From: Aquipuribacter nitratireducens
Lineage (GTDB): Bacteria; Actinomycetota; Actinomycetes; Actinomycetales; JBBAYJ01
Assembly (NCBI RefSeq): GCF_037860835.1
Contig: NZ_JBBEOG010000005.1
Span: 124,001-188,000, forward strand
Length of the DNA: 64,000 nucleotides
Reading direction: 5' to 3'
Made by a program: the position numbers and the translations under genes. Of the stretch, positions 1 through 64,000 are shown one piece after another; positions within the stretch are counted from its first letter, which is position 1, and every line of letters starts with the position of its first letter. The notes under the pieces are model-generated. The model was not told where the DNA came from, did not search any database, and saw only the letters and a program-made list of their open reading frames with translations.

Positions 1-148
1 GTCGTGAGCAGCGTCCGCACGTCTCCGGGTATCGAGCGGAGGGAGTTGCTCTCCGTGTCACTCACCCCGGCAGCGTCCCCAGAAGTCGGCGACCGTGCCA
101 TTCATTTCCGCGATGGGTCCGCGGCAGGCCGGCACAAGCAGGCGCGCC

Positions 149-637
149 ATGCCTGACAGGGTGAGGCGGGTGTCCGAGACGGTGGCCGACAGTGGCAAGG
201 ACGAGCACATCGTGGTCGCCGGTGTCCTGTGCCGAGCCGGCCGGGCGCTGCTGGTGCACCGCTCGCCGTCCCGACGCTGGTACCCCGACGTCTGGGACCT
301 TCCCGGCGGGCACGTCGAGCCCGGCGAGGCCCCGCAGCGCGCGCTGGAGCAGGAGCTCGCCGAGGAGCTCGGCATCACGGCCATCGTGACCGGCGAACCG
401 TTCGCTCGGCTGCGCGGCGACGACTTCGTGATGGATGTGTGGGTGCTGGACCAGTGGCGCGGGGAAGCGGCCAACCAGGACGTCGAGGAGCACGACGCCC
501 TGGCATGGCTCACCAGTGACGAGATGAGCGCGCTCCGCCTGGCCGATGCTCGCCGGCCGCGCCTGGTGCGGGCAGCCCTGCAACAACCGCGCTCAACGCA
601 GGGGCGCCCCTCGCGCCTGTCTCCTGGACCTCAGTGA
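149..637 (+). CDS. NUDIX hydrolase
   Basis: Predicted nucleoside-diphosphate-linked hydrolase of about 162 residues, acting in the cytoplasm; substrate unknown. A Nudix box is visible as GGHVEPGE followed by QELAEELG, with spacing G-x5-E-x7-x-E-x2-E-E-x-G. The usual arginine of the REUXEE core is replaced by glutamine (QE), while the metal-binding glutamates remain. The N-terminal strand (VAGVLCRAGRALLVHR) and the tryptophan-rich loop before the box (RRWYPDVWDLPGG) are typical of MutT-like members. An upstream in-frame ATG at 95 would add 18 residues; I prefer the ATG at 149 because the Nudix fold begins soon after it. No operon partner is visible; the next feature downstream is an att-like module. 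Family is secure, substrate is not. Confidence 0.85.
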   Translation: MPDRVRRVSETVADSGKDEHIVVAGVLCRAGRALLVHRSPSRRWYPDVWDLPGGHVEPGEAPQRALEQELAEELGITAIVTGEPFARLRGDDFVMDVWVLDQWRGEAANQDVEEHDALAWLTSDEMSALRLADARRPRLVRAALQQPRSTQGRPSRLSPGPQ

Positions 638-733
638 AGCTCGAGTTCGACGCCTGGGAAGGCAGTCGCGGCGGCCACCCGTACACGTTGTGTCCGGCGG
701 TCACCGACCAGCGGCGACCGTGATCCGGTCGGT

Positions 734-754
734 TGTGCCCGTCCCGTGCCCCCG
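734..754 (+). repeat. paired GTGCCC repeat, module 1 left arm
   Basis: Contains two GTGCCC units 11 bp apart and is identical to 19299-19319. It is one of four direct copies of this type and is a candidate integrase arm-type binding site, because the copies bracket both tRNA-Ser 3' halves. Confidence 0.55.
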
Positions 755-1034
755 AGCGGTAAGAGGCCCGCAAAGCTGCAGGTCAGCGGCGGTATCGCAG
801 ACGCTCTTGAAAACCGTTAAACGCTCAACCAGGACGTTTCGTGGGTTCGAATCCCACGCCCTCCGCTGACTGAGTCATGCCAGCTCTGACCTGGGCGAAC
901 GTCATGACCTGCGGGTTCTTCGGTACGTCGGGGTACGGGGTCCCTTGCCGACGGTCCGCGGGACCGTTCGCCCCGTCCGACAGTCAATGGCCGTTGGCAG
1001 TTGATTGTGCGGTCCGAGCCTCGGATCTTCACGC

Positions 1035-1055
1035 TGTGCCCCATGCGTGCCCCCG
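1035..1055 (+). repeat. paired GTGCCC repeat, module 1 right arm
   Basis: Same orientation and 11-bp periodicity as the left arm, with a different middle (CCATGC). It differs by one base from 21138-21158. About 170 bp separate it from the tRNA 3' half, as in module 2 once the inserted IS is removed. Confidence 0.55.
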
Positions 1056-1295
1056 AGAACGATCTTGTCGGGCGTGGCGGTGTAGCCGCGATGATGGCGA
1101 AGACTGCACCACGAGCTGGCCGGGGCCCACGTCACGCTGCCGCGGCCCTGCCGAAGGTCGCCTGGGTTGCCCACGGGACGGCCTATGACGAGTCGAGGCA
1201 GAGAAGCCAATTTCTGTGGTGGCTGCAGCACCGCACCGACAGCCCTCGGCCTGTCGACCTTCGACGGGCACAGCGTCACCCCGGCCACTGCGGTG

Positions 1296-1670
1296 GTACC
1301 GAAGTGCGAGATCACCGTCATGATCGTCGCCGTCGCCGTCGTCACCCACAACCTCGCCTACGGCGTCGTCGCCGGCGTCCTGACCGCGATGGTCCTGTTC
1401 GCCCGCCGCGTCGCCCACCTCGCCGAGGTCACCTCCGTCACCGACCCTGACGGCAACCACGTCGTGTTCAGCGTCCACGGTGAGCTCTCCTTCGCCTCCA
1501 GCAACGACCTCGTCTACCGGTTCGACTACGCATGCGACCCCGACGACGTCGTCATCGACCTGTCGCAGACGCACGTGCGTTACGCCTCCTCGGTCGCCGC
1601 GCTCGACGCGGTCACCAGCACGTTCGCACGACGCGGCAAGATCGTCACCACCGACCTCACCGAGCGCAGC
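1296..1670 (+). pseudogene. SulP-family anion transporter, C-terminal fragment with STAS domain
   Basis: The open frame contains the last membrane segments of a SulP permease (TVMIVAVAVVTHNLAYGVV, then VAGVLTAMVLFARR) followed by a STAS domain (VVFSVHGELSFASSNDL, then VVIDLSQTHVRYASSVAALD). A complete SulP protein is 450-750 residues with 10-14 membrane segments; everything upstream of the final helices is missing here. The frame continues into low-complexity sequence after about residue 168, and it begins about 240 bp after the att-like module. It is therefore a truncated remnant, probably left by integration or deletion at this junction. The surviving part gives no clue to substrate. Confidence 0.75.
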
Positions 1671-1746
1671 GCCACAATGCACAGCCGGCCGCCGGGGAGC
1701 TGTCGGCAGCCGCTGAGCGAGGCCTGCGGCACGGTCGGCGGGTGCG

Positions 1747-2528
1747 CTACGTGCCGAGCAGGCGGCGCGCGGCGTCGTCGGCGGGGAAGATCAGCTCGAC
1801 CCGCAGCTCGTCGAGCGTGACGTCCGCGGCTCCTCCGAAATGGGCGACCACGGAGATGGTCCGCACGACGTCGTTACCGACTCGGAAGTGCGGGCACAGC
1901 ACCCGACCGGCCGGCGTCGTGGGCGAGGGGACAGGTGGCGGACGGCGTCCGAGGCGAGATCGACCAGGCCGGCCAGGACCTCGTCTCCGGGGTGGCGGGC
2001 CGCCTCAGCCGTCAGCCGAGCGAGCCCGGCGACGGCGACCTCGGCCCAGTTGTCGATCGCGTCCCGCCAGGCCCCGCCGTAGACGAGGCGGACGACGTTG
2101 CGGTCAGCCTCGGCCGGCAGGAGCCGGTCGGCGGCGGCGTTCGCTCTGACGATGTCCCAGTGCCGGTCGATGACGTAGGCGGGGTACGGCTCGTGCCGGG
2201 CGAGCATCTGCTCGATCGCGTCGGAGAAGGCGCCGAGGTCGGGGTCGTCGAGGCGTGTCTCCGGGTAGGCCGGAGCCAGGCCTGCGTCAGTGAGCAGCCG
2301 GTTGGTCTCGCGCAGCGGCAGGTCGAGCGCGACCGACAGCCGTTGCACCATGTCGCGACTCGGCCTCGAGCGGCCGGTCTCGAGGAACGACAGGTGCCGG
2401 GACGTGGTCCGCGCTGCCAGGGCCAGCTGCAGCTGGCTGAGGCCGCGGAGTCGTCGTCGCCGTCGAAGGGCGGCCCCGAACGGGGTCACGGTCTCCACCA
2501 GTGGAAGTGCGCTCACGCGTGCGCTCAC
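1747..2528 (-). pseudogene. XRE-family regulator with MmyB-like ligand domain, frameshifted
   Basis: The N-terminal helix-turn-helix (FGAALRRRRRLRGLSQLQLA, then TTSRHLSFLETGRSRPS) and the MmyB-type ligand domain (HEPYPAYVIDRHWDIVRAN) identify an actinobacterial XRE regulator of about 260 residues. After VRHLSP the frame runs into arginine- and serine-rich nonsense. The neighbouring frame carries the expected C terminus (VLCPHFRVGNDVVRTISVVA, then LDELRVELIFPADDAARRLL) and stops at 1747-1749. One base is therefore missing or extra at about 1922-1931, beside a CCCC run. I chose the GTG at 2528 as start; an ATG at 2612 would overlap the divergent promoter. The gene faces away from the SRPBCC gene at 2636 and may have regulated it. 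Confidence 0.75.
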
Positions 2529-2635
2529 CCGCTCATGGTCAGCCACCCCCGTGTCACGTCGCCATTCCCTCGAGGGGAATCGACCCGGAGCGTCTTCGCT
2601 GGTGCCCTTCACCCACGCCCCACGACCGAGAGGTG

Positions 2636-3556
2636 ATGAGCATGAGGATCTCGACCGGCATCGACATCGACGCCCCCGTGGCCGCGGTGTGGGAGGTGGT
2701 CGGCCCGCAGTTCGGCGACGTCGGGCGGTGGGCCCGAGCCGTCGAGGCCTCGACGCCGGTGGGTGACATCGGCGAGCCCGGCAGCGGCCGCCGCTGCGAA
2801 GTGGCGGCTCCCGGCTTCGACGCGCTGACCGAGGAGCTGATCACGTACGACGAGGCGGCCCGGTCGCTCTCGTACCGGGCGAGCGCGGGCATGCCCCGCT
2901 TCGTCCGGTCGGCCACCAACACCTGGAGGGTCGGCCCCCGCCCTGACGGAGGCAGCCGGTTCGACATGGCGGCGGACCTCGAGCTCGCGGGCGCCGCTCG
3001 CGCGCTCTCCCCCGTGTTCGCCGCCTACTTGTGGGGCGTAGGCCGTCTGACGGCGCGTGACCTGCAGGTGGTCGTCGAGACGGGCCGACCCCGACGAGGC
3101 GGGGTCACGCGCGCCCTGTTGGACCTCGTCCGCCCGACGTCCCGGCGCTCACTGCGACGGGTCGTCGGGCTCAACGGTGCCTTCAGCGCGACCTGCGGTG
3201 CTGTCCTCCTCCTGGCTCCGACGTGGTGGTCCGCGCAGCTGTCGGACGCACCGACGGCCCTCGTCGCCGCCACAGGGCTGGGACTGCTCGGCTACGGCGC
3301 CGGACTCGGCCTCGTCGTCCGGCGCGGAACCGTGCCTGCTGGGCTCGGGCTGACCCTTGCAGGCCTCGACGCCGCGTGGGTACTGGCCTCGACCGTCGTC
3401 CTGCTCACGGCGGAGTCGACGACGACGACCGGGACGCTGACCCTGCTGGGCACCGCCACGGTCGTGGCGCTGCTGGGGGTGTCGCAGTGGCGGGCCGCGA
3501 CCGCGCGTCCCCCGCGTACCGCGGCCGCAGTGGGCGAGGCGACGCCGGCGCCGTGA
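2636..3556 (+). CDS. SRPBCC-domain protein with C-terminal membrane segments
   Basis: A 306-residue two-part protein. Residues 1-140 form an SRPBCC/START-like lipid-binding fold (opening ISTGIDIDAPVAAVWEVV, the standard polyketide-cyclase/dehydrase start). Residues 190-295 contain about four hydrophobic helices (AFSATCGAVLLLAP; ALVAATGLGLLGYGAGLGLVV; AGLGLTLAGLDAAWVLASTV; LTLLGTATVVALLGV). An SRPBCC domain joined to a small membrane domain is uncommon. The ATG at 2636 follows GAGAGG and precedes a second in-frame ATG at 2642. It is divergent from the broken XRE regulator and its stop overlaps the start of the Crp/Fnr regulator (GTGA), implying co-transcription. Function unknown; it may bind a hydrophobic ligand at the membrane. 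Confidence 0.75.
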   Translation: MSMRISTGIDIDAPVAAVWEVVGPQFGDVGRWARAVEASTPVGDIGEPGSGRRCEVAAPGFDALTEELITYDEAARSLSYRASAGMPRFVRSATNTWRVGPRPDGGSRFDMAADLELAGAARALSPVFAAYLWGVGRLTARDLQVVVETGRPRRGGVTRALLDLVRPTSRRSLRRVVGLNGAFSATCGAVLLLAPTWWSAQLSDAPTALVAATGLGLLGYGAGLGLVVRRGTVPAGLGLTLAGLDAAWVLASTVVLLTAESTTTTGTLTLLGTATVVALLGVSQWRAATARPPRTAAAVGEATPAP

Positions 3557-4302
3557 CAGCCGTCCCGCCCGGCGCCAGCGCGGTGGGGCACGATGTCGAC
3601 GTGCCGAGCGCGAGGACAGCGTCGTCCGCAGGGCGACGGGCCGGAGCGGCCACGCGAGGCCTCGGGCTCCTGGGGTCGGCGGAGCTTGAGCGCCTGAGAC
3701 GTTTCGGCACCACCCGCCACGCCCCGGTCGGCACGGTGGTGGCGGCGTCCGGGAGCGTGGTGACGCAGGTCCACGTGGTCGCCTCGGGGGAGATCGAGCT
3801 GCGGGCCCGGCTGGAGAAGGGCCGGGCGACAACGGCCCTCGTCCGCGCCGGCGGGGTCGTCGGCGACATCCCCCTGCTCCTGGGTCATCCCATGCCGTTC
3901 GACGCCGTCGCGAGCCGGGACACCGAGTGCGTGACGCTCACCCGCGAACGGTGGACCGAGGTGCTGCAGGGTTCGCCGGACCTCGCCCTGCGCTGGATGA
4001 CGTCGATAGCCCGGCGACTCGACGACGACCGTCGACGCCTGGTCGTCATGGCGTCCAGGCCCCTGGTCGGTCAGGTGGCCTACGTCCTGCTCGACTTCGC
4101 CGAGCAGGCCCCCGGCGGCCGATCGGTCGTCCACCTCAGCCACACGACCCTCGCCCACCTGCTCGGCGTGAGGCGCCCGTCGGTGTCGCGGGTGCTCGCG
4201 GAGCTGCGCGCGACCGGCCTCGTCCGCGCCCGGTACGGGCGGACCGAGCTGCTGGACCTCGACGGCCTCCGGCACCTCGCAGGGGGTGACCCCCTGCCGT
4301 GA
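3553..4302 (+). CDS. Crp/Fnr-family transcriptional regulator
   Basis: A 249-residue regulator with a cyclic-nucleotide-binding-like beta barrel (about residues 35-130, containing HAPVGTVVAASGSVVTQVHV and VASGEIELR) and a C-terminal winged helix (HTTLAHLLGVRRPSVSRVLA). There is no N-terminal cysteine cluster as in E. coli Fnr, so oxygen sensing through an iron-sulfur cluster is unlikely. The phosphate-binding arginine motif of cAMP-binding Crp is not evident. The GTG start overlaps the previous stop by 4 bases; a second GTG at 3601 is possible. A perfect 10+10 bp palindrome 13 bp downstream of its stop is a good candidate for its own operator, which would control the AhpD-like gene that follows. 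Confidence 0.88.
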   Translation: MTAVPPGASAVGHDVDVPSARTASSAGRRAGAATRGLGLLGSAELERLRRFGTTRHAPVGTVVAASGSVVTQVHVVASGEIELRARLEKGRATTALVRAGGVVGDIPLLLGHPMPFDAVASRDTECVTLTRERWTEVLQGSPDLALRWMTSIARRLDDDRRRLVVMASRPLVGQVAYVLLDFAEQAPGGRSVVHLSHTTLAHLLGVRRPSVSRVLAELRATGLVRARYGRTELLDLDGLRHLAGGDPLP

Positions 4303-4314
4303 GCAGGAGACCCT

Positions 4315-4336
4315 CTCTGTCACCCAGGTGACAGAG
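4315..4336. promoter_or_regulatory. perfect palindrome, candidate Crp/Fnr operator
   Basis: CTCTGTCACC, a 2-base spacer, then GGTGACAGAG: a perfect 10-bp inverted repeat containing GTCAC/GTGAC half-sites. It sits 79 bp upstream of the ATG at 4415 and just after the Crp/Fnr gene. Crp-family dimers recognise two-fold symmetric sites of this size, so it probably binds the product of the gene at 3553 or of its paralogue at 7947. It could instead act as a weak terminator hairpin, but no T-run follows. Confidence 0.55.
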
Positions 4337-4414
4337 ACGGCAGAACGGGCGGCCGTATCCGTTGGGACACCTGGAGGCCGGCACACCGTCGGCCGTTCGA
4401 CGAAAGGTGAACCC

Positions 4415-4954
4415 ATGACCCGCATCCCCGTCCACACCGTCGCCTCCGCTCCCGAGGGCAGCCGGGACTCCCTCAAGACGCTCGAGGCCCGCTTCGGCAA
4501 GGTCATGAACATCCACGGCGCGATGGCGCACTCGCCAGCCGTCCTCGAGACCTACGCCGCGATCCAGCGGGTCATGACGGAGGTCGGCACCTTCGACGGC
4601 GCCACACGCGAGGCCATCGCGCTGGCCGTGGCGAACGTCGACGACTGCGCGTACTGCCAGGCCGCGCACACCGCCGGTGGGAAGGCCGCCGGCCTCACCG
4701 AGCAGGAGACGATCGACATCCGCCGGGGCGACGTCGAGGACCCGAAACTCGCCGCCCTGCTCGCGATCGTGCGGGAGCAGACCGCCCGGGTCGGTCACGT
4801 GCAGGACAGCACCTGGCAGGCGGCCCTGGACCAGGGCTGGACGGACGCCGAGCTGACCGAGACGTCGGCGCACGTGGCGCTCAACCTCTTTACGAACTAC
4901 TTCAACCACCTGGTGCGCACGGACCTCGACCTGCCGGCGGCTCCCGCGGCCTGA
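4415..4954 (+). CDS. Carboxymuconolactone decarboxylase/AhpD-like protein
   Basis: A 179-residue protein of the CMD/AhpD superfamily. The CxxC redox motif is present as DDCAYCQAAH (about residues 86-95), with the histidine that completes the AhpD-type peroxidase/thiol centre. Such proteins reduce peroxides using cysteine pairs, often recharged by lipoyl or flavoprotein disulfide reductases. A flavoprotein of that general class begins 72 bp downstream, so the two may form an electron-transfer pair; this is inferred from order only. The ATG at 4415 follows GAAAGGTGA. The perfect palindrome at 4315-4336 lies in its upstream region and suggests Crp/Fnr control. Confidence 0.85.
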   Translation: MTRIPVHTVASAPEGSRDSLKTLEARFGKVMNIHGAMAHSPAVLETYAAIQRVMTEVGTFDGATREAIALAVANVDDCAYCQAAHTAGGKAAGLTEQETIDIRRGDVEDPKLAALLAIVREQTARVGHVQDSTWQAALDQGWTDAELTETSAHVALNLFTNYFNHLVRTDLDLPAAPAA

Positions 4955-5026
4955 GGTCACGACTTCACCCACACTGATGAAACCCTGCGTCGACATGAGC
5001 GCCCAGGCGACGGATCCGGAGGACAC

Positions 5027-6511
5027 ATGAGTGCCCGCGACTGCGACCTCCTCGTCATCGGCGCCGGTGCCACCGGCCTGGCGGCGGCACGGACGGCTAG
5101 TTCGGCCGGGCGCCGGGTGGTAGTGGTCGAGGCGGCGCGGCCCGGTGGTGACTGCACCCACTACGGGTGCGTGCCGAGCAAGACCCTGCTCGACGTCGCC
5201 CACCGGGCCTCTGCCGCCCGCGAGGGCCGTCGCCTCGGAGTCGGTGAGATGGGCAAGGTCGACTTCCCGGCCGTCATGCGACACGTGCACGACGTCATCG
5301 ACCGGATCGAGCAGGACGAGAGCCCGGAGCTCCTCCGTCGGGAGGGCATCGACCTCCTGACGGGCTGGGCCCGCTTCGTCGAGGTGTCCGAACGCGGGAC
5401 GACCGTCGACGTCGACGGCACGCGGGTGCGTGCCGCACGGGTCGTCATCGCCTCCGGGGCCAACGCCGCCGTCCCGCCGGTCGAGGGTCTCGCCGACGTC
5501 CCCTACCTCACCAACGCGACGGTGTTCGGCCTCACCGAGCAGCCGCAGCACCTGCTCGTCATGGGCGGCGGCGCGATCGGGGTCGAGCTCGCCCAGGCCT
5601 TCGCCGGTCTCGGCACCAATGTCACGCTGGTCGAGGGCGCCCCTCGCCTGCTCGGCAAGGAGGAGCCGCAGGCGGCGGCGGTCATGGCGGGCGTCCTCAC
5701 GCGCCAGGGAGTCGACGTCCGAACCGGGTCCCAGGTCGCGTCGGTCAGGCGCGGACCCGGCGGAGGTGTCGTGCTCACCCTGGACGAAGGTAGCGAGGTC
5801 GCCGGCTCCCACCTGCTCGTGGCCGTCGGACGCCGACCTGCCACCGCCGGGATGGACCTGGACCGGGTGGACATCGAGACCGGTCAGGGCGGGGCCGTCG
5901 TCACCGACGAGCAGCTGCGGACGAGCGCCCCCGGGGTGTGGGCCGCCGGTGACTGCACGACGCCGCTGCAGTTCACCCACGTCGGCGACGCCCAGGGCCG
6001 GCTCGCCGCCCACAACGCCTTCGCCCGCAGCAGCCGGCTTCCCGAGCTGCTCGGCGGCCCCGGACGCTTCGACCCGCGGGTCGTGCCGTGGGTGACGTTT
6101 ACGGCCCCGGAGGTCGGCCGGGTCGGCCTCACCGAGGCGGAGGCGTTCGAGCGCTACGGCGCCCGGGCCCGGGTCGCGGTCGTGACGATGGCCGAGACCG
6201 ACCGGTCGCGGACGCAGTCGGCCACCGACGGCTACGTCAAGCTCGTCGCAGGCCCCCGTCGTCTCGCTCCGCACCGGCTGCTCGACGAGGTCGTCGGGAT
6301 GACCGCCGTCAGCCCGCACGCTGGCGAGCTCGCCCACACCGCGGCCCTGGCCATGCGCACCCGGATGCTGGCGGCGCGGCTCGCCCAGACGGTCGCGCCG
6401 TACCCGACGTACTCCCTCGCCCTGCGCATCGCAGCTGCCCGCCTGTTCAGCACGTTCGCCGGGCAGACGTGGCGCCCCGCCCGGGCCTCGGAGGACGGCG
6501 AGAACGCCTAG
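5027..6511 (+). CDS. FAD-dependent pyridine nucleotide-disulfide oxidoreductase (MerA/Lpd-like)
   Basis: A 494-residue class I flavoprotein disulfide reductase. Visible are the FAD dinucleotide motif (VIGAGATGLAAA), the redox disulfide (GGDCTHYGCVPSK, cysteines about 44 and 49), the NAD(P) motif (MGGGAIGVELAQAF), the second FAD motif (GVWAAGDC) and a C-terminal dimerisation domain (VPWVTFTAPEVGRVGLTE, then SPHAGEL). The CTHYGC disulfide differs from the CxNxGC of true dihydrolipoamide dehydrogenases, and the N-terminal HMA and C-terminal cysteine pair of mercuric reductase are missing. Substrate is therefore unknown. It follows the AhpD-like gene on the same strand and ends 4 bases inside the convergent hydrolase gene. 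Confidence 0.85.
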   Translation: MSARDCDLLVIGAGATGLAAARTASSAGRRVVVVEAARPGGDCTHYGCVPSKTLLDVAHRASAAREGRRLGVGEMGKVDFPAVMRHVHDVIDRIEQDESPELLRREGIDLLTGWARFVEVSERGTTVDVDGTRVRAARVVIASGANAAVPPVEGLADVPYLTNATVFGLTEQPQHLLVMGGGAIGVELAQAFAGLGTNVTLVEGAPRLLGKEEPQAAAVMAGVLTRQGVDVRTGSQVASVRRGPGGGVVLTLDEGSEVAGSHLLVAVGRRPATAGMDLDRVDIETGQGGAVVTDEQLRTSAPGVWAAGDCTTPLQFTHVGDAQGRLAAHNAFARSSRLPELLGGPGRFDPRVVPWVTFTAPEVGRVGLTEAEAFERYGARARVAVVTMAETDRSRTQSATDGYVKLVAGPRRLAPHRLLDEVVGMTAVSPHAGELAHTAALAMRTRMLAARLAQTVAPYPTYSLALRIAAARLFSTFAGQTWRPARASEDGENA

Positions 6512-7365
6512 CGCCGCCGCTGAACCACCTCGCGGTGCAGGTCGAGCACGTGGGCGGCGAGCACGTCTGGATGGTCCTCCGGGGTGAAGTGCCGACCGCC
6601 CTCGATCCGGTGCAGCGGCACCCGGAGGTCGTCGGCGAACCGCTCGCCGTACTCGACCTTCTGGAAGGGGTCCGCATCACCCCACATCACGCGAGCCGGC
6701 ACACGCAGCTCCGCGAGCCGGGGCGAGACCTCCAGGGTGTCGCGGACGTCGAGCGAGGCCACCTGCCGGGCGAGGGCCGGTCCGGCCCCGTGCTCGAGGT
6801 AGGGACGCATGTGGGTCCGCCGGGACTCCGCCGCCGTTGCCGCGTTGTCGTGGCCGCGGACGAACAGCCCCGCCAACGACGACGTGACGACACGACCGGG
6901 CAGCCGGGCCACCAGCCCGCGCGCGGCCGCGAGCACCTTGACCGACGGGACCGGCCAGGAGTCGTACCCGACGGCGTTGGTGAGGAGCAGGCCGGCGCAC
7001 AGCTCGGGACGCCGGACGGCCATGATCTGCACGACACCGCCGCCGAGGTCGTGGCCCACGAGGACCGCCTCCCGCACGCCCCGCCCGTCGAGCCAGGCGA
7101 GCAGGCGGTCGGCCTGCGCGGCCAGGCCGATGTCGCGCCCGGCGCCGGCCGGGATGCTGTCGCCGTAGCCGGTCATCTCCGGGACCAGCACCCCCAGGCC
7201 CGGCAGCAGCGGCACGACGTGCCGCCACAGTGCGGACGAGGTCGGGATGCCGTGCACCAGCACGACCGGCACGCCGCTGCGGTCCTCGCTCGCCGGCTGC
7301 TCCAGCCAGCGCAGGGGCGTGCCCTCGATGGTCGTCGTGCGGGACTCGGGTCGACGCTCGGGCAT
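6508..7365 (-). CDS. Alpha/beta hydrolase, haloalkane dehalogenase/epoxide hydrolase type
   Basis: A 285-residue alpha/beta hydrolase. The oxyanion strand VLVHGIPTSSALW is followed by a nucleophile elbow GHDLGGG in which the nucleophile is aspartate rather than serine. A late acid is visible in WGDADPF, and the base histidine in GGRHFTPEDHP. Asp nucleophiles are characteristic of haloalkane dehalogenases and epoxide hydrolases, so an ester-intermediate mechanism on a halide, epoxide or related substrate is likely; the exact substrate cannot be assigned. The ATG at 7365 precedes PERRPESRTTTIEG and gives the usual family length. It is divergent from the membrane gene at 7489, with a Crp-like palindrome between them. 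Confidence 0.85.
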   Translation of the reverse strand: MPERRPESRTTTIEGTPLRWLEQPASEDRSGVPVVLVHGIPTSSALWRHVVPLLPGLGVLVPEMTGYGDSIPAGAGRDIGLAAQADRLLAWLDGRGVREAVLVGHDLGGGVVQIMAVRRPELCAGLLLTNAVGYDSWPVPSVKVLAAARGLVARLPGRVVTSSLAGLFVRGHDNAATAAESRRTHMRPYLEHGAGPALARQVASLDVRDTLEVSPRLAELRVPARVMWGDADPFQKVEYGERFADDLRVPLHRIEGGRHFTPEDHPDVLAAHVLDLHREVVQRRR

Positions 7366-7397
7366 GATCCTGGCTCTCCTCAGGTCGGACGGCCGCT

Positions 7398-7415
7398 TGT
7401 GTGAAGGAGCACACA
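7398..7415. promoter_or_regulatory. TGTGTG-N6-CACACA inverted repeat, candidate Crp/Fnr operator
   Basis: Symmetric TGTGTG and CACACA arms separated by 6 bases lie between the divergent hydrolase (start 7365) and membrane gene (start 7489). Crp-type sites have TGTG/CACA half-sites; the spacing here is two bases wider than the canonical E. coli site. The downstream operon contains a Crp/Fnr regulator (7947), so autoregulation is plausible. Confidence 0.4.
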
Positions 7416-7488
7416 GAGGGCACGACACCGGTGTTCCTAGCCTCGCAGGCGGAGGGCGCGAGCGCCGCCCTCGGAAGAGGTGAGGGCC

Positions 7489-7950
7489 ATGACCGCAACC
7501 ACGGCAGCGACCGGCTCGCGTCCGCTCGTGTCGTTCCGCTCCGTCCCGATCGGTGTCGTCGGGGGGCTGGCGGGCGGAATCGTGTTCGGGCTGATGATGC
7601 AGCTGATGGGCATGCTGGGAATGGTCGGCATGCTCGTCGGTTCGGAGTCCCTCGCCGTCGCGTGGGTCGTGCACCTGCTGATCTCGGCGGCCATCGGGGC
7701 CGGCTTCGGCCTGGTGCTGGCGCCCCGGGTGAACGGCCTGGCCACCGGGCTCGGCCTCGGCGCCGCGTACGGCCTGCTGTGGTGGGCCCTCGGTCCGCTG
7801 CTGCTCATGCCCGCGGCCATGGGAATGCCGGTGCTCACCGTCGACGCGACCGCGGGGCAGAGCCTGCTGGGCCACCTGGTCTTTGGCCTCGTGCTCGGTG
7901 TCGTCGTGGCCCTTGCTCGGCGCCGCGCAGGGAGCCCTGCCCACGCATGA
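7489..7950 (+). CDS. Small multi-pass membrane protein
   Basis: A 153-residue hydrophobic protein with about four predicted helices (SVPIGVVGGLAGGIVFGLMM; AVAWVVHLLISAAIGAGFGL; GLATGLGLGAAYGLLWWALG; LGHLVFGLVLGVVVALARR), a methionine-rich loop after helix 1 and glycine-rich packing motifs. It resembles the uncharacterised small membrane proteins common in Actinobacteria, but I do not recognise a named family. The ATG at 7489 follows GAAGAGGTGAGGG; a GTG lies 9 bases upstream. Its stop overlaps the ATG of the Crp/Fnr gene (ATGA), so the two are translationally coupled. The Crp-like palindrome at 7398-7415 is in its promoter region. Confidence 0.7.
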   Translation: MTATTAATGSRPLVSFRSVPIGVVGGLAGGIVFGLMMQLMGMLGMVGMLVGSESLAVAWVVHLLISAAIGAGFGLVLAPRVNGLATGLGLGAAYGLLWWALGPLLLMPAAMGMPVLTVDATAGQSLLGHLVFGLVLGVVVALARRRAGSPAHA

Positions 7951-8708
7951 GCCTGGCCTCGGTGGGCGTGCGGCCTCGTACCGTTGAGGGCGTGACCCCA
8001 GAACCCGGCACGCGTCAGCCCGTGTTCTGCCTGAACGAGGTCGAGATCCTCCGCGACCTCGACCAGCAGGAGATGGAGTCCATCGCGGCCCGCGCCGCCA
8101 TGCGTGTCTTGGAGCGGGGGAGCCTCGTCTGGTCACCCATTGACGGCCGCGAGGTCCTCTACATCGTGAAGTCGGGCCGGGTACGCCTGCTGCGCTCGAC
8201 CGCGGACGGCCGCACCATGACCCTGGCGGTGCTCGGGCCCGGCGCGCTGTTCGGGCAGATGCGCCTGCTCGGGCAGGACATGCGCACCAGCAGCGCGGAG
8301 GCGTTCGAGGACGTCGTGCTCTGCCAGATGACCGAGGCCGACGTGCGCTCGCTGCTGCTGGCTGACCCGCGGATCGCGGCCCGGATCACGGAGGGCCTTG
8401 GTCGTCGGCTGGCCGAGGTCGAGCAGCGGCTCGCCGACGCGCTGCTGAAGTCGGCCCCGCAGCGGGTCGCCGCGACGGTGGCCACCCTTGCCGGCGCCGG
8501 ACCCTCGTCGTCGCGTCTGACGGGGCCGCGCGGGCAGGAGGTCCGACTCACCCACGCCCAGCTGGCCGACCTCGTGGGGACGACGCGAGAGACCACGACG
8601 AAGGTGCTCGGTGACCTCCAGTCCCGCGGTCTCGTGGCCCTGCGCCGCGGCAAGGTCGTCGTGCTGGACGTCGAGCGCCTGCAGCTCCTCAGCGAGGAGC
8701 CGCTGTGA
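7947..8708 (+). CDS. Crp/Fnr-family transcriptional regulator
   Basis: A 253-residue Crp/Fnr protein, the second in this region. A cNMP-binding-like barrel covers about residues 28-140 (VLYIVKSGRVRLLRSTADGR, then LAVLGPGALFGQM) and a winged helix ends the protein (THAQLADLVGTTRETTTKVL, then SRGLVALRRGKVVVLD). There is no iron-sulfur cysteine cluster; a lone cysteine lies at FCLNEVEI. The ATG at 7947 overlaps the preceding stop; a GTG at 7993 would give a protein shorter by 15 residues. The downstream lipoprotein thioredoxin begins in its last codons (GTGA overlap), so the regulator probably heads the operon 7489-11529 and may respond to redox or nitrosative signals, as relatives do. Confidence 0.88.
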   Translation: MSLASVGVRPRTVEGVTPEPGTRQPVFCLNEVEILRDLDQQEMESIAARAAMRVLERGSLVWSPIDGREVLYIVKSGRVRLLRSTADGRTMTLAVLGPGALFGQMRLLGQDMRTSSAEAFEDVVLCQMTEADVRSLLLADPRIAARITEGLGRRLAEVEQRLADALLKSAPQRVAATVATLAGAGPSSSRLTGPRGQEVRLTHAQLADLVGTTRETTTKVLGDLQSRGLVALRRGKVVVLDVERLQLLSEEPL

Positions 8709-9343
8709 GGACCGGCGGGGCACCTGGCCCGCGACGCCGGCGCTCGGGCAGCGCCGCGCTCCTGGTCGCGGCGGCGCTGTTGGTGGCCGCTTGCGGCGGA
8801 GACGGTGCTGCAGACGACGTAGCCGCCGGGCGCGACGGTGACGGTGCCGCTGCGAGCGAGGTCCCTGCTGGCGGGCCGCCGCCGCTGTCCGCCGCCACCA
8901 CCGCTCTTCGCCGGACCCTCGTCGGCTCCGCACCGGTCCGCTACGACGCCACCACCGTGCAGGGCACCACCCTGGACGGCGACACGATCTCCGCCACCGA
9001 GCTCGACGGGCCTGTCGTGTACTGGTTCTGGGCCCCGTGGTGCACCGTGTGCCGGGCCGAGGCCCCTACGGTCGCGGAGGTCGCCAAGCGCTGGGAGGGC
9101 GAGGTGACCTTCCTCGGGGTGGCGTCCCGCGGCCCTCAGGACGACATGGACGCCTTCGTCGTCGAGACCGGCACCGGCGGCATCCGCCACATCGCCGACC
9201 TCGACGGCTCCATCTGGGCGCAGCTCGGGGTGTCCGCCCAGCCGGCGTTCGTGTTCGTCGACCGTGAGGGCGTGGCAACCGGCTGGCTCGGCGGCCTCGG
9301 GGAACAGCAGCTCGACGACGTCACGGCCTCCCTGGCGGGCTGA
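8705..9343 (+). CDS. Lipoprotein thioredoxin (TlpA/ResA-like)
   Basis: A 212-residue exported thioredoxin-fold protein. A basic N terminus and hydrophobic stretch lead to a lipobox LLVAACGG with the lipidated cysteine at about residue 29. The redox motif is WCTVC in FWAPWCTVCRAEAP, followed by the cis-proline region QPAFVFVD. TlpA-like proteins reduce or exchange disulfides of extracytoplasmic proteins, taking electrons from CcdA/DsbD-type membrane proteins. The next gene encodes exactly such a protein, 3 bp downstream, so the pair forms a thiol-redox relay. The GTG start overlaps the regulator stop. A dedicated Lgt is encoded within about 2.3 kb, which fits the lipobox. Confidence 0.9.
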   Translation: MRTGGAPGPRRRRSGSAALLVAAALLVAACGGDGAADDVAAGRDGDGAAASEVPAGGPPPLSAATTALRRTLVGSAPVRYDATTVQGTTLDGDTISATELDGPVVYWFWAPWCTVCRAEAPTVAEVAKRWEGEVTFLGVASRGPQDDMDAFVVETGTGGIRHIADLDGSIWAQLGVSAQPAFVFVDREGVATGWLGGLGEQQLDDVTASLAG

Positions 9344-9346
9344 GCG

Positions 9347-10243
9347 ATGGGGATCGATGTCGCCGCCCTCTCCCTGGCCCTGGCCGCCGGCGCAGTGGCG
9401 GCGGTCAACCCCTGCGGGTTCGCCCTGCTGCCGGCCTACGTGACCCTCGCGGTGACCGGTGACGACGACGGGGCCGTCAGCCGCAGCCGGGCCATCGGGC
9501 GCGCGCTCCGCTTCACCGCGGGGATGACGGTCGGCTTCGTCCTGGTCTTCGCCGCGTTCGCCCTACTCCTCGCCGGCGTCAGCTCGGCGCTGCAGCAGGT
9601 CCTGCCGTACCTGACGGTCCTGATGGGCGTCGCCCTGGTGGGCGTCGGCGTGTGGCTGATGGCCGGTCGCGCGCTGCCGGGGCTACCGAGGGTCGCCGGT
9701 GGCCGGCTGGGCGGCGCGCCGGGGCGCGGGTTCGGCTCCGTCGTCGGCTACGGCGTCACCTTCGCCCTCGTCAGCCTGTCCTGCACGATCGGACCCTTCC
9801 TGGCGGTGGTGTTCTCCTCGCTGTCCGTCGGCGGGTACGCCGGCGTCGTGGTGTCGTTCGTCGTCTACGCCGCTGGGATGGGGGCGGTCGTCGGCGTGCT
9901 CGCGCTGTCGGTGGCGCTGGCGCAGGCCCAGGTCGTCCGCGCGGTGCGACGCGCCGGACGAGTGCTGCCGCGGGTGGCCGGCGGGCTGGTCCTGCTGGCC
10001 GGGCTCTACGTGGCCTGGTATGGCTGGTTCGAGTTGCGGGTCCTGGCCGGCACCACGACATCTGATCCGGTGGTCGACCGTGCCCTCGCCGTGCAGGGCG
10101 CCCTCACCCGGCTGCTGCAGGGCGCGGGCCCCACTGCGGTCTACGCCGTGGCGGCCGGTGTCGTGGTCCTGGCCGCCGTCACCGTCCTGACCCGTCGGTC
10201 GCGCCGGACCCGCGGCTCCCGACGGGCAGAACCCGTCCTGTGA
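9347..10243 (+). CDS. CcdA/DsbD-type thiol electron transporter
   Basis: A 298-residue integral membrane protein of the CcdA family with seven or eight hydrophobic helices. The two conserved cysteine sites are visible: AVNPCGFALLPAYV near residue 20 and SLSCTIGPFLAVV near residue 145. Proline and cysteine positions match those used to move electrons from cytoplasmic thioredoxin across the membrane. It lies 3 bp after the TlpA-like lipoprotein and overlaps the next gene by 4 bp, so it probably supplies reductant to that lipoprotein. It is longer than minimal CcdA (about 220-240 residues) because of a C-terminal extension with an extra helix (TAVYAVAAGVVVLAAVTVL). Confidence 0.9.
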   Translation: MGIDVAALSLALAAGAVAAVNPCGFALLPAYVTLAVTGDDDGAVSRSRAIGRALRFTAGMTVGFVLVFAAFALLLAGVSSALQQVLPYLTVLMGVALVGVGVWLMAGRALPGLPRVAGGRLGGAPGRGFGSVVGYGVTFALVSLSCTIGPFLAVVFSSLSVGGYAGVVVSFVVYAAGMGAVVGVLALSVALAQAQVVRAVRRAGRVLPRVAGGLVLLAGLYVAWYGWFELRVLAGTTTSDPVVDRALAVQGALTRLLQGAGPTAVYAVAAGVVVLAAVTVLTRRSRRTRGSRRAEPVL

Positions 10244-11529
10244 CCGCGGATCCGCACCCCGACCGAATGCGCCCCCGCCCCCGTCGGGTGGGGCCCATCG
10301 CGGTGCTGGTCGTCGCGGTCGCAGCGGTCGTCGTGACCATCGGGCTCGGCCTGGGGCCCGGGTCGCGGTCCGCCCCCGGCGCAGGCGCCGGGGTCCAGGA
10401 GGCCGCTCCAGCCGGCCCCGCCCCGGGCGGCGGCTCGGCGGAGCGCCCGGTGGACGCCGTGGTGGAGGAGAGCCCGCGCGAGGACGTGCCGTCCGCGCTG
10501 GACGACATGACCGACGCGGCGCTCCCGTCCCCGCTCGTAGACCCTGCCGCCGTGATGTCCGGCGGCCCGCCCCCGGACGGCATCCCTCCGATCGACGAGC
10601 CGCGGTTCCTGGCCGTCGCCGAGGTCGACTTCCTCGCCGACGACGAGCCGGTGGTCGTGCTGAGTGTGGACGGTGACACCCGCGCCTACCCCGTGCAGGT
10701 CCTCACCTGGCACGAGGTCGTCAACGACGTCGTGGCCGGGCGGCCGGTCGTGGTTACGTACTGCCCGCTGTGCAACACCGCACTGGCCTTCGAGCGGACA
10801 GTAGGCGAGAAGGTGCTCGGCTTCGGCACGTCGGGACGGCTGTACCTGTCCAACCTCCTGATGTACGACCGGCAGACGGAGTCGCTGTGGCCGCAGGCGG
10901 AGGGCCGTGCCGTCGCGGGAGTGCTCACCGGGACCGAGCTCGACCGGCTGCCCGTCGCGCTGCTGCCCTGGGAGCAGTTCCGGGACGCGTTCCCCGACGC
11001 CCTGGTGCTGTCGAGGGACACCGGGGCCTTGCGCGACTACGGCCGCAACCCCTACCAGGGCTACGACGACGTCGAGGCGTCACCGTTCCTGTTCCGCGGC
11101 GAGGTCGACCCGCGACTGCCGGCGATGGCCCGTGTGGTCGGGCTGGGGGACCCCTCGGACCCGGTGGCCGTGGTCACCGACGAGCTGCTGGCGCGCGGCG
11201 TCGTGGAGCTGCAGGTGTCCGGCGAGCCGGTCCTCGTCCTCGGGGCACCCGGGCAGGCCTCGGCGCTGGACACCCCGGAGATCGCCGACGGGGCCGACGT
11301 CGGCACGACGGGCGCGTTCGCCGCCACGCTCGACGGAAGGACGCTGACGCTGCGGCCGGGAGCGGCCCCCGGGCAGTTCGTGGACGACGTCACCGGCTCG
11401 ACGTGGGACGTGCAGGGTCGCGCCGTCGCCGGAGCTGAGGCCGGGCGCCAGCTGCAGCGGCTGGCCAGCACCGACACCTTCTGGTTCTCGTGGCAGTCCT
11501 TCTGGCCGGACACCCTCCTGGTGCCGTGA
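10240..11529 (+). CDS. DUF3179 domain protein, membrane-anchored
   Basis: A 429-residue protein with a short cytoplasmic N terminus, one signal-anchor helix (VGPIAVLVVAVAAVVVTIGL, residues about 17-36), a proline/glycine-rich linker and a large extracytoplasmic DUF3179 domain. Family hallmarks are VTYCPLCNTALAFER, with a CxxC pair, and SNLLMYDRQTESLWPQ. The biochemical role of DUF3179 is not established to my knowledge. Here it is the last gene of a tightly overlapped run containing a thioredoxin lipoprotein and CcdA, so its CPLC cysteines may be a redox client or partner of that relay; that link is inference. A GC-rich hairpin with a T-rich tail follows its stop. Confidence 0.85.
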   Translation: MTADPHPDRMRPRPRRVGPIAVLVVAVAAVVVTIGLGLGPGSRSAPGAGAGVQEAAPAGPAPGGGSAERPVDAVVEESPREDVPSALDDMTDAALPSPLVDPAAVMSGGPPPDGIPPIDEPRFLAVAEVDFLADDEPVVVLSVDGDTRAYPVQVLTWHEVVNDVVAGRPVVVTYCPLCNTALAFERTVGEKVLGFGTSGRLYLSNLLMYDRQTESLWPQAEGRAVAGVLTGTELDRLPVALLPWEQFRDAFPDALVLSRDTGALRDYGRNPYQGYDDVEASPFLFRGEVDPRLPAMARVVGLGDPSDPVAVVTDELLARGVVELQVSGEPVLVLGAPGQASALDTPEIADGADVGTTGAFAATLDGRTLTLRPGAAPGQFVDDVTGSTWDVQGRAVAGAEAGRQLQRLASTDTFWFSWQSFWPDTLLVP

Positions 11530-11536
11530 CACCGAC

Positions 11537-11577
11537 CGCGGCCCTGCCGGAGTCCCGGCCACGGCCGCGCTCTTCTT
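11537..11577. terminator. Bidirectional terminator candidate between convergent genes
   Basis: Arms CGCGGCC (11537-11543) and GGCCGCG (11563-11569) flank a GC-rich loop that can pair further, followed by CTCTTCTT. It lies in the 53 bp between the stops of the convergent DUF3179 and lgt genes, where a terminator is expected. Confidence 0.5.
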
Positions 11578-11582
11578 GCCAG

Positions 11583-12467
11583 TCAGGGACTCGTCACGCG
11601 GCCCTCCTGAACGGCGGGCCCGGGTAGGTCCTGGACGACGTCCTCGCGCCCGGGGCGCAGCCGCGCACTGATGATGACGTAGGCGCTCGCCGCCAGCACG
11701 ACCACCAGCGCGGTCAGCTGGTTGACGCGCAGCCCGAGCACGACGTTGGCGACGTCGGTGCGCAGCATCTCCAGCCAGAACCGTCCGAAGGCGTACAGCG
11801 CCAGGTACAACGCGAAGGCCCGGCCGTGGCCCAGCCGGAACCGGCGGTCCGCCCAGACGACCACCCCGGCGACCCCTAGGTTCCACAGAGACTCGTACAG
11901 GAAAGTGGGGTGGAACGTCTCGGCGTCCGCGAACTGCTCGGGCCGGTTCTCCGGGTCGATGCGCAGTCCCCACGGCAGCGACGTCGGCGTGCCGAACAGC
12001 TCCTGGTTGAACCAGTTGCCCCAGCGTCCGATGGCCTGGCCGACGGCCAGCCCCGGGGCCAGCGCGTCGGCGAATGCCGGCAGCCGGACACCGTGGCGGC
12101 GGGCCCCGAACCACGCGCCGAGCGCTCCGCCGATCAGGCCGCCGAAGATGGCGAGCCCGCCCTCCCACACCCGGAGCACGTCCCAGGGGTCCTGCCCCGG
12201 CCCGACGTAGTCCTGCCAGCGGGACACCACGTGGTAGAGCCGTGCACCGACGAGCCCGGCGGGGACCGCCCACGTCAGCACGTCGACCACCGTCCCCGGC
12301 CGCCCGCCACGGGCGGTCCAGCGACGCTCGCCCACGTAGCCCCCGACCACGATCCCCGTGATGACGAGCAAGGCGTACGCCCGCACCGGGAGCACCCACA
12401 GGTCCCACGTGCCCTGTGCCGGGCTGGGGATACCGGTGCTCAGCGCCAGCAGGTCCGTCGGGGTCAT
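11583..12467 (-). CDS. lgt: Prolipoprotein diacylglyceryl transferase
   Basis: A 294-residue integral membrane enzyme that transfers diacylglycerol from phosphatidylglycerol to the lipobox cysteine of prolipoproteins. The Lgt signature is clear (GQAIGRWGNWFNQELFG, about residues 140-156), as are the conserved VGARLYHVVSRW and EGGLAIFGGLIGG segments and the C-terminal FGRFWLEMLRTD. The ATG at 12467 overlaps the stop of a 40-codon frame (ATGA). Most bacteria have one housekeeping lgt; its placement beside an ECF sigma factor and across from a lipoprotein thioredoxin suggests an accessory copy. Whether the genome has another lgt cannot be seen here. Confidence 0.93.
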   Translation of the reverse strand: MTPTDLLALSTGIPSPAQGTWDLWVLPVRAYALLVITGIVVGGYVGERRWTARGGRPGTVVDVLTWAVPAGLVGARLYHVVSRWQDYVGPGQDPWDVLRVWEGGLAIFGGLIGGALGAWFGARRHGVRLPAFADALAPGLAVGQAIGRWGNWFNQELFGTPTSLPWGLRIDPENRPEQFADAETFHPTFLYESLWNLGVAGVVVWADRRFRLGHGRAFALYLALYAFGRFWLEMLRTDVANVVLGLRVNQLTALVVVLAASAYVIISARLRPGREDVVQDLPGPAVQEGRVTSP

Positions 12468-12586
12468 GCACCCATGCTCGGGGAGCCGGGGTCGTGGTCC
12501 GACGCGGCCCCGCTGCTCCAGAGCCTTGCCGCGAATCGGTTCGTCCTCTCCCGAGCCTCCCGTTGCCGCCAGGTGGTCAACGTCAT
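12464..12586 (-). CDS. 40-residue coupled small ORF between sigma factor and lgt
   Basis: A 40-codon frame (starting MTLTTWRQREARER) whose ATG overlaps the stop of the sigma-factor gene and whose stop overlaps the ATG of lgt, both as ATGA. The product is basic and arginine-rich at the N terminus, with no membrane helix or cysteine motif. Its size and position would suit a minimal sigma-associated peptide or a leader that couples lgt translation to the sigma gene. No homology is recognised and codon evidence is thin, so it may be no more than a translational bridge. Confidence 0.4.
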   Translation of the reverse strand: MTLTTWRQREARERTNRFAARLWSSGAASDHDPGSPSMGA

Positions 12587-13188
12587 GCCGCATCCCTCGC
12601 GCTGACGTGAGGAGGGGCCGTCGCCAGCTGGGTGCGGAGCCGGCGGCGCGCCCGGTACAGCCGGCTCATCACCGTTCCCTCGGGTACGCCGAGGACCCGG
12701 GCTGCCTCGGCGTAGCCGAGCCCCGCGACGTCGACGAGCAGCACGACCCGACGGTGAGGGGGCGACAGCGCCCGCACCGCGGCCTCGAGCTCCCCGATGA
12801 TCCGGTGGCGCAGCACGACCTCCTCGCTGGAGCAGCTGGTCGGCGCCCGCGGGTCGTCGCGGGCCGTCCCGTCGAGGGCGTCGGCAGAGTCCATCAGGCG
12901 CGGCAGCCGTCGACGCAGCCGGTTCAGGTGCGCCCGGCGCAGGATGGTGAGCAGCCACGCTCTCGGGTGGCGGCCGTCGAAGGAGTCGAGGGCCCGGAAC
13001 GCCCGCAGCAGGGTGTCCTGCACGAGGTCCTCCGCGTCCGCCGGCTGCGTCGTCAGGCCCCGTGCGACCCGGTAGAGGACGGGCAGCTCGGGGACCACGT
13101 AGCGGTCGAAGGCGGACTCGACAGCGGAAGCGCGCACGACGGCATGCTCGCGCCGGGACCGGTGAGGCTTCTGTGCCCGGGCACACAC
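12583..13188 (-). CDS. ECF-family RNA polymerase sigma factor
   Basis: A sigma-70 family protein of up to 201 residues. Region 2 is visible as YRVARGLTTQPADAEDLVQD and AFRALDSFDGRHPRAWLLTI, and region 4 as ALSPPHRRVVLLVDVAGLGY and EAARVLGVPEGTVMSRLYRA. It lacks regions 1 and 3, as expected for ECF sigma factors that direct envelope-stress regulons. A GTG at 13137 is an alternative start that removes 17 basic residues. No anti-sigma gene with a ZAS motif follows; instead come a 40-residue ORF and lgt. The flavoprotein gene lies 30 bp upstream on the same strand, so all may be one transcript. Confidence 0.9.
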   Translation of the reverse strand: MCARAQKPHRSRREHAVVRASAVESAFDRYVVPELPVLYRVARGLTTQPADAEDLVQDTLLRAFRALDSFDGRHPRAWLLTILRRAHLNRLRRRLPRLMDSADALDGTARDDPRAPTSCSSEEVVLRHRIIGELEAAVRALSPPHRRVVLLVDVAGLGYAEAARVLGVPEGTVMSRLYRARRRLRTQLATAPPHVSARDAA

Positions 13189-13218
13189 ACCGCGACAGGC
13201 CGCCGTGGTGCACGGCGG

Positions 13219-14598
13219 TCACGCAAGATCGCGCAGCGCGTCCTCGATGCCTCGGTGGAAGGTGGGGTAGGCGTACATCATCGACCTGAGCGTGGGCACC
13301 GGCACCTGCGCGTGGACCGCCACCGCCAGGGCCCCGAGCACCTCCCCGCCGCTCGGACCGACGGCTGTGGCTCCCACCAGGACCCCGCGGTCGGCGTCCT
13401 CGACGACGGTGACGAACCCCTCGTTCCCGGCCTTGTGGATCCAGCCCCGCGCGGTCGAGGGCACCTGCGCCGTGCCGACCCGCACCCGCGTCAGGGACGC
13501 CCTGGCGGCTCGCTCGCTCAGCCCGACCGAAGCGACCTCGGGATCGGTGAAGGTGACCCGCGGAAGGGCGCGGTAGTCCGCGGCAGGACCGTCCTCGCCG
13601 AGCACGTCCCTGATCACGATGCCGGCCTGGTACATCGCCACATGGGTGAAGGCACCCTCGCCCGTCACGTCGCCGACCGCCCACACGCCGTCGGTGACCC
13701 GGCAGCGCTCGTCGACGGGGACGGTCAGTGCGCCCGCCGCGACGCCGACGGACTCCAGCCCGGTCGCGGCGACGTCGACCGTCCGGCCCGTAGCCACGAG
13801 GAGCTTCTCGCCCCGCACCGTCTCCGACGACGACAACTCGACCGCCACGCCGTCGCGACCGTCGGGGCCGGCGGCGGGATCGACGTCGACCCGGCGCGCG
13901 GACCGGCCGGTCCGGACGGTGATGCCCTCCGCGCGGAAGACGTCGGCGAGCAGGTCGCCTGCTCGCGGCTCCTCCTGGGGCAGGAGCCGGTCGCCGGCCT
14001 CGACGATGCTGACGTCGACGCCGAAGCGAGCGAACACCTGAGCCAGCTCACAGCCCACGGCGCCCCCGCCCAGCACGACGAGGGAGGCGGGCAGCTCCTC
14101 GACCTCGATCGCCTCGTGGTTCGTCCAGTACGGCACGTCAGCGAGGCCGTCGACCGGTGGGACAGCCGGACGGGTCCCGGTCGCGACGACGACGCCGCGC
14201 TCGAGGGTGTGCTCGAGCCCGTCGACCTCCACGCGACCCGGACCTGTTATCCGGCCGGTGCCGCGCACGAACGTGCCGCCCTTGCCGACGAACCGGTCGA
14301 CGGCGACCGCGTCGTCCCAGCTGTCCGTGGCGTCGGCTCGGATCCGGTCGGCGACGGGCGCCCAGTTCGGCCGGACTGCGCCGATCGAGCCGGCCAGGCC
14401 GTCGACACGACGGGCCTCTGCCAGGGCGTTGGCGGCCCGGATCATCATCTTCGAGGGCACGCAGCCCCAGTACGGGCACTCCCCTCCGACCAGGCGGTCC
14501 TCGATCCCCAGCACCCGCAGGCCACGCTCGGCCAGCGTGCCGGCGACGTGCTCCCCGCCCGGGCCCAGACCGATCACGGCGATGTCGAACGTACCCAT
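13219..14598 (-). CDS. FAD-dependent pyridine nucleotide-disulfide oxidoreductase (MerA-like)
   Basis: A 459-residue flavoprotein disulfide reductase, paralogous to the one at 5027. Motifs: GLGPGGEHVAGTLA (FAD), GGECPYWGCVPSKMM (active disulfide), VLGGGAVGCELAQVF (NAD(P)), DGVWAVGDVTGEGAFTH (second FAD site) and a dimerisation domain (LPRVTFTDPEVASVGLSE). The CPYWGC disulfide is typical of a MerA-like group common in Actinobacteria that lacks the HMA domain and terminal cysteine pair, so mercury reduction is not supported. The C terminus YAYPTFHRGIEDAL matches the family interface helix. It precedes the sigma factor and lgt on the same strand. Two such enzymes within 10 kb is notable. Confidence 0.87.
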   Translation of the reverse strand: MGTFDIAVIGLGPGGEHVAGTLAERGLRVLGIEDRLVGGECPYWGCVPSKMMIRAANALAEARRVDGLAGSIGAVRPNWAPVADRIRADATDSWDDAVAVDRFVGKGGTFVRGTGRITGPGRVEVDGLEHTLERGVVVATGTRPAVPPVDGLADVPYWTNHEAIEVEELPASLVVLGGGAVGCELAQVFARFGVDVSIVEAGDRLLPQEEPRAGDLLADVFRAEGITVRTGRSARRVDVDPAAGPDGRDGVAVELSSSETVRGEKLLVATGRTVDVAATGLESVGVAAGALTVPVDERCRVTDGVWAVGDVTGEGAFTHVAMYQAGIVIRDVLGEDGPAADYRALPRVTFTDPEVASVGLSERAARASLTRVRVGTAQVPSTARGWIHKAGNEGFVTVVEDADRGVLVGATAVGPSGGEVLGALAVAVHAQVPVPTLRSMMYAYPTFHRGIEDALRDLA

Positions 14599-14733
14599 GG
14601 CTGCCCTCTCCCATCTTCCGGCCGGACGCGGCCGGGCTCCTCGGGAACCCGCTGCCCGCCGCCGGGCATTCCGTCATCCGTCCGGGCCGTCTCACACCTG
14701 GCGGGCCTGCTTGCGCGACCGGCGCCGAGGATG

Positions 14734-14994
14734 TCACGCGGCCCGGTCCTGACGGTCGGGGCGCACGGGGCAGGTCGACCACCCGAGGGCGTAGTAGATG
14801 CTGCAGGCCGCGGTGAAAGCGGTGGGGAACAGCATGAGCGTGAACAGGCCGAGTGGCAGCGCCGCCCACGTCGGCAGAACCTCAGCCCACCACAGGAGGA
14901 GAACGACGAACGGCAGCAGTGCTCGAACGGCCCGGTCGGTGCGCCCCACGTTACGGGTCGTGTTGGCGGCGATGATCCGCTCCTTGACGGTCAT
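14734..14994 (-). CDS. DUF2892 (YgaP-like) membrane protein
   Basis: An 86-residue protein matching the DUF2892 membrane module: an N-terminal NVGRTDRAVRALL segment, two hydrophobic helices (PFVVLLLWWAEVLPTWAALPL and LFTLMLFPTAFTAACSIYY) and the typical ALGWSTCP end. In YgaP this module is fused to a rhodanese domain; here it stands alone. It starts within the stop of the SRPBCC gene upstream (ATGA overlap), so the two are co-expressed and presumably share the TetR control inferred from the operator region at 15402-15460. Function unknown; relatives are often linked to sulfur or redox genes. Confidence 0.85.
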   Translation of the reverse strand: MTVKERIIAANTTRNVGRTDRAVRALLPFVVLLLWWAEVLPTWAALPLGLFTLMLFPTAFTAACSIYYALGWSTCPVRPDRQDRAA

Positions 14995-15386
14995 GCTCGT
15001 CCCAGCGCCTCGGTCAGGGACTGCACGCCCTGATCCACCAACGCCTCCACCTGGGGGCGCAGCTCAGCGGGCAGGAAGTCGGTCGTCCAGGACAGGACGG
15101 TGCCGCCGGCACCGTCGGCCTGCAGGTGGAAGGCCGCCGAGTGGTGCGTGAAGGGCAGGGGCGCCTCGACGATCGTGTACGCGACGCGTCGGTTCTCCTC
15201 GTCGACGCTCAGGATGATTTCCCGGAGCGTGCCGAGGTCCCCAAGGGCGCAGGTGCGGGTGTCGCCGTCGACGGTGACGTCGCCGAGGAACGTCAGCAGG
15301 CGGTTGACCGCGCCGACGTCGGCCAGTCGGAGCCACGCAGCCTCGGCTGGGACGGTCACGGGGATGGTGCGGACGATGGAGCTCAT
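14991..15386 (-). CDS. SRPBCC-family protein
   Basis: A 131-residue single-domain SRPBCC (polyketide cyclase/START-like) protein. The fold signature is seen in SIVRTIPVTVPAEAAWLRLA at the N terminus, central strands (TCALGDLGTLREIILSVD, then RRVAYTIVEAP) and GGTVLSWTTDFLPAEL near the C-terminal helix. Such domains bind hydrophobic or aromatic small molecules. The ATG at 15386 follows GGAGGCCC on the minus strand. It is divergent from a TetR regulator 85 bp away, and the intergenic region carries repeated CAGAA half-sites, so ligand-dependent repression is likely. It is coupled to the DUF2892 gene downstream. Confidence 0.82.
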   Translation of the reverse strand: MSSIVRTIPVTVPAEAAWLRLADVGAVNRLLTFLGDVTVDGDTRTCALGDLGTLREIILSVDEENRRVAYTIVEAPLPFTHHSAAFHLQADGAGGTVLSWTTDFLPAELRPQVEALVDQGVQSLTEALGRA

Positions 15387-15401
15387 GACGGGCCTCCTTC
15401 T

Positions 15402-15460
15402 GTTCTGCTCGTTACAGAACGCGGGAACCGTAGCACGAACTGATACGCTCGCAACAGAAA
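15402..15460. promoter_or_regulatory. Candidate TetR operator region
   Basis: Between the divergent SRPBCC and TetR genes lies a palindrome GTTCTG-N7-CAGAAC (15402-15420). The 14-mer GCTCGTTACAGAAC (15407-15420) is repeated imperfectly as GCTCGCAACAGAAA (15447-15460). Two related sites on one face of a divergent promoter fit autorepression by the TetR protein plus control of the SRPBCC-DUF2892 pair. Confidence 0.5.
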
Positions 15461-15471
15461 GGAGGAGCCGC

Positions 15472-16074
15472 ATGGCACCGAGTGTTGGCAGGCCGTTGGG
15501 CTTCGAACGCGACGCTGCGCTTGATGCGGTGGTGGACGCCTTCTGGACGCACGGCTACGCCGGCGCGACCACGTCCCTGCTGGAAGCCTCGACCGGCCTG
15601 GCGCGGTCGAGCCTGCTCAACACCTTCGGCCCCAAGGACCGGCTGTGCCTCGCGGCGGTGGACCGGTACCAGGAGCGGATGGACGCGTGGCTGGTGGCCC
15701 CGATGGCCAGCGGCGAGGAGGGGGTGGCGGACCTCGAGCGGTTCTTCGACGTGCTGGCGTCCTTGAAGGAGTCGCCACCGGGATCCAGCGGTTGCCTGGT
15801 GGTCAACCTCTCGGCCGAGGCCCCGGCCAGGCTGGAGGGCATGGCGCAGCGGGTCGAGCGCTACCGGAGCCACCTTCGTGACGGGTTCGTGGCGGCGTTG
15901 GGGCGGGCCGAGCGGCTGGGTGAGATCACTCCTGGCTCCCGAGCCCAACGTGCCGACCTCCTCCTGGGCATCGCCGTGGCAGTGAACTGGACGGCCCGGT
16001 CAGTCTCCGCGCAGGAGGCGCAGCGGCTCGCTCGCTCGGCCGCGGCGCTTCCCCGCGAGTGGGCTGGCTGCTGA
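15472..16074 (+). CDS. TetR/AcrR-family transcriptional regulator
   Basis: A 200-residue TetR regulator. The N-terminal helix-turn-helix is clear (GRPLGFERDAALDAVVDAFW, HGYAGATTSLLEASTGLARS, then SLLNTFGPKDRL), in the AcrR-like subgroup that opens with GRPxxF. The C-terminal domain has the TetR_C pattern GCLVVNLSAEAP followed by helices for dimerisation and ligand binding. The ATG at 15472 follows AAAGGAGGAG, a strong ribosome site. It is divergent from the SRPBCC gene and likely controls that promoter and its own through sites at 15402-15460. The ligand is unknown; the adjacent SRPBCC protein may handle the same molecule. Confidence 0.9.
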   Translation: MAPSVGRPLGFERDAALDAVVDAFWTHGYAGATTSLLEASTGLARSSLLNTFGPKDRLCLAAVDRYQERMDAWLVAPMASGEEGVADLERFFDVLASLKESPPGSSGCLVVNLSAEAPARLEGMAQRVERYRSHLRDGFVAALGRAERLGEITPGSRAQRADLLLGIAVAVNWTARSVSAQEAQRLARSAAALPREWAGC

Positions 16075-16148
16075 GTCGCGGCGGGCGGCGGCTCGGGTCG
16101 GCCGTTCGAACGCGCTCATGGTGAAGTTGACTCATCGCTCGGCCCTGC

Positions 16149-16156
16149 CCGGGGTC
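16149..16156. repeat. 8-bp target duplication, left copy (IS256)
   Basis: CCGGGGTC, identical to 18916-18923 and directly abutting the inverted ends of the IS256-family element. Confidence 0.75.
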
Positions 16157-16208
16157 GGTCAAGTCCACGGCGGTGGTGTACGAAGTCGATCCTTCGTCGG
16201 GCGTGTCG

Positions 16209-16415
16209 TCAGGCGGCGGTCACCTCCTTGCCGACGGTGATGGCGGGTGAGCCGGTCGACGTCGTGGCGTCGGGGGTTGCGTCGGGCTCGGTGACGAGGG
16301 TCATGCGGGAGCGGGCGAGGACGTCCAGGCCGAGGTAGCGGCGGCCCTCGGTCCACTCGTCGTGCTGCTCGGCCAGGACCGCCCCGACGAGGCGAATCAG
16401 GGAGACGCGGTCGGG
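16209..16415 (-). pseudogene. IS256 transposase, C-terminal piece
   Basis: Reads PDRVSLIRLVGAVLAEQHDE followed by a WTEGRRYLGLDVL segment, the conserved C terminus of IS256-family transposases, and ends in a TGA at 16209-16211. It has no start and is the continuation of the protein at 18794-17727, separated from it by about 1.3 kb of IS110 sequence. About 69 codons are displaced. The catalytic residues are all on the other piece, so this part only contributed the C-terminal helices. Confidence 0.85.
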
Positions 16416-16427
16416 GCGCCGCTATCG

Positions 16428-17489
16428 TCAAGCGGCCGGGGCCAGTCCTTGATCGTCGGGCTGGTGGAGGTCGGCGGTCATGGCTCGGTAGACGACGTTG
16501 GCGAGGTGTCTCTTGAGGCAGCGGCGAGCCTCGGCGGCGGTCTTGCCTTCTGTTCGCTTCCTGGCGAGGAACTCGCGAGCTGGGGGGTGCCAGCGGGCCT
16601 GGACCATGGCGATGGTGAAGAGGGCGCGGTTGAGTTGACGGTTGCCGCCGCGGGCGAGCCTGTGTCGCTGGGTGTTGCCGCTCGAGGCAGGCACCGGGGC
16701 GACGCCGGCGTGGGCCGCGAAGGCCGCGGCAGAGGCGTAGTGCCGGACGTCGCGCGCCTCGCCGAGGAGCTTGGCGGCAACTAGCGGGCCGACGCCGGGG
16801 ATGGCCAGCAGTCGTGTCGGGCGCCGGCGTTCGAGTTCGGCGTTGATGTCGCGCTCCAGGTCGGCTTGCTCGTCACGTAGTGCGTTGAGGCGTCGTAGGT
16901 GGGCCAGTGCCAGCCTGGCTCGCGTGGGGTCGCTCCTGCGGGCGCGCAGGGTCAGGCTGCGTGCGCGGGCGAAGGCGGGCCTGCTGTTCAGCGGCCCGGT
17001 GATCTGCTGGTAGCCCGGTGACATGACGAGTAGCAGTGCGTGCAGCCGGTTGCGGAGGCGGGCCTCTTCCTGCACCAGCTGGTCGCGGGCGTCGACCAGC
17101 AGCTTCAGATCGGCGTCCAGGTGGGCCTCGTCCATCACCGGAAGGTCCGGCTCTCGCAGGGCGACCCGGGCGATGGCGACCGCGTCTCCCTCGTCGTCCT
17201 TACCGCGTCGACGCGAACGCTTCCGTTCCTCCGCGGTCAAGTTGGAGGAGACGTCCACGACGGTGTGGCCGGCGGCGAGGAGCAGCCGGGCAAGTGGGAG
17301 CCCGTAGCCCTTGCTGCCTTCGAGGGCGACCTTCGCGGCGCCCATGCTGGCCACCCACTCGACGAGGCGTGCGAGCTGTTTCGGTGCGGCTCCTACTTCG
17401 TGTCGTGCCAGGCACCGACCGAGCTCATCGACGGCTGCCGCCACGTGGACACGACTGTGCGGGTCGATCCCGATCACAAGGGATGTCAT
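16428..17489 (-). CDS. IS110-family transposase (DEDD recombinase)
   Basis: A 353-residue transposase. The N-terminal RuvC-like DEDD domain shows GIDPH (Asp9), ALEGSKGYG (Glu57) and KDDEGDAVAIAR (Asp98/99/102). The C-terminal Transposase_20 domain shows LLAIPGVGPLVAAKLLGEA and HAGVAPVPASSGNTQRH, where the serine acts as nucleophile in this family. Length is normal and the frame is intact, so the element could be active. The ATG at 17489 follows GGAAGGAAAA on the minus strand. IS110 enzymes are guided by a bridge RNA transcribed from the noncoding end; the adjacent 237 bp are the place to look. Confidence 0.93.
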   Translation of the reverse strand: MTSLVIGIDPHSRVHVAAAVDELGRCLARHEVGAAPKQLARLVEWVASMGAAKVALEGSKGYGLPLARLLLAAGHTVVDVSSNLTAEERKRSRRRGKDDEGDAVAIARVALREPDLPVMDEAHLDADLKLLVDARDQLVQEEARLRNRLHALLLVMSPGYQQITGPLNSRPAFARARSLTLRARRSDPTRARLALAHLRRLNALRDEQADLERDINAELERRRPTRLLAIPGVGPLVAAKLLGEARDVRHYASAAAFAAHAGVAPVPASSGNTQRHRLARGGNRQLNRALFTIAMVQARWHPPAREFLARKRTEGKTAAEARRCLKRHLANVVYRAMTADLHQPDDQGLAPAA

Positions 17490-17726
17490 GGGGTTTTCCT
17501 TCCGGCCGTAGGGTCGAGGCCGGGTGGCTGTGGACACTCCTGTCGTCCGGTCCATCACGCCGCTATCAGGTCACGCAGCCACCCGTGAGGTGCCGAGGAG
17601 ACTGGCCCTAACGGGGTCAGACCCGTGGCGCGGGTCGACGGAAAGATTCCGGGTCATCCTCGGCACCTCGTTGAGCCTGGCAGTCGGCTGTCGCCGGGGC
17701 CGCCAGGGGCCAACAGGAACACACAG
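17490..17726 (-). ncRNA. Candidate IS110 bridge RNA region
   Basis: The 237-bp noncoding 5' end of the IS110 element lies between the IS256 junction and the transposase start. It contains a perfect 12-bp inverted repeat (17587-17598 and 17658-17669, GAGGTGCCGAGG and its complement) enclosing about 59 bases, so it can form a large stem-loop. In IS110-family elements such as IS621 the bridge RNA comes from this position. The location and the fold potential are seen; that an RNA is made is inferred from the family. Confidence 0.5.
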
Positions 17727-18794
17727 GAAGATCCCGACGACGTCGGTGCGGCGGCGGATCTCCCGGTTGAGCCGCTCCTGGGGGTTGTTGGACCAGATCT
17801 GCCGCCAGATCTCCTTGGGGAACGCGGTGAAGGCGAGGACGTCGGCGCGCGCGGCTTCCAGGTGCTCCGCGACCCGCGGCAGCTTGTCGTGGACGGTGTC
17901 GAGGACCCGGTCGAACTGCGCGTTCACGCTGGCGGCGTCGGGCTGGTCGTAGACGGAGTGCAGCAGCGCCTTCACCCACCCCCACGAGCTCTTCGGTGTC
18001 GCAGCCATCAGGTTCGCCGCGTAGTGGGTCCGGCACCGCTGCCAGGCAGCGCCAGGCATGGTCGCGCCGATGGCCGCGACGAGGCCGGCGTGGGCGTCGG
18101 AGGTGACGAGCTGGACGCCGTTCAGGCCGCGGGCGACCAGGTCGCGGAAGAACCCCAACCAGCCGGCGCCGTCCTCGGCGCTGGTGACCTGCAGGCCGAG
18201 GATCTCCCGGTGCCCGTCGGCGTTCACGCCCGTGGCGAGCAGGGCGTGGACGTTGACGACTCGTCCGCCCTCGCGGACCTTCATCACCAGCGCGTCCGCG
18301 GCGACGAACGTGTACGGGCCGGCGTCCAGCGGCCGGGTGCGGAAGGCCGCGACCTGCTCGTCCAGCTCCGCCGCCATGACGCTGACTTGGCTCTTGGACA
18401 GGCGGGTGATGCCGAGGGCCTCGACGAGCTTCTCCATCCGGCGCGTGCTGACGCCGAGGAGGTAGCACGTCGCCACGACCGAGGTGAGAGCTCGTTCAGC
18501 GCGGCGGCGTCGCTCCAGCAGCCAGTCCGGGAAGTACGTCTCCCGCCGCAGCTTCGGGATCGCGACGTCGATCGTGCCGGCGCGGGTGTCCCACTCCCGG
18601 TGCCGGTAGCCGTTACGGCGGTTCACGCGGTCCTCGCTGCGGGCGCCGTACTCGGCGCCGCACACCGAGTCGGCGTCGGCGGACAGGAGTGTGTTGACGA
18701 AGGTGGTGAGCATCTGACGGAGCAGATCGGGACTGGCTTGCTGCAGGTGCTCCTCGAGGAAGCGGGCAGGGTCGATACTGGACGGAGCGGTCAT
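17727..18794 (-). pseudogene. IS256-family transposase, N-terminal piece with full catalytic core
   Basis: The first 356 residues of an IS256/Mutator-type transposase, from MTAPSSIDPARFLEEHLQQA to RRRTDVVGIF, where the IS110 insertion begins. The frame reads on into IS110 sequence and stops at 17571, giving a 407-residue chimera. The three catalytic acids survive: AADALVMKVREG (Asp), TSDAHAGLVAAIG (Asp) and NPQERLNREIRRR (Glu). Only the C-terminal 69 residues are lost. Whether the chimera has any activity is unknown, and the interrupted element is probably immobile. The start at 18794 follows GAGGAAT on the minus strand. Confidence 0.85.
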
Positions 18795-18915
18795 CGCGGG
18801 ATTCCTCTTCGAGTCGGTTGTGAGAGATCACTCGAAGGATCACGCGGTGGCCGCCTTCGTTCACGTAGGCACGCTCACCGCTCTGGCCTCGTACACCACT
18901 GTCGTGGACTCCACT

Positions 18916-18923
18916 CCGGGGTC
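18916..18923. repeat. 8-bp target duplication, right copy (IS256)
   Basis: CCGGGGTC, the partner of 16149-16156, supporting the outer limits of the IS256-family element as one unit that includes the nested IS110. Confidence 0.75.
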
Positions 18924-18997
18924 ACGGTGCAACGCCCCTTCACAGGGCGAGGCGGCCATATCGGTGATTGTTAAGGCGCGCCGGCCGTTGAACTGCG

Positions 18998-19168
18998 ACC
19001 CCGCAGCCCCGTGACCACCACCGACTGCTCGGTGTAGCCCGCCGCGAGGCGCTGCAGCAGCACCCGGAGGTCCTCGACCTCAGCGGCACGACCCGCGAAG
19101 TGCCGCGGCGGAACCTCCGCGTTCGGGGTGTACGGGTCGTGTCCGCGATCCCCACGAGGGCTCTTCAC
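18998..19168 (-). pseudogene. AAA ATPase N-terminal fragment, cut at the Walker A motif
   Basis: Reads DPYTPNAEVPPRHFAGRAAE, then VEDLRVLLQRLAAGYTEQSV and VVTGLRG, the standard opening of actinobacterial AAA (ORC1-like) ATP-binding proteins, where GLRGVGKT is the P-loop. The match ends abruptly inside the P-loop at about 18998 and unrelated sequence follows, so no ATPase can be made. A GTG at 19168 would start it at VKSPRG. The break lies 75 bp beyond the IS256 target duplication, so that insertion did not directly cause it. Confidence 0.65.
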
Positions 19169-19298
19169 TCGGTTGGGAGCATCCGTGAAGCTCGAACCGG
19201 CTGTCGCGTACCTGAGGGGTCTCACCGACGAGGCAGGCCTCTACGCGCCCGTCCGTACACGGCGGTCACCGGCCAGCGTCGGCCGTCACCAAAGTGGC

Positions 19299-19319
19299 TG
19301 TGCCCGTCCCGTGCCCCCG
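19299..19319 (+). repeat. paired GTGCCC repeat, module 2 left arm
   Basis: Identical to 734-754; two GTGCCC units 11 bp apart, in the same orientation relative to the tRNA 3' half. Confidence 0.55.
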
Positions 19320-19561
19320 GGCGGCAGACGACCCACGAACCTGCAGGTCAGGGGCCGTACAGCAGACGTTCTTGAAAACCGTTGAACGGGTACCCATCCC
19401 CGTTTCGTGGGTTCGAATCCCACGCCCTCCGCGTTGCCGATCATGGCTCTGACCAGCGCGAACATGCCGACGGGCGTCGGGTCGCATGGCCGCAGCGTCA
19501 CACATCCTGTCGACGGTGTGACGCACCGTCGCCGACGCCGTGAACGGACCGTTGACCAGCA

Positions 19562-19569
19562 TGTTTACC
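19562..19569. repeat. 8-bp target duplication, left copy (ISL3)
   Basis: TGTTTACC directly before the left inverted repeat; identical to 21091-21098. Confidence 0.9.
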
Positions 19570-21090
19570 GGCTCTTCCGACTTGAGGTGGGTCACGGCAG
19601 TCGGGGGTCGGTGAGTCCGCCGCCGATCAGGAGCATCCGCAGGCGGTAGTTCTTGAGGTTGCGGAAGCCGCGGGCGATGCGGCGGTGCAGTTCGATGAGG
19701 CCGTTGATGGCTTCGGTGCCGCCGTTGCTGGAGCGGTCGGTGTCGAAGTACGCGAGCAGCGCCTCGCGCCACTTGCGGAGGGTGCGGCCGAGGCGGGCGA
19801 GCTCGGGAACAGGACACGATGGCAGCGACGTGATGAACTGTTCTGCGATCTTGCGGCCCTCGGCCGGGCGGGGGTGGCGGTAGGCCAGTCGGAGCCGTTG
19901 CGCGACGCCCCACGCGAGGCCGACCTCCTCGTGCTCGACGCGGGCGTCGAGGGCGGTGGACAGCCGCGCCCACTGCCGGTCGGTGAGCTTCTCGGCGCCG
20001 GCGCGGAGGATGTTGCGGATCCGGTACAGCGGGTCGTCGCGGTGACCTCGGTGCCCGAGGATGTCCTGCTGCACGCGTCGGCGTACCTCGTCGACGACGG
20101 CGGTGCCGAGCTTTATGACGTGGAATGCGTCCAGGACGGCGGTGGCGTCCTCGAGCTCGTCGTCGATGGCGTTCTTGTAGCCGTGGAACGGGTCCAGGGT
20201 GGCGACCTCGACCCCGCTGGTGAAGGCCTCCCCGCGCTCCTTCAACCAGTCGCCGTAGGCGCGACCGGAGCGGCCGGGCACCAGGTCGAGGAGGCGGGCG
20301 CGGACACGTCCATGCTGGTCACGGGACAGATCCACCATCCCGGTGAGCTCCTTCGGCCCTCGCCCGCCGTCCTCAACGGGCTTGGTGGAGACGTGGTGCC
20401 AGATGTGCTCGTCGACGCCAAGTGCGGTCACGTCCTCGAAGCGGGCCGGGTCGGCGGCCATCGCCTCCAGCAGCGGCTCGACAGCCCGCCACACCGTCGT
20501 CCAGGTCGTGCCGAGCTGCCGAGCGAGGCCCTGGATCGAGGCGTGCTCCCGGCGCAGCTGGGCGATCGACCACCACGCCGCCCGGGTCGACAGCAGCGCC
20601 CGGGGCCGGGCGATGTCGTCGTGGATCTCGGTAAAGGACCCGGTCGGGCACGCCGGCTCCAGGCACCGCCAGGTCCGCTTGCGCCACACCAGCTGCACCG
20701 CACGCCCGGCGCTGGGGACGTCGACCAGAGCGACGTCGCGGCGACCGCGGGCGCGGGCGACGACGCCGCACTGCCGGCAGCCCATCGGCGCCGCCGGTGT
20801 CTCCACGACGACCCGCAGGCTGCCGTCACCGCGACTCTCGACGGCGATGACGTGCACGCCGTCCAAGCCAAGGAGCAGGTCGCAGCGGTCGCAGTAGCCG
20901 GCGAACGAGGACTCCAGCGACGAGCACGGACAGGAGCCAGAGCGCGCGTCATCGCACGCCGTAGCCTTCGACATGTCGAGGCCTTCCGACGGTGTGTGTG
21001 GTTACCGCCGATCTTGGAAGGCCTCGACCCTTCCCCCGCCTCAGCTCACGCCCGCGTGTCCCGGCCGCCCCACCTCAAGTCGGAAGAGCC
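19570..21090 (-). mobile_element. Complete ISL3-family insertion sequence
   Basis: A 1,521-bp element bounded by perfect 22-bp inverted repeats (19570-19591, starting GGCTCTTCCGACTTGAGGTG, and its exact complement at 21069-21090). It is flanked by the 8-bp direct repeat TGTTTACC (19562-19569 and 21091-21098). Perfect ends, target duplication and an intact transposase indicate a recent, possibly active insertion into the att-like module. Confidence 0.95.
19592..20974 (-). CDS. ISL3-family transposase
   Basis: A 460-residue transposase of the ISL3 family. An N-terminal zinc-binding region (GCRQCGVVARARG, then RTWRCLEPACPTGSFTE) is followed by a helix-turn-helix (SIQGLARQLGTTWTTVWRAV) and the DDE domain (ALGVDEHIWHHVS; ATLDPFHGYKNAID; VLDAFHVIKLG). 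The C-terminal NGGTEAINGLIELHRRIARG and FRNLKNYRLRMLL segment carries the last acidic residue. Length and motifs are complete. It lies just inside the perfect inverted repeats, with its stop next to the left end. No passenger genes are present. Confidence 0.95.
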   Translation of the reverse strand: MSKATACDDARSGSCPCSSLESSFAGYCDRCDLLLGLDGVHVIAVESRGDGSLRVVVETPAAPMGCRQCGVVARARGRRDVALVDVPSAGRAVQLVWRKRTWRCLEPACPTGSFTEIHDDIARPRALLSTRAAWWSIAQLRREHASIQGLARQLGTTWTTVWRAVEPLLEAMAADPARFEDVTALGVDEHIWHHVSTKPVEDGGRGPKELTGMVDLSRDQHGRVRARLLDLVPGRSGRAYGDWLKERGEAFTSGVEVATLDPFHGYKNAIDDELEDATAVLDAFHVIKLGTAVVDEVRRRVQQDILGHRGHRDDPLYRIRNILRAGAEKLTDRQWARLSTALDARVEHEEVGLAWGVAQRLRLAYRHPRPAEGRKIAEQFITSLPSCPVPELARLGRTLRKWREALLAYFDTDRSSNGGTEAINGLIELHRRIARGFRNLKNYRLRMLLIGGGLTDPRLP

Positions 21091-21098
21091 TGTTTACC
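21091..21098. repeat. 8-bp target duplication, right copy (ISL3)
   Basis: TGTTTACC directly after the right inverted repeat; identical to 19562-19569. Confidence 0.9.
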
Positions 21099-21137
21099 CC
21101 GCGAGGGCGGGCTTCACGGGGGGCTTGATCAAGAGCG

Positions 21138-21158
21138 TGTGCCCCATACGTGCCCCCG
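21138..21158 (+). repeat. paired GTGCCC repeat, module 2 right arm
   Basis: One base different from 1035-1055. Additional looser GTGCC units follow at about 21160-21178, which may extend the arm site. Confidence 0.5.
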
Positions 21159-21361
21159 GTGTGCCTGACCTGTGCCCGAGAGGAACCGCCGAGAAGGTGG
21201 CACCTGCGCGGTGCTCGAGGGTCCCTTCAGGGACGGCGCGAGTGCCCCTCGCGGGTGCGCGAGACGGGGGCCGACGCACCGAGTCGGAGTCGGTCCGGCG
21301 CGACGCCGTCGACGTCATCCTCGTTCTGGACACTCCCGGGGGCGGCAAGTTACTTTGTGAC

Positions 21362-21590
21362 GTGGGTGTTCGGCCGATCATCGCCGACAGTGCCCGCAAG
21401 CACGGCGTCAGCGAGGAGGACATGCTGCGCCTACGAGCACCCGATCCGCGTCTTCGACCTCGACGACGGCTTCACGATGGTGATCGGCGCCAACCGCGCC
21501 GCGATCGTCTACGAGCTCGGCGTCATCGACGGGGCGCTTGCTCCCGTCATCGTCCACGCTATGAGGGCACGAGAGAAGTTCCTGAGGTGA
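21362..21590 (+). pseudogene. Small toxin-like protein, frameshifted
   Basis: The first frame reads VRPIIADSARKHGVSEEDML and the next frame continues AYEHPIRVFDLDDGFTMVIG, then ANRAAIVYELGVIDGALAPV and IVHAMRAREKFLR, ending at 21590. Together they form a protein of about 75 residues seen in actinobacterial two-gene modules, usually annotated as a hypothetical or toxin-like protein next to a short HTH protein. A net +1 shift at about 21428 breaks it. The stop overlaps the start of the next gene (TGATG), the coupling typical of toxin-antitoxin pairs. The toxin assignment rests on that context, not on a recognised catalytic motif. Confidence 0.55.
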
Positions 21591-21868
21591 TGACCATGCC
21601 GCGCACCGTGCAAGACATCCTCGACCACGCCGACGAGCTCGCTCGACGCTTCGAGACCTACGAGCCCACCGCCGCCGACGAGCGGGACCCGCAGACCTAC
21701 AAGGCGCTGCGCGACGCGGCGATGGCCCGAGCCGAAGCCGAACGGTCCATCGCCGCGGCGGTGGCCGACGCCCGGGCAGACGGCTGCTCCTGGGCCAGCA
21801 TCGGCGCGATGCTCGGCACCTCCGGTGAGGCCGCCCGCCAGCGCTACGGCGCCAAGCAGCAGGCGTAG
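21590..21868 (+). CDS. Short HTH protein, probable antitoxin partner
   Basis: A 92-residue acidic protein: helical N terminus (RTVQDILDHADELARRFETY), a central alanine-rich helix and a C-terminal helix-turn-helix (DGCSWASIGAMLGTSGEAAR, then QRYG). The HTH resembles those of small antitoxins and sigma-like DNA-binding modules. It starts inside the stop of the frameshifted toxin-like gene. An intact antitoxin beside a broken toxin is the expected outcome when a toxin decays first. DNA binding is likely from the HTH; antitoxin activity is inferred. Confidence 0.65.
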   Translation: MTMPRTVQDILDHADELARRFETYEPTAADERDPQTYKALRDAAMARAEAERSIAAAVADARADGCSWASIGAMLGTSGEAARQRYGAKQQA

Positions 21869-21931
21869 ATCGGGTAGGTCGACCGCGGACGGTACTGACC
21901 GGTTCCCGCGACGCGCGTGGAAGGCGGCGCC

Positions 21932-22174
21932 ATGTGCACCGAGAAGGTGGAGGTCTTCGACGACCTCGCCCGGCCGACCCTGACCAGTCTCACGGTGAAC
22001 GCCGGGACCAGCGGGCGGCTGCCCGCCGCCCTGGCCGGTACGTACAAGCAGTCGGTGACCTACGACGCCCTCGGGAACATCGACTCCCGCACCCTGCCCG
22101 CGGTGCCGGGGATGCCGGCGGAGACCATCCACTAGAACTACGACACCCGCGGGCAGCTGCAGCGGGTGGCACCC
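21932..22174 (+). pseudogene. RHS/YD-repeat remnant
   Basis: Contains VFDDLARPTLTSLTVNAGTS, SVTYDALGNIDSRTLPAVPG and, after an in-frame TAG at 22133-22135, NYDTRGQLQRV. TYDALGN and NYDTRGQ are the YD-repeat units of RHS proteins, which are normally over a thousand residues. This is therefore a scrap of an RHS polymorphic toxin or a related wall protein. The following 190 bp hold an open but unrecognised frame ending in EAELVVDDS at 22332. Confidence 0.6.
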
Positions 22175-22377
22175 GCGAGCAGGTGGACGGCCTCGTCCTC
22201 GCCGCCCCGGCCCACGGCGGGACACTGCTGTTCCCCGACAGGCACCCACACGCCGGGGACCCCAGCACTACGCCGCCTACCTCAGCGACAAGCGACGGCT
22301 ACGAGGCCGAACTGGTGGTCGACGACAGCTGACCACCGACGCTCACCCTGGGAGCCCTGCGTCCCCCGGTGTCTCGC

Positions 22378-23187
22378 ATGGGCGTCGTTAACCGGTGGAC
22401 GAGCGGCGAGGCCCTCGGCAGAGTTCCGCGTGTGCGCCAGGACGACCTGTGGGACACCGAGGCGGCACAGTCCTACGACACCCCCGGCACCGGCATGTTC
22501 GCCGATGCGGTGCTGAAGCCGACCGTCGCTCGCCTCACCGAGCTCGCCGCAGGCGGACGCGCTCTGGAGTTCGCCATCGGCACCGGACGCGTCGCCGTCC
22601 CGCTCGCCGAAGCGGGCGTCCCCGTCACCGGGATCGAGCTGTCCCGCCCGATGCTCGAGCAGCTGCGCACCAAGGTCGACGAGCAGACCATCCCCGTCGT
22701 CGTCGGCGACATGGCCACCGCTCGCGCGCCGGGGACGTTCACCCTCCTGTACCTGGTGTTCAACACCATCTCCAACCTGCTGACGCAGGCCGAGCAGGTC
22801 GCGTGCTTCCGCAACGCCGCCCGCCACCTCGATGCCGGCGGCAGGTTCGTCATCGAGCTGTGGGTGCCCGAGCTGCGCGCACTCCCACCCGGGCGGGGAG
22901 CGACGGTCGGGACGGTCGAGCCCGGCTACCTGCTCATCGACACCTACGACGTGCTCCACCAGCACGTCGTCTCCCACCACGTCACCTACGGTCCCGCGGA
23001 TGGCGACGGGCGTGACGGGCGGCTGTTCCGCAGTCCCCACCGCTACGTCTGGCCCGCCGAGCTCGACCTCATGGCCCAGCTCGCCGGCTTCGAGCTGGAG
23101 TCCCGTCACGCCGACTGGAGCGGTGCACCGTTCACCGCCGAGTCCCCGTCCCACGTCTCGGTGTACCGGCTCCCCGCTGAGCGGTGA
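22378..23187 (+). CDS. Class I SAM-dependent methyltransferase
   Basis: A protein of about 269 residues with a Rossmann methyltransferase fold: motif I ALEFAIGTGRVAVPLAEAGV, post-I acidic residue in VTGIELSRPML, motif II VVVGDMATARAPGTFTLLYL, and later FVIELWVPELRAL. The pattern SYDTPGTGMF at the start and the HRYVWPAELDLMAQLAGFEL region are typical of actinobacterial small-molecule methyltransferases. Starts at GTG 22369, ATG 22378 or GTG 22432 are all possible; 22432 (VRQDDLWDTEAAQSY) fits homologous openings well. It is not obviously in an operon and follows the RHS and toxin remnants. Substrate unknown. Confidence 0.87.
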   Translation: MGVVNRWTSGEALGRVPRVRQDDLWDTEAAQSYDTPGTGMFADAVLKPTVARLTELAAGGRALEFAIGTGRVAVPLAEAGVPVTGIELSRPMLEQLRTKVDEQTIPVVVGDMATARAPGTFTLLYLVFNTISNLLTQAEQVACFRNAARHLDAGGRFVIELWVPELRALPPGRGATVGTVEPGYLLIDTYDVLHQHVVSHHVTYGPADGDGRDGRLFRSPHRYVWPAELDLMAQLAGFELESRHADWSGAPFTAESPSHVSVYRLPAER

Positions 23188-23228
23188 GCATTCCCCTAGA
23201 CGGCTGGACCGCTGCTGGCCGCTGCCGC

Positions 23229-23984
23229 TCACGTCGTGATCAGGGGTGCGAGGCTCTCGTAGGCGGGCGCGAAGTGGGGGTCGGTGGCCACCCGGAACAG
23301 GACGGCCCTGAGCAGGAGCTGCTCCCCTTGCTGGCGCAGGAGGTGCTCGACGAGGTCAGGGCCCGCCCCGGACCAGGCGACAGCATCGGCCACGATGATC
23401 GCGTCGGCGTAACCGGCCGGGCGCCAGTACGGGCTCACGTCGATGACGGCGGGCGGTAGGCCGTCGCGGAAGAGGACGTTGCCGCCGAGGTCACCGTGGA
23501 TGAGCTGGCAGGGCAGGTCCACCGGGCGCCGAAGGGAAAGGAGCGGCATGACGGACTCCGGGAGCTCGCCGCCGACTTCACCCCAGGCGACCCGATCGGC
23601 GACCGCCCACCGGTGCGACGCCACGAGCGCCGGCGACCAGGAGACGCCGGCGACGGCCCGGTGGAAGCGGGCAGACACCTCGAGGACCTCCTGCCAGGCG
23701 TCCGAGCGGTGCTCACCGTCCAGCCACTGCCACGCCGACCAGCCGTCGACGACCCAGCTCCCGGACCGTGACCGCACCGGTCGGATGATCCGGACGTCCT
23801 CCGCGCGCACCGTGTCGAGCACCTCGGCGAGCCAGCCTGCCAACGCCGGGTCGCCGGCTGGCTTGAGCACGAGACCTCCGGCCGTGTAACTCAGCCCCTG
23901 ACCCCCGGCCAGGCGCACCGGATCGGACACGTCCCACGCCAGTAGCACCCACGGCGGTGGCGCGGCGTCTCGGTCCTGCATCAC
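23229..23984 (-). CDS. TIGR02569-like aminoglycoside phosphotransferase-fold protein
   Basis: A 251-residue protein with a kinase-like (APH) fold. The catalytic loop is HGDLGGNVLFRDGLPPAVID, with the metal-binding aspartate in VIDVSPYWRPAGYADAI, and the N-terminal lobe has LAGGQGLSYTAGGLVLKPAG. These match TIGR02569, an actinobacterial family of unknown function. The canonical HGDLxxxN and D residues are kept, so phosphotransfer is possible; antibiotic resistance should not be assumed. The start is the first or second ATG of a tandem pair (23984/23981). It is a single gene on the minus strand, convergent with the methyltransferase. Confidence 0.75.
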   Translation of the reverse strand: MMQDRDAAPPPWVLLAWDVSDPVRLAGGQGLSYTAGGLVLKPAGDPALAGWLAEVLDTVRAEDVRIIRPVRSRSGSWVVDGWSAWQWLDGEHRSDAWQEVLEVSARFHRAVAGVSWSPALVASHRWAVADRVAWGEVGGELPESVMPLLSLRRPVDLPCQLIHGDLGGNVLFRDGLPPAVIDVSPYWRPAGYADAIIVADAVAWSGAGPDLVEHLLRQQGEQLLLRAVLFRVATDPHFAPAYESLAPLITT

Positions 23985-24263
23985 CCGCCGACCCTTCTCG
24001 TATCACTGACGCGTCGTTCACGGCGGATAATCGCCGGAAGGCGCCCACTACCCCCCTCACCGCCTGCTCGACGCCATCCGGCCGTCCCCCGCTCCTGGGA
24101 CTCAGGCGGCCCGTCACCTGCTCAAGCCGCAGGGCTGCCGAGAGGTTGCCTCACCTGCCCGCGTGCCCACCCATGTGACGAAACCGTGGTGACGGCAACG
24201 AGGACGACGGCTCGTCGACCTCGTGAAGCGCCCTGGTCGTCAGCGATACTGCACACCCGGTCG

Positions 24264-25142
24264 TCACCGGTTTGTCGACGCCCTCGGACCTGCGGTCGCC
24301 GGGGCCGCTGAGCCCGTGGCCGCACTCCGCAGCCACGCCAGCTCGGACGCGAGCGACATCGCGACGCCGACGTCGTCCGTTTCGCACCCGGGCCCCCATG
24401 CCGTGAGGGCCACCACGACGGGCACGCCGTCTGCGCCCGGCCGCAGCAACGGACCTCCAGAGTCTCCCGAGCACGTGTTGCGACGGGCCTCGGGCATCGG
24501 TCGTGTGCACAGGTGCCGCAGGGTATCCACCGGCCGATTTGAAGCGTCAGCCGCGGGCCGGCACTCGGTCACGGGCACCACCTGCAGCGGGATGCTGCTC
24601 CGGGAGCAGTCCCGGGGTCCGCCGAGGCCGGAGCGGCCCCACCCCACGGCGATGAGCTCATCACCGACGCGAGCATCCCCCACCTCGACGGGTCGGACCG
24701 ACACGGGGCTGTCCAAGTGGAGCACTGCGACATCGTAGGAAGCGCCACCGGGGTACCCGACGATGTCGACGACACCAAGTCGCCGTCCGACGACAGGTGC
24801 GTCGGAGCAGATGTTGTCGGCACCCACGACCACGTGAACGCTCTCGGCGGTGCGACCGTCCAGGCAGTGGCGGGCGGTGGCGAGCGCCCGCTCGGCCACC
24901 AGCACGCCCGAGCAGAAGGCGGACGCGAGCAGGTCGTCGGCGGGTGCCGAGGCGTTCACCAGGACCGCGGCAGACCTCAGCGACCCACTCGGGATCAGGG
25001 CGGCCTGGGCGCCTGGGGGCTCCGACTCTGTGTGGGAACCGGTAGGGACCAGGTCGCTCCGGTCCACGCACCCCCCGATCAACCAGCTCGCCAGGACCAC
25101 CGCAACCGCCGCGGCGAGACGTGGCAACCGCCGATTCAACAC
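24264..25142 (-). CDS. Trypsin-like serine protease, lipoprotein
   Basis: A 292-residue S1-family protease. The signal peptide LPRLAAAVAVVLASWLIGGC ends in a lipobox cysteine at about residue 25. The catalytic triad is visible as ATARHCLDG (His), SYDVAVLHL (Asp) and CSGDSGGPL (Ser), with cysteines placed for disulfides (FCSG, RHC). The membrane-anchored product would act on the outer face of the cell membrane. The GTG start at 25142 overlaps the stop of the upstream lipoprotein gene by 7 bases, so it is the third gene of a coupled operon with two other exported proteins, which may be its partners or substrates. The N-terminal propeptide-like segment is short. Confidence 0.88.
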   Translation of the reverse strand: MLNRRLPRLAAAVAVVLASWLIGGCVDRSDLVPTGSHTESEPPGAQAALIPSGSLRSAAVLVNASAPADDLLASAFCSGVLVAERALATARHCLDGRTAESVHVVVGADNICSDAPVVGRRLGVVDIVGYPGGASYDVAVLHLDSPVSVRPVEVGDARVGDELIAVGWGRSGLGGPRDCSRSSIPLQVVPVTECRPAADASNRPVDTLRHLCTRPMPEARRNTCSGDSGGPLLRPGADGVPVVVALTAWGPGCETDDVGVAMSLASELAWLRSAATGSAAPATAGPRASTNR

Positions 25143-25741
25143 GTGTCGGCGAGCCTCAACGAGGTCGGGACCGACGTCCGGTACTCCTCGCCGTCCTGGG
25201 AGTACCGCATGACGAGGGAGCCGAACGACGCAGGGCCGTCGTCTGCCGTCCGCCGCAGACCCAGGACGAGGACGTGCTCCGGACTGTCGCCCGCCCTTCG
25301 AAGGAGCGCGTCGTCCGCTGACATCCTCTGCTCCCAGGAGTCCAGCAAGCCGTCCGCCGCCAACACGCTGTCCGCAGGCGGCCAGCCGGGCAGGTTCCCT
25401 ATGCCACCGCGGTCCGACCCGGGTACGACGACGCCGTCGAGGAGCTCGAGTCCGGCTGGGTCCACGAGCTCCACCCCGGTCAGCACGAGGTCGTCCTCCC
25501 CGGTGTTCTGCAGCACTGTGGCCGAGAACGTGACGTCGGACCCGACAGCGATCTCGAGGCACCAGTCGGTCTCGTCGGCTCCTGTGCGCAACGACCCTGC
25601 AACCGTCCCCCCGCCTGACTCCGACTCCTCCTGCCCGGCACACCCACCGAGGGCCAGGGCAGCGAGGAGGCCCAGTGCCCCCACGGCCGCGCCGGCCAGC
25701 GGGCGAACCCACTGGCCGACGACGACGGTTGGATTGGTCAT
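25136..25741 (-). CDS. Lipoprotein of unknown function
   Basis: A 201-residue protein with a signal peptide and lipobox (GALGLLAALALGGCAGQ, cysteine at about residue 34). The mature part contains an Ig-like pattern (IAVGSDVTFSATVLQNTGED, then DLVLTGVELVDP) resembling DUF4352-type extracytoplasmic beta-sandwiches, but I cannot name the family firmly. The ATG at 25741 overlaps the stop of the secreted-protein gene (ATGA), and its own stop overlaps the protease start. It is the middle gene of a three-gene export operon. A further in-frame ATG at 25798 would disrupt the signal peptide and is disfavoured. Confidence 0.72.
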   Translation of the reverse strand: MTNPTVVVGQWVRPLAGAAVGALGLLAALALGGCAGQEESESGGGTVAGSLRTGADETDWCLEIAVGSDVTFSATVLQNTGEDDLVLTGVELVDPAGLELLDGVVVPGSDRGGIGNLPGWPPADSVLAADGLLDSWEQRMSADDALLRRAGDSPEHVLVLGLRRTADDGPASFGSLVMRYSQDGEEYRTSVPTSLRLADTC

Positions 25742-27006
25742 GCGTTCCGCGCGACGAGTTGGCGTGGCGTGCCGCCAGGCAGGCCGTGGGTACCGCACAG
25801 TCGCCTGGGAACCGAGTTGAAGGTGAATGTCACCTTCGCGTTCGAGGTGTAGCCGGTCTGCGCCGACAGGTCCATGCCGATGTTGCTGCCGAGCTTCGCC
25901 CCGTTGGACCAGGTGATCGCCGAGCTGCTCGCGACCGTGACGGTTCCCGTCACGCGTTGCGGCGCGCAGTAGCTGGAGGACGTCGACGGGATGGTCACGG
26001 AGACGATGTCGCGTCCTGCCCCGAACGTCCCCGCACGAACCTGGTACTCACTGTGCTGCGTGCCGTAGAAGTAGCTGCCACAGGTCACCTTCCACTGGTT
26101 GTAGTCGTACGTGGTCCGGTAGCTGCGGCCGATGTTGTTGCCTCCAGCAGCGAAGGCGATCTCGGCGGTGGATCCGCGACCTATCGTGCCCTTGGAGCTG
26201 AAGCTGCCGTACTTGCCGGAGGCGGAAACACCGACTCCGAGGCTCGAGTTGGCGCCCTCGGTGTACACGAAGTCGTGCGAGACACCGGTGGTGGCACTAT
26301 GTGTGGCGCCTACCGTGACCCACCGCTGCCCGTACCCGACCACCTTCGTGCCACCGGACGCTGAGCAGTCGTGCTTGTCGACAGCCGTGTCGACCGTGCC
26401 GTCGCGCGGCGCGAGAGCACTTTCGTCAGTCTGCAGCTCGAGCTCCTCCGCGACGGCAGGCAGGTTCTCGCCGCCCCGGCCCTGCTCGAGCATGTGCAGA
26501 GAAGCCTTTCCCGAGCGGTTCTTGACGATGCGCGGGAAGTGGTAGGAGGCGAGGCCCTCCTCGCTGAAGACCCTCACCTCGAAATTGACGATGCCGCCCT
26601 TCGATGCCGAGCGGTTCAGGCGCTGAACCGAGTCCAGTCGGACGTCGTAGCGACCGGCACCGTCCGTGACGTCCTGCGCGACCGGCTCCAGGGAGATGGT
26701 CTCTCCTACTGCGGTGGCGGACTCCACCTCGGCGCTCGGCCACGCAAAGACGACGACAGCGGCTCCCGGCACGGGACGGCCCTCCGGAGAGGTCACAACC
26801 CCGGTGGAGAGCGAGTCTGTCGTGAGGTCGTCACTCGCCGGCAGACCGTCGATCAGCGCGTGACGCTCGTCCGAGCCGCCCTCGGAGTCCGAGGACTCGG
26901 CAGCGTTGGCTGGCAATGCGACAAGAGCCAATCCTGCCGCCATAGCCACAGCGAGCCCGGCGGCTGCTCCGCCGGTGCGCAGGCGCGCACATAGTCGTGT
27001 TCTCAT
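25738..27006 (-). CDS. Large secreted protein, first gene of an export operon
   Basis: A 422-residue protein with a classical signal peptide (AGLAVAMAAGLALVALPANA, cleavage likely after ANA near residue 36). The N-terminal half includes a carboxypeptidase-regulatory-like beta domain (GVVTSPEGRPVPGAAVVVFA, then DVTDGAGRYDVRL). The C-terminal half is rich in Gly, Ser, Thr and Tyr, with four widely spaced cysteines (KHDCSAS, VTCGSY, SYCAPQ, RRLCGT) and a repetitive beta character (GVGVSASGKYGSFSSKGTIG). I do not recognise the C-terminal half. The ribosome site AGGAGGGG precedes the ATG. It leads the operon with a lipoprotein and a trypsin-like lipoprotein, which suggests a surface complex or a protease with its exported client. 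Confidence 0.75.
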   Translation of the reverse strand: MRTRLCARLRTGGAAAGLAVAMAAGLALVALPANAAESSDSEGGSDERHALIDGLPASDDLTTDSLSTGVVTSPEGRPVPGAAVVVFAWPSAEVESATAVGETISLEPVAQDVTDGAGRYDVRLDSVQRLNRSASKGGIVNFEVRVFSEEGLASYHFPRIVKNRSGKASLHMLEQGRGGENLPAVAEELELQTDESALAPRDGTVDTAVDKHDCSASGGTKVVGYGQRWVTVGATHSATTGVSHDFVYTEGANSSLGVGVSASGKYGSFSSKGTIGRGSTAEIAFAAGGNNIGRSYRTTYDYNQWKVTCGSYFYGTQHSEYQVRAGTFGAGRDIVSVTIPSTSSSYCAPQRVTGTVTVASSSAITWSNGAKLGSNIGMDLSAQTGYTSNAKVTFTFNSVPRRLCGTHGLPGGTPRQLVARNA

Positions 27007-27340
27007 CTGGGGAGTCCCCTCCTACGACGCCCTCGGCTCCCTCGCCGTAGGTGCGCCCGCTGATCGCAACAGAGTGGGCAGAACATGAGTCAGTTCGAGT
27101 AGTCACACGATGGATCGCGCATTGTTGCTGATTGCACTAGTCCTGATGCGTCCCTTTTGCATCAAAGATTCCTCGTGACGCCGCTCGTGCTGATCAACGC
27201 CGACGGTCGTCTTCCGCTCCGCGGAGTCCGCTGACATGGTCTCCGGCCAGCCTGATTCGTGTGGTTGACGGACGGAGAGGACCGTAGCGTGAGGCTCTGT
27301 GAGTACCCCGCCAAGGAAACTCACAGAAGGACACCACGCG
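27007..27340. other. Intergenic region upstream of the export operon
   Basis: About 330 bp between the divergent secreted-protein gene and an IS256 fragment. No credible gene is seen on either strand. The part next to 27006 must hold the export-operon promoter; the part next to 27340 resembles the 5' leader and end of an IS256-type element (CTCTGTGAGTACCCC). Confidence 0.5.
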
Positions 27341-27481
27341 ATGGCGCTGGACCAGTCTGCCCTGCTCGAGCTCGTCGAGGCGTTGAAGGCCGGTGACGGC
27401 GCGAGCCTGATGCGCTCGGCGTTAGAGCCGATGCTGCGGGCGCTCGTGGAGGCGGAGGCGACCGCCCACACGGGCAGGTGA
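27341..27481 (+). pseudogene. IS256-family transposase, N-terminal stub
   Basis: Reads LLELVEALKAGDGASLMRSA and LEPMLRALVEAEATAHTGR, then stops. This is the standard opening of IS256/Mutator transposases (normally about 400 residues), so about 90% of the protein is missing. It differs from the IS256 copy at 18 kb and abuts the broken 3' end of an IS21 istA gene on the other strand, showing that two IS remnants collided here. No catalytic residue remains. Confidence 0.75.
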
Positions 27482-27504
27482 AGCTGCGCCCGGGCATGAA
27501 AGAG

Positions 27505-28192
27505 GACTGGACTCAGGGCCCCGTGGCGGCAGCAGCACCAGCTTCGTCGCCAGGGTGCCCGCGAACACGACCACCGGCTCCGTCGCTCGACCGCGGCCGA
27601 TGCCGGGCTCGTTGTCCCAGATCAGCCGCCGCGGCACCCGTCCGAACTGCTTCAGCAGCGGCCACGTGCCCAGCAGCAGGTCCGGTGTCTTCCGGGTCGG
27701 CAGCATCCGCCCGAGCGTGAAGCGGGAGTGCCCGCACGTCATCACCAGCACCGGCAGCAACGTCCGTGAGCCGTCCTGAGCAGGATCTTCTTCGGCGGGA
27801 ACCCTCCCCCGCAAGCGGGGGTACCCCCAGTCGCACTGCGCGACGTCACCGGCGGCCCAGCTCAGCCGGTCGGCGGGGTCGATGGGTCGGTGGTCGGTCC
27901 GGACGCGGTTGACGTTGTCACGGAACCAGCGAATCGATCCCGTCCACCCGACGCGCTCCGCGACCACCGTCGGGGGCATGTCCGGGGTCTCCGCCAGCAG
28001 CAGCCGGACCCGCGCCTCGAACGGCGTGAACGACGTCGGCGCCGGCTTCCTCTCGTACTTCGGTGGGGCGTCGGAGGCCACGGCGTTGCTCACCGTGTTC
28101 CTCGCCACTCCGAGCCGCCTGGCGATCGCGGCCTTCGGCAGACCCTCCGCGGCGAGCCTCCGGATCAGCGCCCAGTCCTCCATGGTGATCAC
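27505..28192 (-). pseudogene. istA: IS21-family istA transposase, truncated and damaged
   Basis: The N-terminal helix-turn-helix ([20 protein letters not shown], then [15 protein letters not shown]) and part of the DDE domain ([48 protein letters not shown]) identify IstA. The frame is lost after LPPRGPES at about 27520, so roughly half of a normal 500-residue IstA is absent, and no istB is seen. Between CDW and LPVLVM the open frame reads unlike IstA, whereas the neighbouring frame reads [10 protein letters not shown], the expected sequence. A GC hairpin (27802-27828) sits exactly at that frame change. Confidence 0.8.
27802..27828. repeat. Small GC hairpin inserted in istA
   Basis: CCCCCGC-AA-GCGGGGG (27806-27821) followed by TACCCCC, so that GGGGGTACCCCC (27817-27828) is a second overlapping palindrome. 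It lies where the istA reading frame shifts. Short palindromes of this type are scattered through high-GC actinobacterial genomes. Confidence 0.6.
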
Positions 28193-28483
28193 AGTCCGAT
28201 CGTTGAGGGAGTGCTCACGTTCCGAGCGCCGTTACTGCTCGGTTTTCGAGCGCCACCGACGGGTGCTGCCCGCAACTCGTTCGCGCGGACGAGCGCGAGC
28301 CATCGCGGGCGGAACCTCGAGAGACCATCCCTTGCGGATGCGGCGGCAACGCCCCGTGGCGGCTCAGGTCCACGGCCTACCAGCCGATCAACCGCAGGGC
28401 CAGCGTCTTGTAGGGCCGACCCTGTCCCCTCCGAAGACGCTCCCTTCACCTTGATGGTCCTGACCCCGCTACGGAGATACCCG

Positions 28484-30091
28484 GTGACTCCTCCCCTCTC
28501 TTCCTCCCCACCGCGCCGACGCACCATGTCCGTCGCGAGCTGGCCGCTGCTCGCGAAGATGGCTGTGCAGGTCGGTGTCACTGCCGTCGCCTTCGCCGTC
28601 ATCATCGTGAGCAACACCGTCATCAACGCCGAGCGGACCGCCGCCAACGCTGAACAGCGTGCCGTCGCGCGCGTTGCCGGTGAGATGCGCGCGCTCAACG
28701 AGAACGGCTCCAAGCTGCAGGCCGTGGCCTACCAGGCCGTCTTCGACCCTGAGCCGGCGCGCGCGACCCGCAACTACGAGCAGGCGCTGCAGGACGCCGA
28801 CGACACACTCGCGCGCATCGGCGCGGACGCTGGTGAGGCAGGGGTAGACGACGTCGTCGCGGACCTCGACGAGGGACTGGCCGCCTTCCGCCAGGTCGCG
28901 GACGACTACGTCGACCTCGCCAACGTCGACGACGACGCGTCGTTCGCCGCGTACATGGTCATGGAGGAGGCGGAGCAGGACCTCTCCGGCGTCATCGAGA
29001 CGGCCATGGCGTCGGTCGACGAGCGGTCGGAGGCCGCTACCGCCACGGCGAAGGCGTCCGGCGACCGGGCCACGCTCAGTCTCTGGGTGTCGTCCCTGAT
29101 CGGGCTGCTGCTCGCCGCGACCGCAGCCCTCGTGCTGTACCGCACGACCGGACCCGCACTCGCCCGGACCGTCCGGTCGCTGGAGACCCTCGCCACCGGA
29201 GACCTGCGGGTGAGCGCTGAGCTCGGCCGCACGGACGAGGTCGGTAGGATCGCCACTGCCGTCGACACGGTCGCCGCCAGCTTCCGCAGCTCCCTCGGAG
29301 AGGTCCGAACAGGCGCAGCGTCGGTCGAGGAGGCAGCCCGAGACCTCGACGGGGTCTCCACGGAGGTCGCCGCCGCGGCCGAGGAGTCCTCGCAGCAGGC
29401 GAACGTCGTCGCCGCGGCCGCGGAGCAGGTGACCCGCAACGTGCAGACCGTCGCTGCGGGCGTCGAGGAGATGGGTCAGTCCATCCGGGAGATCGCGCAG
29501 AACGCTCAGGAGGCCGCCTCGGTCGCCGGGGACGCCGTGAGCGTCGCGGGTGAGGCCGGTCAGATCGTCGCCCGGCTCGGTGAGTCGAGCCAGCTCATCG
29601 GTGAGGTCGTCCGGGTCATCACGTCGATCGCGGAGCAGACCAACCTGCTCGCCCTCAACGCGACGATCGAGGCCGCGCGGGCCGGTGAGGCGGGCAAGGG
29701 CTTCGCCGTCGTCGCGACCGAGGTCAAGGAGCTCGCCACCCAGACCGGCAAGGCGACCGACGACATCGCCAAGCGCGTCACCGCGATCCAGTCCGACTCC
29801 GCCGACGTCGTCTCCGCGATCGAGCGGATCGAGTCGACCATCGGCCGCATCCACGACATCCAGACCACCATCGCCTCCGCCGTCGAGGAGCAGACCGCGA
29901 CGACGGGGGAGATGGGCCGGTCGCTGTCGGAGGCCGCGGCCGGCTCCTCGGAGATCGGGTCCGGCATCAGCGCCGTCGCGACCGCGGCGGAGCAGTCGAG
30001 CGCGCAGGCGCAGACGAGCGCCTCGCACACGAAGTCCTTGTCGCGACTGAGCGCGGGCCTGACCGCGACCGTGGAACGCTTCACCATCTGA
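28484..30091 (+). CDS. Methyl-accepting chemotaxis protein
   Basis: A receptor of about 535 residues: TM1 ([20 protein letters not shown]), a four-helix-bundle periplasmic domain (about residues 45-190), TM2 ([20 protein letters not shown]), a HAMP domain ([20 protein letters not shown], then DLRVSAEL) and a long cytoplasmic signalling coiled coil. The tip that binds CheA/CheW is present as [20 protein letters not shown] followed by [20 protein letters not shown]. The GTG at 28484 has GGAG seven bases upstream; ATG 28454 and ATG 28526 are alternatives. No che genes are nearby, so it is an orphan receptor. A hairpin terminator follows. Confidence 0.92.
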
Positions 30092-30414
30092 CCGCAGCCC
30101 AAGCGTTCTCCCGCCGTACGGGCGGGGTTTGCGCCGGGCACGGCACGATCGTGGACACCGACCTGCGGCGCGGGCTGAGGACCCAGGCGCTTGATGGGTG
30201 ACGTGGAGCGCACGGCGGCGAAGCTCGACGACGCTGCGAGGCGCCCCTCACCCGTCGCCAGGGGGTCCGCTTCGCTGCAGCCGTGGCCGTGGTGACGGTC
30301 GTCCTGGCCGTCGTCCCCCGCCCCCGGAGCGAGAAGTCGCCCGACGCGCCTGGAGGCGCGACGGTGACGACACGAAGATGAAGGAGCCTGAGCACGACTG
30401 ACGAGGAGACGACC
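30092..30414. other. Intergenic region with terminator hairpin
   Basis: About 320 bp between the chemotaxis receptor and the DUF302 gene. It contains a terminator-like hairpin at 30110-30130. The stretch 30260-30350 can encode a hydrophobic run (AAAVAVVTVVLAVVP) without a convincing start, possibly the scrap of a membrane gene. Nothing else is recognised. Confidence 0.4.
30110..30130 (+). terminator. Terminator candidate after chemotaxis receptor
   Basis: Stem CCCGCC (30110-30115), 5-base loop, GGCGGG (30121-30126), then GTTT. It lies 19 bp after the stop codon of the receptor. Confidence 0.45.
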
Positions 30415-30807
30415 ATGGACTACGGCACCACCGTCACCACCGACCTGAGCTTCGACGACGCAGTGGCACGCACCCGGGAGGCCCTGCAGGAGCAGGGGTT
30501 CGGGGTCCTGACCGAGATCGACGTGCAGGCCACGCTGAAGAACAAGCTGGACCTGGACATGGAGCAGTACCTGATCCTCGGGGCGTGCAACCCCGCACTC
30601 GCACACCAGGCGCTGGAGGTCGAGCGCGGGATCGGCTTGCTGCTGCCGTGCAACGTTTTGATCCGCCGCAGCGGCGACGAGACTCTCGTGCAGGCCCTCG
30701 ACCCCCAGGTCATGGTCAGCCTGCCGGACCGACCGGAGCTGCAGCCGGTCGCCGATGACGCCGCCGCGCGGCTCAGCGCCGCGTTGGCCGCCGTGGCCGG
30801 TTCATAA
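30415..30807 (+). CDS. DUF302 family protein
   Basis: A 130-residue single-domain protein of family DUF302: SFDDAVARTREALQEQGFGV, then LTEIDVQATLKNKL and YLILGACNPALAHQALEVER, then LLLPCNVLIRR. The domain forms a small alpha-beta dimer; its molecular role is unknown, though relatives occur near redox and sulfur genes. The ATG at 30415 follows GAGGAGAC. The GACNPALA segment holds a conserved cysteine, and a second lies in LLPCNV. It stands alone on the plus strand, just before the truncated aldo/keto reductase. Confidence 0.88.
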   Translation: MDYGTTVTTDLSFDDAVARTREALQEQGFGVLTEIDVQATLKNKLDLDMEQYLILGACNPALAHQALEVERGIGLLLPCNVLIRRSGDETLVQALDPQVMVSLPDRPELQPVADDAAARLSAALAAVAGS

Positions 30808-30869
30808 CCTCGCAGGCATCGTCTGCGGCCAATCAGGACGTGTAATGCGTGCCGCCCGTCCAGCCCGCA

Positions 30870-31443
30870 GGCGTGGACGCGGTTCCGCGGCGAGGAGCGC
30901 TCCCTCGACGAGAACCGCGAGGTGTGGCGGGCGCTGGAGGAGGCCTACGCGGCCGGGAAGGTCCGCGCGATCGGGCTGTCCAACGTCGAGCGGCCCGACG
31001 TCGAGAACATCCTCGGCTCGGCGACGGTCAGGCCGATGGTCAACCAGGTGCTCGCGCACATCTCGAACACCCCGGCCGACCTCATCTCGTGGTGCCAGGC
31101 GGAGGGCCTGCTCGTGCAGGCGTACTCGCCCGTGGCGCACGGCGAGCTCCTGAAGAACACCGAGGTGGCCGGCATCGCGCAGCAGTACGGCGTGTCGGTG
31201 CCTCAGCTGTCCATCCGCTACTGCCTGCAGCTCGGTCTGCTGCCGCTGCCGAAGACGACCGATTCCGACCACATGCGCGAGAACGCCGCCGTCGACTTCG
31301 AGATCTCCGCCGCGGACATGGACCGGCTCCTCGGCGTCGCGCAGATCGAGGACTACGGGGACGCCAGCCTCATGCCGGTGTACGGCGGCGCCATGAACCT
31401 CCGCACGATGGCGACCATGCTCGTGCGCTCCCTGCGCCGCTGA
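30870..31443 (+). pseudogene. Aldo/keto reductase, 5' truncated
   Basis: From AWTRFRGEERSLDENREVWR the frame follows an aldo/keto reductase: ALEEAYAAGKVRAIGLSNVE, RPMVNQVLAHISNTPADLIS, VQAYSPVAHGELL and QLSIRYCLQLGLLPLPKTTD. The C-terminal two thirds of the barrel and the NADP-binding SNVE and PLPKT motifs are present. The N-terminal third, with the catalytic Asp, Tyr and Lys, is missing; upstream sequence is unrelated. A GTG at 30922 could start a 173-residue protein, but it would lack the active site. It is probably a deletion remnant. Confidence 0.78.
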
Positions 31444-31528
31444 GCGGCGACCGCGCCCGCTCGGCGGGCGCGACGGCCGCCCCTGTCACCCCCGCCGCCA
31501 CTGCGGCCCCCACCGCACCCCGGGCGCC

Positions 31529-31622
31529 CGCACGTACTGGCACGTGCACCCGCTCGGGCAGGTCCTGCACGTCACCGACGGGATCGCCCTGGTGCGCTGT
31601 CGGCCCGGTGCGGCGGCGACGT
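31529..31622 (+). pseudogene. Cupin-domain remnant
   Basis: A short stretch reads TYWHVHPLGQVLHVTDGIAL, the first cupin motif (HxH) of small quercetinase-like cupins of about 130 residues. Sequence before and after does not continue the fold. It lies 85 bp after the aldo/keto reductase remnant, so a deletion probably joined leftovers of a small oxidoreductase cluster. Confidence 0.55.
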
Positions 31623-31714
31623 CGCGCTCGCTCATGGCCGGCGGCGGCACCGTCGCGCGAATCGTGAGTCCGTCGGAAGATGTGAGGCGGATCAAACCTC
31701 CATACGGTCACCGC

Positions 31715-33001
31715 ATGGCCGCGGAACCGGGGGACGGCAACGCACGCACGACCGACGTCGCGGGTGAGGAGACCCAGGGCGAGCTCAGGCGGACCGTCGG
31801 GCCCACAGCGTTCGCCCTGTACGGCGCCGGGACGATCCTCGGGGCGGGGATCTTCGTCCTCATCGGGGAGATCGCCGGGCGCGCCGGGTACTGGACGCCG
31901 ATCGCCTTCGTGGTCGCGGCGTTCGTCGCGGGCGTCAACGGCATGGTCTACGCCGAGCTCGGCACCCGGCAGCCCAAGGCCGGGGGCCCGGCGGCGTACG
32001 TCCGCGAGGCGCTGCGCCGGCGCTGGCTCGCCGTCATCATCGCGTGGCTGATCGTCGCCACCGGTGTCGTCTCGTCGGCGACCATCGCCAGTGGGTTCTC
32101 CGGCTACCTCGTCGCCTTCATCGACATGCCGGAGTGGATCCCGCGGGCGGTCCTCATCCTCGTCCTCGCGGCGGTCGCCGCCGGCGGGGTCGAGCAGTCG
32201 ACGTGGTTCATGGCCGTCACGGCGACCGCGGGCGTCATCGGGCTGCTGTTCGTGTGGTGGGCCGGCTTCCTCAGCGGCCAGGCCGACCCCGGCCGGCTGG
32301 TGTCCGAGGCGGGCGGGCTCGCCGACGCGGCGCTGGCGACCGGCGTCCTGTCCGCCGTCTTCCTCGCCATCTACGCGTTCATCGGGTTCGAGGACATGAG
32401 CCACGTGGCCGAGGAGGTGAAGCGGCCCGGCTTCTCCCTGCCGTTCGGGATCGGCGCGGCCATCGGCGTCTGCGCGGTGCTCTACACGGTGACGGCCGTC
32501 GCGGCGCTGTCGGTGCTCGATCCCGACGCTCTGGGCGGTGCGACGGCCCCGCTGGTCGAGGTGGTGGCGGCGACCGGCATCCCGACGTGGCCGGTCACCG
32601 TCCTGTCGCTCGTCATCATCTCCTCCGGCGTCCTCGCCCAGCTGATCATGGGCTCGCGGGTCATCTACTCCCTCGGCCGCCCGGACGGCGGAGCCGCCGG
32701 CGACGTGCAGGGGGCGCCGGGATGGCTCGCCGCCGTCAACGAGCGCACGGGGACCCCGGTGCGGGCGACCTTCGCGTGCGCGCTGGTCGCGGTCGCACTC
32801 GCCCTGTTCCTCCCGCTGGCAACGCTGGCGGCCATCACGACGTACGTCCTGCTGGTGGTCTTCGCGTTCGCCAACGTGTCGCTGATCGTCCTCGAGCGGC
32901 GCCGGCCCGACGCGCCGTTCGACCTGCCCGCCTGGGTGCCGTGGGTCGGGCTGGTGCTCACCCTCGCGCTGCTGGTGGGCCAGCCGTTCGTCGGCGGCTG
33001 A
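31715..33001 (+). CDS. APC-family amino acid permease
   Basis: A 428-residue transporter with about 12 hydrophobic helices. The first shows the APC signature GPTAFALYGAGTILGAGIFV (substrate-binding unwound helix), helix 6 has VFLAIYAFIGFEDMSHVAEE, and the loop VKRPGFSLPFGIG follows; these match the amino acid/polyamine/organocation superfamily. Such proteins import amino acids by proton or cation symport. Substrate cannot be set from sequence alone. The ATG at 31715 follows a weak ribosome site; the frame is open upstream into the cupin remnant, but that part is not homologous. It is a lone gene, convergent with the CBS protein. Confidence 0.9.
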   Translation: MAAEPGDGNARTTDVAGEETQGELRRTVGPTAFALYGAGTILGAGIFVLIGEIAGRAGYWTPIAFVVAAFVAGVNGMVYAELGTRQPKAGGPAAYVREALRRRWLAVIIAWLIVATGVVSSATIASGFSGYLVAFIDMPEWIPRAVLILVLAAVAAGGVEQSTWFMAVTATAGVIGLLFVWWAGFLSGQADPGRLVSEAGGLADAALATGVLSAVFLAIYAFIGFEDMSHVAEEVKRPGFSLPFGIGAAIGVCAVLYTVTAVAALSVLDPDALGGATAPLVEVVAATGIPTWPVTVLSLVIISSGVLAQLIMGSRVIYSLGRPDGGAAGDVQGAPGWLAAVNERTGTPVRATFACALVAVALALFLPLATLAAITTYVLLVVFAFANVSLIVLERRRPDAPFDLPAWVPWVGLVLTLALLVGQPFVGG

Positions 33002-33109
33002 GCCAGGCGGTCACGGCGGCATCGGCGAGCACGTCACGTCACTCCGCCTCCAGCACACCCGCTGACAGGGCTCCCTCGGCCGACCGGTGACATCCACGAT
33101 CCCGCTGCG

Positions 33110-33538
33110 TCAGCTCCTGATGTAGCCCACGAGCTGGTCGCGCTCGTCCTGGAGGTCGTCGATCCGCCGCTTCACGACGTCGCCGATGCTGACGATGCCG
33201 ACGAGTCGGCCGTCGTCGACCACGGGGACGTGGCGGAAGCGTCGCTCCGTCATGAGGCGCATCAGGTCGTCGACCGACGTGGTCGGTCCGCAGGTCTCGA
33301 CCTCGGCCGTCATGATCGACGACACCGGCCGGTCGAGGAGCGACGCCCCGGAGGTGTGCAGACCCCGCATGACGTCTCGCTCGCTCGCCATTCCCTCGAC
33401 CCGGTTCCCGTCCGTGCTGACGACGAGGGCGCCGATCCTCATCTCGGCCAGTCGGTCGACCAGCACGCGCACGGACTCGCCCGGTGCGATGGTGGCGACG
33501 TCGTGGCCCTTGCGCCGCAGGATGTCGGAGATCGTCAC
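33110..33538 (-). CDS. CBS-domain pair protein
   Basis: A 142-residue protein made of two CBS motifs: SVRVLVDRLAEMRIGALVVS, then VEGMASERDVMRGL, and SVDDLMRLMTERRFRHVPVV, then LVGIVSIGDVVKRRID. The pair forms one Bateman module that binds adenine nucleotides. Stand-alone CBS proteins of this type (with opening TISDILRRKG) are widespread; many act as nucleotide-sensing regulators of partners unknown. The GTG at 33538 follows GGTGGAGGTGG on the minus strand and gives the standard length. Confidence 0.9.
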   Translation of the reverse strand: MTISDILRRKGHDVATIAPGESVRVLVDRLAEMRIGALVVSTDGNRVEGMASERDVMRGLHTSGASLLDRPVSSIMTAEVETCGPTTSVDDLMRLMTERRFRHVPVVDDGRLVGIVSIGDVVKRRIDDLQDERDQLVGYIRS

Positions 33539-33903
33539 GATCCACCTCCACCGGCGCCGCAGGCGTCGGCGGCCCGTCCGCCGACACAGGCTCCGGATGA
33601 GCAACCGTAGTCCCGGACCGGGGTACCGCGTCGGGCTGAGCGAGACCCGCCGACGTCCCATGCGAACGGGGCGCTTCTCGACGGAGGCGTGGCCTCCCCG
33701 TACGCCACCCCGGCATCAGGCACGCGGAGCCGCCGGGCGCACGTCACGGCGCGACGTCGTGCCCACGCTCACCTGTTGCCGGACCTCGCTGTCGCGACGT
33801 CGGCGAGGGGGTCGCCCATGTCGCCGAGCGAGCCGCGGCTGGAGACGATGCTGCAGCGCACGGACCTGGCACGAGTCCGCTCCCGAGCCCGGGTGGCGCA
33901 CCG
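33539..33903. other. Gap between CBS protein and uidA
   Basis: 365 bp with no credible gene on either strand. It holds the CBS promoter near 33540-33620 and the downstream region of uidA. No repeat or clear terminator was seen. Confidence 0.4.
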
Positions 33904-35721
33904 TCAGCGTGTCCGGTGCCACCGCCGACGCAGGGCGTGCGCTGCGGCCTTGGGCTTGCGGTCCCGGGTGAAGGCGCCCTTCTTGTTGCCGTCGACCCTG
34001 AAGATCCCGGGCGCGGTCTGGAAGTCGGCGAAGTTCCACACGTGCTCGCCCACGACGGCCTCGACGCTGTCGAACACCCGGTGGTTCATGTCGAGGTAGT
34101 CGACCTGGTACTCCTCGGTCCACGGCACGGGGGTCGTCGAGTGGACCCCGGGCATCGTGTCGGCGCCGTACTCGGTGATGATGATCGGCTTGCCCTCGCC
34201 GGCCCACCCCTGCAGCTCGGCACGCCACGCCTCCTCGGCCGCGGCGAGGTCACCGGTCTGCACGTACCAGCCGTAGTAGCGGTTGAGCATGACGACGTCG
34301 CCGAGCTCGCTGACGCGGCACGTGCCGTGCGGCGCGAGCATGACGTTGACGAACCCGACCGGACGGGTCGGGTCCAGCTCGCGGGTGAGCGCGAAGAGAG
34401 GCTCGAAGTACTCCCGGGCCGCATCGGTGTCGGACTCCGGCTCGTTCGCGATGCTCCACAGCACGACGCTCGGGTGGTTCTTGTCGCGGGCGACGAGCTC
34501 GCGGATCGCCTGGGCGTGCACGGCCTGCGTGCGCTCGTCGACGGTGTCGGGGGAGAAGGTCGGGACGGCCTCGCCCCCGAAGATCCCGCTCGCGATGCCG
34601 GTGTTGAGCCCGACCGCGGCGGTCTCGTCGATGACGACGATGCCGCGGCGGTCCGCGTAGTCGTAGACCTCGTCGGCGTACGGGTAGTGCGAGGTGCGGA
34701 ACGAGTTCGCGCCCACCCAGTCGAGCAGCTCGAAGTCGTGGACGAGCATGACGTCGTCGTGGCCCTTGCCGCGCACGGGCGCGTCCTCGTGCTTTCCGAA
34801 GCCGGTGAAGTAGAAGGGCTCGTCGTTGATGAGGAACCGCGTCCCGTCCACCCGGACGGTCCGGATCCCCACGGGCAGCGAGTACCGGTCGAACAGGTCC
34901 CCGTCGCCGTCGACCACGTCGACGGCGAGCTCGTAGAGGTACCCGTCGCCCGGGGCCCACGGGTGCACGTCGGGCACCGTGAGGGTGCCGCTCGCTCCGG
35001 TGCCGGCGGCGACCTCGGTGCCGTCGGCGTCGGTGAGCCGGACCCTCACGTCGACGCCCGACCCGCCGACGCCCGACCCGCCGGCGCCCGCGCCGTCCGG
35101 TCCGGCGACGGAGACGTCCCAGGCGAGGCTGCCGGTGGTGCCGTCGAGTCCTGGCACGAGCGTCACGTCGTCGACGTGGGTGCGAGGGGTCGCGTGGAGC
35201 CAGACGGAGCGGTGGAGCCCGGCGTAGTTGAAGAAGTCGTGGAAGTAGCGCTGTCGACGGCCGTGCGGGGTGTCCTCGACGACGCCGACGGGGATCGACT
35301 GCCACGTCAGCTCGTTGTTGACGACGACGCTGATGCGCGCCTCCTCGCCCGGGGTGACGAGGGCGGTGACGTCGGCCTCGAACGGCGTGTACCCCCCCTC
35401 GTGCCGGGCCACCTCGGTGCCGTCGACCCAGACGGTCGCGCGGTGGGTGGCGGCGTCGAAGCGCAGCACGATCCGCTGACCGTCCCAGCCTCTCGGCACG
35501 CGCACCGTGGTCGAGTACCAGGCGTCGCCGACGTGGTCGCGGACCGCGAGGTCCGGCACGACGTCGTTGTAGCTGGCGGGGACCGGCATGGCGTGGGCGT
35601 CGGGCAGGCGGCCGGACGACCAGCCGTCGCGCCGGCCCACGCCGTCCGGGTCGAGGCGGAAGTCCCAGATGCCGTCGAGGCGGCGGCGTTCGCGGGTGGG
35701 GCCGTCCTGGGGGCGGAGCAT
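33904..35721 (-). CDS. uidA: Beta-glucuronidase (GH2)
   Basis: A 605-residue GH2 enzyme that releases D-glucuronate from beta-glucuronides. Domain order is N-terminal sugar-binding fold (about 10-180), Ig-like domain (about 180-280), and catalytic barrel (about 285-600). The acid/base glutamate lies in VLWSIANEPESDTDAAREYF and the nucleophile in PIIITEYGADTMPG. The segments RTSHYPYADEVYDYADRRGI and VVIDETAAVGL match E. coli UidA. There is no signal peptide, so it is cytoplasmic and acts on imported glucuronides. It is divergent from the lacI-type gene with a candidate operator between them. The insert of Gly-Ser-Ala repeats near residue 215 is unusual but lies in a linker. Confidence 0.95.
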   Translation of the reverse strand: MLRPQDGPTRERRRLDGIWDFRLDPDGVGRRDGWSSGRLPDAHAMPVPASYNDVVPDLAVRDHVGDAWYSTTVRVPRGWDGQRIVLRFDAATHRATVWVDGTEVARHEGGYTPFEADVTALVTPGEEARISVVVNNELTWQSIPVGVVEDTPHGRRQRYFHDFFNYAGLHRSVWLHATPRTHVDDVTLVPGLDGTTGSLAWDVSVAGPDGAGAGGSGVGGSGVDVRVRLTDADGTEVAAGTGASGTLTVPDVHPWAPGDGYLYELAVDVVDGDGDLFDRYSLPVGIRTVRVDGTRFLINDEPFYFTGFGKHEDAPVRGKGHDDVMLVHDFELLDWVGANSFRTSHYPYADEVYDYADRRGIVVIDETAAVGLNTGIASGIFGGEAVPTFSPDTVDERTQAVHAQAIRELVARDKNHPSVVLWSIANEPESDTDAAREYFEPLFALTRELDPTRPVGFVNVMLAPHGTCRVSELGDVVMLNRYYGWYVQTGDLAAAEEAWRAELQGWAGEGKPIIITEYGADTMPGVHSTTPVPWTEEYQVDYLDMNHRVFDSVEAVVGEHVWNFADFQTAPGIFRVDGNKKGAFTRDRKPKAAAHALRRRWHRTR

Positions 35722-35787
35722 GGCGGGTCCTCTCGTCGGGGTGGTCGCGTCGGGCTCCGTTCATGACGCCACTCCCGGCAGGTCGGG

Positions 35788-35801
35788 GGCAATCGGTTGC
35801 C
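35788..35801. promoter_or_regulatory. LacI-family operator candidate (uidA/lacI intergenic)
   Basis: GGCAATCGGTTGCC, a near-perfect palindrome, lies between the divergent uidA and LacI-type genes. Related sequences occur at 38160-38183 and 42624-42639, each ahead of another gene of the same pathway. Confidence 0.65.
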
Positions 35802-35832
35802 ACGGCTTGCCACGCGCTCCTACCGTGCCGAG

Positions 35833-36936
35833 GTGGCAGACCGTGGGACACGGCGCGGGCCGCCGACCATCTACGACGTCGCCGCCGAGGCGGGCGTCGC
35901 GCCGTCCACCGTGTCCCGGACGTTCGCCCGCCCGGGCCGGGTGAGCGCGGAGACCGCCGCCCGGATCCGTGAGGTCGCGGACCGGCTCGGCTACCGGGCC
36001 AACCCGATGGCGCGGGCGCTGTCGACGTCGCAGAGCCGGATGGTCGCTCTCATGGTCGCCGACGTCACGAACCCCGTCTTCGCGGCCATGATCCGCGGCG
36101 CACAGGCGCAGGCCGCCGAGGACGGGTTCGTGGTCCTGCTCGAGGACGCCCGGGAGTCCGGTGCAGTGGAGCGGGAGGCGCTCGAGCGGGTCCTGCCGGT
36201 CGTCGAGGGGATCGTGCTCGGCGGCTCACGCATGCCGGACTCGACGATCCGCACGCTCGCCAAGCAGGTTCCGCTCATCGTGCTCAACCGCGACGTCGCC
36301 GGCGTGCTCAGCGTCGTCACCGACAACGCGCGCGGCATGCGCCGGGCGGTGGAGCACCTCGGGGGTCTCGGTCACGACTCGCTCGTGTACGTCAGCGGCC
36401 CCGAGGCGTCGTGGGCGGACGGCGCGCGGGTGCGCGCGTTCCGCGAGGCCGGTCACGAGCTCCAGCTCGCGACCCGCGCCACGCGTCACCACGCGCCGAC
36501 CGTCGCGGGCGGTGTCGCCGCCGCCCGCGAGATGCTCGACGCCGCGACGGGACCGCCGACGGCCGTCGTCGCCTACAACGACCTCATGGCGATCGGGGTG
36601 ATGCGTGCCCTGCAGGACGCGGGCGTGGCCGTTGCGGACGACGTGAGCGTCGTCGGGTTCGACGACATCCTCGTCTCCCAGCTCGTGTCCCCGCCGCTCA
36701 CCACGGTCGCGGCGCCTTTGCGGGCGATGGGGGAGACCGCGGTGCAGAACCTGCTCGCCGTCGTCCGGGGCGCGCAGCCCCACGCCGAGCGCGCCTTCGT
36801 GCTGCCGGCTCGTCTCGTGGTGCGGGGCTCGACCGCTCACCGCAGGCGGAAGAGGACCTCGCCGGCGTTGGGCACCACGAGGGTGTCGGGGTCGGCGGAG
36901 AGCGCGTCGAGGTCGACGTCGTCCGGAGAGCGGTAG
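35833..36936 (+). CDS. LacI-family transcriptional regulator
   Basis: A 367-residue LacI/GalR regulator. The N-terminal helix-turn-helix and hinge are typical (TIYDVAAEAGVAPSTVSRTF, then ARPGRVSAETAARIREVADR), followed by a periplasmic-binding-like effector domain (VALMVADVTNPVFAAMIRGA through DDVSVVGFDDILVSQLVSPP). It most likely represses the surrounding glucuronide genes and responds to a uronate or its reduction product. The GTG at 35833 places the HTH at residues 14-60. The C terminus runs 100 bp into the convergent larA-like gene; homology ends at about ARLVVRGS, so the last 30 residues are an antisense tail. Operator candidates are at 35788, 38160 and 42624. Confidence 0.92.
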   Translation: MADRGTRRGPPTIYDVAAEAGVAPSTVSRTFARPGRVSAETAARIREVADRLGYRANPMARALSTSQSRMVALMVADVTNPVFAAMIRGAQAQAAEDGFVVLLEDARESGAVEREALERVLPVVEGIVLGGSRMPDSTIRTLAKQVPLIVLNRDVAGVLSVVTDNARGMRRAVEHLGGLGHDSLVYVSGPEASWADGARVRAFREAGHELQLATRATRHHAPTVAGGVAAAREMLDAATGPPTAVVAYNDLMAIGVMRALQDAGVAVADDVSVVGFDDILVSQLVSPPLTTVAAPLRAMGETAVQNLLAVVRGAQPHAERAFVLPARLVVRGSTAHRRRKRTSPALGTTRVSGSAESASRSTSSGER

Positions 36937-38114
36937 CCGAGGCCGATGCTCTCGACGGTCGCCCTGTCGATGCCGGTCGCGAGGGTCACCTGGACCCGGC
37001 CCTGCTCGCCGGCGACCGGGTCCCACGTCCCGGCCCCGCGAAGGTGCGTGCTGTGGGCGAGGACGCCCCACGGCAGGTGACGGAACCGCTCCCACTGGCC
37101 GAGGAAGTAGTCGCGGCAGTGGTAGCCGACCTCGAGGATCTCCGGGTGCGTCTCGGCGACGCTCCTCACGTGGGGGGCGACGAGGAGCACCTCACCGCCG
37201 TCGGCGACGACGGGCTCGACCTTGTAGAACCCCTTCGCGGCCGTCCACATGTCCTCGTACTTGGTGGGGACCAGCGACACGACGCGGCGGACCGGGCGGT
37301 CGAGGTAGCGGACGTGGGTCTCGGCGGAGACGTCGGCGGCCGCGGCCCACGCCGCCTCGGGCGAGCCGAACGCAACCGCGTGCAGGTCGTCGGTGCCCGA
37401 GCGCGCGACGACGCACAGGGCGAGCCGCTGCGTGGGGATCAGTGCGGCCGCCTCGTCGATGAGCGCCCGGACGGGCGTCGTGCCGCGGGTGCCGATGGTG
37501 TCGCGGCTCGTGATGAGCGCGCCCACCCAGTGCGTGAGGTCGATGATCTCCTGACCCGCGACACCGGGGAAGAAGTACTTGTTGCCGCCGGAGAACCCGA
37601 CGACCTCGTGCGGGAACACGGGTCCGACGACGAGGGCGACGTCGTGCTCGACGACCGCCCGGTTGAGTCGCACGTCCACGGCGGTGCGCAGCCGACCGCC
37701 CGACAGCTCGTGGACCCGGTCCGCCTCGATCCGGCCGATCGTCACGAGCGCGTCCGGTTCCCACCACTCGTGGTTGCGGACCTCGACGTCCGGCCACCGA
37801 GGTGCCGGGTCGCCCGTCAGGTGCCGCGCGAGCTGAGCCTCGCCCATCGGCTGGTGCGTGCCGAGGGCGACGAGGACCGTCACCCGGCTCGCACGTCCGG
37901 CGAGGGCGGCCCGGACGGCGCCGACGAGCAGCGGCAGCGGCAGGCTGCGGGTGGCGTCGGGCACGAGGACGCACACGCTGCGGCCGTCGACGTCGCACGC
38001 AGCCAGCTGCTGCCCGACGAACGCGCGGACGGCGTCCGCGTCGAGCACCGTCCCCGCGTCACCGAGCAGGGCGGCGCCGGTGGGTGCGTGCACGGAGAGG
38101 TCCGTCGTCGTCAT
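36837..38114 (-). CDS. LarA-family nickel-pincer racemase/epimerase homologue
   Basis: A 425-residue member of the lactate racemase (LarA, DUF2088) superfamily. Visible are the N-terminal strand VCVLVPDATRSLPLPLLVGA, the VLVALGTHQPMGEAQLARHL region with its conserved histidine, HEWWEPDALV, and FSGGNKYFFPGVAGQEIIDL, which carries the lysine that in LarA binds the nickel-pincer cofactor. LarA enzymes invert C2 of 2-hydroxy acids. The adjacent genes make mannonate and phosphorylate gluconate, which are C2 epimers, so mannonate/gluconate 2-epimerisation is the best guess. Cofactor genes larB, larC and larE are not in the window. It is divergent from uxaC with paired LacI-type operators between. 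Confidence 0.82.
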   Translation of the reverse strand: MTTTDLSVHAPTGAALLGDAGTVLDADAVRAFVGQQLAACDVDGRSVCVLVPDATRSLPLPLLVGAVRAALAGRASRVTVLVALGTHQPMGEAQLARHLTGDPAPRWPDVEVRNHEWWEPDALVTIGRIEADRVHELSGGRLRTAVDVRLNRAVVEHDVALVVGPVFPHEVVGFSGGNKYFFPGVAGQEIIDLTHWVGALITSRDTIGTRGTTPVRALIDEAAALIPTQRLALCVVARSGTDDLHAVAFGSPEAAWAAAADVSAETHVRYLDRPVRRVVSLVPTKYEDMWTAAKGFYKVEPVVADGGEVLLVAPHVRSVAETHPEILEVGYHCRDYFLGQWERFRHLPWGVLAHSTHLRGAGTWDPVAGEQGRVQVTLATGIDRATVESIGLGYRSPDDVDLDALSADPDTLVVPNAGEVLFRLR

Positions 38115-38159
38115 GCGCCTCACCATGCACCCGGCGCCGACGGCTCGGCCAGGGTCGGC

Positions 38160-38183
38160 GGCAACCGGTGGCAACCCGTTGCC
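38160..38183. promoter_or_regulatory. Overlapping LacI-family operator candidates (larA-like/uxaC intergenic)
   Basis: GGCAACCGGTGGCA (38160-38173) overlaps GGCAACCCGTTGCC (38170-38183), two versions of the same palindrome. They lie in the 101 bp between the divergent larA-like and uxaC genes and so could repress both. Confidence 0.68.
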
Positions 38184-38215
38184 GACCGGCTCCGGGTGCC
38201 CGCACAGTCCACGCC

Positions 38216-39679
38216 ATGGCGACGACGACGGCGCAGACGACGGCGCACCTCGTGACCCCGACCGGCGGCCCGCGTCGGCTGCGACCCCACCCGGACCGGC
38301 TGCTGCCCGCGGACCCCGCGACCCGCGCCGTGGCGCGCGAGCTGTACGACGGTATCCGTGACCTGCCGATCGTGTCCCCGCACGGGCACGTGCCGGCGGC
38401 CTGGCTCGCCGAGGACGCCGCCTTCCGGGACCCCACGTCGCTCCTCGTGACGCCCGACCACTACGTGACCCGGCTCATGCACGCCCAGGGGGTCCCCCTG
38501 GACCGGCTCGGCGTCGGCCGTGGCCCGTTGTCGGAGGCGGAGTCGCGGGAGGCGTTCCGGCTGCTGTGCGCCGGGTGGCGCACCTACCGCGGCACCGCGG
38601 TGCGGCACTGGCTCGAGCACACCCTCGCCCACGTGCTCGACGTCGACGTCGAGCCGTCCGCCGCGACCGCCGACGCCGTCTACGACCAGGTCGCGGACCG
38701 CATCGCCGCTCCCGACCTCCGGCCACGCGCGCTCTACGACCGCTTCGGCCTGTCGGTCCTCGCGACGACCGACGACCCCACCGACGACCTCCGCCACCAC
38801 CGCGCGCTCGCGGCGGACCCGTCGTGGCGAGGGCGGGTCGTCCCCACCTTCCGCCCCGACGCCTACGTCGAGGTCCGACGGAGCGACTGGCCCGACGCCG
38901 TGACCCGCCTCGGGGCCGTGGCCGACGTCGACACCGCCACGTATGCGGGCTGGATCGCCGCGATGGAGGCCCGCCGGTCGTACTTCCAGGAGCACGGGGC
39001 GACCTCGACCGACCACTCCCACCGCGACGCCCGCGCCGAGCCGCTCGAGCGGTCCGTCGCCGAACGGCTGTACGCGAGGGCGGTCGCCGGCGCCGTCACG
39101 CCGGACGAGGCCGACGCGCTCCGACGCGACCTGCTGTTCCAGATGGCGCGCATGGCGAGCGAGGACGGCCTCGTCATGACGCTGCACCCGGCGGTCGCCC
39201 GTGACCACCACCCCGGCACCCGCGACAGGTACGGCGCCGACGTCGGCGCGGACATCCCCGTCGGGGTGGAGTTCACCGACGCCCTGCGTCCGGTGCTCGG
39301 CGCGTTCGGCACGAACCCCCGCTTCCAGCTCGTCGTGTTCACCATCGACGAGACCGTGTACTCCCGAGAGCTCGCCCCCCTCGCCGGGTTCTACCCGTCG
39401 CTGTACGTGGGGGCGCCGTGGTGGTTCCTCGACGCGCCCGAGGCGATGACCCGGTTCCGCTCGGCCGTCACCGAGACCACAGGTTTCACCCGCACCGCCG
39501 GCTTCGTCGACGACACGCGGGCGTTCCTCTCCATCCCGGCCCGCCACGACACGGCCCGCCGGGTCGACGCCGCCTACCTCGCCCGCCTCGTCGCCGAGCA
39601 CCGGCTCGACCTCGACGAGGCGCACGAGGTCGCGCACGACCTCACCGTCGTGAACCCGCGGGAGGCGTTCCGGCTGTGA
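38216..39679 (+). CDS. uxaC: Glucuronate isomerase
   Basis: A 487-residue uronate isomerase (amidohydrolase superfamily) converting D-glucuronate to D-fructuronate. The family markers are DLPIVSPHGHVPAAWL (metal-binding HxH), the RLMHAQGVPLDRLG region, RLLCAGWRTYRGTAVRHWLE, and toward the C terminus GFYPSLYVGAPWWFLDAPEA and TRTAGFVDDTRAFLSIPARH. Length agrees with E. coli UxaC (about 470). The ATG at 38216 begins the first gene of a run uxaC-dehydrogenase-gntK with 4-bp overlaps. The LacI-type operators at 38160-38183 lie just upstream. In this pathway it receives the glucuronate freed by UidA. Confidence 0.95.
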   Translation: MATTTAQTTAHLVTPTGGPRRLRPHPDRLLPADPATRAVARELYDGIRDLPIVSPHGHVPAAWLAEDAAFRDPTSLLVTPDHYVTRLMHAQGVPLDRLGVGRGPLSEAESREAFRLLCAGWRTYRGTAVRHWLEHTLAHVLDVDVEPSAATADAVYDQVADRIAAPDLRPRALYDRFGLSVLATTDDPTDDLRHHRALAADPSWRGRVVPTFRPDAYVEVRRSDWPDAVTRLGAVADVDTATYAGWIAAMEARRSYFQEHGATSTDHSHRDARAEPLERSVAERLYARAVAGAVTPDEADALRRDLLFQMARMASEDGLVMTLHPAVARDHHPGTRDRYGADVGADIPVGVEFTDALRPVLGAFGTNPRFQLVVFTIDETVYSRELAPLAGFYPSLYVGAPWWFLDAPEAMTRFRSAVTETTGFTRTAGFVDDTRAFLSIPARHDTARRVDAAYLARLVAEHRLDLDEAHEVAHDLTVVNPREAFRL

Positions 39680-41076
39680 GCGGCACAGCGACACGCCTGT
39701 CGCGCTCAGCCGGTCACGGCCGTCCGGCCGCGCCCGTCCGCATCGCGCACCTCGGCCTCGGCAGCTTCTCCCGCGCCCACCAGGCCTGGTACACCGACCG
39801 GGCGCCCGACGCGGCCCAGTGGGGCATCGCCTCCTTCACCGGCCGCTCACCGGACCTCGCCCGGGCGCTGCGCCCTCAGGGCGGCCTCTACACGCTCCTC
39901 GTGCGGCAGCCGGACCGGGACGACGTCGAGGTCGTCTCCAGCCTGTCGCAGGTGCACGCGGCGACCGACCACACCGCCTGGCTGGGGGTGGCGGCGGCCG
40001 CGGACACGGCCGTCGTCACGCTGACCGTGACCGAGGCGGGGTACCGGCGGGGTCCGGACGGTCACCTCGACATCGGGCGCGCCGACGTGCGCGACGACGT
40101 GCAGGCCCTCCGTGCGGACATCGGCGCCCCGGTCGGCACCGTCCCCGGCCGGCTCGTCGCTGGGCTGGCCGCCCGCCGCGCGGCCGGCAGCGGGCCTCTC
40201 ACGCTCCTGCCGTGCGACAACCTTCCGGCCAACGGCCGGGTCGCCGCGACCGTCGTCGACGACCTCGCCCGCGCCGTCGACCCGGCCCTCGCGCGCTGGA
40301 TCCGCGGCACCGTGCTGTTCGGCACGACGATGGTCGACCGGATCACCCCGGCCACCACGGACGACGACCGTTACGCCGTCCTCGCCGCCGCCGGTCTCCA
40401 CGACGCCGCACCCGTGCCGACCGAGCCCTTCAGCGAGTGGGTGGTCGCCGCCGACTTCCCCGGCGGCAGGCCCGCGTGGCACGAGGCCGGAGTCACGCTC
40501 GTCGACGACGTCGCCGCCTTCGAGGAACGCAAGCTGTGGCTGCTCAACGGCGCGCACTCCCTGCTCGCGTACGCCGGCCCGCTGCGCGGCCACACCACCG
40601 TCGACGAGGCGATGGCCGACCCCGTCGTCCGCGGCTGGGTCGAGCAGTGGTGGGACGAGGCCGCGCCCCGCCTGTCCCTGTCGCCGGCCGCGGTGCGCGA
40701 CTACCGCGCCGCGCTCGTCGCCCGCTTCGCCAACCCCCGTATCCGCCACCACCTCGGCCAGATCGCCGCGGACGGCAGCCAGAAGCTCCCCGTCCGGCTC
40801 CTGCCCGTCGTGCGGGCCGAGCTGGCCGCCGGACGCCTGCCCGACGGTGCCCTCCGGGTCGTCGCGGCGTGGGTCGCGCACCTGCGGGGGCTCGGTGCGC
40901 CCGTGGCCGACGACGCCGCCGCGCCCCTCGCCCCGGCCGTGCAGGGCGACGACGACACCGCCGTCCGCACCGTGCTCGCCCACCTCGACACCGCCCTCGC
41001 CCGTGACCCAGCCGTCGTGGCCCGCGTCCGCAGTCACCTGAGCAGCCTCACCGGGGCGCCGGTCGGTGCCGGGTGA
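39676..41076 (+). CDS. Mannitol dehydrogenase-family oxidoreductase, probable fructuronate reductase
   Basis: A 466-residue member of the long-chain mannitol dehydrogenase family (UxuB, UxaB, MtlK). The N-terminal NAD(H) region is RIAHLGLGSFSRAHQAWYTD, with SFTGRSPDLARALRPQGGLY; the substrate side has LLPCDNLPANGRVAATVVDD, FGTTMVDRITPATT, and the catalytic KLWLLNGAHSLLAYAG (Lys, Asn, His). Its GTG overlaps the uxaC stop and its own stop overlaps gntK, so it most likely reduces fructuronate, the UxaC product, to mannonate. The family also contains mannitol and tagaturonate enzymes, so the substrate comes from context. Confidence 0.82.
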   Translation: MSGTATRLSRSAGHGRPAAPVRIAHLGLGSFSRAHQAWYTDRAPDAAQWGIASFTGRSPDLARALRPQGGLYTLLVRQPDRDDVEVVSSLSQVHAATDHTAWLGVAAAADTAVVTLTVTEAGYRRGPDGHLDIGRADVRDDVQALRADIGAPVGTVPGRLVAGLAARRAAGSGPLTLLPCDNLPANGRVAATVVDDLARAVDPALARWIRGTVLFGTTMVDRITPATTDDDRYAVLAAAGLHDAAPVPTEPFSEWVVAADFPGGRPAWHEAGVTLVDDVAAFEERKLWLLNGAHSLLAYAGPLRGHTTVDEAMADPVVRGWVEQWWDEAAPRLSLSPAAVRDYRAALVARFANPRIRHHLGQIAADGSQKLPVRLLPVVRAELAAGRLPDGALRVVAAWVAHLRGLGAPVADDAAAPLAPAVQGDDDTAVRTVLAHLDTALARDPAVVARVRSHLSSLTGAPVGAG

Positions 41077-42665
41077 GCCGCGGTCCGGGCGAGGTCGTCG
41101 TCGGCGTCGACGTCGGCACCACCGCGACCAAGGTCGTCGGGTTCGGCCTCGGCGACCCGTGGCGGTACACCGCCGTCCGGGAGTACCCGCTCGAGCGGCC
41201 CCATCCGGGCTGGCACGTGCAGGACCCCCTGCGGGTCCGGGGGGCAGTCGAGCACGCGCTCGCGGAGTGCGTGGCCGCAGCCCCGCTCGGTACCCGGGTG
41301 GTCGGGCTGTCGCTCAGCACGGCCATGCACGGCCTCGTCGGTCTCGACGCGGACCTGGACGCCCTGACACCGGTCCTCACGTGGGCCGACGGCCGCTCCG
41401 CCGCCCAGGCGCGCGAGCTGCGCGACGGCGCGCTGGCGGCCGCCGTCCACCGGCGGACCGGGACGCCCGTGCACCCCATGACGCCGCTCACCAAGCTCAT
41501 GTGGCTCGCCCGCCACGACCCGGGGCTCGCGGCCCGAGCCCGCTGGTGGGCCGGGCTCAAGGACTGGGCTGTCGCGGGCCTCACCGGTCGGCTCGTCACC
41601 GAGCTGTCGAGCGCGTCCGGCACCGCCATGCTCGACGTGCGCGAGCGCGCCTGGGACCCGCTCGCGGTCGACCTGGCCGGCATCCGCGTCGACCAGCTGC
41701 CGGAGGTCGTCGCGACGACGACAGTGCTGCCGCTGGCACCGGACGTCGCCGCCCGCGTCGGCCTGCCCGCCGGTACACCCGTCGTGGTGGGCGCCGGTGA
41801 CGGACCGCTCGCCACCCTCGGCGTCGGCGCGACGGCGCCCGGTGTCGTCGGGCTGTCCGTGGGCACGAGCGGCGCCGTCCGCACCCTCGCCCCCGGCCCC
41901 ACGACGGACCCGGACGGGCGGCTGTTCTGCTACGCCCTCACCGACGACACGTGGGTGGTGGGCGGTGCCGTCAGCAACGGCGGGTCGGTCCTGCGGTGGG
42001 TCCGCGACCTCGTGCTGCCCGACGCCGGACCCGGCCCGGGGGAGCGCGACGCGGAGCTGCTGCGTCTTGCGGAGGACGTGCCCGTCGGCAGCGACGGGCT
42101 CGTGCTCCTGCCGTACCTGCTCCCGGAGCGAGCTCCGCTGTGGGACCCCGACGTGCCCGGCGCCCTTCTCGGGCTGCGCGCCGGGCACACCCGCGGGCAC
42201 GTCGTCCGGGCGGCCGTCGAGGGTGTCGCGCTACAGCTCGCCGCCGTCGTCGACGCCCTCGCCGGGATCGCACCGGTGCACGCGGTCCGCGCCACCGGTG
42301 GGGTCTTCCGCGCGCCGCTGTGGCGGCACGTCGTCGCCGCCGCCCTCGGCCGGCCGCTGACGATGTCCGGCGGCGTGGAAGGGACCGCCACCGGTGCTGC
42401 CGCTCTGGGGCTGCACGCCCTCGGCAGAGCGAGCGACCCCCTCACGGGACTGGGTCTGCTGGCGCCCCCAGGTGCCTGTGCGCACGGGACGAGCGAGCCC
42501 GTGGACCCGGCCGACGTCGCGACGTACGCGGGTCTGCGGGCCGCGCTGCCCGCCCTCGTCGCGACGTTCGCCACCGCGGCCGACGCGCTCACGCCGTCGG
42601 TGACCACGGGGACGGGCAACACGTGGCAACCGGTGGCCACGGCCCCGGTCGGACTGCGGGAATGA
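41073..42665 (+). CDS. gntK: FGGY-family gluconokinase
   Basis: A 530-residue FGGY kinase. The N-terminal phosphate loop is VVGVDVGTTATKVVGFG. The segments LSLSTAMHGLVGLDADLDAL, TPVLTWADGRSAAQARELRD and RRTGTPVHPMTPLTKLMWLA are the hallmarks of the Bacillus-type GntK group rather than xylulokinase or glycerol kinase. The C-terminal ATP site shows LSVGTSGAVRTLAP and ATGGVFRAPLWRHVVAAALG. It should make 6-phosphogluconate from gluconate. In an operon for glucuronate this makes sense only if mannonate is converted to gluconate, which points to the neighbouring LarA homologue. A LacI-type operator lies in its last codons, ahead of the transporter. Confidence 0.87.
   Translation: MSRGPGEVVVGVDVGTTATKVVGFGLGDPWRYTAVREYPLERPHPGWHVQDPLRVRGAVEHALAECVAAAPLGTRVVGLSLSTAMHGLVGLDADLDALTPVLTWADGRSAAQARELRDGALAAAVHRRTGTPVHPMTPLTKLMWLARHDPGLAARARWWAGLKDWAVAGLTGRLVTELSSASGTAMLDVRERAWDPLAVDLAGIRVDQLPEVVATTTVLPLAPDVAARVGLPAGTPVVVGAGDGPLATLGVGATAPGVVGLSVGTSGAVRTLAPGPTTDPDGRLFCYALTDDTWVVGGAVSNGGSVLRWVRDLVLPDAGPGPGERDAELLRLAEDVPVGSDGLVLLPYLLPERAPLWDPDVPGALLGLRAGHTRGHVVRAAVEGVALQLAAVVDALAGIAPVHAVRATGGVFRAPLWRHVVAAALGRPLTMSGGVEGTATGAAALGLHALGRASDPLTGLGLLAPPGACAHGTSEPVDPADVATYAGLRAALPALVATFATAADALTPSVTTGTGNTWQPVATAPVGLRE
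42624..42639. promoter_or_regulatory. LacI-family operator candidate ahead of the sugar transporter
   Basis: TGGCAACCGGTGGCCA, inside the 3' end of gntK and 77 bp before the transporter ATG. It shares GGCAACCGGTGGC with 38160-38172. It suggests an extra regulated promoter for the transporter. Confidence 0.6.
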
Positions 42666-42715
42666 GTGGCAGGACCCGGCAGCGGGGCCGGGCCGCACAC
42701 GACAAGGAGACCACC

Positions 42716-44269
42716 ATGGCGATCGCCACCACCGCACCGGACGGCGTCGGCGCCGGCCCGGTCGCCCCGCGCGCCGGACGCGCGGGCGCCGCGCCACTGC
42801 GGCTGCGCAACTACCTCGCGTACGCCGCCGGGGACGCCGCGAACAACCTGACCTTCACCCTCGCCGGGATGTTCCTCATCCTCTACTACACGAACGTCGT
42901 GGGCGTCGAGGGCGCCGTCGTCGGGTCCATGTTCCTCGTCGTCCGGTTCTTCGACGCGGTCACCGACCTCGTCGCCGGGCGCCTCGTCGACGCGAAGCGG
43001 AAGGGCCCGCTCGGCAAGTTCCGCCCGTTCGTCCTGTGGTTCGGGCTGCCTCTGCTGCTGTCGAGCTGGGCCATCTACTCCGCGAAGACGGTGTTCCCCG
43101 ACATCAGCGGCGGCTGGGCGATCGCCTACATGTACATCACGTACATCCTCATGGCGTCGGTCTTCTACACCCTCGTCAACATCCCCTACGGCTCGATGGC
43201 ACCCGCCCTCACGCAGGTTCCCGCCGAGCGCGGCAAGCTCGCCACCTTCCGCATGTACGGCGCGATGGCCGGCATCCTCGCCCTCGTCTTCGTCATCGCC
43301 CCGCAGATCCGCGCGAGCGTGGGCGACCCGGAGGCGCTGCAGCGCACCCTCTTCGCCACCACGGGGATCTTCGTGGTCGTCGGCGCCGCCCTCTACGCCT
43401 TCCTCGTCCTCGGTACCAAGGAGCAGGTCGAGCGGCGCGTCGAGACCGTCTCCCTCCGCGACAGCCTCCGCACGCTGTGGACGAACGTCCCGCTGCTCGT
43501 GCTGTCCGGCGGCTCCGTGCTGTTCCTCACCGGGATGACCGCACTCAGCACCCTCGGCTCCTACATCGCCATCTACGCCCAGGGCGACGCCGGCTACATC
43601 GCGTGGAACGTCCTCGCGCAGTTCTCGTCGCTGCTCGTCGTCGGCCCGCTCATCCCGACCCTCGTGCGGACCATCGGCAAGCGGACCGGCTTCGTGCTCG
43701 GCGCCGCGGTCACCGCGGTCGGCGCCGGGGTCCTCGCCCTCGCCCCGCTGGAGGCGACCCCGCAGCTCGGCCTCGTCGCCTTCTTCCTCATCGGCCTCGG
43801 GATCAACCTCGTCAACACGCTCATGTGGGCGCTCGAGGCGGACACCGTCGAGTACGGCGAGTGGCGCACGGGCAACCGCACCGAAGGCACCACCTACGCC
43901 GTGTTCTCCTTCACCCGCAAGATGGGCCAGGCACTCGGCGGGTTCGTCGGCGGCACCGCCCTCACCGTCGTCGGCTTCAGCGCCGCCACCGCCGCCGCCG
44001 GCGGCACGCAGGAGCCGGGCGTGGCGGCGAACATCCAGCTCGCGGCGGGCGGCCTCATCGCCGCCTTCGCGCTGCTGTCCCTGCTCGTCATGGTCTTCCA
44101 CCCCCTGACGGAAGAGCGGTACCGCAGCATCGTCGCCGACCTGCACGAGCGCAGGGAGGCCGAGCGCGCGGCCGCGGAGCCGGCCCCTGCCCCTCATCCG
44201 GCGTCGGCCCAGGCCTCGACGCTCGCCCGGGCACCGACCTCGCGCAGGGACGCGAGCGCCTCGCGGTAG
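42716..44269 (+). CDS. GPH-family sugar transporter (UidB/MelB-like)
   Basis: A 517-residue transporter with 12 membrane segments of the glycoside-pentoside-hexuronide:cation symporter family. Characteristic pieces are LRNYLAYAAGDAANNLTFTL, the helix 2 region VVRFFDAVTDLVAGRLVDAK, KGPLGKFRPFVLWFGLPLLL, TLVNIPYGSMAPALTQVPAE, RGKLATFRMYGA and ALEADTVEYGEWRTGNRTEG. UidB, the E. coli glucuronide carrier, belongs here, and the gene context supports glucuronide or glucuronate import. The ATG at 42716 follows AAGGAGA. The C-terminal tail, rich in Ala, Pro and Ser, overlaps the end of the convergent dehydrogenase by 76 bp. Confidence 0.93.
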   Translation: MAIATTAPDGVGAGPVAPRAGRAGAAPLRLRNYLAYAAGDAANNLTFTLAGMFLILYYTNVVGVEGAVVGSMFLVVRFFDAVTDLVAGRLVDAKRKGPLGKFRPFVLWFGLPLLLSSWAIYSAKTVFPDISGGWAIAYMYITYILMASVFYTLVNIPYGSMAPALTQVPAERGKLATFRMYGAMAGILALVFVIAPQIRASVGDPEALQRTLFATTGIFVVVGAALYAFLVLGTKEQVERRVETVSLRDSLRTLWTNVPLLVLSGGSVLFLTGMTALSTLGSYIAIYAQGDAGYIAWNVLAQFSSLLVVGPLIPTLVRTIGKRTGFVLGAAVTAVGAGVLALAPLEATPQLGLVAFFLIGLGINLVNTLMWALEADTVEYGEWRTGNRTEGTTYAVFSFTRKMGQALGGFVGGTALTVVGFSAATAAAGGTQEPGVAANIQLAAGGLIAAFALLSLLVMVFHPLTEERYRSIVADLHERREAERAAAEPAPAPHPASAQASTLARAPTSRRDASASR

Positions 44270-45678
44270 GCGGTGGTGAAGCGCTCGCTGTCCCTGAGGT
44301 CTCCGAACAGGCGGGCGTCCTCGAGGAAGGCGAGGGGGTCGGTGCGGGCGCGCCGGGCCCGTGCCATCACCTGCTCCCGCCGCTGGTCGACGACCTCGAA
44401 CGGTGCCCCGTCCTCGCCCACGCCCTCGGCGTAGCGGGCCCACGCGGCGACGACGAGGGCCGCGCGGTGCAGCGGACCGCCGGAGGCGAGCTGGTCGCGG
44501 ACCACCGGCAGCAGGAACGTGGGGATCCGGTCGGAGGTGTCGAGGCAGAGCCGTTCGAGGGTGTCGCGGACGTGGGCGTTGGCGAAGCGGGCGAGCAGGT
44601 CCTCCCGGTACCGCGGGAGATCGACCCCGGGGACCGGGGCGAGCGTCGGTGACGCCTCGTGCTCCATGAACCCGGCGAGGAACCGCGCGAAGAGCGGGTC
44701 CTGCGCGACTTCGTGGACGTACGTGAACCCGCTCAGGCGGCCCAGGTAGGCCACTGCCTGGTGCCCGGCGTTGAGCAGGCGCAGCTTCATGAGCTCGTAG
44801 GGGTGGACGTCGGGCACCAGCTGGACGCCGACCTCCTCCAGGAGCGGTCGCCCCGTGGGGAAGTGGTCCTCCAGCACCCACTGCCGGAACGGCTCGCACA
44901 CGACGGGCCAGGCGTCCTCGACACCGAGCTCGTCGGCGAGCCGGGTCCGGTCGGCGTCGGTCGTGGCCGGCGTGATCCGGTCCACCATCGAGCTGGGGAA
45001 CGCGACGGCGGCGTCGACCCAGGCGGCGAGGTCGGGGTCGAGCAGGCGGGCGAAGGCGGTGACGGCGCGGCGCGTCAGCGCACCGTTGCCCTGGATGTTG
45101 TCGCACGACATCACCGTGAACGGAGCGGTCCCCGCGTCGCGTCGGCGCGCGAGCGCGTCGACGATCAGCCCGAACGCGGTCGCCGGGTGTCCGCCGGTCC
45201 GCAGCGCGTCGAGGTCCCTCGCCAGTGCCTCGTCGACGACGAGGTCGCCGCTGTTCTGGTCGACGTGGTAGCCGCCCTCCGTGATGGTGAGCGAGACGAT
45301 GCGGGTCCGAGGATCGGTCAGCACCTCGCGGGCCGCCTCCGGCTGCTCGGGCACGAACACGTAGTCGACGAGGGAGCCGACGACGCGCGCCGACACGGCG
45401 CCGTCGGCGCTCTTCGTCATGACGGTGTAGGCACAGCCTTGGGGCAGCAAGGCGTCTCGCATGGTGCTGTCCTGCGGCAGGAGGCCGAGGCCGGTGACGG
45501 CCCAGTCGCGTGACAGCCCCAGGGTGAAGAGGTCGTCGAGGTAGACGGCCATGTGGGAGCGGTGGAAGCCGCCGACCCCGAGGTGGACGATCCCGGTGCG
45601 GACGTCGGCCGTGGAGTAGGTCGGGACCCCGACGCGGGGGTCGAGCTGGTCGACACCGGTCCGGTGCAGTCGCGTCAC
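44194..45678 (-). CDS. Mannitol dehydrogenase-family oxidoreductase (mannitol 2-dehydrogenase/UxuB-like)
   Basis: A 494-residue long-chain dehydrogenase, second of the family in this cluster. NAD motif: VHLGVGGFHRSHMAVYLDDL. Others: VMSCDNIQGNGALTRRAVTA, FPSSMVDRITPATTDADRTR and the catalytic KLRLLNAGHQAVAYLGRLSG (Lys, Asn, His). It is closer to classical mannitol 2-dehydrogenase and E. coli UxuB than the shorter enzyme at 39676, so the two may work on different substrates (fructose/mannitol, fructuronate/mannonate or tagaturonate/altronate). It is encoded opposite to the uxaC operon, and no LacI-type operator was found near its start at 45678. Confidence 0.87.
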   Translation of the reverse strand: MTRLHRTGVDQLDPRVGVPTYSTADVRTGIVHLGVGGFHRSHMAVYLDDLFTLGLSRDWAVTGLGLLPQDSTMRDALLPQGCAYTVMTKSADGAVSARVVGSLVDYVFVPEQPEAAREVLTDPRTRIVSLTITEGGYHVDQNSGDLVVDEALARDLDALRTGGHPATAFGLIVDALARRRDAGTAPFTVMSCDNIQGNGALTRRAVTAFARLLDPDLAAWVDAAVAFPSSMVDRITPATTDADRTRLADELGVEDAWPVVCEPFRQWVLEDHFPTGRPLLEEVGVQLVPDVHPYELMKLRLLNAGHQAVAYLGRLSGFTYVHEVAQDPLFARFLAGFMEHEASPTLAPVPGVDLPRYREDLLARFANAHVRDTLERLCLDTSDRIPTFLLPVVRDQLASGGPLHRAALVVAAWARYAEGVGEDGAPFEVVDQRREQVMARARRARTDPLAFLEDARLFGDLRDSERFTTAYREALASLREVGARASVEAWADAG

Positions 45679-46323
45679 CTGTGGTCCTCTCGTGGATGTG
45701 GCCGCCCGGATCGGGCGCCGACGTCCATGCTGGCAGCGCGAGCGGTCGTATCCGGAGCCTCCCGGCCGTCGACACCCGACCCGGCGGAGCCGTCGGGCAC
45801 GGCCGTGGCGGAGGCGGCCGAGCGGTCGACCGGCGTCACGGCCCGACTGCGAGTCCGACTCACCTCGTGTCCGACCTCGTCGGCGCGAGGTCGGCGGAGT
45901 GCGACCGGGAGCGCGTGTAGGCCCACGCCAGGCCCGACGTCAGGTCCTGCCACGCGGAGAGGATGCGGACGGGGGCGCGTGACCCTGCTCCTGCCCGGTG
46001 CGTGGACCAGCGACACGAGATGACCCGGTGCGCGGTCGACGTCGCGGCTGACGTGCCTGAAGCGTCGGACGAACTCCCGTTGCCGCCCGTCGTCCGCGCT
46101 GCCGCCGGCGACGGTGACGAGCGCGACAGCGCCGGCCCGACCCGCGGTGCTGTGCCCCGCCTGCCACCACCTCGCCCGACCGGTGCCCACGGGGTCGTCG
46201 AGAGGGGCGAGGTCGCACGCAGCACCGTCCAGGTGAGGAATTCGACGGCGTCCCGGGGTCTCCGTGATCGTGACTCGAGCCTGGCACGACGGCGGTGCCG
46301 CCCCTCGTGACCCGGTGGGGTGC
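45679..46323. other. Large intergenic region, no gene recognised
   Basis: 645 bp of GC-rich DNA between the mannitol dehydrogenase-family gene and the cupin gene, both on the minus strand. Several long open frames exist on both strands, but none has recognisable homology, a clear ribosome site, or actinobacterial codon bias in a single frame. It must contain the promoter of the dehydrogenase near 45680-45760. A diverged gene cannot be excluded. Confidence 0.35.
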
Positions 46324-46668
46324 TCAGCCGCTCGGCGCGAGCCGCTTCGTGACCGTGAGCAGCACGACGGAGTCCTCGAGCGCCTCGAGACTGTGCCGCG
46401 CCTGCGGCACGACGAGCAGATCGCCGTGCGCGCCGTCGACGGCTGACCCGGTGCTCGCGAGCACGACACGGCCGTGGAGGACGTGGACCGTGGCCTCACC
46501 GGGGTTCTCGTGCTCGTCGAGGCGCCGTCCGCCGATGAGGGCGATGAGGGTGTGGCGCAGGACGTGGCCACTCCCCCCGTAGACGGTCGCCGCGCTGCGG
46601 CCGGCGGGCGCATCCCGTGCGGTGGCCAGGTGCTCGCGGACGAGGGCGGGCAGGTACGTGCTCGTCAT
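46324..46668 (-). CDS. Small cupin-domain protein
   Basis: A 114-residue cupin. The beta barrel is visible as HVLRHTLIALIGGRRLDEHE followed by PGEATVHVLHGRVVLAS and GDLLVVPQARHSLEALEDSV. The metal-site residues are partly present (HENPGEA; a late His in ARHSLEA). Such small cupins occur next to nitrate and nitrite genes and are often called cupin sensors. It is divergent from narK1, 173 bp away, so shared regulation with nitrate respiration is plausible. The ATG at 46668 follows AGGAGCACCGA on the minus strand. Confidence 0.82.
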   Translation of the reverse strand: MTSTYLPALVREHLATARDAPAGRSAATVYGGSGHVLRHTLIALIGGRRLDEHENPGEATVHVLHGRVVLASTGSAVDGAHGDLLVVPQARHSLEALEDSVVLLTVTKRLAPSG

Positions 46669-46840
46669 TCGGTGCTCCTTGCTCGCGGTGTGGACCCCCC
46701 TGCACCGAGACTGCCGGGCGCGACCGGTCCAGGACGGGACCTTGGTCCTCGCTGCCATGTCCGAGTGCCGCCGACCATGGTCGTGCGGCGCGACCCGGCG
46801 CCGCACGAGGTCGCACTCCAACCCACAGATCGGAACGCTC

Positions 46841-48244
46841 GTGACGGTGACGCCCGCCGCCCGGCCCCCCTCCGGCACCACCTCCCCGGACGCCGTCCCG
46901 ACCGTCAGACCGCCCTCGCCGCCCGGCGCGGGGCGCGTGCTCGCGCTGTCCAGCGTCGCATTCACGCTGCTCTTCGCCGCGTGGCTCATGTTCGGCGTGC
47001 TCGGCCTGCCCGTGCGCGACGAGTTCGGCCTCAGCGACATCCAGCTCTCGTGGCTGTCCGCCGTGGCGATCCTCAACGGTGCCCTGTGGCGCCTGCCTGC
47101 GGGGATCCTCGCCGACCGGTTCGGCGGCCGCTCGGTCTTCCTCGTGCTGCTGGTCTCCACCGCGGTGTTCTCGTGGCTCGTCGCGCAGGCCGACAGCTAC
47201 GCGGTCCTGCTGGTGCTCGCCTTCTGCGTCGGCTTCGCGGGCAACGCCTTCACCGCCGGCATCGCGTGGAACTCCGCGTGGCAGCCCCAGCACCGCAAGG
47301 GGTTCGCGCTCGGGGTGTTCGGGGCCGGCAACGTGGGCGCGTCGGTCACGAAGTTCATCGCCCCCGCGCTCATCGCGGCGACGGCGGGAGGGACCTGGTT
47401 CGGCGTCGTGCAGGGCGGCTGGCGACTCGTGCCCGTCCTGTACGCCGCGCTGCTCCTCGTCACGGCCGTGCTGCTGTGGGTCCTCACGCCGCGCCAGGAC
47501 CGCCGCCCCGGTGCGGGTCGGCCGCTGGGTGAGCAGCTGCAGCCGCTGCGCCGGCTGCGGGTGTGGCGCTTCAGCCTCTACTACGTCGCGGTGTTCGGCG
47601 CCTACGTCGCCCTGTCGGTGTGGCTGCCGAAGTACTACGTCGACAACTTCGGCGTCTCGCTCGGTACCGCGGCCCTGCTGACGGCGACCTTCATCTTCCC
47701 CGCGAGCCTGCTGCGCCCAGTCGGCGGCTGGTTCTCCGACCGATTCGGCGCCCGCAGGGTCATGTACTGGACCTTCGGGCTCATGCTGGGCTCGACGGGC
47801 CTGCTCATGATGCCCGACGGTCACGTCGTCGTGCAGGTGCAGGAGTCCTTCGACCCCTCGGGTGTCAACGAGGTCCTGCCGTACTCCATGGGGCTCGTCC
47901 CCTTCGTCTCGCTGGTGTTCCTCCTCGGCTGCGCCATGGGCATCGGCAAGGCCGCCGTGTACAAGCACATCCCCGAGTACTTCCCCGGGCAGGTCGGCTC
48001 GGTCGGCGGTCTCGTGGGGATGCTCGGCGCCCTCGGCGGGTTCTTCCTGCCGCCGCTGTTCGCCTACGCGACCGGCTGGACCGGTCTGCCGACGGCGACC
48101 TTCTTCGTCCTCTTCGTGCTCACGGGCGCCTGCGCGCTGTGGATGCACTGGACGGTCGTCCACATGCTCCAGGAGCAGTCGCCGGAGCTGTCCGATCACT
48201 TCGAGCACCCCCGCACCGCCGAGCTGGAGGCCACCTCCCGATGA
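46841..48244 (+). CDS. narK: Nitrate/nitrite transporter, NarK1 type
   Basis: A 467-residue MFS transporter with 12 membrane helices. The NarK nitrate-signature segments are GVFGAGNVGASVTKFIAPAL (about helix 5) and GCAMGIGKAAVYKHIPEYFP (about helix 11). The opening SSVAFTLLFAAWLMFGVLGL and the RLPAGILADRFGGRSVF loop are standard for the NNP family. The shorter NarK1-type is generally linked with nitrate/proton symport. The start is probably GTG 46841; a GTG/ATG further upstream would add an unlikely arginine-rich extension. Its stop overlaps the ATG of narK2, and the pair precedes narGHJI, so it supplies nitrate to the reductase. Confidence 0.92.
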   Translation: MTVTPAARPPSGTTSPDAVPTVRPPSPPGAGRVLALSSVAFTLLFAAWLMFGVLGLPVRDEFGLSDIQLSWLSAVAILNGALWRLPAGILADRFGGRSVFLVLLVSTAVFSWLVAQADSYAVLLVLAFCVGFAGNAFTAGIAWNSAWQPQHRKGFALGVFGAGNVGASVTKFIAPALIAATAGGTWFGVVQGGWRLVPVLYAALLLVTAVLLWVLTPRQDRRPGAGRPLGEQLQPLRRLRVWRFSLYYVAVFGAYVALSVWLPKYYVDNFGVSLGTAALLTATFIFPASLLRPVGGWFSDRFGARRVMYWTFGLMLGSTGLLMMPDGHVVVQVQESFDPSGVNEVLPYSMGLVPFVSLVFLLGCAMGIGKAAVYKHIPEYFPGQVGSVGGLVGMLGALGGFFLPPLFAYATGWTGLPTATFFVLFVLTGACALWMHWTVVHMLQEQSPELSDHFEHPRTAELEATSR

Positions 48245-49680
48245 ACACCCACCACCGACCCTCCACGCCCGCCGCGACGGACCGCACCCCGCCCGCCCGC
48301 CGGGGCCGGGAGTGGCTGCACGGCTGGGACCCCGAGGACGAGGCCACGTGGGACCGGGGCCTCGCCTGGCGCACGCTGTCGATCACGACCTTCACGCTCA
48401 CGTTGGCCTTCGCCTCGTGGTTCATCGCGAGCGCGCTCGCGCCGAAGCTGACCAACCTCGGCTTCGACCTCAGCACCGACCAGCTCTACTGGCTCGTCGC
48501 CATGCCCGGTCTGTCGGCCGGCCTGCTGAGGCTCACGTGGATGTTCCTGCCCCCGATCGTCGGGACCCGCCGCCTCGTCAGCCTCACCACGCTGCTTCTC
48601 CTCATCCCGCTGCTCGGGTGGGGCGTGGCGGTGCAGGACCCGACCACGCCGTACGTGTGGCTGCTCGTGCTGTCGTTCCTGTCCGGTGTCGGCGGCGGGG
48701 CCTTCTCCGGGTTCATGCCGAGCACGTCGTACTTCTTCCCGCGCCGCCTGCAGGGCACGGCGCTCGGCCTGCAGGCCGGCATCGGGAACTTCGGCGTCTC
48801 CCTCGTGCAGTTCCTCACCCCGTGGGTCATCGGGATCGCGATGGTGGGCGCCCTCGGCGCCTCGCAGACCCTCACGTTCCCCGGCCGCGCGCCGCAGGAG
48901 GTGTGGTACCAGAACGCCGCGTTCGTCTACGTGCCGTTCGTCCTCGTGGGCGCGGCGCTCGCGTGGACGATGCTGAAGAGCGTCCCCATGTCGGTCAACG
49001 TCCGCCAGCAGCTCGACATCTTCCGCAACCAGGACACCTGGTGGATGACGCTGCTCTACATCATGACCTTCGGCACCTTCGCCGGGCTCTCGGGCCAGTT
49101 CGGCCTGCTCATCAAGAACCTGTTCGGTGGCGGCAACCCCGAGATCGCCCGCGTGCTCGCCGACGGCACCACCGAGGTGCTCGTCGCCGGCTACACCATC
49201 CCCGACCCCGTGGCCTACGCGTTCCTCGGGCCGCTCGTCGGTGCGGGTGCCCGCGTGCTGTTCAGCCCGCTCACGGACCGGCTCGGCGGTGCCCCGTGGA
49301 CCCTCGTCAGCGGCGTCGGCATCCTGCTGTCCGTCGCCTGGACCAGCCAGCAGCTGTCCCCGGACGTGGCCGCCGGGGCCGGTGAGGTCCGCGCCGAGTT
49401 CGTGCGCTTCCTGCTGGGCATGCTCACGATCTTCCTCTTCACCGGCATCGGCAACGCCTCGACGTTCAAGCAGATGCCGATGATCTTCGAGCGCCGGCAG
49501 GCCGGCGGCGTCATCGGGTGGACCGCCGGCATCGCCGCCTTCGGCCCGTTCTTCTTCGGCATCGGGCTCGCGATGTTCGCCCCCGAGACGTTCTTCTACA
49601 TCGGCGTCGCCTTCGCCGCGATGTGCATCGCCCTCACCTGGTGGCGCTACGCACGACCGGGCGCACCCAAGCGGTCCTGA
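48241..49680 (+). CDS. narK: Nitrate/nitrite antiporter, NarK2 type
   Basis: A 479-residue NNP-family transporter with 12 helices. Nitrate-signature segments GLQAGIGNFGVSLVQFLTPW and LFTGIGNASTFKQMPMIFER are present, as is the N-terminal WDPEDEATWDRGLAWRTLSI extension typical of NarK2 partners. The family exchanges cytoplasmic nitrite for nitrate. The tandem of both types, encoded with a 4-bp overlap, is common in denitrifying bacteria, where NarK1 and NarK2 are sometimes fused. Here they are separate genes. A GC hairpin lies 50 bp after its stop. Confidence 0.92.
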   Translation: MNTHHRPSTPAATDRTPPARRGREWLHGWDPEDEATWDRGLAWRTLSITTFTLTLAFASWFIASALAPKLTNLGFDLSTDQLYWLVAMPGLSAGLLRLTWMFLPPIVGTRRLVSLTTLLLLIPLLGWGVAVQDPTTPYVWLLVLSFLSGVGGGAFSGFMPSTSYFFPRRLQGTALGLQAGIGNFGVSLVQFLTPWVIGIAMVGALGASQTLTFPGRAPQEVWYQNAAFVYVPFVLVGAALAWTMLKSVPMSVNVRQQLDIFRNQDTWWMTLLYIMTFGTFAGLSGQFGLLIKNLFGGGNPEIARVLADGTTEVLVAGYTIPDPVAYAFLGPLVGAGARVLFSPLTDRLGGAPWTLVSGVGILLSVAWTSQQLSPDVAAGAGEVRAEFVRFLLGMLTIFLFTGIGNASTFKQMPMIFERRQAGGVIGWTAGIAAFGPFFFGIGLAMFAPETFFYIGVAFAAMCIALTWWRYARPGAPKRS

Positions 49681-49729
49681 GGTCGGTGTGCGCCGGCGTC
49701 GAGAAGCCGTACCCCCGCTCCCGCGTCGG

Positions 49730-49751
49730 ACCCGGGACCTCCGTCCCGGGT
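49730..49751. terminator. GC hairpin between narK2 and narG
   Basis: Perfect stem ACCCGGGAC / GTCCCGGGT with a CTCC loop, 50 bp after narK2 and 208 bp before narG. It lacks a T-run, so it may act as a partial terminator, as an mRNA end-processing signal, or as a site separating transporter and reductase expression. Confidence 0.5.
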
Positions 49752-49959
49752 GGAGCGTGCCCGGGGGCGCGAAGACTGGCCGCCGTCGTGGCGTAGTTGC
49801 GGCCCGGTCCGACGCGGTCCGTCGAGGGCGGCGGCAGGCCGGTCCGCGCAGGACCTTGACGACGATCATGGAGGGCGGGAGGGTCGGGGTGGAGACCACG
49901 AGGGGTGAGCGTGTGGCCACCGTCGGCGCCCGGTCCTCGTCACCGAGGAAGGTGCCCGC

Positions 49960-52900
49960 GTGACCGCACAACAGGACCGGACGGCACAGGGAGCCCGGCA
50001 CGAGCACGCGCCGCCGAGGAGCGCCGGGCTCGACGACGAGCTGACGGAGGCCCTGCTCAAGGCGCGCCGGTTCTTCCGCAAGGACTCGGTGTCGCTGGAC
50101 CTGCGGGCGCTGCACCGCACCGGCGGACGCGACGCCGACGCCTTCTACCGGGACCGCTGGGCGCACGACAAGGTCGTGCGCTCCACCCACGGCGTCAACT
50201 GCACGGGCGGCTGCTCGTGGAAGGTGTACGTCAAGGACGGCATCATCACGTGGGAGTCGCAGCAGACCGACTACCCCTCCGTCGGCCCCGACAGCCCCGA
50301 GTACGAGCCCCGCGGCTGCCCGCGTGGTGCGGCGTTCTCCTGGTACACGTACTCGCCGACCCGGGTCCGCTACCCGTACGTGCGCGGGGTGCTCCTCGAC
50401 ATGTTCCGCGAGGCGCGCGCCCGCCTCGGCGACCCGGTCCTCGCCTGGGCCGACGTCGTGGGCGACCCCGAGCGGGCGCGGCGGTACAAGGCCGCCCGCG
50501 GCAAGGGCGGGCTCGTGCGTGCGAGCTGGGACGAGGCCGTGGAGATGGTGGCCGCGGCGTACGTCCACACGGTCGAGGAGCACGGCCCCGACCGTGTCGC
50601 CGGGTTCTCGCCCATCCCCGCGATGTCGATGGTCTCCCACGCGGCCGGCGCGCGGTTCCACTCCCTCATCGGCGCGTCGATGCTGTCGTTCTACGACTGG
50701 TACGCCGACCTGCCCGTCGCCTCGCCGCAGGTCTTCGGCGACCAGACCGACGTGCCGGAGTCGGGTGACTGGTGGGACGCCGGCTACCTCGTGATGTGGG
50801 GCTCCAACGTGCCGGTCACCCGCACCCCGGACGCGCACTGGATGGCCGAGGCGCGCTACCGCGGGCAGAAGGTCGTCGTCGTGTCGCCCGACTTCGCCGA
50901 CAACACGAAGTTCGCCGACGAGTGGCTCGCGCCCCACCCCGGCACCGACGGCGCGCTCGCGATGGCGATGGGCCACGTCGTGCTCAAGGAGTTCTTCGTC
51001 GACCGGCAGGTGCCGTACTTCACCGACTACGTGAGGACGTACACCGACCTGCCGTTCCTCGTCCGCCTCGACGAGCGGGACGGCGCGTACGTGCCGGGCA
51101 AGTTCCTCACCGCCGCCGACCTCGGCGACGACGACGAGGGCGCGCACTTCAAGACCGTGCTGCTCGACGCCGCCGGCGAGCCGGTGGTGCCGAACGGCTC
51201 GCTCGGGTTCCGCTACGGCGAGGCGGGAGCGGGCCGGTGGAACCTCGATCTCGACGGCATCGAGCCGATGCTGAGCGCGGGCGGCGGTGACGGCGTCGGC
51301 GTGGGCTCGGCGGAGACCGCGCCCGTCGACCTGCCCCGCTTCGACGCCCCCGACGGCGCCGCGGGCGTCGTCCGGCGCGGGGTGCCCGTGCGCCGCGTCG
51401 GCGGGCACCTCGTCACGACGGTGCTCGACCTGCTCCTCGCCCAGTACGGCGTCGGCCGCGACGGCCTGCCGGGGCAGTGGCCGAGCGGCTACGACGACGC
51501 CTCGTCACCGTGCACGCCCGCGTGGCAGGAGACGATCACCGGGGTGCCGGCCGCACAGGCGGCCCGCATCGGGCGGGAGCTCGCGCGGAACGCCGAGGAC
51601 TCCCGTGGCCGGTCCATGATCCTCATGGGGGCCGGCACGAACCACTGGTTCCACTCCGACACGATCTACCGGTCGTTCCTCACGCTGCTGGTGCTCACCG
51701 GCTGCCAGGGGGTCAACGGCGGCGGCTGGGCGCACTACGTCGGGCAGGAGAAGGTGCGCCCGGTCACCGGGCACCAGCACATCGCGAACGCGCTCGACTG
51801 GTCGCGTCCCCCGCGCACCATGATCCAGACCGCGTACTGGTACCTCAACACCGACCAGTTCCGCTACGACCAGTTCTCCGCCGCCACGCTCGCCGCCGGC
51901 ACCGCGGGGTGGCCGCTTCGCCGGGCGCAGCACGGCCGACGTCGTGGCGCAGTCGGCGCGCATGGGCTGGATGCCGTCGTACCCGACGTTCGACCGCAAC
52001 CCGCTGCGCATCGCCGACGACGCCGACGCCGCCGGCCTGCCGGTCGGGGAGTACGTGCCGCGCGAGCTGAGGGCCGGGCGGCTGCGCTTCGCCGCGGACG
52101 ACCCGGACGCGCCGGAGAACTTCCCGCGCGTGCTCACGGTGTGGCGGGCGAACCTGCTCGGCTCCTCGAGCAAGGGCAACGAGTACTTCCTCCACCACCT
52201 GCTCGGCACCGACTCCGCGCTGCGGGCGACCGAGACACCGGAGCACCTGCGGCCGTCGGAGGTGGTGTGGCGTGACGAGGCACCGACCGGAAAGCTCGAC
52301 CTGCTGCTGAGCCTCGACTTCCGCATGACGAGCACGACGGTGTTCTCCGACGTCGTCCTGCCCGCGGCCACGTGGTACGAGAAGCACGACCTCAACACGA
52401 CGGACATGCACCCCTTCGTCAACTCCTTCACCCCGGCCATCCCGCCGCCGTGGCAGACCCGGACGGACTTCGACGCGTTCGCCACGATCGCGACGGCGTT
52501 CAGCCGGCTCGCCGCCGAGCACCTCGGCACCCGGCGCGACGTCGTCGCCGTGCCGCTCACCCACGACACCCCCGACGAGCTCGCGAACCCGCACGGCGTC
52601 GTGCGCGACTGGAAGGCCGGCGACTGCGAGCCGGAGCCGGGTCGCACGATGCCGAGGCTCGTCACCGTCGAGCGCGACTACGCCGCGGTCGCCGACAAGA
52701 TGGCAGCCCTCGGGCCGCTGCTCGACACCCTCGGCACGACGACGAAGGGCATCACGTACGACGTGCGCGAGGAGGTGGCCCGACTCGCCCGGCAGAACGG
52801 GACCGTGCGCGGCGGCGCGGCCGACGGGCGGCCGTCGCTGGCCCGCGACAAGCACGTCTGCGAGGCGATCCTCGCCCTGTCCGGCACCACCAACGGGCGC

Positions 52901-53707
52901 CTCGCGGTCCAGGGCTTCCACACACTGGAGGCCCGTACCGGGACGCGCCTCGCGGACCTCGCCGCCGAGCACGAGGGCAAGCACGTGACGTTCGCCGACA
53001 CCCAGGCGGCGCCCGTCACTGTCATCACCTCACCGGAGTGGTCGGGCACCGAGCACGGCGGACGGCGGTACTCACCGTTCACCGTCAACGTCGAGCGCCT
53101 CAAGCCGTGGCACACCCTCACGGGGCGGCAGCACTTCTTCGTCGAGCACGACTGGCTGACCGAGCTGGGGGAGAACCTGCCGGTGTTCCGGCCGCCGCTG
53201 TCCATGCACGGCCTGTTCGGTGAGCCCGAGGTCGGAGACCAGGGCGAGCTCGGCATCACCGTGCGGTACCTCACGCCGCACAACAAGTGGTCGATCCACT
53301 CCGAGTACCAGGACAACCTCCTCATGCTGAGCCTGTCCCGCGGTGGGCCGACGATCTGGCTGAGCGTGGAGGACGCCGCGAAGATCGGCGTCGAGGACAA
53401 CGACTGGATCGAGGCGGTCAACCGCAACGGCGTGGTCGTGGCCCGCGCCGTCGTCTCCCACCGCATGCCGGAGGGGACGGTGTACATGCACCACGCGCAG
53501 GACCGCCTCATCGACGTCCCGAAGGCGGAGACGTCGGGCCGACGGGGCGGCATCCACAACTCGCTGACACGGCTGCTGGTGAAGCCCAGCCACCTCATCG
53601 GCGGGTACGCGCAGCTGTCGTACGCGTTCAACTACCTGGGGCCGACCGGCAACCAGCGCGACGAGGTGACCGTCATCCGTCGCCGTTCGCAGGAGGTGCA
53701 GTACTGA
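49960..53707 (+). pseudogene. narG: Respiratory nitrate reductase alpha subunit, interrupted by a frameshift
   Basis: The catalytic molybdenum subunit, about 1,249 residues in total, which reduces nitrate to nitrite on the cytoplasmic face. The first frame runs from GTG 49960 with the N-terminal 4Fe-4S site (THGVNCTGGCSWKVYV), GCPRGAAFSWYTYSPTRVRY and SFYDWYADLPVASPQVFGDQ, to YDQFSAATLAAGT. At about 51900-51911 the reading must shift by a net +1, after which GRFAGRSTADVVAQSARMGW continues in the next frame to 53707. Apart from that indel both halves are full and conserved. It is either an inactivating mutation or a sequence error; everything downstream in the operon is intact. Translated as is, the first frame stops at 52275. 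Confidence 0.9.
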
Positions 53708-55389
53708 TGCGCGTCATGGCCCAGATGTCGATGGTGATGAACCTCGACAAGTGCATCGGCTGCCACACCTGCTCGGTGACGTGCAAGCAGGCGTGGACCA
53801 ACCGCACGGGCGTGGAGTACGTGTGGTTCAACAACGTCGAGACCCGGCCCGGACAGGGCTACCCGCGTACCTACCAGGACCAGGAGAAGTGGCAGGGCGG
53901 GTGGGTGCGCACCCGTCGCGGGCGGCTGCGGCTGCGCGCGGGCAACCGGCTCAAGAACCTCCTGACGATCTTCTCCAGCCCGAAGATGCCGTCGCTCCAG
54001 CAGTACTACGAGCCGTGGACCTACGACTACGAGACGCTGACCAGCGCGCCCGCGCAGCAGGACACGCCCGTCGCGCGGCCGAAGTCGCTCATCAGCGGCA
54101 AGGACATGCGGATCTCGTGGTCGGCGAACTGGGACGACGACCTCGGCGGCGGTCCGAGGCTCGTGGCCGACGACCCGATCCTCGCCAAGCTGGAGAAGGA
54201 CGTGCTGCTGTCCTTCGAGAGCACCTTCATGTTCTACCTGCCGCGCATCTGCGAGCACTGCCTCAACCCGTCGTGTGCCGCCTCGTGCCCCTCCGGTGCG
54301 GTGTACAAGCGCGCGGAGGACGGGATCGTGCTCGTCGACCAGGACGGCTGCAAGGGCTGGCGCAAGTGCGTGACCGGCTGCCCGTACAAGAAGATCTACT
54401 TCAACCACCGCACCGGCAAGGCCGAGAAGTGCACGTTCTGCTTCCCCCGGATCGAGGTGGGGCTGCCGACCGTGTGCTCGGAGACGTGCGTGGGCCGGCT
54501 GCGCTACATCGGGCTCGTGCTGTACGACGCCGACCGCGTGCTCGACGCGGCGTCGGTGGAGGACGAGCACGACCTGCTCGAGGCGCAGCGGCAGGTGTTC
54601 CTCGACCCGAACGACCCCGAGGTGGTCCGCGAGGCCGAGCGCGCGGGGATCCCGCGGGACTGGGTGGAGGCCGCGCAGCGCTCACCGATCCACGCCCTCA
54701 TCAACCGATTCCGGGTCGCTCTGCCCCTGCACCCGGAGTACCGGACCATGCCGATGGTCTGGTACATCCCGCCGCTGTCGCCGGTCGTCGACGCCGTCTC
54801 GAGCACGGGCGTCGACGCCGAGGACCCCCGGAACCTGTTCGCCGCCATCGACACCCTCCGCATCCCGGTGGAGTACCTCGCCGAGCTGTTCACCGCGGGC
54901 GACACCGCACCGGTCACCGCGGTGCTGCAGCGTCTCGCGGCGATGCGGTCGTACATGCGCGACATCAACCTCGGCCGCGACCCGGACGCGTCGATCCCCG
55001 CCTCGGTCGGCATGACCGAGGAGGAGATGTACGACATGTTCCGCCTCCTCGCGCTGGCCAAGTACGACGAGCGCTACGTGATCCCGCCGTCGCACGCCGA
55101 GCAGGCCCACGGGCTCGAGGAGCTCGCGACGGAGTGCAGCCTCGACTACGAGGGCGGCCCGGGCATGGGTGGGCACGGGCCGTTCGGCGAGGGCTCCGGT
55201 GCGCAGGCCCGCATCGCGGAGGAGAACCTCTACGCCCTCGCGGTGCGGCAGCGCACGGACTTCGCCACCGACCCCGCCGACAAGTCCCGCCGGGTCAACC
55301 TCCTCAACTGGGACGGCAAGGGCACGCCGCAGGGGCTGTTCCCCAAGGAGGAGCGCGAGGACCCGGCACGGCGGGGGCCGGGCTCGTGA
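53707..55389 (+). CDS. narH: Respiratory nitrate reductase beta subunit
   Basis: A 560-residue electron-transfer subunit with four iron-sulfur clusters. Cysteine clusters: DKCIGCHTCSVTCKQAW (residues about 15-31), CEHCLNPSCAASCPSGA (about 185-201), CKGWRKCVTGCPYKKIYF (one cluster is 3Fe-4S through the tryptophan) and EKCTFCFPRIEVGLPTVCSE. It carries electrons from NarI haems to NarG on the cytoplasmic side. The ATG at 53707 shares one base with the narG stop. The C-terminal region, RVNLLNWDGKG, is typical of Actinobacteria. The gene is intact. Confidence 0.95.
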   Translation: MRVMAQMSMVMNLDKCIGCHTCSVTCKQAWTNRTGVEYVWFNNVETRPGQGYPRTYQDQEKWQGGWVRTRRGRLRLRAGNRLKNLLTIFSSPKMPSLQQYYEPWTYDYETLTSAPAQQDTPVARPKSLISGKDMRISWSANWDDDLGGGPRLVADDPILAKLEKDVLLSFESTFMFYLPRICEHCLNPSCAASCPSGAVYKRAEDGIVLVDQDGCKGWRKCVTGCPYKKIYFNHRTGKAEKCTFCFPRIEVGLPTVCSETCVGRLRYIGLVLYDADRVLDAASVEDEHDLLEAQRQVFLDPNDPEVVREAERAGIPRDWVEAAQRSPIHALINRFRVALPLHPEYRTMPMVWYIPPLSPVVDAVSSTGVDAEDPRNLFAAIDTLRIPVEYLAELFTAGDTAPVTAVLQRLAAMRSYMRDINLGRDPDASIPASVGMTEEEMYDMFRLLALAKYDERYVIPPSHAEQAHGLEELATECSLDYEGGPGMGGHGPFGEGSGAQARIAEENLYALAVRQRTDFATDPADKSRRVNLLNWDGKGTPQGLFPKEEREDPARRGPGS

Positions 55390-56015
55390 GCGCGGCCGAC
55401 CGACGGACCGCGCTGGTGTACCAGGTCGCCTCGCGGCTGCTCGGCTACCCCGACGAGCAGCTGCTCGCCCAGCTGCCGCTGCTGCGCGACGCCGTCGACC
55501 AGCTGCCCCAGCCGGCGCGCACGCAGCTCGGCTCGCTGCTGGAGCACCTTGCCGGGTCCGAGCCCACGGCGCTGGGCGCGGAGTACGTCGGCACGTTCGA
55601 CCTGCGGCGGCGCTGCTGCCCGTACCTCACGTACTACGCCTACGGCGACACGCGGAAACGCGGCGTCGCGCTGCTCGCGTTCACGCACGCGTACAAGGCG
55701 GCCGGGCTCGTCATGCACCCCGACGAGCTGCCCGACCACCTGTGCGTCGTGCTGGAGTTCGCCGCCACCGCCGACCTCGACGTCGGGCGCCGGCTGCTGC
55801 TGGACCACCGCGCGGGACTGGAGCTCATGCGGCTGTCCCTGGCCGACGCCGCCTCGCCGTGGGCCGGCGCGCTCGCCGCCGTCACCGGCACGCTGCCCCC
55901 GCTGCGCGGCGACGAGCGCGAGGCGGTGCGCCGTCTCGCCGCCGAGGGGCCGCCCGAGGAGGAGGTCGGACTCGAACCGTTCGCACCACCGGACTACATG
56001 GGAGCACGCCGATGA
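55386..56015 (+). CDS. narJ: Nitrate reductase molybdenum cofactor assembly chaperone
   Basis: A 209-residue NarJ chaperone (TorD/DmsD-like) needed for insertion of the molybdenum cofactor into NarG before membrane assembly. Recognised by the all-helical pattern LVYQVASRLLGYPDEQLLAQ and the conserved EYVGTFDLRRRCCPYLTYYA, then GDTRKRGVALLAFTHAYKAA, and PDELPDHLCVVLEFAA. Its GTG overlaps the narH stop, and its stop overlaps the narI start. Length matches other actinobacterial NarJ proteins. Confidence 0.93.
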   Translation: MSAADRRTALVYQVASRLLGYPDEQLLAQLPLLRDAVDQLPQPARTQLGSLLEHLAGSEPTALGAEYVGTFDLRRRCCPYLTYYAYGDTRKRGVALLAFTHAYKAAGLVMHPDELPDHLCVVLEFAATADLDVGRRLLLDHRAGLELMRLSLADAASPWAGALAAVTGTLPPLRGDEREAVRRLAAEGPPEEEVGLEPFAPPDYMGARR

Positions 56016-56758
56016 GCGACGCCGGAGCCCTCGACATCCTGCTGTGGGTCGTCGTGCCGTACCTCTGCCTCGCGGTGTTCGTGCTCGGGCACGTCTGGCG
56101 CTACCGCTACGACAAGTTCGGCTGGACCACCCGGTCCTCGCAGATGTACGAGAGCCGGCTGCTGCGCATCGGCAGCCCGCTGTTCCACTTCGGCATCCTC
56201 GCGGTCTTCCTCGGTCACGTCCTCGGGCTCGGCATCCCCAAGTCGTGGACGGAGGCCGTGGGCGTCTCCGAGCCGATCTACCACTTCATGGCGGTGAGCA
56301 TCGGCACGGTCGCGGGGGTCTGCTCGGTGGTCGGGGCCGCGATCCTCATCTACCGCCGCCGCACGACCGGCCCGGTCTTCGCGGCCACGACGGTGATGGA
56401 CAAGGTGATGTGGCTGGCGCTCGGCCTCGTCATGGTGCTCGGACTCGGCAACACCGTCGTCGCCAACATCTTCGACCACTACGACTACCGGGAGACCGTG
56501 TCGGTGTGGTTCCGCGGAATCTTCGGCGGCGACCTGCAGCCCGACCTCATCGCCGGTGCGCCGATCGGGTTCCAGCTGCACGCGCTCACGGCGTTCCTGC
56601 TGTTCGCGCTGTGGCCGTTCACCCGGCTGGTCCACGTCTTCAGCGCGCCGGTCGGCTACCTGTGGCGCCCCTATGTGGTCTACCGCAGCCGCGACGACCG
56701 CATGGGCTCCCGCACCCAGCGCCCCGGCTGGGAGCGGGTCGGCTCCGGCCGTCGCTGA
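56012..56758 (+). CDS. narI: Respiratory nitrate reductase gamma subunit (cytochrome b)
   Basis: A 248-residue membrane subunit with five helices and two b haems, which oxidises menaquinol and passes electrons to NarH. Seen are LWVVVPYLCLAVFVLGHVWR, the helix LFHFGILAVFLGHVLGLGIP with haem-ligand histidines, YHFMAVSIGTVAGVCSVVGA, and the last helix IGFQLHALTAFLLFALWPFT followed by RLVHVFSAPVGYLWRPYVVY. The ATG overlaps the narJ stop (ATGA). It ends the operon; an 11-bp hairpin follows. Confidence 0.95.
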   Translation: MSDAGALDILLWVVVPYLCLAVFVLGHVWRYRYDKFGWTTRSSQMYESRLLRIGSPLFHFGILAVFLGHVLGLGIPKSWTEAVGVSEPIYHFMAVSIGTVAGVCSVVGAAILIYRRRTTGPVFAATTVMDKVMWLALGLVMVLGLGNTVVANIFDHYDYRETVSVWFRGIFGGDLQPDLIAGAPIGFQLHALTAFLLFALWPFTRLVHVFSAPVGYLWRPYVVYRSRDDRMGSRTQRPGWERVGSGRR

Positions 56759-56789
56759 CGCCCAGGCGTCGCGGCAGCCGTCTCGCGTT

Positions 56790-56819
56790 CCTCGACCGGA
56801 CGGCGACCTCCGGTCGAGG
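56790..56819 (+). terminator. Strong hairpin after narI
   Basis: Perfect 11-bp stem CCTCGACCGGA / TCCGGTCGAGG with an 8-base loop, 31 bp after the narI stop. No T-run follows, as is common for actinobacterial terminators. It probably ends the narGHJI transcript or protects its 3' end. Confidence 0.65.
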
Positions 56820-57028
56820 ACGTCCGACGGTCGCCTGCGCACGAGCGAGGCGGTGCGTGCGGTCCTGTCCTCGCTCTCCGGTCACCACGACGTGCACCGA
56901 CGAGCACGTCCACGCCGGGATCGCCGACGAGTGGCGGGTCGGTCACGTCGGACGGTGAGGCACACGGGTGCCTGTCCGCGTCCGCGACACTGGAGGTCCC
57001 GTACCGCACCGACGATGTGGAGCCGCAC

Positions 57029-57785
57029 GTGCCCGAGGGAACAGTCCGATGGTTCGACACCGAACGGGGCTTCGGCTTCGTCGGCCCCGACGACGGCAGC
57101 GAGGACCTGTTCGTCCACGCCACCGACATCGTCGCCGGCGACGGTCCGCGCGTGCTACGGGAGGGCCAGGCGGTCGAGTTCGAGCTCGGCCACAACGCAC
57201 GCGGCCCGCAGGCGGTGCGGGTGCGCGTCACCGCGGACTCGGCGCCGGGTGCGGTGCTCGGAGTGCTCGGGACCGTGTCCTGGTACGAGCCGGCCAAGGG
57301 GTACGGCTTCGTCGCGCCCGACGGTGGGGGCGCGGAGGTCTTCGTCCACAGCTCGGCCGTCGTCGGCGGCGGCGTCCTGTCCGACGGGCAGCGGGTCGCG
57401 TTCCTCGTCGGTGAGGGTGAGAAGGGGCCGCAGGCGGAGCACCTGCTGCCGCTCGCCCCCGGTGCAGGCACCGGCAGCCCTCCCGCGCCCGACGGCGCCG
57501 ACGGCACCGTGTCGTGGTTCGACGAGGAGCGGGGCTTCGGGTTCCTCACCCCGGACGACGGCGCGGAGGACGTCTTCGTCCACGTGCGGTCGCTGTCCGG
57601 TGGGGCGACCGTGCTCGAGGAGGGGGACCGCGTCACGTACGACGTCGTCGGCGGTGACCGGGGGCCGCAGGCGCGCGACGTCCGGGTCGTGGGCGGGCGG
57701 GCCGTCCGCGCCCAGCGCGGCCGCGCCGGGACCACGGCGGCCCGTCAGCCCCGCCGAGCGGCGGGGGACCCGCCGTCGCGCGGGG
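57029..57785 (+). CDS. Protein with three tandem cold-shock domains
   Basis: Three cold-shock domains are encoded in one frame. CSD1 (residues about 1-66): [15 protein letters not shown] with RNP2 [12 protein letters not shown]2 (about 80-145): [20 protein letters not shown] with [12 protein letters not shown]3 (about 155-220): [20 protein letters not shown] with DVFVHVRSL. Both RNA-binding motifs are kept in each. A linker rich in Arg, Ala and Gly follows, and the frame then runs out of homology, while a fourth domain continues in the next frame. The GTG at 57029 gives the usual PEGTVRWF start; GTG 57017 is four codons earlier. The end given is where the homologous reading stops being reliable; the open frame itself runs to 58063. 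RNA chaperone activity is likely. Confidence 0.75.
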
Positions 57786-57980
57786 GTGAGGGGGACGGTC
57801 GCGCGCTTCGACGCCGAGCGCGGTTTCGGCTTCATCACGCCCGACTCCGGCAATGCCGACCTGTTCGTCCACGTCTCCGTGGTGACGGGCGGGGAGCCGC
57901 TGGAGGAGGGGGACCGCGTCCGCTTCTCGGTCCGGCAGAGCGACAGGGGTCCGCAGGCCGATCGCGTCGAGCAGATCTGA
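57786..57980 (+). CDS. Fourth cold-shock domain, separate CspA-like ORF or frameshifted extension
   Basis: From a GTG at 57786 this encodes 64 residues that form one complete cold-shock domain: [29 protein letters not shown], then [20 protein letters not shown]. Size is that of a free CspA. It is in the +1 frame relative to the three-domain protein and separated from it by only the linker. Two readings are possible: a separate small gene, or the last domain of a four-domain protein whose frame is broken at the G-rich CGCGGGGGTGAGGGGG run. Which is right cannot be decided from the sequence alone. Confidence 0.7.
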
Positions 57981-58748
57981 TCAGCGCTCCGACCACACCC
58001 GGACGCGACGGACGTCGCCGGTCTTCGGGTAGAGCGACGGGTCGAGCGGCCCGCCGTCGGTGAGGTCGAAGAGGTCGACGAACAGCAGCAGCGGGTAGGC
58101 GACCTGCTGGTCGACGACCCGGACGACCCGGTCGTCGACCGTGAACCGGATCCCCGGCGCACGCGCCGACCACTCGACGCCGTACGTGTGCCACTGCGTC
58201 GCATCGAGCGGCAGGGTGAGGGTCGCCATGTCGTCCTGCAGCCGGGGGTCGTGGTGCGCCTCCACACCGACGTTGACGTCGCTCTCCCCGGGCCGGATCG
58301 CGTGACCGAACAGCTCGACCGCGCAGAGGACTCCGGCGTCGGTCGGGTCGTCGACCTCGGTGCCGGCGAGCCAGAACGCGAGCATCGCCGTGGGGTCCGG
58401 CCGCATCCGCAGCGTCGCCTCCGCACGCCCGCCGGTCGGCGTGCACAGCAGCCGGGTCGGCTCCGGCGTCACCACCCGCAGGCCGGGCCGGTGCCGGTGG
58501 CTGCCGCGCTCGGAGCCGGCGGGACCGGAGAACGTCGCGGTCTGCAGGCTCGACACCCGCACGCCCGGCTCGTCGGGGTGCCACGCGCGCTGGTCGGCGT
58601 CGACGCGCAGGCGCAGACCGTCGGGCCCGAGGTCGTAGCGGGCCGCGGTCAGCTCCGGTGTCGACCACTGCGGCAGGTAGTGGGGCACCCACCGGTCGAG
58701 GTCGAGCGCCGGGGCGTCGAAGCGGTCGTCGAGGACGAGGCGCGTCAC
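57981..58748 (-). CDS. Glycoside hydrolase family 16-like protein
   Basis: A 255-residue cytoplasmic protein with a concanavalin-like GH16 pattern: [20 protein letters not shown] at the start, [40 protein letters not shown] (the conserved WHTYxxEW of GH16) and [16 protein letters not shown]. The catalytic ExDxxE is degenerate: only one acid remains in [11 protein letters not shown]. There is no signal peptide. It may be an inactive or divergent beta-glucan binding enzyme. GTG 58748 is chosen as start. It is convergent with the cold-shock genes, with stop codons abutting at 57980/57981. Confidence 0.72.
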
Positions 58749-58762
58749 GGCCGCAGCATGCC

Positions 58763-59206
58763 TCACACCCGCCGCCAGCGGACCGCGACGACGACCGCAG
58801 CCCCGAGCAGGACGACCTCCATGGCGCTGCCGACGACGTAGTACGCCCACGTCTCGCCGATGCACGAGACCGCGATCGACACCGCGTACAGGCTCGCGAC
58901 GACGACGGTGAGAGGTCGCACGACCCGTTGGGGCAGCACGAGCGACAGCACGACCATGAGGGACGGCACGGCGACGTACGCGAGGGTGAGGAGCAGGAAC
59001 CGCTGGTCGACGGTGAACCCGACGCCGGCCACCTCGCCGTCGAGGGCGGCCGACAGCACGTCGGCGCGGAAGAACCCGAAGATGTCGACGTAGGCGAAGA
59101 CGAGCATCGTCGTCGTCCACAGCGCGCTGAGGACGAGGCCCGGGTGCGGGTGGGGAGCGGTGCCGCGACCGGGTGCGGCGGCGAGGTCGGGAGTGGTGGC
59201 GGACAC
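58763..59206 (-). CDS. Small membrane protein (DUF6326-like)
   Basis: A 147-residue protein with four hydrophobic helices: VLSALWTTTMLVFAYVDIFG, FLLLTLAYVAVPSLMVVLSL, VVRPLTVVVASLYAVSIAVS and AYYVVGSAMEVVLLGAAVVV. The FAYVDIFGFFR segment between helices is typical of the DUF6326 group. Function unknown. The GTG at 59206 follows GAAGGAGGCCCC on the minus strand, a strong ribosome site. It is divergent from the sensor kinase gene (159 bp apart), and such proteins may be targets of the adjacent two-component system. Confidence 0.75.
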   Translation of the reverse strand: MSATTPDLAAAPGRGTAPHPHPGLVLSALWTTTMLVFAYVDIFGFFRADVLSAALDGEVAGVGFTVDQRFLLLTLAYVAVPSLMVVLSLVLPQRVVRPLTVVVASLYAVSIAVSCIGETWAYYVVGSAMEVVLLGAAVVVAVRWRRV

Positions 59207-59363
59207 GGGGCCTCCTTCGTGGTGGGCTGGACGGGTGCCAGCGTGGCGCCGCGCCCGCCCGGCCGGACCGGCCTCACGGCCGGAGTCCTCCCGGTCCTCC
59301 GGCCGGGCGCGACCTGGCCGGAAGGACGGTCCGCGGGGGAGCGGGCAGCCGTAGCCTCCTGAC

Positions 59364-60509
59364 GTGCTGTGGCAGGGGACCCCCGAGTGGCTGTCGCGGC
59401 CCCGTGTCGGCGACGCCGCCCTCGTCACGGCGGTCGGGGTCGCCACCGTGGTCGACGTCGTGCGGCAGGCGACGCCCCCGGCCGCTCTCCTCGCCGCCGC
59501 CGTCGGGGTCGTGATGGCTGCCGGCGTCCTGCTCCGACGCCGTCGGCCCGGCGGGGTGCTGCTCGCCGCGGCCGTCGTGGTCGCCGGCGTCGACGCGGTC
59601 TCCGTGGGATTCACCGGGCTGCCGCGTACCTTCCTCAGCGCCGTCGCCGTGCTCGTGCTCGTCGTCGCGTGGGGCAGGTGGGGGACGCGCCGCGACGCCG
59701 TCACGGGCGCTGCCGGCCTGGTCCTGCTCGCCGTCGCGGGCGTATGGGCGTCGGCGGCCTCTCCCGACGAGGCCGTCGCGGGCGTCGCGGTGCTCGTCGG
59801 GTCGGCCCTGCTCGGTGCGACCGTCCGCTACCGCGCGACGGTGCGCGAGCAGGCGATGGACGCCGCGCGGCTGCAGGAGCGGGAGCTGCTCGCCAGGGAG
59901 CTCCACGACAGCGTCGCCCACGCCGTCACCGCGATCGCCGTGCAGGCGCAGGCGGGCCTCGTGCTCCTGGAGGACGACGACGCGGACGCGCGACGGCGCC
60001 TCGCCACCGGTCTCCGGCTCGTCGAGCGCGAGGCGGCACGGTGCCTCACCGACATGCGGGACCTCGTGGCGACGCTGCGCACGGTCGACGGTCCCACCCT
60101 CGCGCGGGCGGTGGACGCCGCGGCCATCCGCGCGCTCGCCGTCCCCACCGCGACCTCGGGCGTGCCCGTCGTGGTCGACGTCGAGGGCGACCTCGACGGG
60201 TTCGGCGAGGCGCAGCGCTGGGCGGCCTACAGGGTCGTGCAGGAGGCGCTGACGAACACGCGCCGGCACGCGCGGCACGCCACGGGGGTCCGTGTGACCG
60301 TCGACGCGGGCCGCGACGAGCTCGTCGTGACGGTCACCGACGACGGCGACCCCGCCCGTCTGCTCGCGCACCCGCCCGGGCACGGTCTGGTCGGCATGGC
60401 GGAGCGGGTGCGGCTCCTCGGCGGCAGCCTCGCCGCGGGTCCCGTCGGGGAGACCGGCGGGGCCGCAGGCTGGCGGGTCGAGGCGCGGCTGCCCCGGCGG
60501 TCCAGGTGA
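59364..60509 (+). CDS. Two-component sensor histidine kinase (NarL-partner type)
   Basis: A 381-residue kinase of the HisKA_3 class. The N terminus has about four or five membrane helices (residues 18-155) with little outside them, so the sensing is likely intramembrane. The phosphoacceptor is in ELLARELHDSVAHAVTAIAV (His about 181) and the ATPase domain holds VVQEALTNTRRHARHATGVR (N box) and DDGDPARLLAHPPGHGLVGM (G boxes). The GTG at 59364 has no strong ribosome site. The response regulator follows with a 4-bp overlap. This is the organisation of DesK/LiaS-like pairs; the stimulus is unknown. Confidence 0.92.
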   Translation: MLWQGTPEWLSRPRVGDAALVTAVGVATVVDVVRQATPPAALLAAAVGVVMAAGVLLRRRRPGGVLLAAAVVVAGVDAVSVGFTGLPRTFLSAVAVLVLVVAWGRWGTRRDAVTGAAGLVLLAVAGVWASAASPDEAVAGVAVLVGSALLGATVRYRATVREQAMDAARLQERELLARELHDSVAHAVTAIAVQAQAGLVLLEDDDADARRRLATGLRLVEREAARCLTDMRDLVATLRTVDGPTLARAVDAAAIRALAVPTATSGVPVVVDVEGDLDGFGEAQRWAAYRVVQEALTNTRRHARHATGVRVTVDAGRDELVVTVTDDGDPARLLAHPPGHGLVGMAERVRLLGGSLAAGPVGETGGAAGWRVEARLPRRSR

Positions 60510-61201
60510 GCCCCGAGCAGGAGGCGGCCGGGCTGCGGGTCCTCGTCGCCGACGACCAGGACATCGTCCGGGCGGGCCTCGTCACGATCCTCGACGGACG
60601 ACGCGGCGTCACGATCGTCGGCGAGGCCGCCGACGGCCTCGAGGCGGTCCGGCTCGCGCGCGAGCTGCGCCCGGACGTCTGCCTCCTCGACATCCGGATG
60701 CCGGGCATCGACGGGGTCGAGGCGACCCGTCGTCTGGCCGGTCCGGGTGTGACGGACCCGATCGCCGTCGTCGTCATCACGACGTTCGACAGCGACGACA
60801 CCGTGCTCGCGGCGCTGCGTGCGGGCGCGCGCGGCTTCCTCCTGAAGGACGCCGGTCCCGACCTGCTCCACGAGGCGGTGCGGGCCGCCGCGAGCGGGGA
60901 CGCGCTCGTCGCGCCCCGTGTGACGGCGCGGCTGCTGCCGCGTCTCGTCGCCACGGCACCCGGGGCGCCTGCGGCGAGGCCGCCGCTGGTGCCGCTGACC
61001 CCGCGGGAGAAGGACGTCGCCGCCGTCGTCGCGCGCGGACTCACGAACCAGGAGATCGCGGCCGAGCTCCACCTGAGCCTCGGCACCGTCAAGTTCCACC
61101 TGCAGTCGCTCCTGCAGAAGCTGCCCGCCCGCAACCGCGTGGAGATCGCGCTCTGGGTGCACGAGAGCGGACCGGGCTACGGCGCCGCCTCGCGGACGTA
61201 G
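60506..61201 (+). CDS. LuxR-family response regulator
   Basis: A 231-residue response regulator. Receiver domain (residues about 10-130): LRVLVADDQDIVRAGLVTIL, DVCLLDIRMPGIDGVEATRR (phospho-Asp) and VVITTFDSDD, then GARGFLLKDAGPDLLHEAVR. The C-terminal LuxR/GerE helix-turn-helix is PLTPREKDVAAVVARGLTNQ, EIAAELHLSLGTVKFHLQSL, then LQKLPARNRVEIAL. It is cognate to the kinase 4 bp upstream. The stop overlaps the end of the convergent solute-binding gene by 25 bp. Targets are unknown; the divergent membrane gene at 59206 is one candidate. Confidence 0.94.
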   Translation: MSPEQEAAGLRVLVADDQDIVRAGLVTILDGRRGVTIVGEAADGLEAVRLARELRPDVCLLDIRMPGIDGVEATRRLAGPGVTDPIAVVVITTFDSDDTVLAALRAGARGFLLKDAGPDLLHEAVRAAASGDALVAPRVTARLLPRLVATAPGAPAARPPLVPLTPREKDVAAVVARGLTNQEIAAELHLSLGTVKFHLQSLLQKLPARNRVEIALWVHESGPGYGAASRT

Positions 61202-62562
61202 CCCGCGTTGCGGGCGACGTCGGCGTCGATCGCCCGGGCGGCCTCGTCGAGCGCCGTCGCGGGGTCGCTGCCGGACAGGACGGCGTCGACGGCAGCCGCG
61301 AAGGCGTACGTCGTCGCGGGGTAGCCGGGCGTCGACGGCCGGGTCGCCACGAGGCAACCGGGCTGCTGGTCCGGACCGCACGCGTGCGAGAGGTGTTCCG
61401 CGTACAGGGCGAGCGGTCCGCCGGCGGCGAAGCGCGGGTCGGCGGCGAGGGCGGACCACGTGCCCGGCACGGCGCCGTTCGCCTCGCTCATCGCCGTCAC
61501 CGAGGCGTCGCTCAGGAGGTGGCCGAGGAAGCGAGCGGCCTCCTGCTGGTGGGGGCTCGCGCTGCTCACGCCCCAGGCCCACGAGCCGTGCGAGCTGTGC
61601 GAGCCGCGGCCCAGGTCCGGGAGCGGCAGGAGGACGAGGTCGTCGCCGAGCGCCTGGCGGTAGCGGCCGTACTCCCAGTGCCCGACCCATGACAGCGCGA
61701 CGTCGCCGTCGACGAAGGCCGTGTCGGCGGGGTCGGGGTCGACGAAGTCGGACCAGTCGCCGAGCGTCCGCATGGCCGCAACCGCCACGGGCGAGTCGAG
61801 GACGTCGTGGGCGGTGCCCGTCTCGCGGTCGACGAGATCCGCCCCGGCGGACCACAGGAGCGGGGCGAAGCCGTACGTCAACCACTCACCGACGCCGTAG
61901 GCGCGCTTCACGTCGAGCACGAGGCCGTCGTCGTCGCCTGTGGCGAGGGCCCGCAACGCCGCCGTCGTCTCATCCGCGTCCCACGCATCGGCCCGGCCCG
62001 TGGGCACCCGGACGCCCGCCTCCTCCAGCCGGGACCGCGATGCCCAGATGCCGAGGCCCGACTCGAACATCCCGACGGCGTACAGCGAGTCGTCGACCGT
62101 CCCCTGGGCGCGCAGCGACGGCAGCAGGCCCGCCACGGCCTCGTCGTCGACGAGGCCGTCGAGAGGGGCGAGGGCGTCCTGGTAGACGTACGAGGCGACG
62201 AGCGGGCCGTCGACCTCGACGAGGTCGGGCAGGGTGCCGGCGATGATCGCGGTCTGGACGACGTGGCCGTAGTCGCCCTCCGGCACGTCGACGACCTCGA
62301 CGGTCGACGTGGTCGACGTCGTGTTCCACTCCTCGACGAGCGTGTCGAGCGCCTGCGTCTCCGCGTCCGTGCCGTCGTGCGTCCACAGGGTGAGCACGAC
62401 CGGGCCGGCGTCCGCCGCGTCCGGCCCGACGCCGCCGCACGCGCCGGCCAGCAACGAGGCCGCCACGACGGCTCCCACGACCACCGACCGCACGGCGCCT
62501 CGCGACCGGCGCTGCGTGGGGGGGCGCCGAGCGCCGGCGTGCGTCTGGGCAGCAGTCCTCAC
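61177..62562 (-). CDS. Extracellular solute-binding lipoprotein (sugar ABC type)
   Basis: A 461-residue family 1 solute-binding protein. The signal peptide ends in a lipobox (VVAASLLAGACGG, cysteine at about residue 46). The mature part shows VVLTLWTHDGTDAETQALDT, VVQTAIIAGTLPDLVEVDGP, DVALSWVGHWEYGRYRQALG and the helix EAARFLGHLLSDASVTAMSE, typical of carbohydrate-binding proteins of CUT1 transporters. No permease or ATPase genes are in the window; the part beyond its start is occupied by the GGDEF gene on the other strand, so it is an orphan binding protein. GTG 62562 is chosen as start; a GTG at about 62496 would shorten the n-region. Confidence 0.87.
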   Translation of the reverse strand: MRTAAQTHAGARRPPTQRRSRGAVRSVVVGAVVAASLLAGACGGVGPDAADAGPVVLTLWTHDGTDAETQALDTLVEEWNTTSTTSTVEVVDVPEGDYGHVVQTAIIAGTLPDLVEVDGPLVASYVYQDALAPLDGLVDDEAVAGLLPSLRAQGTVDDSLYAVGMFESGLGIWASRSRLEEAGVRVPTGRADAWDADETTAALRALATGDDDGLVLDVKRAYGVGEWLTYGFAPLLWSAGADLVDRETGTAHDVLDSPVAVAAMRTLGDWSDFVDPDPADTAFVDGDVALSWVGHWEYGRYRQALGDDLVLLPLPDLGRGSHSSHGSWAWGVSSASPHQQEAARFLGHLLSDASVTAMSEANGAVPGTWSALAADPRFAAGGPLALYAEHLSHACGPDQQPGCLVATRPSTPGYPATTYAFAAAVDAVLSGSDPATALDEAARAIDADVARNAGYVREAAP

Positions 62563-62618
62563 GCGGTGCGTGATCGGCGCGGTCCGCCGTCTCCTGAGAC
62601 GCTGCGTGGGCCGTCCGG

Positions 62619-63803
62619 GTGACGACCGGTCAGCGAGTCCGCCCGCCGGCCGATCCCCACTCCATGGCCGCGGTGACGGGCGCTGGACGCCGGGTCGACG
62701 CGGTGACCGCGTCGACGGCGCTCGTCGTCGTCGTCCTCGGCGTCTTCGCGGCGTGGGCGGTCCAGGCGCTGTGGGTGACGACCGCGGGCGTGGCGGAGAC
62801 GACGACGCGGGTCGCGGCGTACCAGCATCTGCAGGACGCTGTCGCCGCGCAGGCCTTCGCCGAGGCCGGCTACCGGCGAGCACCCTCCCCGGCTGCGCGG
62901 CTCCGCCTCGACGCCGCTGTCGCCGACGTGGCCGCGAGCGCGGCCCGGCTGAGCACGGACGCCGACCGCGGCGACGGGGCGATGCTGTCGTACCTGCTCG
63001 TCCTCAACGACCGCTACGTCGACGAGGCGCGCCGGACCCTCGACGCCCCCGTCGACGGCGCGGTGGGCGACCGCGTGGCCGGACCGGCACTGGATGCCGT
63101 CGAGGACCTCGTGCAGGCCGCGATCGTGGCCGCCCAGGACGACGTCGCCCGGGCCGTGGACCGGCAGCGTCGTCTGGTGCAGTCCCTCGCCGTCCTCCTG
63201 CCCGCCGTGCTGTGCGTCGCGGCCGTCAGCCTCGCGCTCGGCGCCCGGGCGAACCGGGCGCGGGTCCACCGGCTCCACGACGTCGCCTCCGACGCGGAGC
63301 GCCGCGCTCAGGTCGACGCCCTCACGGGCATCGGCAACCGCCGGGCGTTCGAGCGTGCCTGGGCGACGCACCTGGCCACGGGAGACGCAGTGGCCGTCCT
63401 GCTGCTCGACGTCGACCACTTCAAGCAGGTGAACGACACGCACGGCCACACCGTGGGCGACGCCGTCCTCGTCGAGGTGGCCCGCCGGCTGCGTCGTGTG
63501 CTGCGACCCCGCGACGTGGTCGTGCGCCTCGGCGGCGACGAGTTCGCCGTCCTCCTCGTCGAGTGCACGGACGCGGACGCCACCGCGGTCCGGGTGCAGC
63601 AGGCCGTGACGCAGCCGCTGGCCGTCGGCGAGGTCGTCCTCGTCCCGTCCGTCAGCATCGGCATCACGACGCGGTCGTGGCAGGAGCTGTCGCGCGCGGT
63701 GCAGGACGCCGACACGGCCCTGTACGAGGCGAAGCGGCGGGGCCGCGGCACCTACTGCGTGGCGCCCACCACGTCGCTGACGGGATCGACCCCGACCCGC
63801 TGA
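62619..63803 (+). CDS. GGDEF-domain diguanylate cyclase
   Basis: A 394-residue membrane-bound enzyme. TM1 is ASTALVVVVLGVFAAWAVQA (about residues 31-50); an extracytoplasmic helical sensor domain of about 140 residues follows; TM2 is LVQSLAVLLPAVLCVAAVSL (about 185-205). The C-terminal GGDEF domain shows DALTGIGNRRAFERAWATHL, LLLDVDHFKQVNDTHGHTVG and the active site VRLGGDEFAVLL. The RxxD inhibitory site (RPRD) stands five residues before GGDEF, so product inhibition is expected. No EAL domain is present. It synthesises cyclic di-GMP. GTG 62619 is chosen; ATG 62664 is an alternative. It is divergent from the solute-binding gene. Confidence 0.93.
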   Translation: MTTGQRVRPPADPHSMAAVTGAGRRVDAVTASTALVVVVLGVFAAWAVQALWVTTAGVAETTTRVAAYQHLQDAVAAQAFAEAGYRRAPSPAARLRLDAAVADVAASAARLSTDADRGDGAMLSYLLVLNDRYVDEARRTLDAPVDGAVGDRVAGPALDAVEDLVQAAIVAAQDDVARAVDRQRRLVQSLAVLLPAVLCVAAVSLALGARANRARVHRLHDVASDAERRAQVDALTGIGNRRAFERAWATHLATGDAVAVLLLDVDHFKQVNDTHGHTVGDAVLVEVARRLRRVLRPRDVVVRLGGDEFAVLLVECTDADATAVRVQQAVTQPLAVGEVVLVPSVSIGITTRSWQELSRAVQDADTALYEAKRRGRGTYCVAPTTSLTGSTPTR

Positions 63804-63915
63804 CGCCCCCGCCCGCCGGAGGGACCGCAGGCGGTCGGCCACCCGGTTTCACGGTCGCTTCACGCGCCCTTCCTACGGTCGGCCCCGCCGCCGACCGTGC
63901 CATCGAGGAGCTCCC

Positions 63916-64000
63916 GTGCACTTCGCCTCCCACCGCCCCACGCGGACCCTGACCGTCGCCGTGACCGCTGGGCTGCTCGTCGCCGCGGGCGCCGCGCCCG
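63916..64000 (+). CDS. Exported protein, 5' end only
   Basis: GTG at 63916, preceded by GAGGAG, opens a frame with a signal peptide (RTLTVAVTAGLLVAAGAAP) that runs off the window. Twenty-eight codons are visible. Only export is predicted. Confidence 0.6.
   Translation, partial: MHFASHRPTRTLTVAVTAGLLVAAGAAP

What the first reader, a model, noticed from the sequence alone, without database searches (positions are those of the whole stretch)
57029..57980. Four tandem cold-shock domains, three in frame and one in the next frame
Bacterial cold-shock proteins are usually single 65-70 residue domains. Here three complete domains, each with both RNA-binding motifs, are in one frame; a fourth complete domain follows after an Arg/Ala/Gly linker in the +1 frame, starting at a GTG. 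A multi-domain form, similar in layout to eukaryotic multi-CSD RNA-binding proteins, would be unusual.
Basis: seen in the sequence. Interest (0 to 1): 0.6.

Follow-up and report, generated by a model that had tools for sequence, protein, structure and literature searches.

The report
Four-domain cold-shock protein, frame broken
The sequence encodes one member of a little-studied actinobacterial protein family that carries four different cold-shock (RNA-binding) domains in a row; the apparent split of the fourth domain into another frame comes from a one-letter length difference in a run of Gs in this one genome, probably a sequencing error or a recent mutation.

Summary
CSD1-3 lie in one frame from a GTG at 57029; CSD4 lies in the next frame, ending at the stop 57978-57980. 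The domains are not separate genes, and the frame change is not part of the design. In 78 of 80 related loci examined the same four domains lie in one open frame; the exceptions are a contig end and a damaged Pseudokineococcus marinus copy. Each domain position forms its own clade, so the four-domain form is old and the window's CSD4 belongs to position 4. The break maps to a G-run (57790-57794) in a conserved linker motif. CSD4 shows no decay, so the break is recent or a sequencing/assembly error. I favour error; reads are needed. A conserved element about 43 nt before the start suggests the gene's own promoter. Best function guess: a multivalent single-strand RNA binder or chaperone, CSD1-CSD2 at near-fixed spacing and CSD4 on an Arg/Gly-rich disordered tether, working somewhat like eukaryotic Unr/CSDE1. 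Function is inferred, not shown. Six searches of an open-access library listed no paper on four-CSD bacterial proteins; a two-CSD bacterial protein is known (Caulobacter CspD).

The parts
56980..56995 (+). conserved upstream element (GTCNGNGACACTGGNG), with the GACACT core at 56986-56991, 43 nt before the start codon; probable -10-type promoter element
   Evidence: Core in the 80 nt upstream of 71 of 79 genes (78 intact loci plus window), against mean 3.2 (max 9) in 200 mononucleotide shuffles and 13 of 341 neighbouring ORFs. Motif chosen by eye from the same set of related sequences. Promoter role is inference.
57019..57022 (+). GGAG, Shine-Dalgarno-like
   Evidence: Seen in sequence; GGAG stands just before the start in 20 of the 20 relatives printed (20 of 78).
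57029..57031 (+). start codon GTG (V/M-P-E-G-T-V)
   Evidence: Start codon followed by P-x-G-T-V in at least 51 of 78 relatives (only the 15 commonest contexts were printed).
57038..57229 (+). CSD1; RNP1 RGFGFV, RNP2 LFVH
   Evidence: position-1 clade
57269..57451 (+). CSD2; RNP1 KGYGFV, RNP2 VFVH; 13 residues after CSD1
   Evidence: position-2 clade
57503..57691 (+). CSD3; RNP1 RGFGFL, RNP2 VFVH
   Evidence: position-3 clade
57692..57791 (+). Arg/Ala/Gly-rich linker CSD3-CSD4, ending in the conserved motif R-G-G-E-G
   Evidence: Linker composition over 78 relatives G 23%, R 19%, A 16%, P 14%; pLDDT below 50 at residues 226-260 of a relative's model.
57790..57794 (+). G-run where the reading frame changes in this genome
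   Evidence: The consensus motif R-G-G-E-G is read in the CSD1-3 frame up to here, and [VT]-[VI]-x-R-[YF]-D in the CSD4 frame after it. The 78 intact relatives have no frame change here.
57792..57977 (+). CSD4, in the +1 frame relative to CSD1-3; RNP1 RGFGFI, RNP2 LFVH; Arg in place of the usual RNA-stacking Trp; stop TGA 57978-57980
   Evidence: position-4 clade
57795..58063 (+). out-of-frame continuation of the CSD1-3 frame (Arg-rich, no domain seen), which would be the C-terminal tail if the sequence is right and no frame correction occurs
   Evidence: ORF 57017-58063; GC3 0.46 over the CSD4 stretch, i.e. not a coding pattern

Best explanation
This is one gene for a four-cold-shock-domain protein conserved in several Actinomycetes families. 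In this assembly its frame is interrupted by a one-base length difference in a G-run just before CSD4. That is most likely a sequencing/assembly error (my estimate 60%), otherwise a recent frameshift mutation (about 35%). The intact-type protein (about 315 residues) most likely works as a multivalent single-strand RNA binder or chaperone. CSD1 and CSD2 are held 12-15 residues apart, CSD3 follows after a short linker, and CSD4 is tethered by a disordered basic Arg/Gly-rich linker, so that individually modest domains bind long single-stranded RNA by avidity and keep it unfolded or regulate its translation. Shown here: the architecture, the old and position-specific identity of each domain, the frame conservation in relatives, the lack of decay in CSD4 and the conserved upstream element. 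Inferred: RNA as the ligand, avidity, chaperone or translational role, promoter role of the element, error as the cause of the break.
For: Four CSDs in one open frame in 78 of 80 loci examined and in four whole-genome relatives G001, G010, G027, G028. Each domain position is a separate clade of 79 of 79 sequences without intruders, support 0.938, 0.997, 0.726 and 0.851. Own-position HMMs score 123-133 bits on average against 59-79 for the other positions. CSD4 of the window: 126.7 bits against a mean of 130.8 (SD 3.3), 8 of 78 relatives lower; dN 0.13-0.20 and dS 0.59-0.90 against the six relatives (of 78) compared, within the dN range of CSD1-3. GC3 0.93 in the CSD4 frame. Two related assemblies also fail at or next to this linker, each differently: in G002 CSD1-3 sit at the start of contig C83 and CSD4 at the end of C14, and L115 (P. 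marinus) has lost part of CSD3 and most of the linker with a frame change. Model of relative L037, from 40 of the 78 intact sequences: a five-strand pattern four times, pLDDT mostly 85-96 in domains and below 50 in the last linker, pTM 0.34. Top Foldseek matches are Drosophila Unr multi-CSD fragments, then single cold-shock proteins.
Against: No reads were seen, so error against real mutation is not decided. The window's contig is not unusually rich in frame breaks: 3 candidate events in 304 kb, against 2 in 155 kb of G001. The Foldseek matches to Unr fragments have low global TM-scores (0.19-0.30 for the first three), so they reflect repeated CSDs rather than a shared overall arrangement. CSD4 lacks the usual stacking Trp in 79 of 79, and in most members all four domains lack the last aromatic of RNP2, so RNA affinity may be weak or absent in some. 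No expression or binding data were available.
Confidence: 0.7

Rival explanations
1. Real, recent frameshift mutation: this strain makes a three-CSD protein with an Arg-rich out-of-frame tail (to 58063), and CSD4 is lost.
For: The assembled sequence as given. A three-CSD protein exists elsewhere in the order (L032: 3 CSDs in one ORF), so a three-domain form could be viable. The contig shows no excess of frame breaks.
Against: CSD4 shows no decay and keeps coding GC3, so such a mutation must be very young. In relatives CSD4 is kept in frame in 78 of 80 loci.
Confidence: 0.35
2. Programmed +1 frameshifting or G-run phase variation sets the ratio of three- and four-domain forms in this lineage.
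For: The break falls on a G-run in which a glycine tRNA could re-pair after a +1 slip (sequence; mechanism recalled). CSD4 is intact.
Against: 78 of 80 loci are in frame. No stop codon near the site. A 5-base G/C run is ordinary here, with 120 in the 64-kb window. L115's frame change is of a different kind.
Confidence: 0.03
3. Two or more separate csp genes, CSD4 with its own GTG start.
For: A GTG exists at 57786 in the CSD4 frame.
Against: No stop separates the domains in 78 of 80 loci. That GTG is inside the conserved R-G-G-E-G motif. CSD4 has its own conserved position in the fused protein.
Confidence: 0.01
4. Rival on function, not on the gene: the protein acts on single-stranded DNA or nascent transcripts (antitermination) rather than as an mRNA chaperone or translation regulator.
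For: The CSDs of CSDE1 bind both ssDNA and ssRNA (PMC7825780, passage). NCBIfam's best model is the CspE antiterminator, but that is a sum over repeated single domains.
Against: No DNA-linked neighbour was noticed among the commonest gene clusters; the commonest shared neighbourhood is dnaK with grpE, dnaJ and hspR, in 19 of 80 loci.
Confidence: 0.25

Closest known systems
Single-domain bacterial cold-shock proteins (CspA/CspB/CspE type)
   Same: Each of the four domains is a PF00313 cold-shock domain with RNP1 and RNP2; the best solved chain by sequence is 5o6f, cold shock protein A of Corynebacterium pseudotuberculosis.
   Different: Four position-specific domains in one chain. CSD4 has Arg for the stacking Trp (79 of 79), and the residue after F-V-H is mostly A, S, V/A or V in CSD1-4.
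Caulobacter CspD, a two-CSD protein
   Same: A bacterial protein with more than one CSD (PMC4830024, passages).
   Different: Two domains, not four; alphaproteobacterial. No sequence comparison made here.
Eukaryotic Unr/CSDE1 (five canonical CSDs plus four non-canonical ones)
   Same: Tandem CSDs in one chain; Drosophila Unr CSD789 and CSD456 are the top Foldseek matches. Changed binding residues in some domains recall Unr's non-canonical CSDs (abstract of PMC7383231).
   Different: Four domains instead of nine; no evidence of fixed inter-domain contacts (pTM 0.34); descent from a common multi-CSD ancestor was not tested.
Three-CSD protein of another Actinomycetales genome (L032)
   Same: Several CSDs in one open frame with Gly/Arg-rich linkers.
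   Different: Domains look close to ordinary CspA (KWFNAEKGFGFIEP) with long linkers; not the same family by appearance, but no tree was made (the outgroup step found nothing).

Membership tests
PF00313 cold-shock domain | Score over the Pfam gathering cut-off (27 bits) | tested here: met
   Three stretches in the CSD1-3 frame (212 bits in all), 75 bits for CSD4
PF00313 cold-shock domain | RNP1 and RNP2 motifs in each domain | tested here: met
   All four window domains carry [KR]G[FY]GF and [LV]FVH
Bacterial Csp (single-domain) | One domain of about 65-70 residues | tested here: not met
   Four domains in one open frame in 78 of 80 related loci
Four-CSD actinobacterial family (defined here) | Four position-specific CSDs in order 1-2-3-4 | tested here: met
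   Window domains fall in clades 1-4 in order and score best with own-position HMMs
Four-CSD actinobacterial family (defined here) | All four domains in one open reading frame | tested here: not met
   Window has a frame change in the G-run 57790-57794; 78 of 80 loci are in frame. It is a family member by sequence, but an interrupted copy as assembled.
Unr/CSDE1 | Nine CSDs, canonical and non-canonical | tested here: not met
   Four CSDs
Unr/CSDE1 | Fixed contacts between neighbouring CSDs | tested here: inconclusive
   Near-constant CSD1-CSD2 spacing, 12-15 residues in 79 of 79, but pTM 0.34
Programmed frameshift gene | Frame change conserved in relatives | tested here: not met
   No frame change in 78 of 80 loci; of the other two, L112 ends before CSD4 and L115 has a different lesion
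Single-strand nucleic acid binder | Binding to ssRNA/ssDNA | not testable with these tools
   Needs binding assays

The most novel reading that the evidence does not exclude
The family is a bacterial counterpart of Unr/CSDE1: an old protein in which four CSDs took on distinct jobs. CSD1-CSD2 form a fixed reading unit, CSD4 (Trp replaced by Arg in all 79 sequences examined) acts as a non-stacking or pseudo-RNA-binding domain, and the Arg/Gly-rich tether promotes RNA-dependent condensation, giving these actinobacteria a sequence- or structure-selective regulator of mRNAs instead of a general RNA chaperone.
Probability: 0.25. Interest if true: 0.6.

Novelty: new variant of a known kind. Interest (0 to 1): 0.4.

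Why it matters
Bacterial cold-shock proteins are usually taken to be single small domains. A conserved, non-redundant four-domain form would let the logic of multivalent CSD-RNA recognition, studied in animals with Unr/CSDE1, be tested in easily grown soil bacteria. The case also shows how one frame break in a GC-rich linker can hide part of such a gene from annotation.

Tried and rejected
Separate csp genes: rejected, because 78 of 80 loci have one open frame. Conserved programmed frameshift: rejected as a family trait. Decayed CSD4: rejected by HMM scores, dN/dS and GC3.

Estimating the assembly's frameshift rate by comparing contig C5 of G000 with contig C7 of G001 failed: the contigs are not syntenic, and only 1 of 106 G001 ORFs and 0 of 218 G000 ORFs gave a usable match. 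A home-made frame-switch HMM, with penalties chosen by me and not calibrated, gave 3 events in 304 kb of G000 C5 and 2 in 155 kb of G001 C7, which does not separate error from mutation.

Rfam in 54000-60000: 0 matches. Plasmids: 1523 records match by CSD similarity and in 31 one place covers at least 80% of the query; the 15 rows listed are at 50-54% identity, each joined from 3 pieces, and none was looked at further. Upstream element in G000: 3 exact hits (this gene included) and 17 with one mismatch, against 4 hits of the reversed pattern. Of the 19 other hits I looked at four (L137, L138, L147, L152): L138 showed no match in the orientation read, and the other three stand before or inside other genes; no regulon is claimed. 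HspR-type repeats (motif recalled, up to 3 mismatches) were found in all 19 loci with dnaK downstream, near the start of dnaK; two further loci (L040, L080) have a single 3-mismatch hit; none was found in the 13 kb of the window searched. The domain tree had no outgroup because my search for one in the script returned nothing; it was rooted at the midpoint. Literature: in an open-access library only; listings were read, and four papers were opened.

Full report
Observation. Window 57029-57691 encodes three complete cold-shock domains in one frame, and 57792-57977 encodes a fourth in the next frame, ending at TGA 57978-57980. Pfam PF00313 scores 212 bits over three stretches and 75 bits for the fourth. 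Third-position GC is 0.92 in the frame of CSD1-3 and 0.93 in the frame of CSD4, and only 0.46 if the first frame is carried through CSD4. Both parts therefore look like used coding sequence.

What it is. A profile search of the own genome found six CSD matches: the four here and two single ones on contig C8. Of 39 genomes of the order (own included), six carry a long match to the window's three-domain part: G000, G001, G002, G010, G027 and G028. In G001, G010, G027 and G028 all four domains lie in one ORF. A scan of a collection with one genome per species found 134 stretches that encode a relative and returned the best 80, which I examined. In 78 of 80 the four domains lie in one open frame. 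The exceptions are L112, whose contig ends after CSD3, and L115 (Pseudokineococcus marinus), which has lost part of CSD3 and most of the linker with a frame change. Record titles of the 80 name 24 genera by my count, among them Isoptericola, Cellulomonas, Promicromonospora, Kineosporia, Janibacter, Pseudonocardia, Actinomycetospora, Virgisporangium and Dactylosporangium. The family is nevertheless sparse: at E<=1e-40 a query from Isoptericola halotolerans hits 5 of 197 genomes drawn across the class, own genome included, and 1 of 246 across the phylum, the own genome only. One of the five (G082) is a partial hit over residues 3-191 at 53% identity. The window's own genus was not named by any tool.

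An old, position-specific architecture. In a tree of the 4 x 79 domains (78 intact loci and the window; no outgroup, midpoint root) each position is one clade without intruders, with FastTree support 0.938, 0.997, 0.726 and 0.851. Domains score 123-133 bits on average with the HMM of their own position and 59-79 with the others. The four domains thus diverged before these genera did. The CSD1-CSD2 spacer is 12-15 residues in 79 of 79 sequences, CSD2-CSD3 14-30, and CSD3-CSD4 25-78. The last linker in the 78 relatives is G 23%, R 19%, A 16%, P 14%, with mean net charge +4 (range -2 to +8).

The frame break. The consensus of the relatives' linker end is R-G-G-E-G-[VT]-[VI]-x-R-[YF]-D, running straight into CSD4. 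In the window R-G-G-E-G is read in the CSD1-3 frame and T-V-A-R-F-D in the CSD4 frame, so the change falls in the G-run 57790-57794. CSD4 is not decayed: 126.7 bits against a mean of 130.8 (SD 3.3), with 8 of 78 relatives lower; for CSD1, CSD2 and CSD3 the numbers lower are 4, 34 and 8. Against six relatives (of 78) dN of CSD4 is 0.13-0.20 and dS 0.59-0.90, while dN of CSD1-3 is 0.09-0.26. The break is therefore recent or an error. Two other assemblies fail at or next to the same linker, in different ways: L115, and G002, where CSD1-3 sit at the start of contig C83 and CSD4 at the end of C14. This suggests a stretch that is hard to sequence or assemble. Against that, a frame-switch HMM of my own found 3 candidate events in 304 kb of this contig and 2 in 155 kb of G001, so the assembly is not unusually bad. 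One of the 3 is narG in the same window, near 51.9 kb, whose Molybdopterin domain is split between frames (profile positions 1-248 and 241-351). I put error at 60%, recent mutation at 35% and programmed slippage at 3%; these are judgements.

Regulation and surroundings. A core GA[CG]A[CA]T stands in the 80 nt upstream of 71 of 79 genes, in 64 of the 71 at 41-46 nt before the start codon, against a mean of 3.2 (max 9) in 200 shuffles and 13 of 341 neighbouring ORFs. Aligned on the core, 69 sequences show GTC[GA]GGGA[CG]ACTGG and no clear -35 box. The motif was chosen from the same data and the sequences are related, so the shuffle comparison overstates its strength. I read it as a -10-type promoter with a leader of about 30 nt, without a long cspA-like leader; this is inference. 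Rfam finds nothing in 54000-60000. In 19 of 80 loci, all from Cellulomonas/Isoptericola-type genera by their titles, dnaK lies downstream on the same strand (dnaJ also recognised in 17 of the 19, an hspR-like gene in 16), with HspR-type repeats (motif recalled) near the start of dnaK; the window has no such neighbours. The window's neighbours are nitrate reductase genes upstream (narG by Pfam; narJ and narI read by eye) and a probable family-16 glycoside hydrolase on the other strand downstream (21.7 bits, just below Pfam's cut-off of 22). Minus-strand ORFs over the gene are what high GC gives opposite a coding strand; I saw no reason to take them as genes.

Mechanism. All four domains keep RNP1 and RNP2, but the stacking Trp, present in the 3 solved chains aligned, is Arg in CSD4 in 79 of 79. 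The residue after F-V-H, aromatic in 2 of those 3 chains and His in the third, is A in 76 of 79 (CSD1), S in 77 (CSD2), V or A in 77 (CSD3) and V in 72 (CSD4). One of the own genome's two single CSDs also has A there (L006), so this trait is not unique. A model of the intact relative L037, made from 40 of the 78 intact sequences, gives four five-strand domains with high confidence, a disordered last linker (pLDDT below 50, residues 226-260) and pTM 0.34. Foldseek ranks Drosophila Unr CSD789 and CSD456 first, with low global TM-scores (0.19-0.30), followed mainly by single cold-shock domains, many at TM about 0.8-0.97 of the target. The simplest reading is a multivalent single-strand RNA binder or chaperone with weak-to-moderate single domains and a flexible basic tether. 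This is inferred.

Known and unknown. NCBIfam showed no four-CSD model; its 11 hits are sums over single-domain models. Caulobacter CspD has two CSDs (PMC4830024, passages). Unr has five canonical and four non-canonical CSDs (PMC7383231, abstract and outline). A review of CSDs (PMC7825780, passages and a figure legend) describes CSDE1 as the multi-CSD protein in the passages seen. Searches for four-, three-, tandem- or multiple-CSD proteins listed no paper on this family (open-access library only; listings read, lists capped at 13-20 rows; PMC6950789 was seen in passages, and concerns several csp genes per genome).

Verdict. Real: one interrupted member of a conserved and, as far as these searches go, undescribed four-CSD family; the frame change itself is ordinary. 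New variant of a known kind, interest 0.4.

Noticed in passing
window 49966-53698: narG (nitrate reductase alpha subunit) appears frame-broken near 51.9 kb: the Molybdopterin domain is split between two frames.
   Followed up: partly
G000 contig C5, about 233.8-235.2 kb (outside the window): A third candidate frame break, in a gene that looks by eye like a SpoIIE/RsbU-type phosphatase.
   Followed up: partly
19 of the 80 related loci, e.g. L038, L046, L050, L102: The four-CSD gene lies upstream of dnaK on the same strand, with dnaJ recognised in 17 and an hspR-like gene in 16 of the 19, in Cellulomonas/Isoptericola-type genera.
   Followed up: partly
L032 (G009 contig C9): A different three-CSD protein with long Gly-rich linkers and near-canonical CspA-like domains.
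   Followed up: partly
L060, upstream of the four-CSD gene: The conserved upstream element appears twice, 22 nt apart (cores 65 and 43 nt before the start), as if duplicated.
   Followed up: no
L115 (Pseudokineococcus marinus JCM 14547) 6481-6761: The four-CSD gene has lost part of CSD3 and most of the linker, with a frame change; possibly an assembly collapse.
   Followed up: partly
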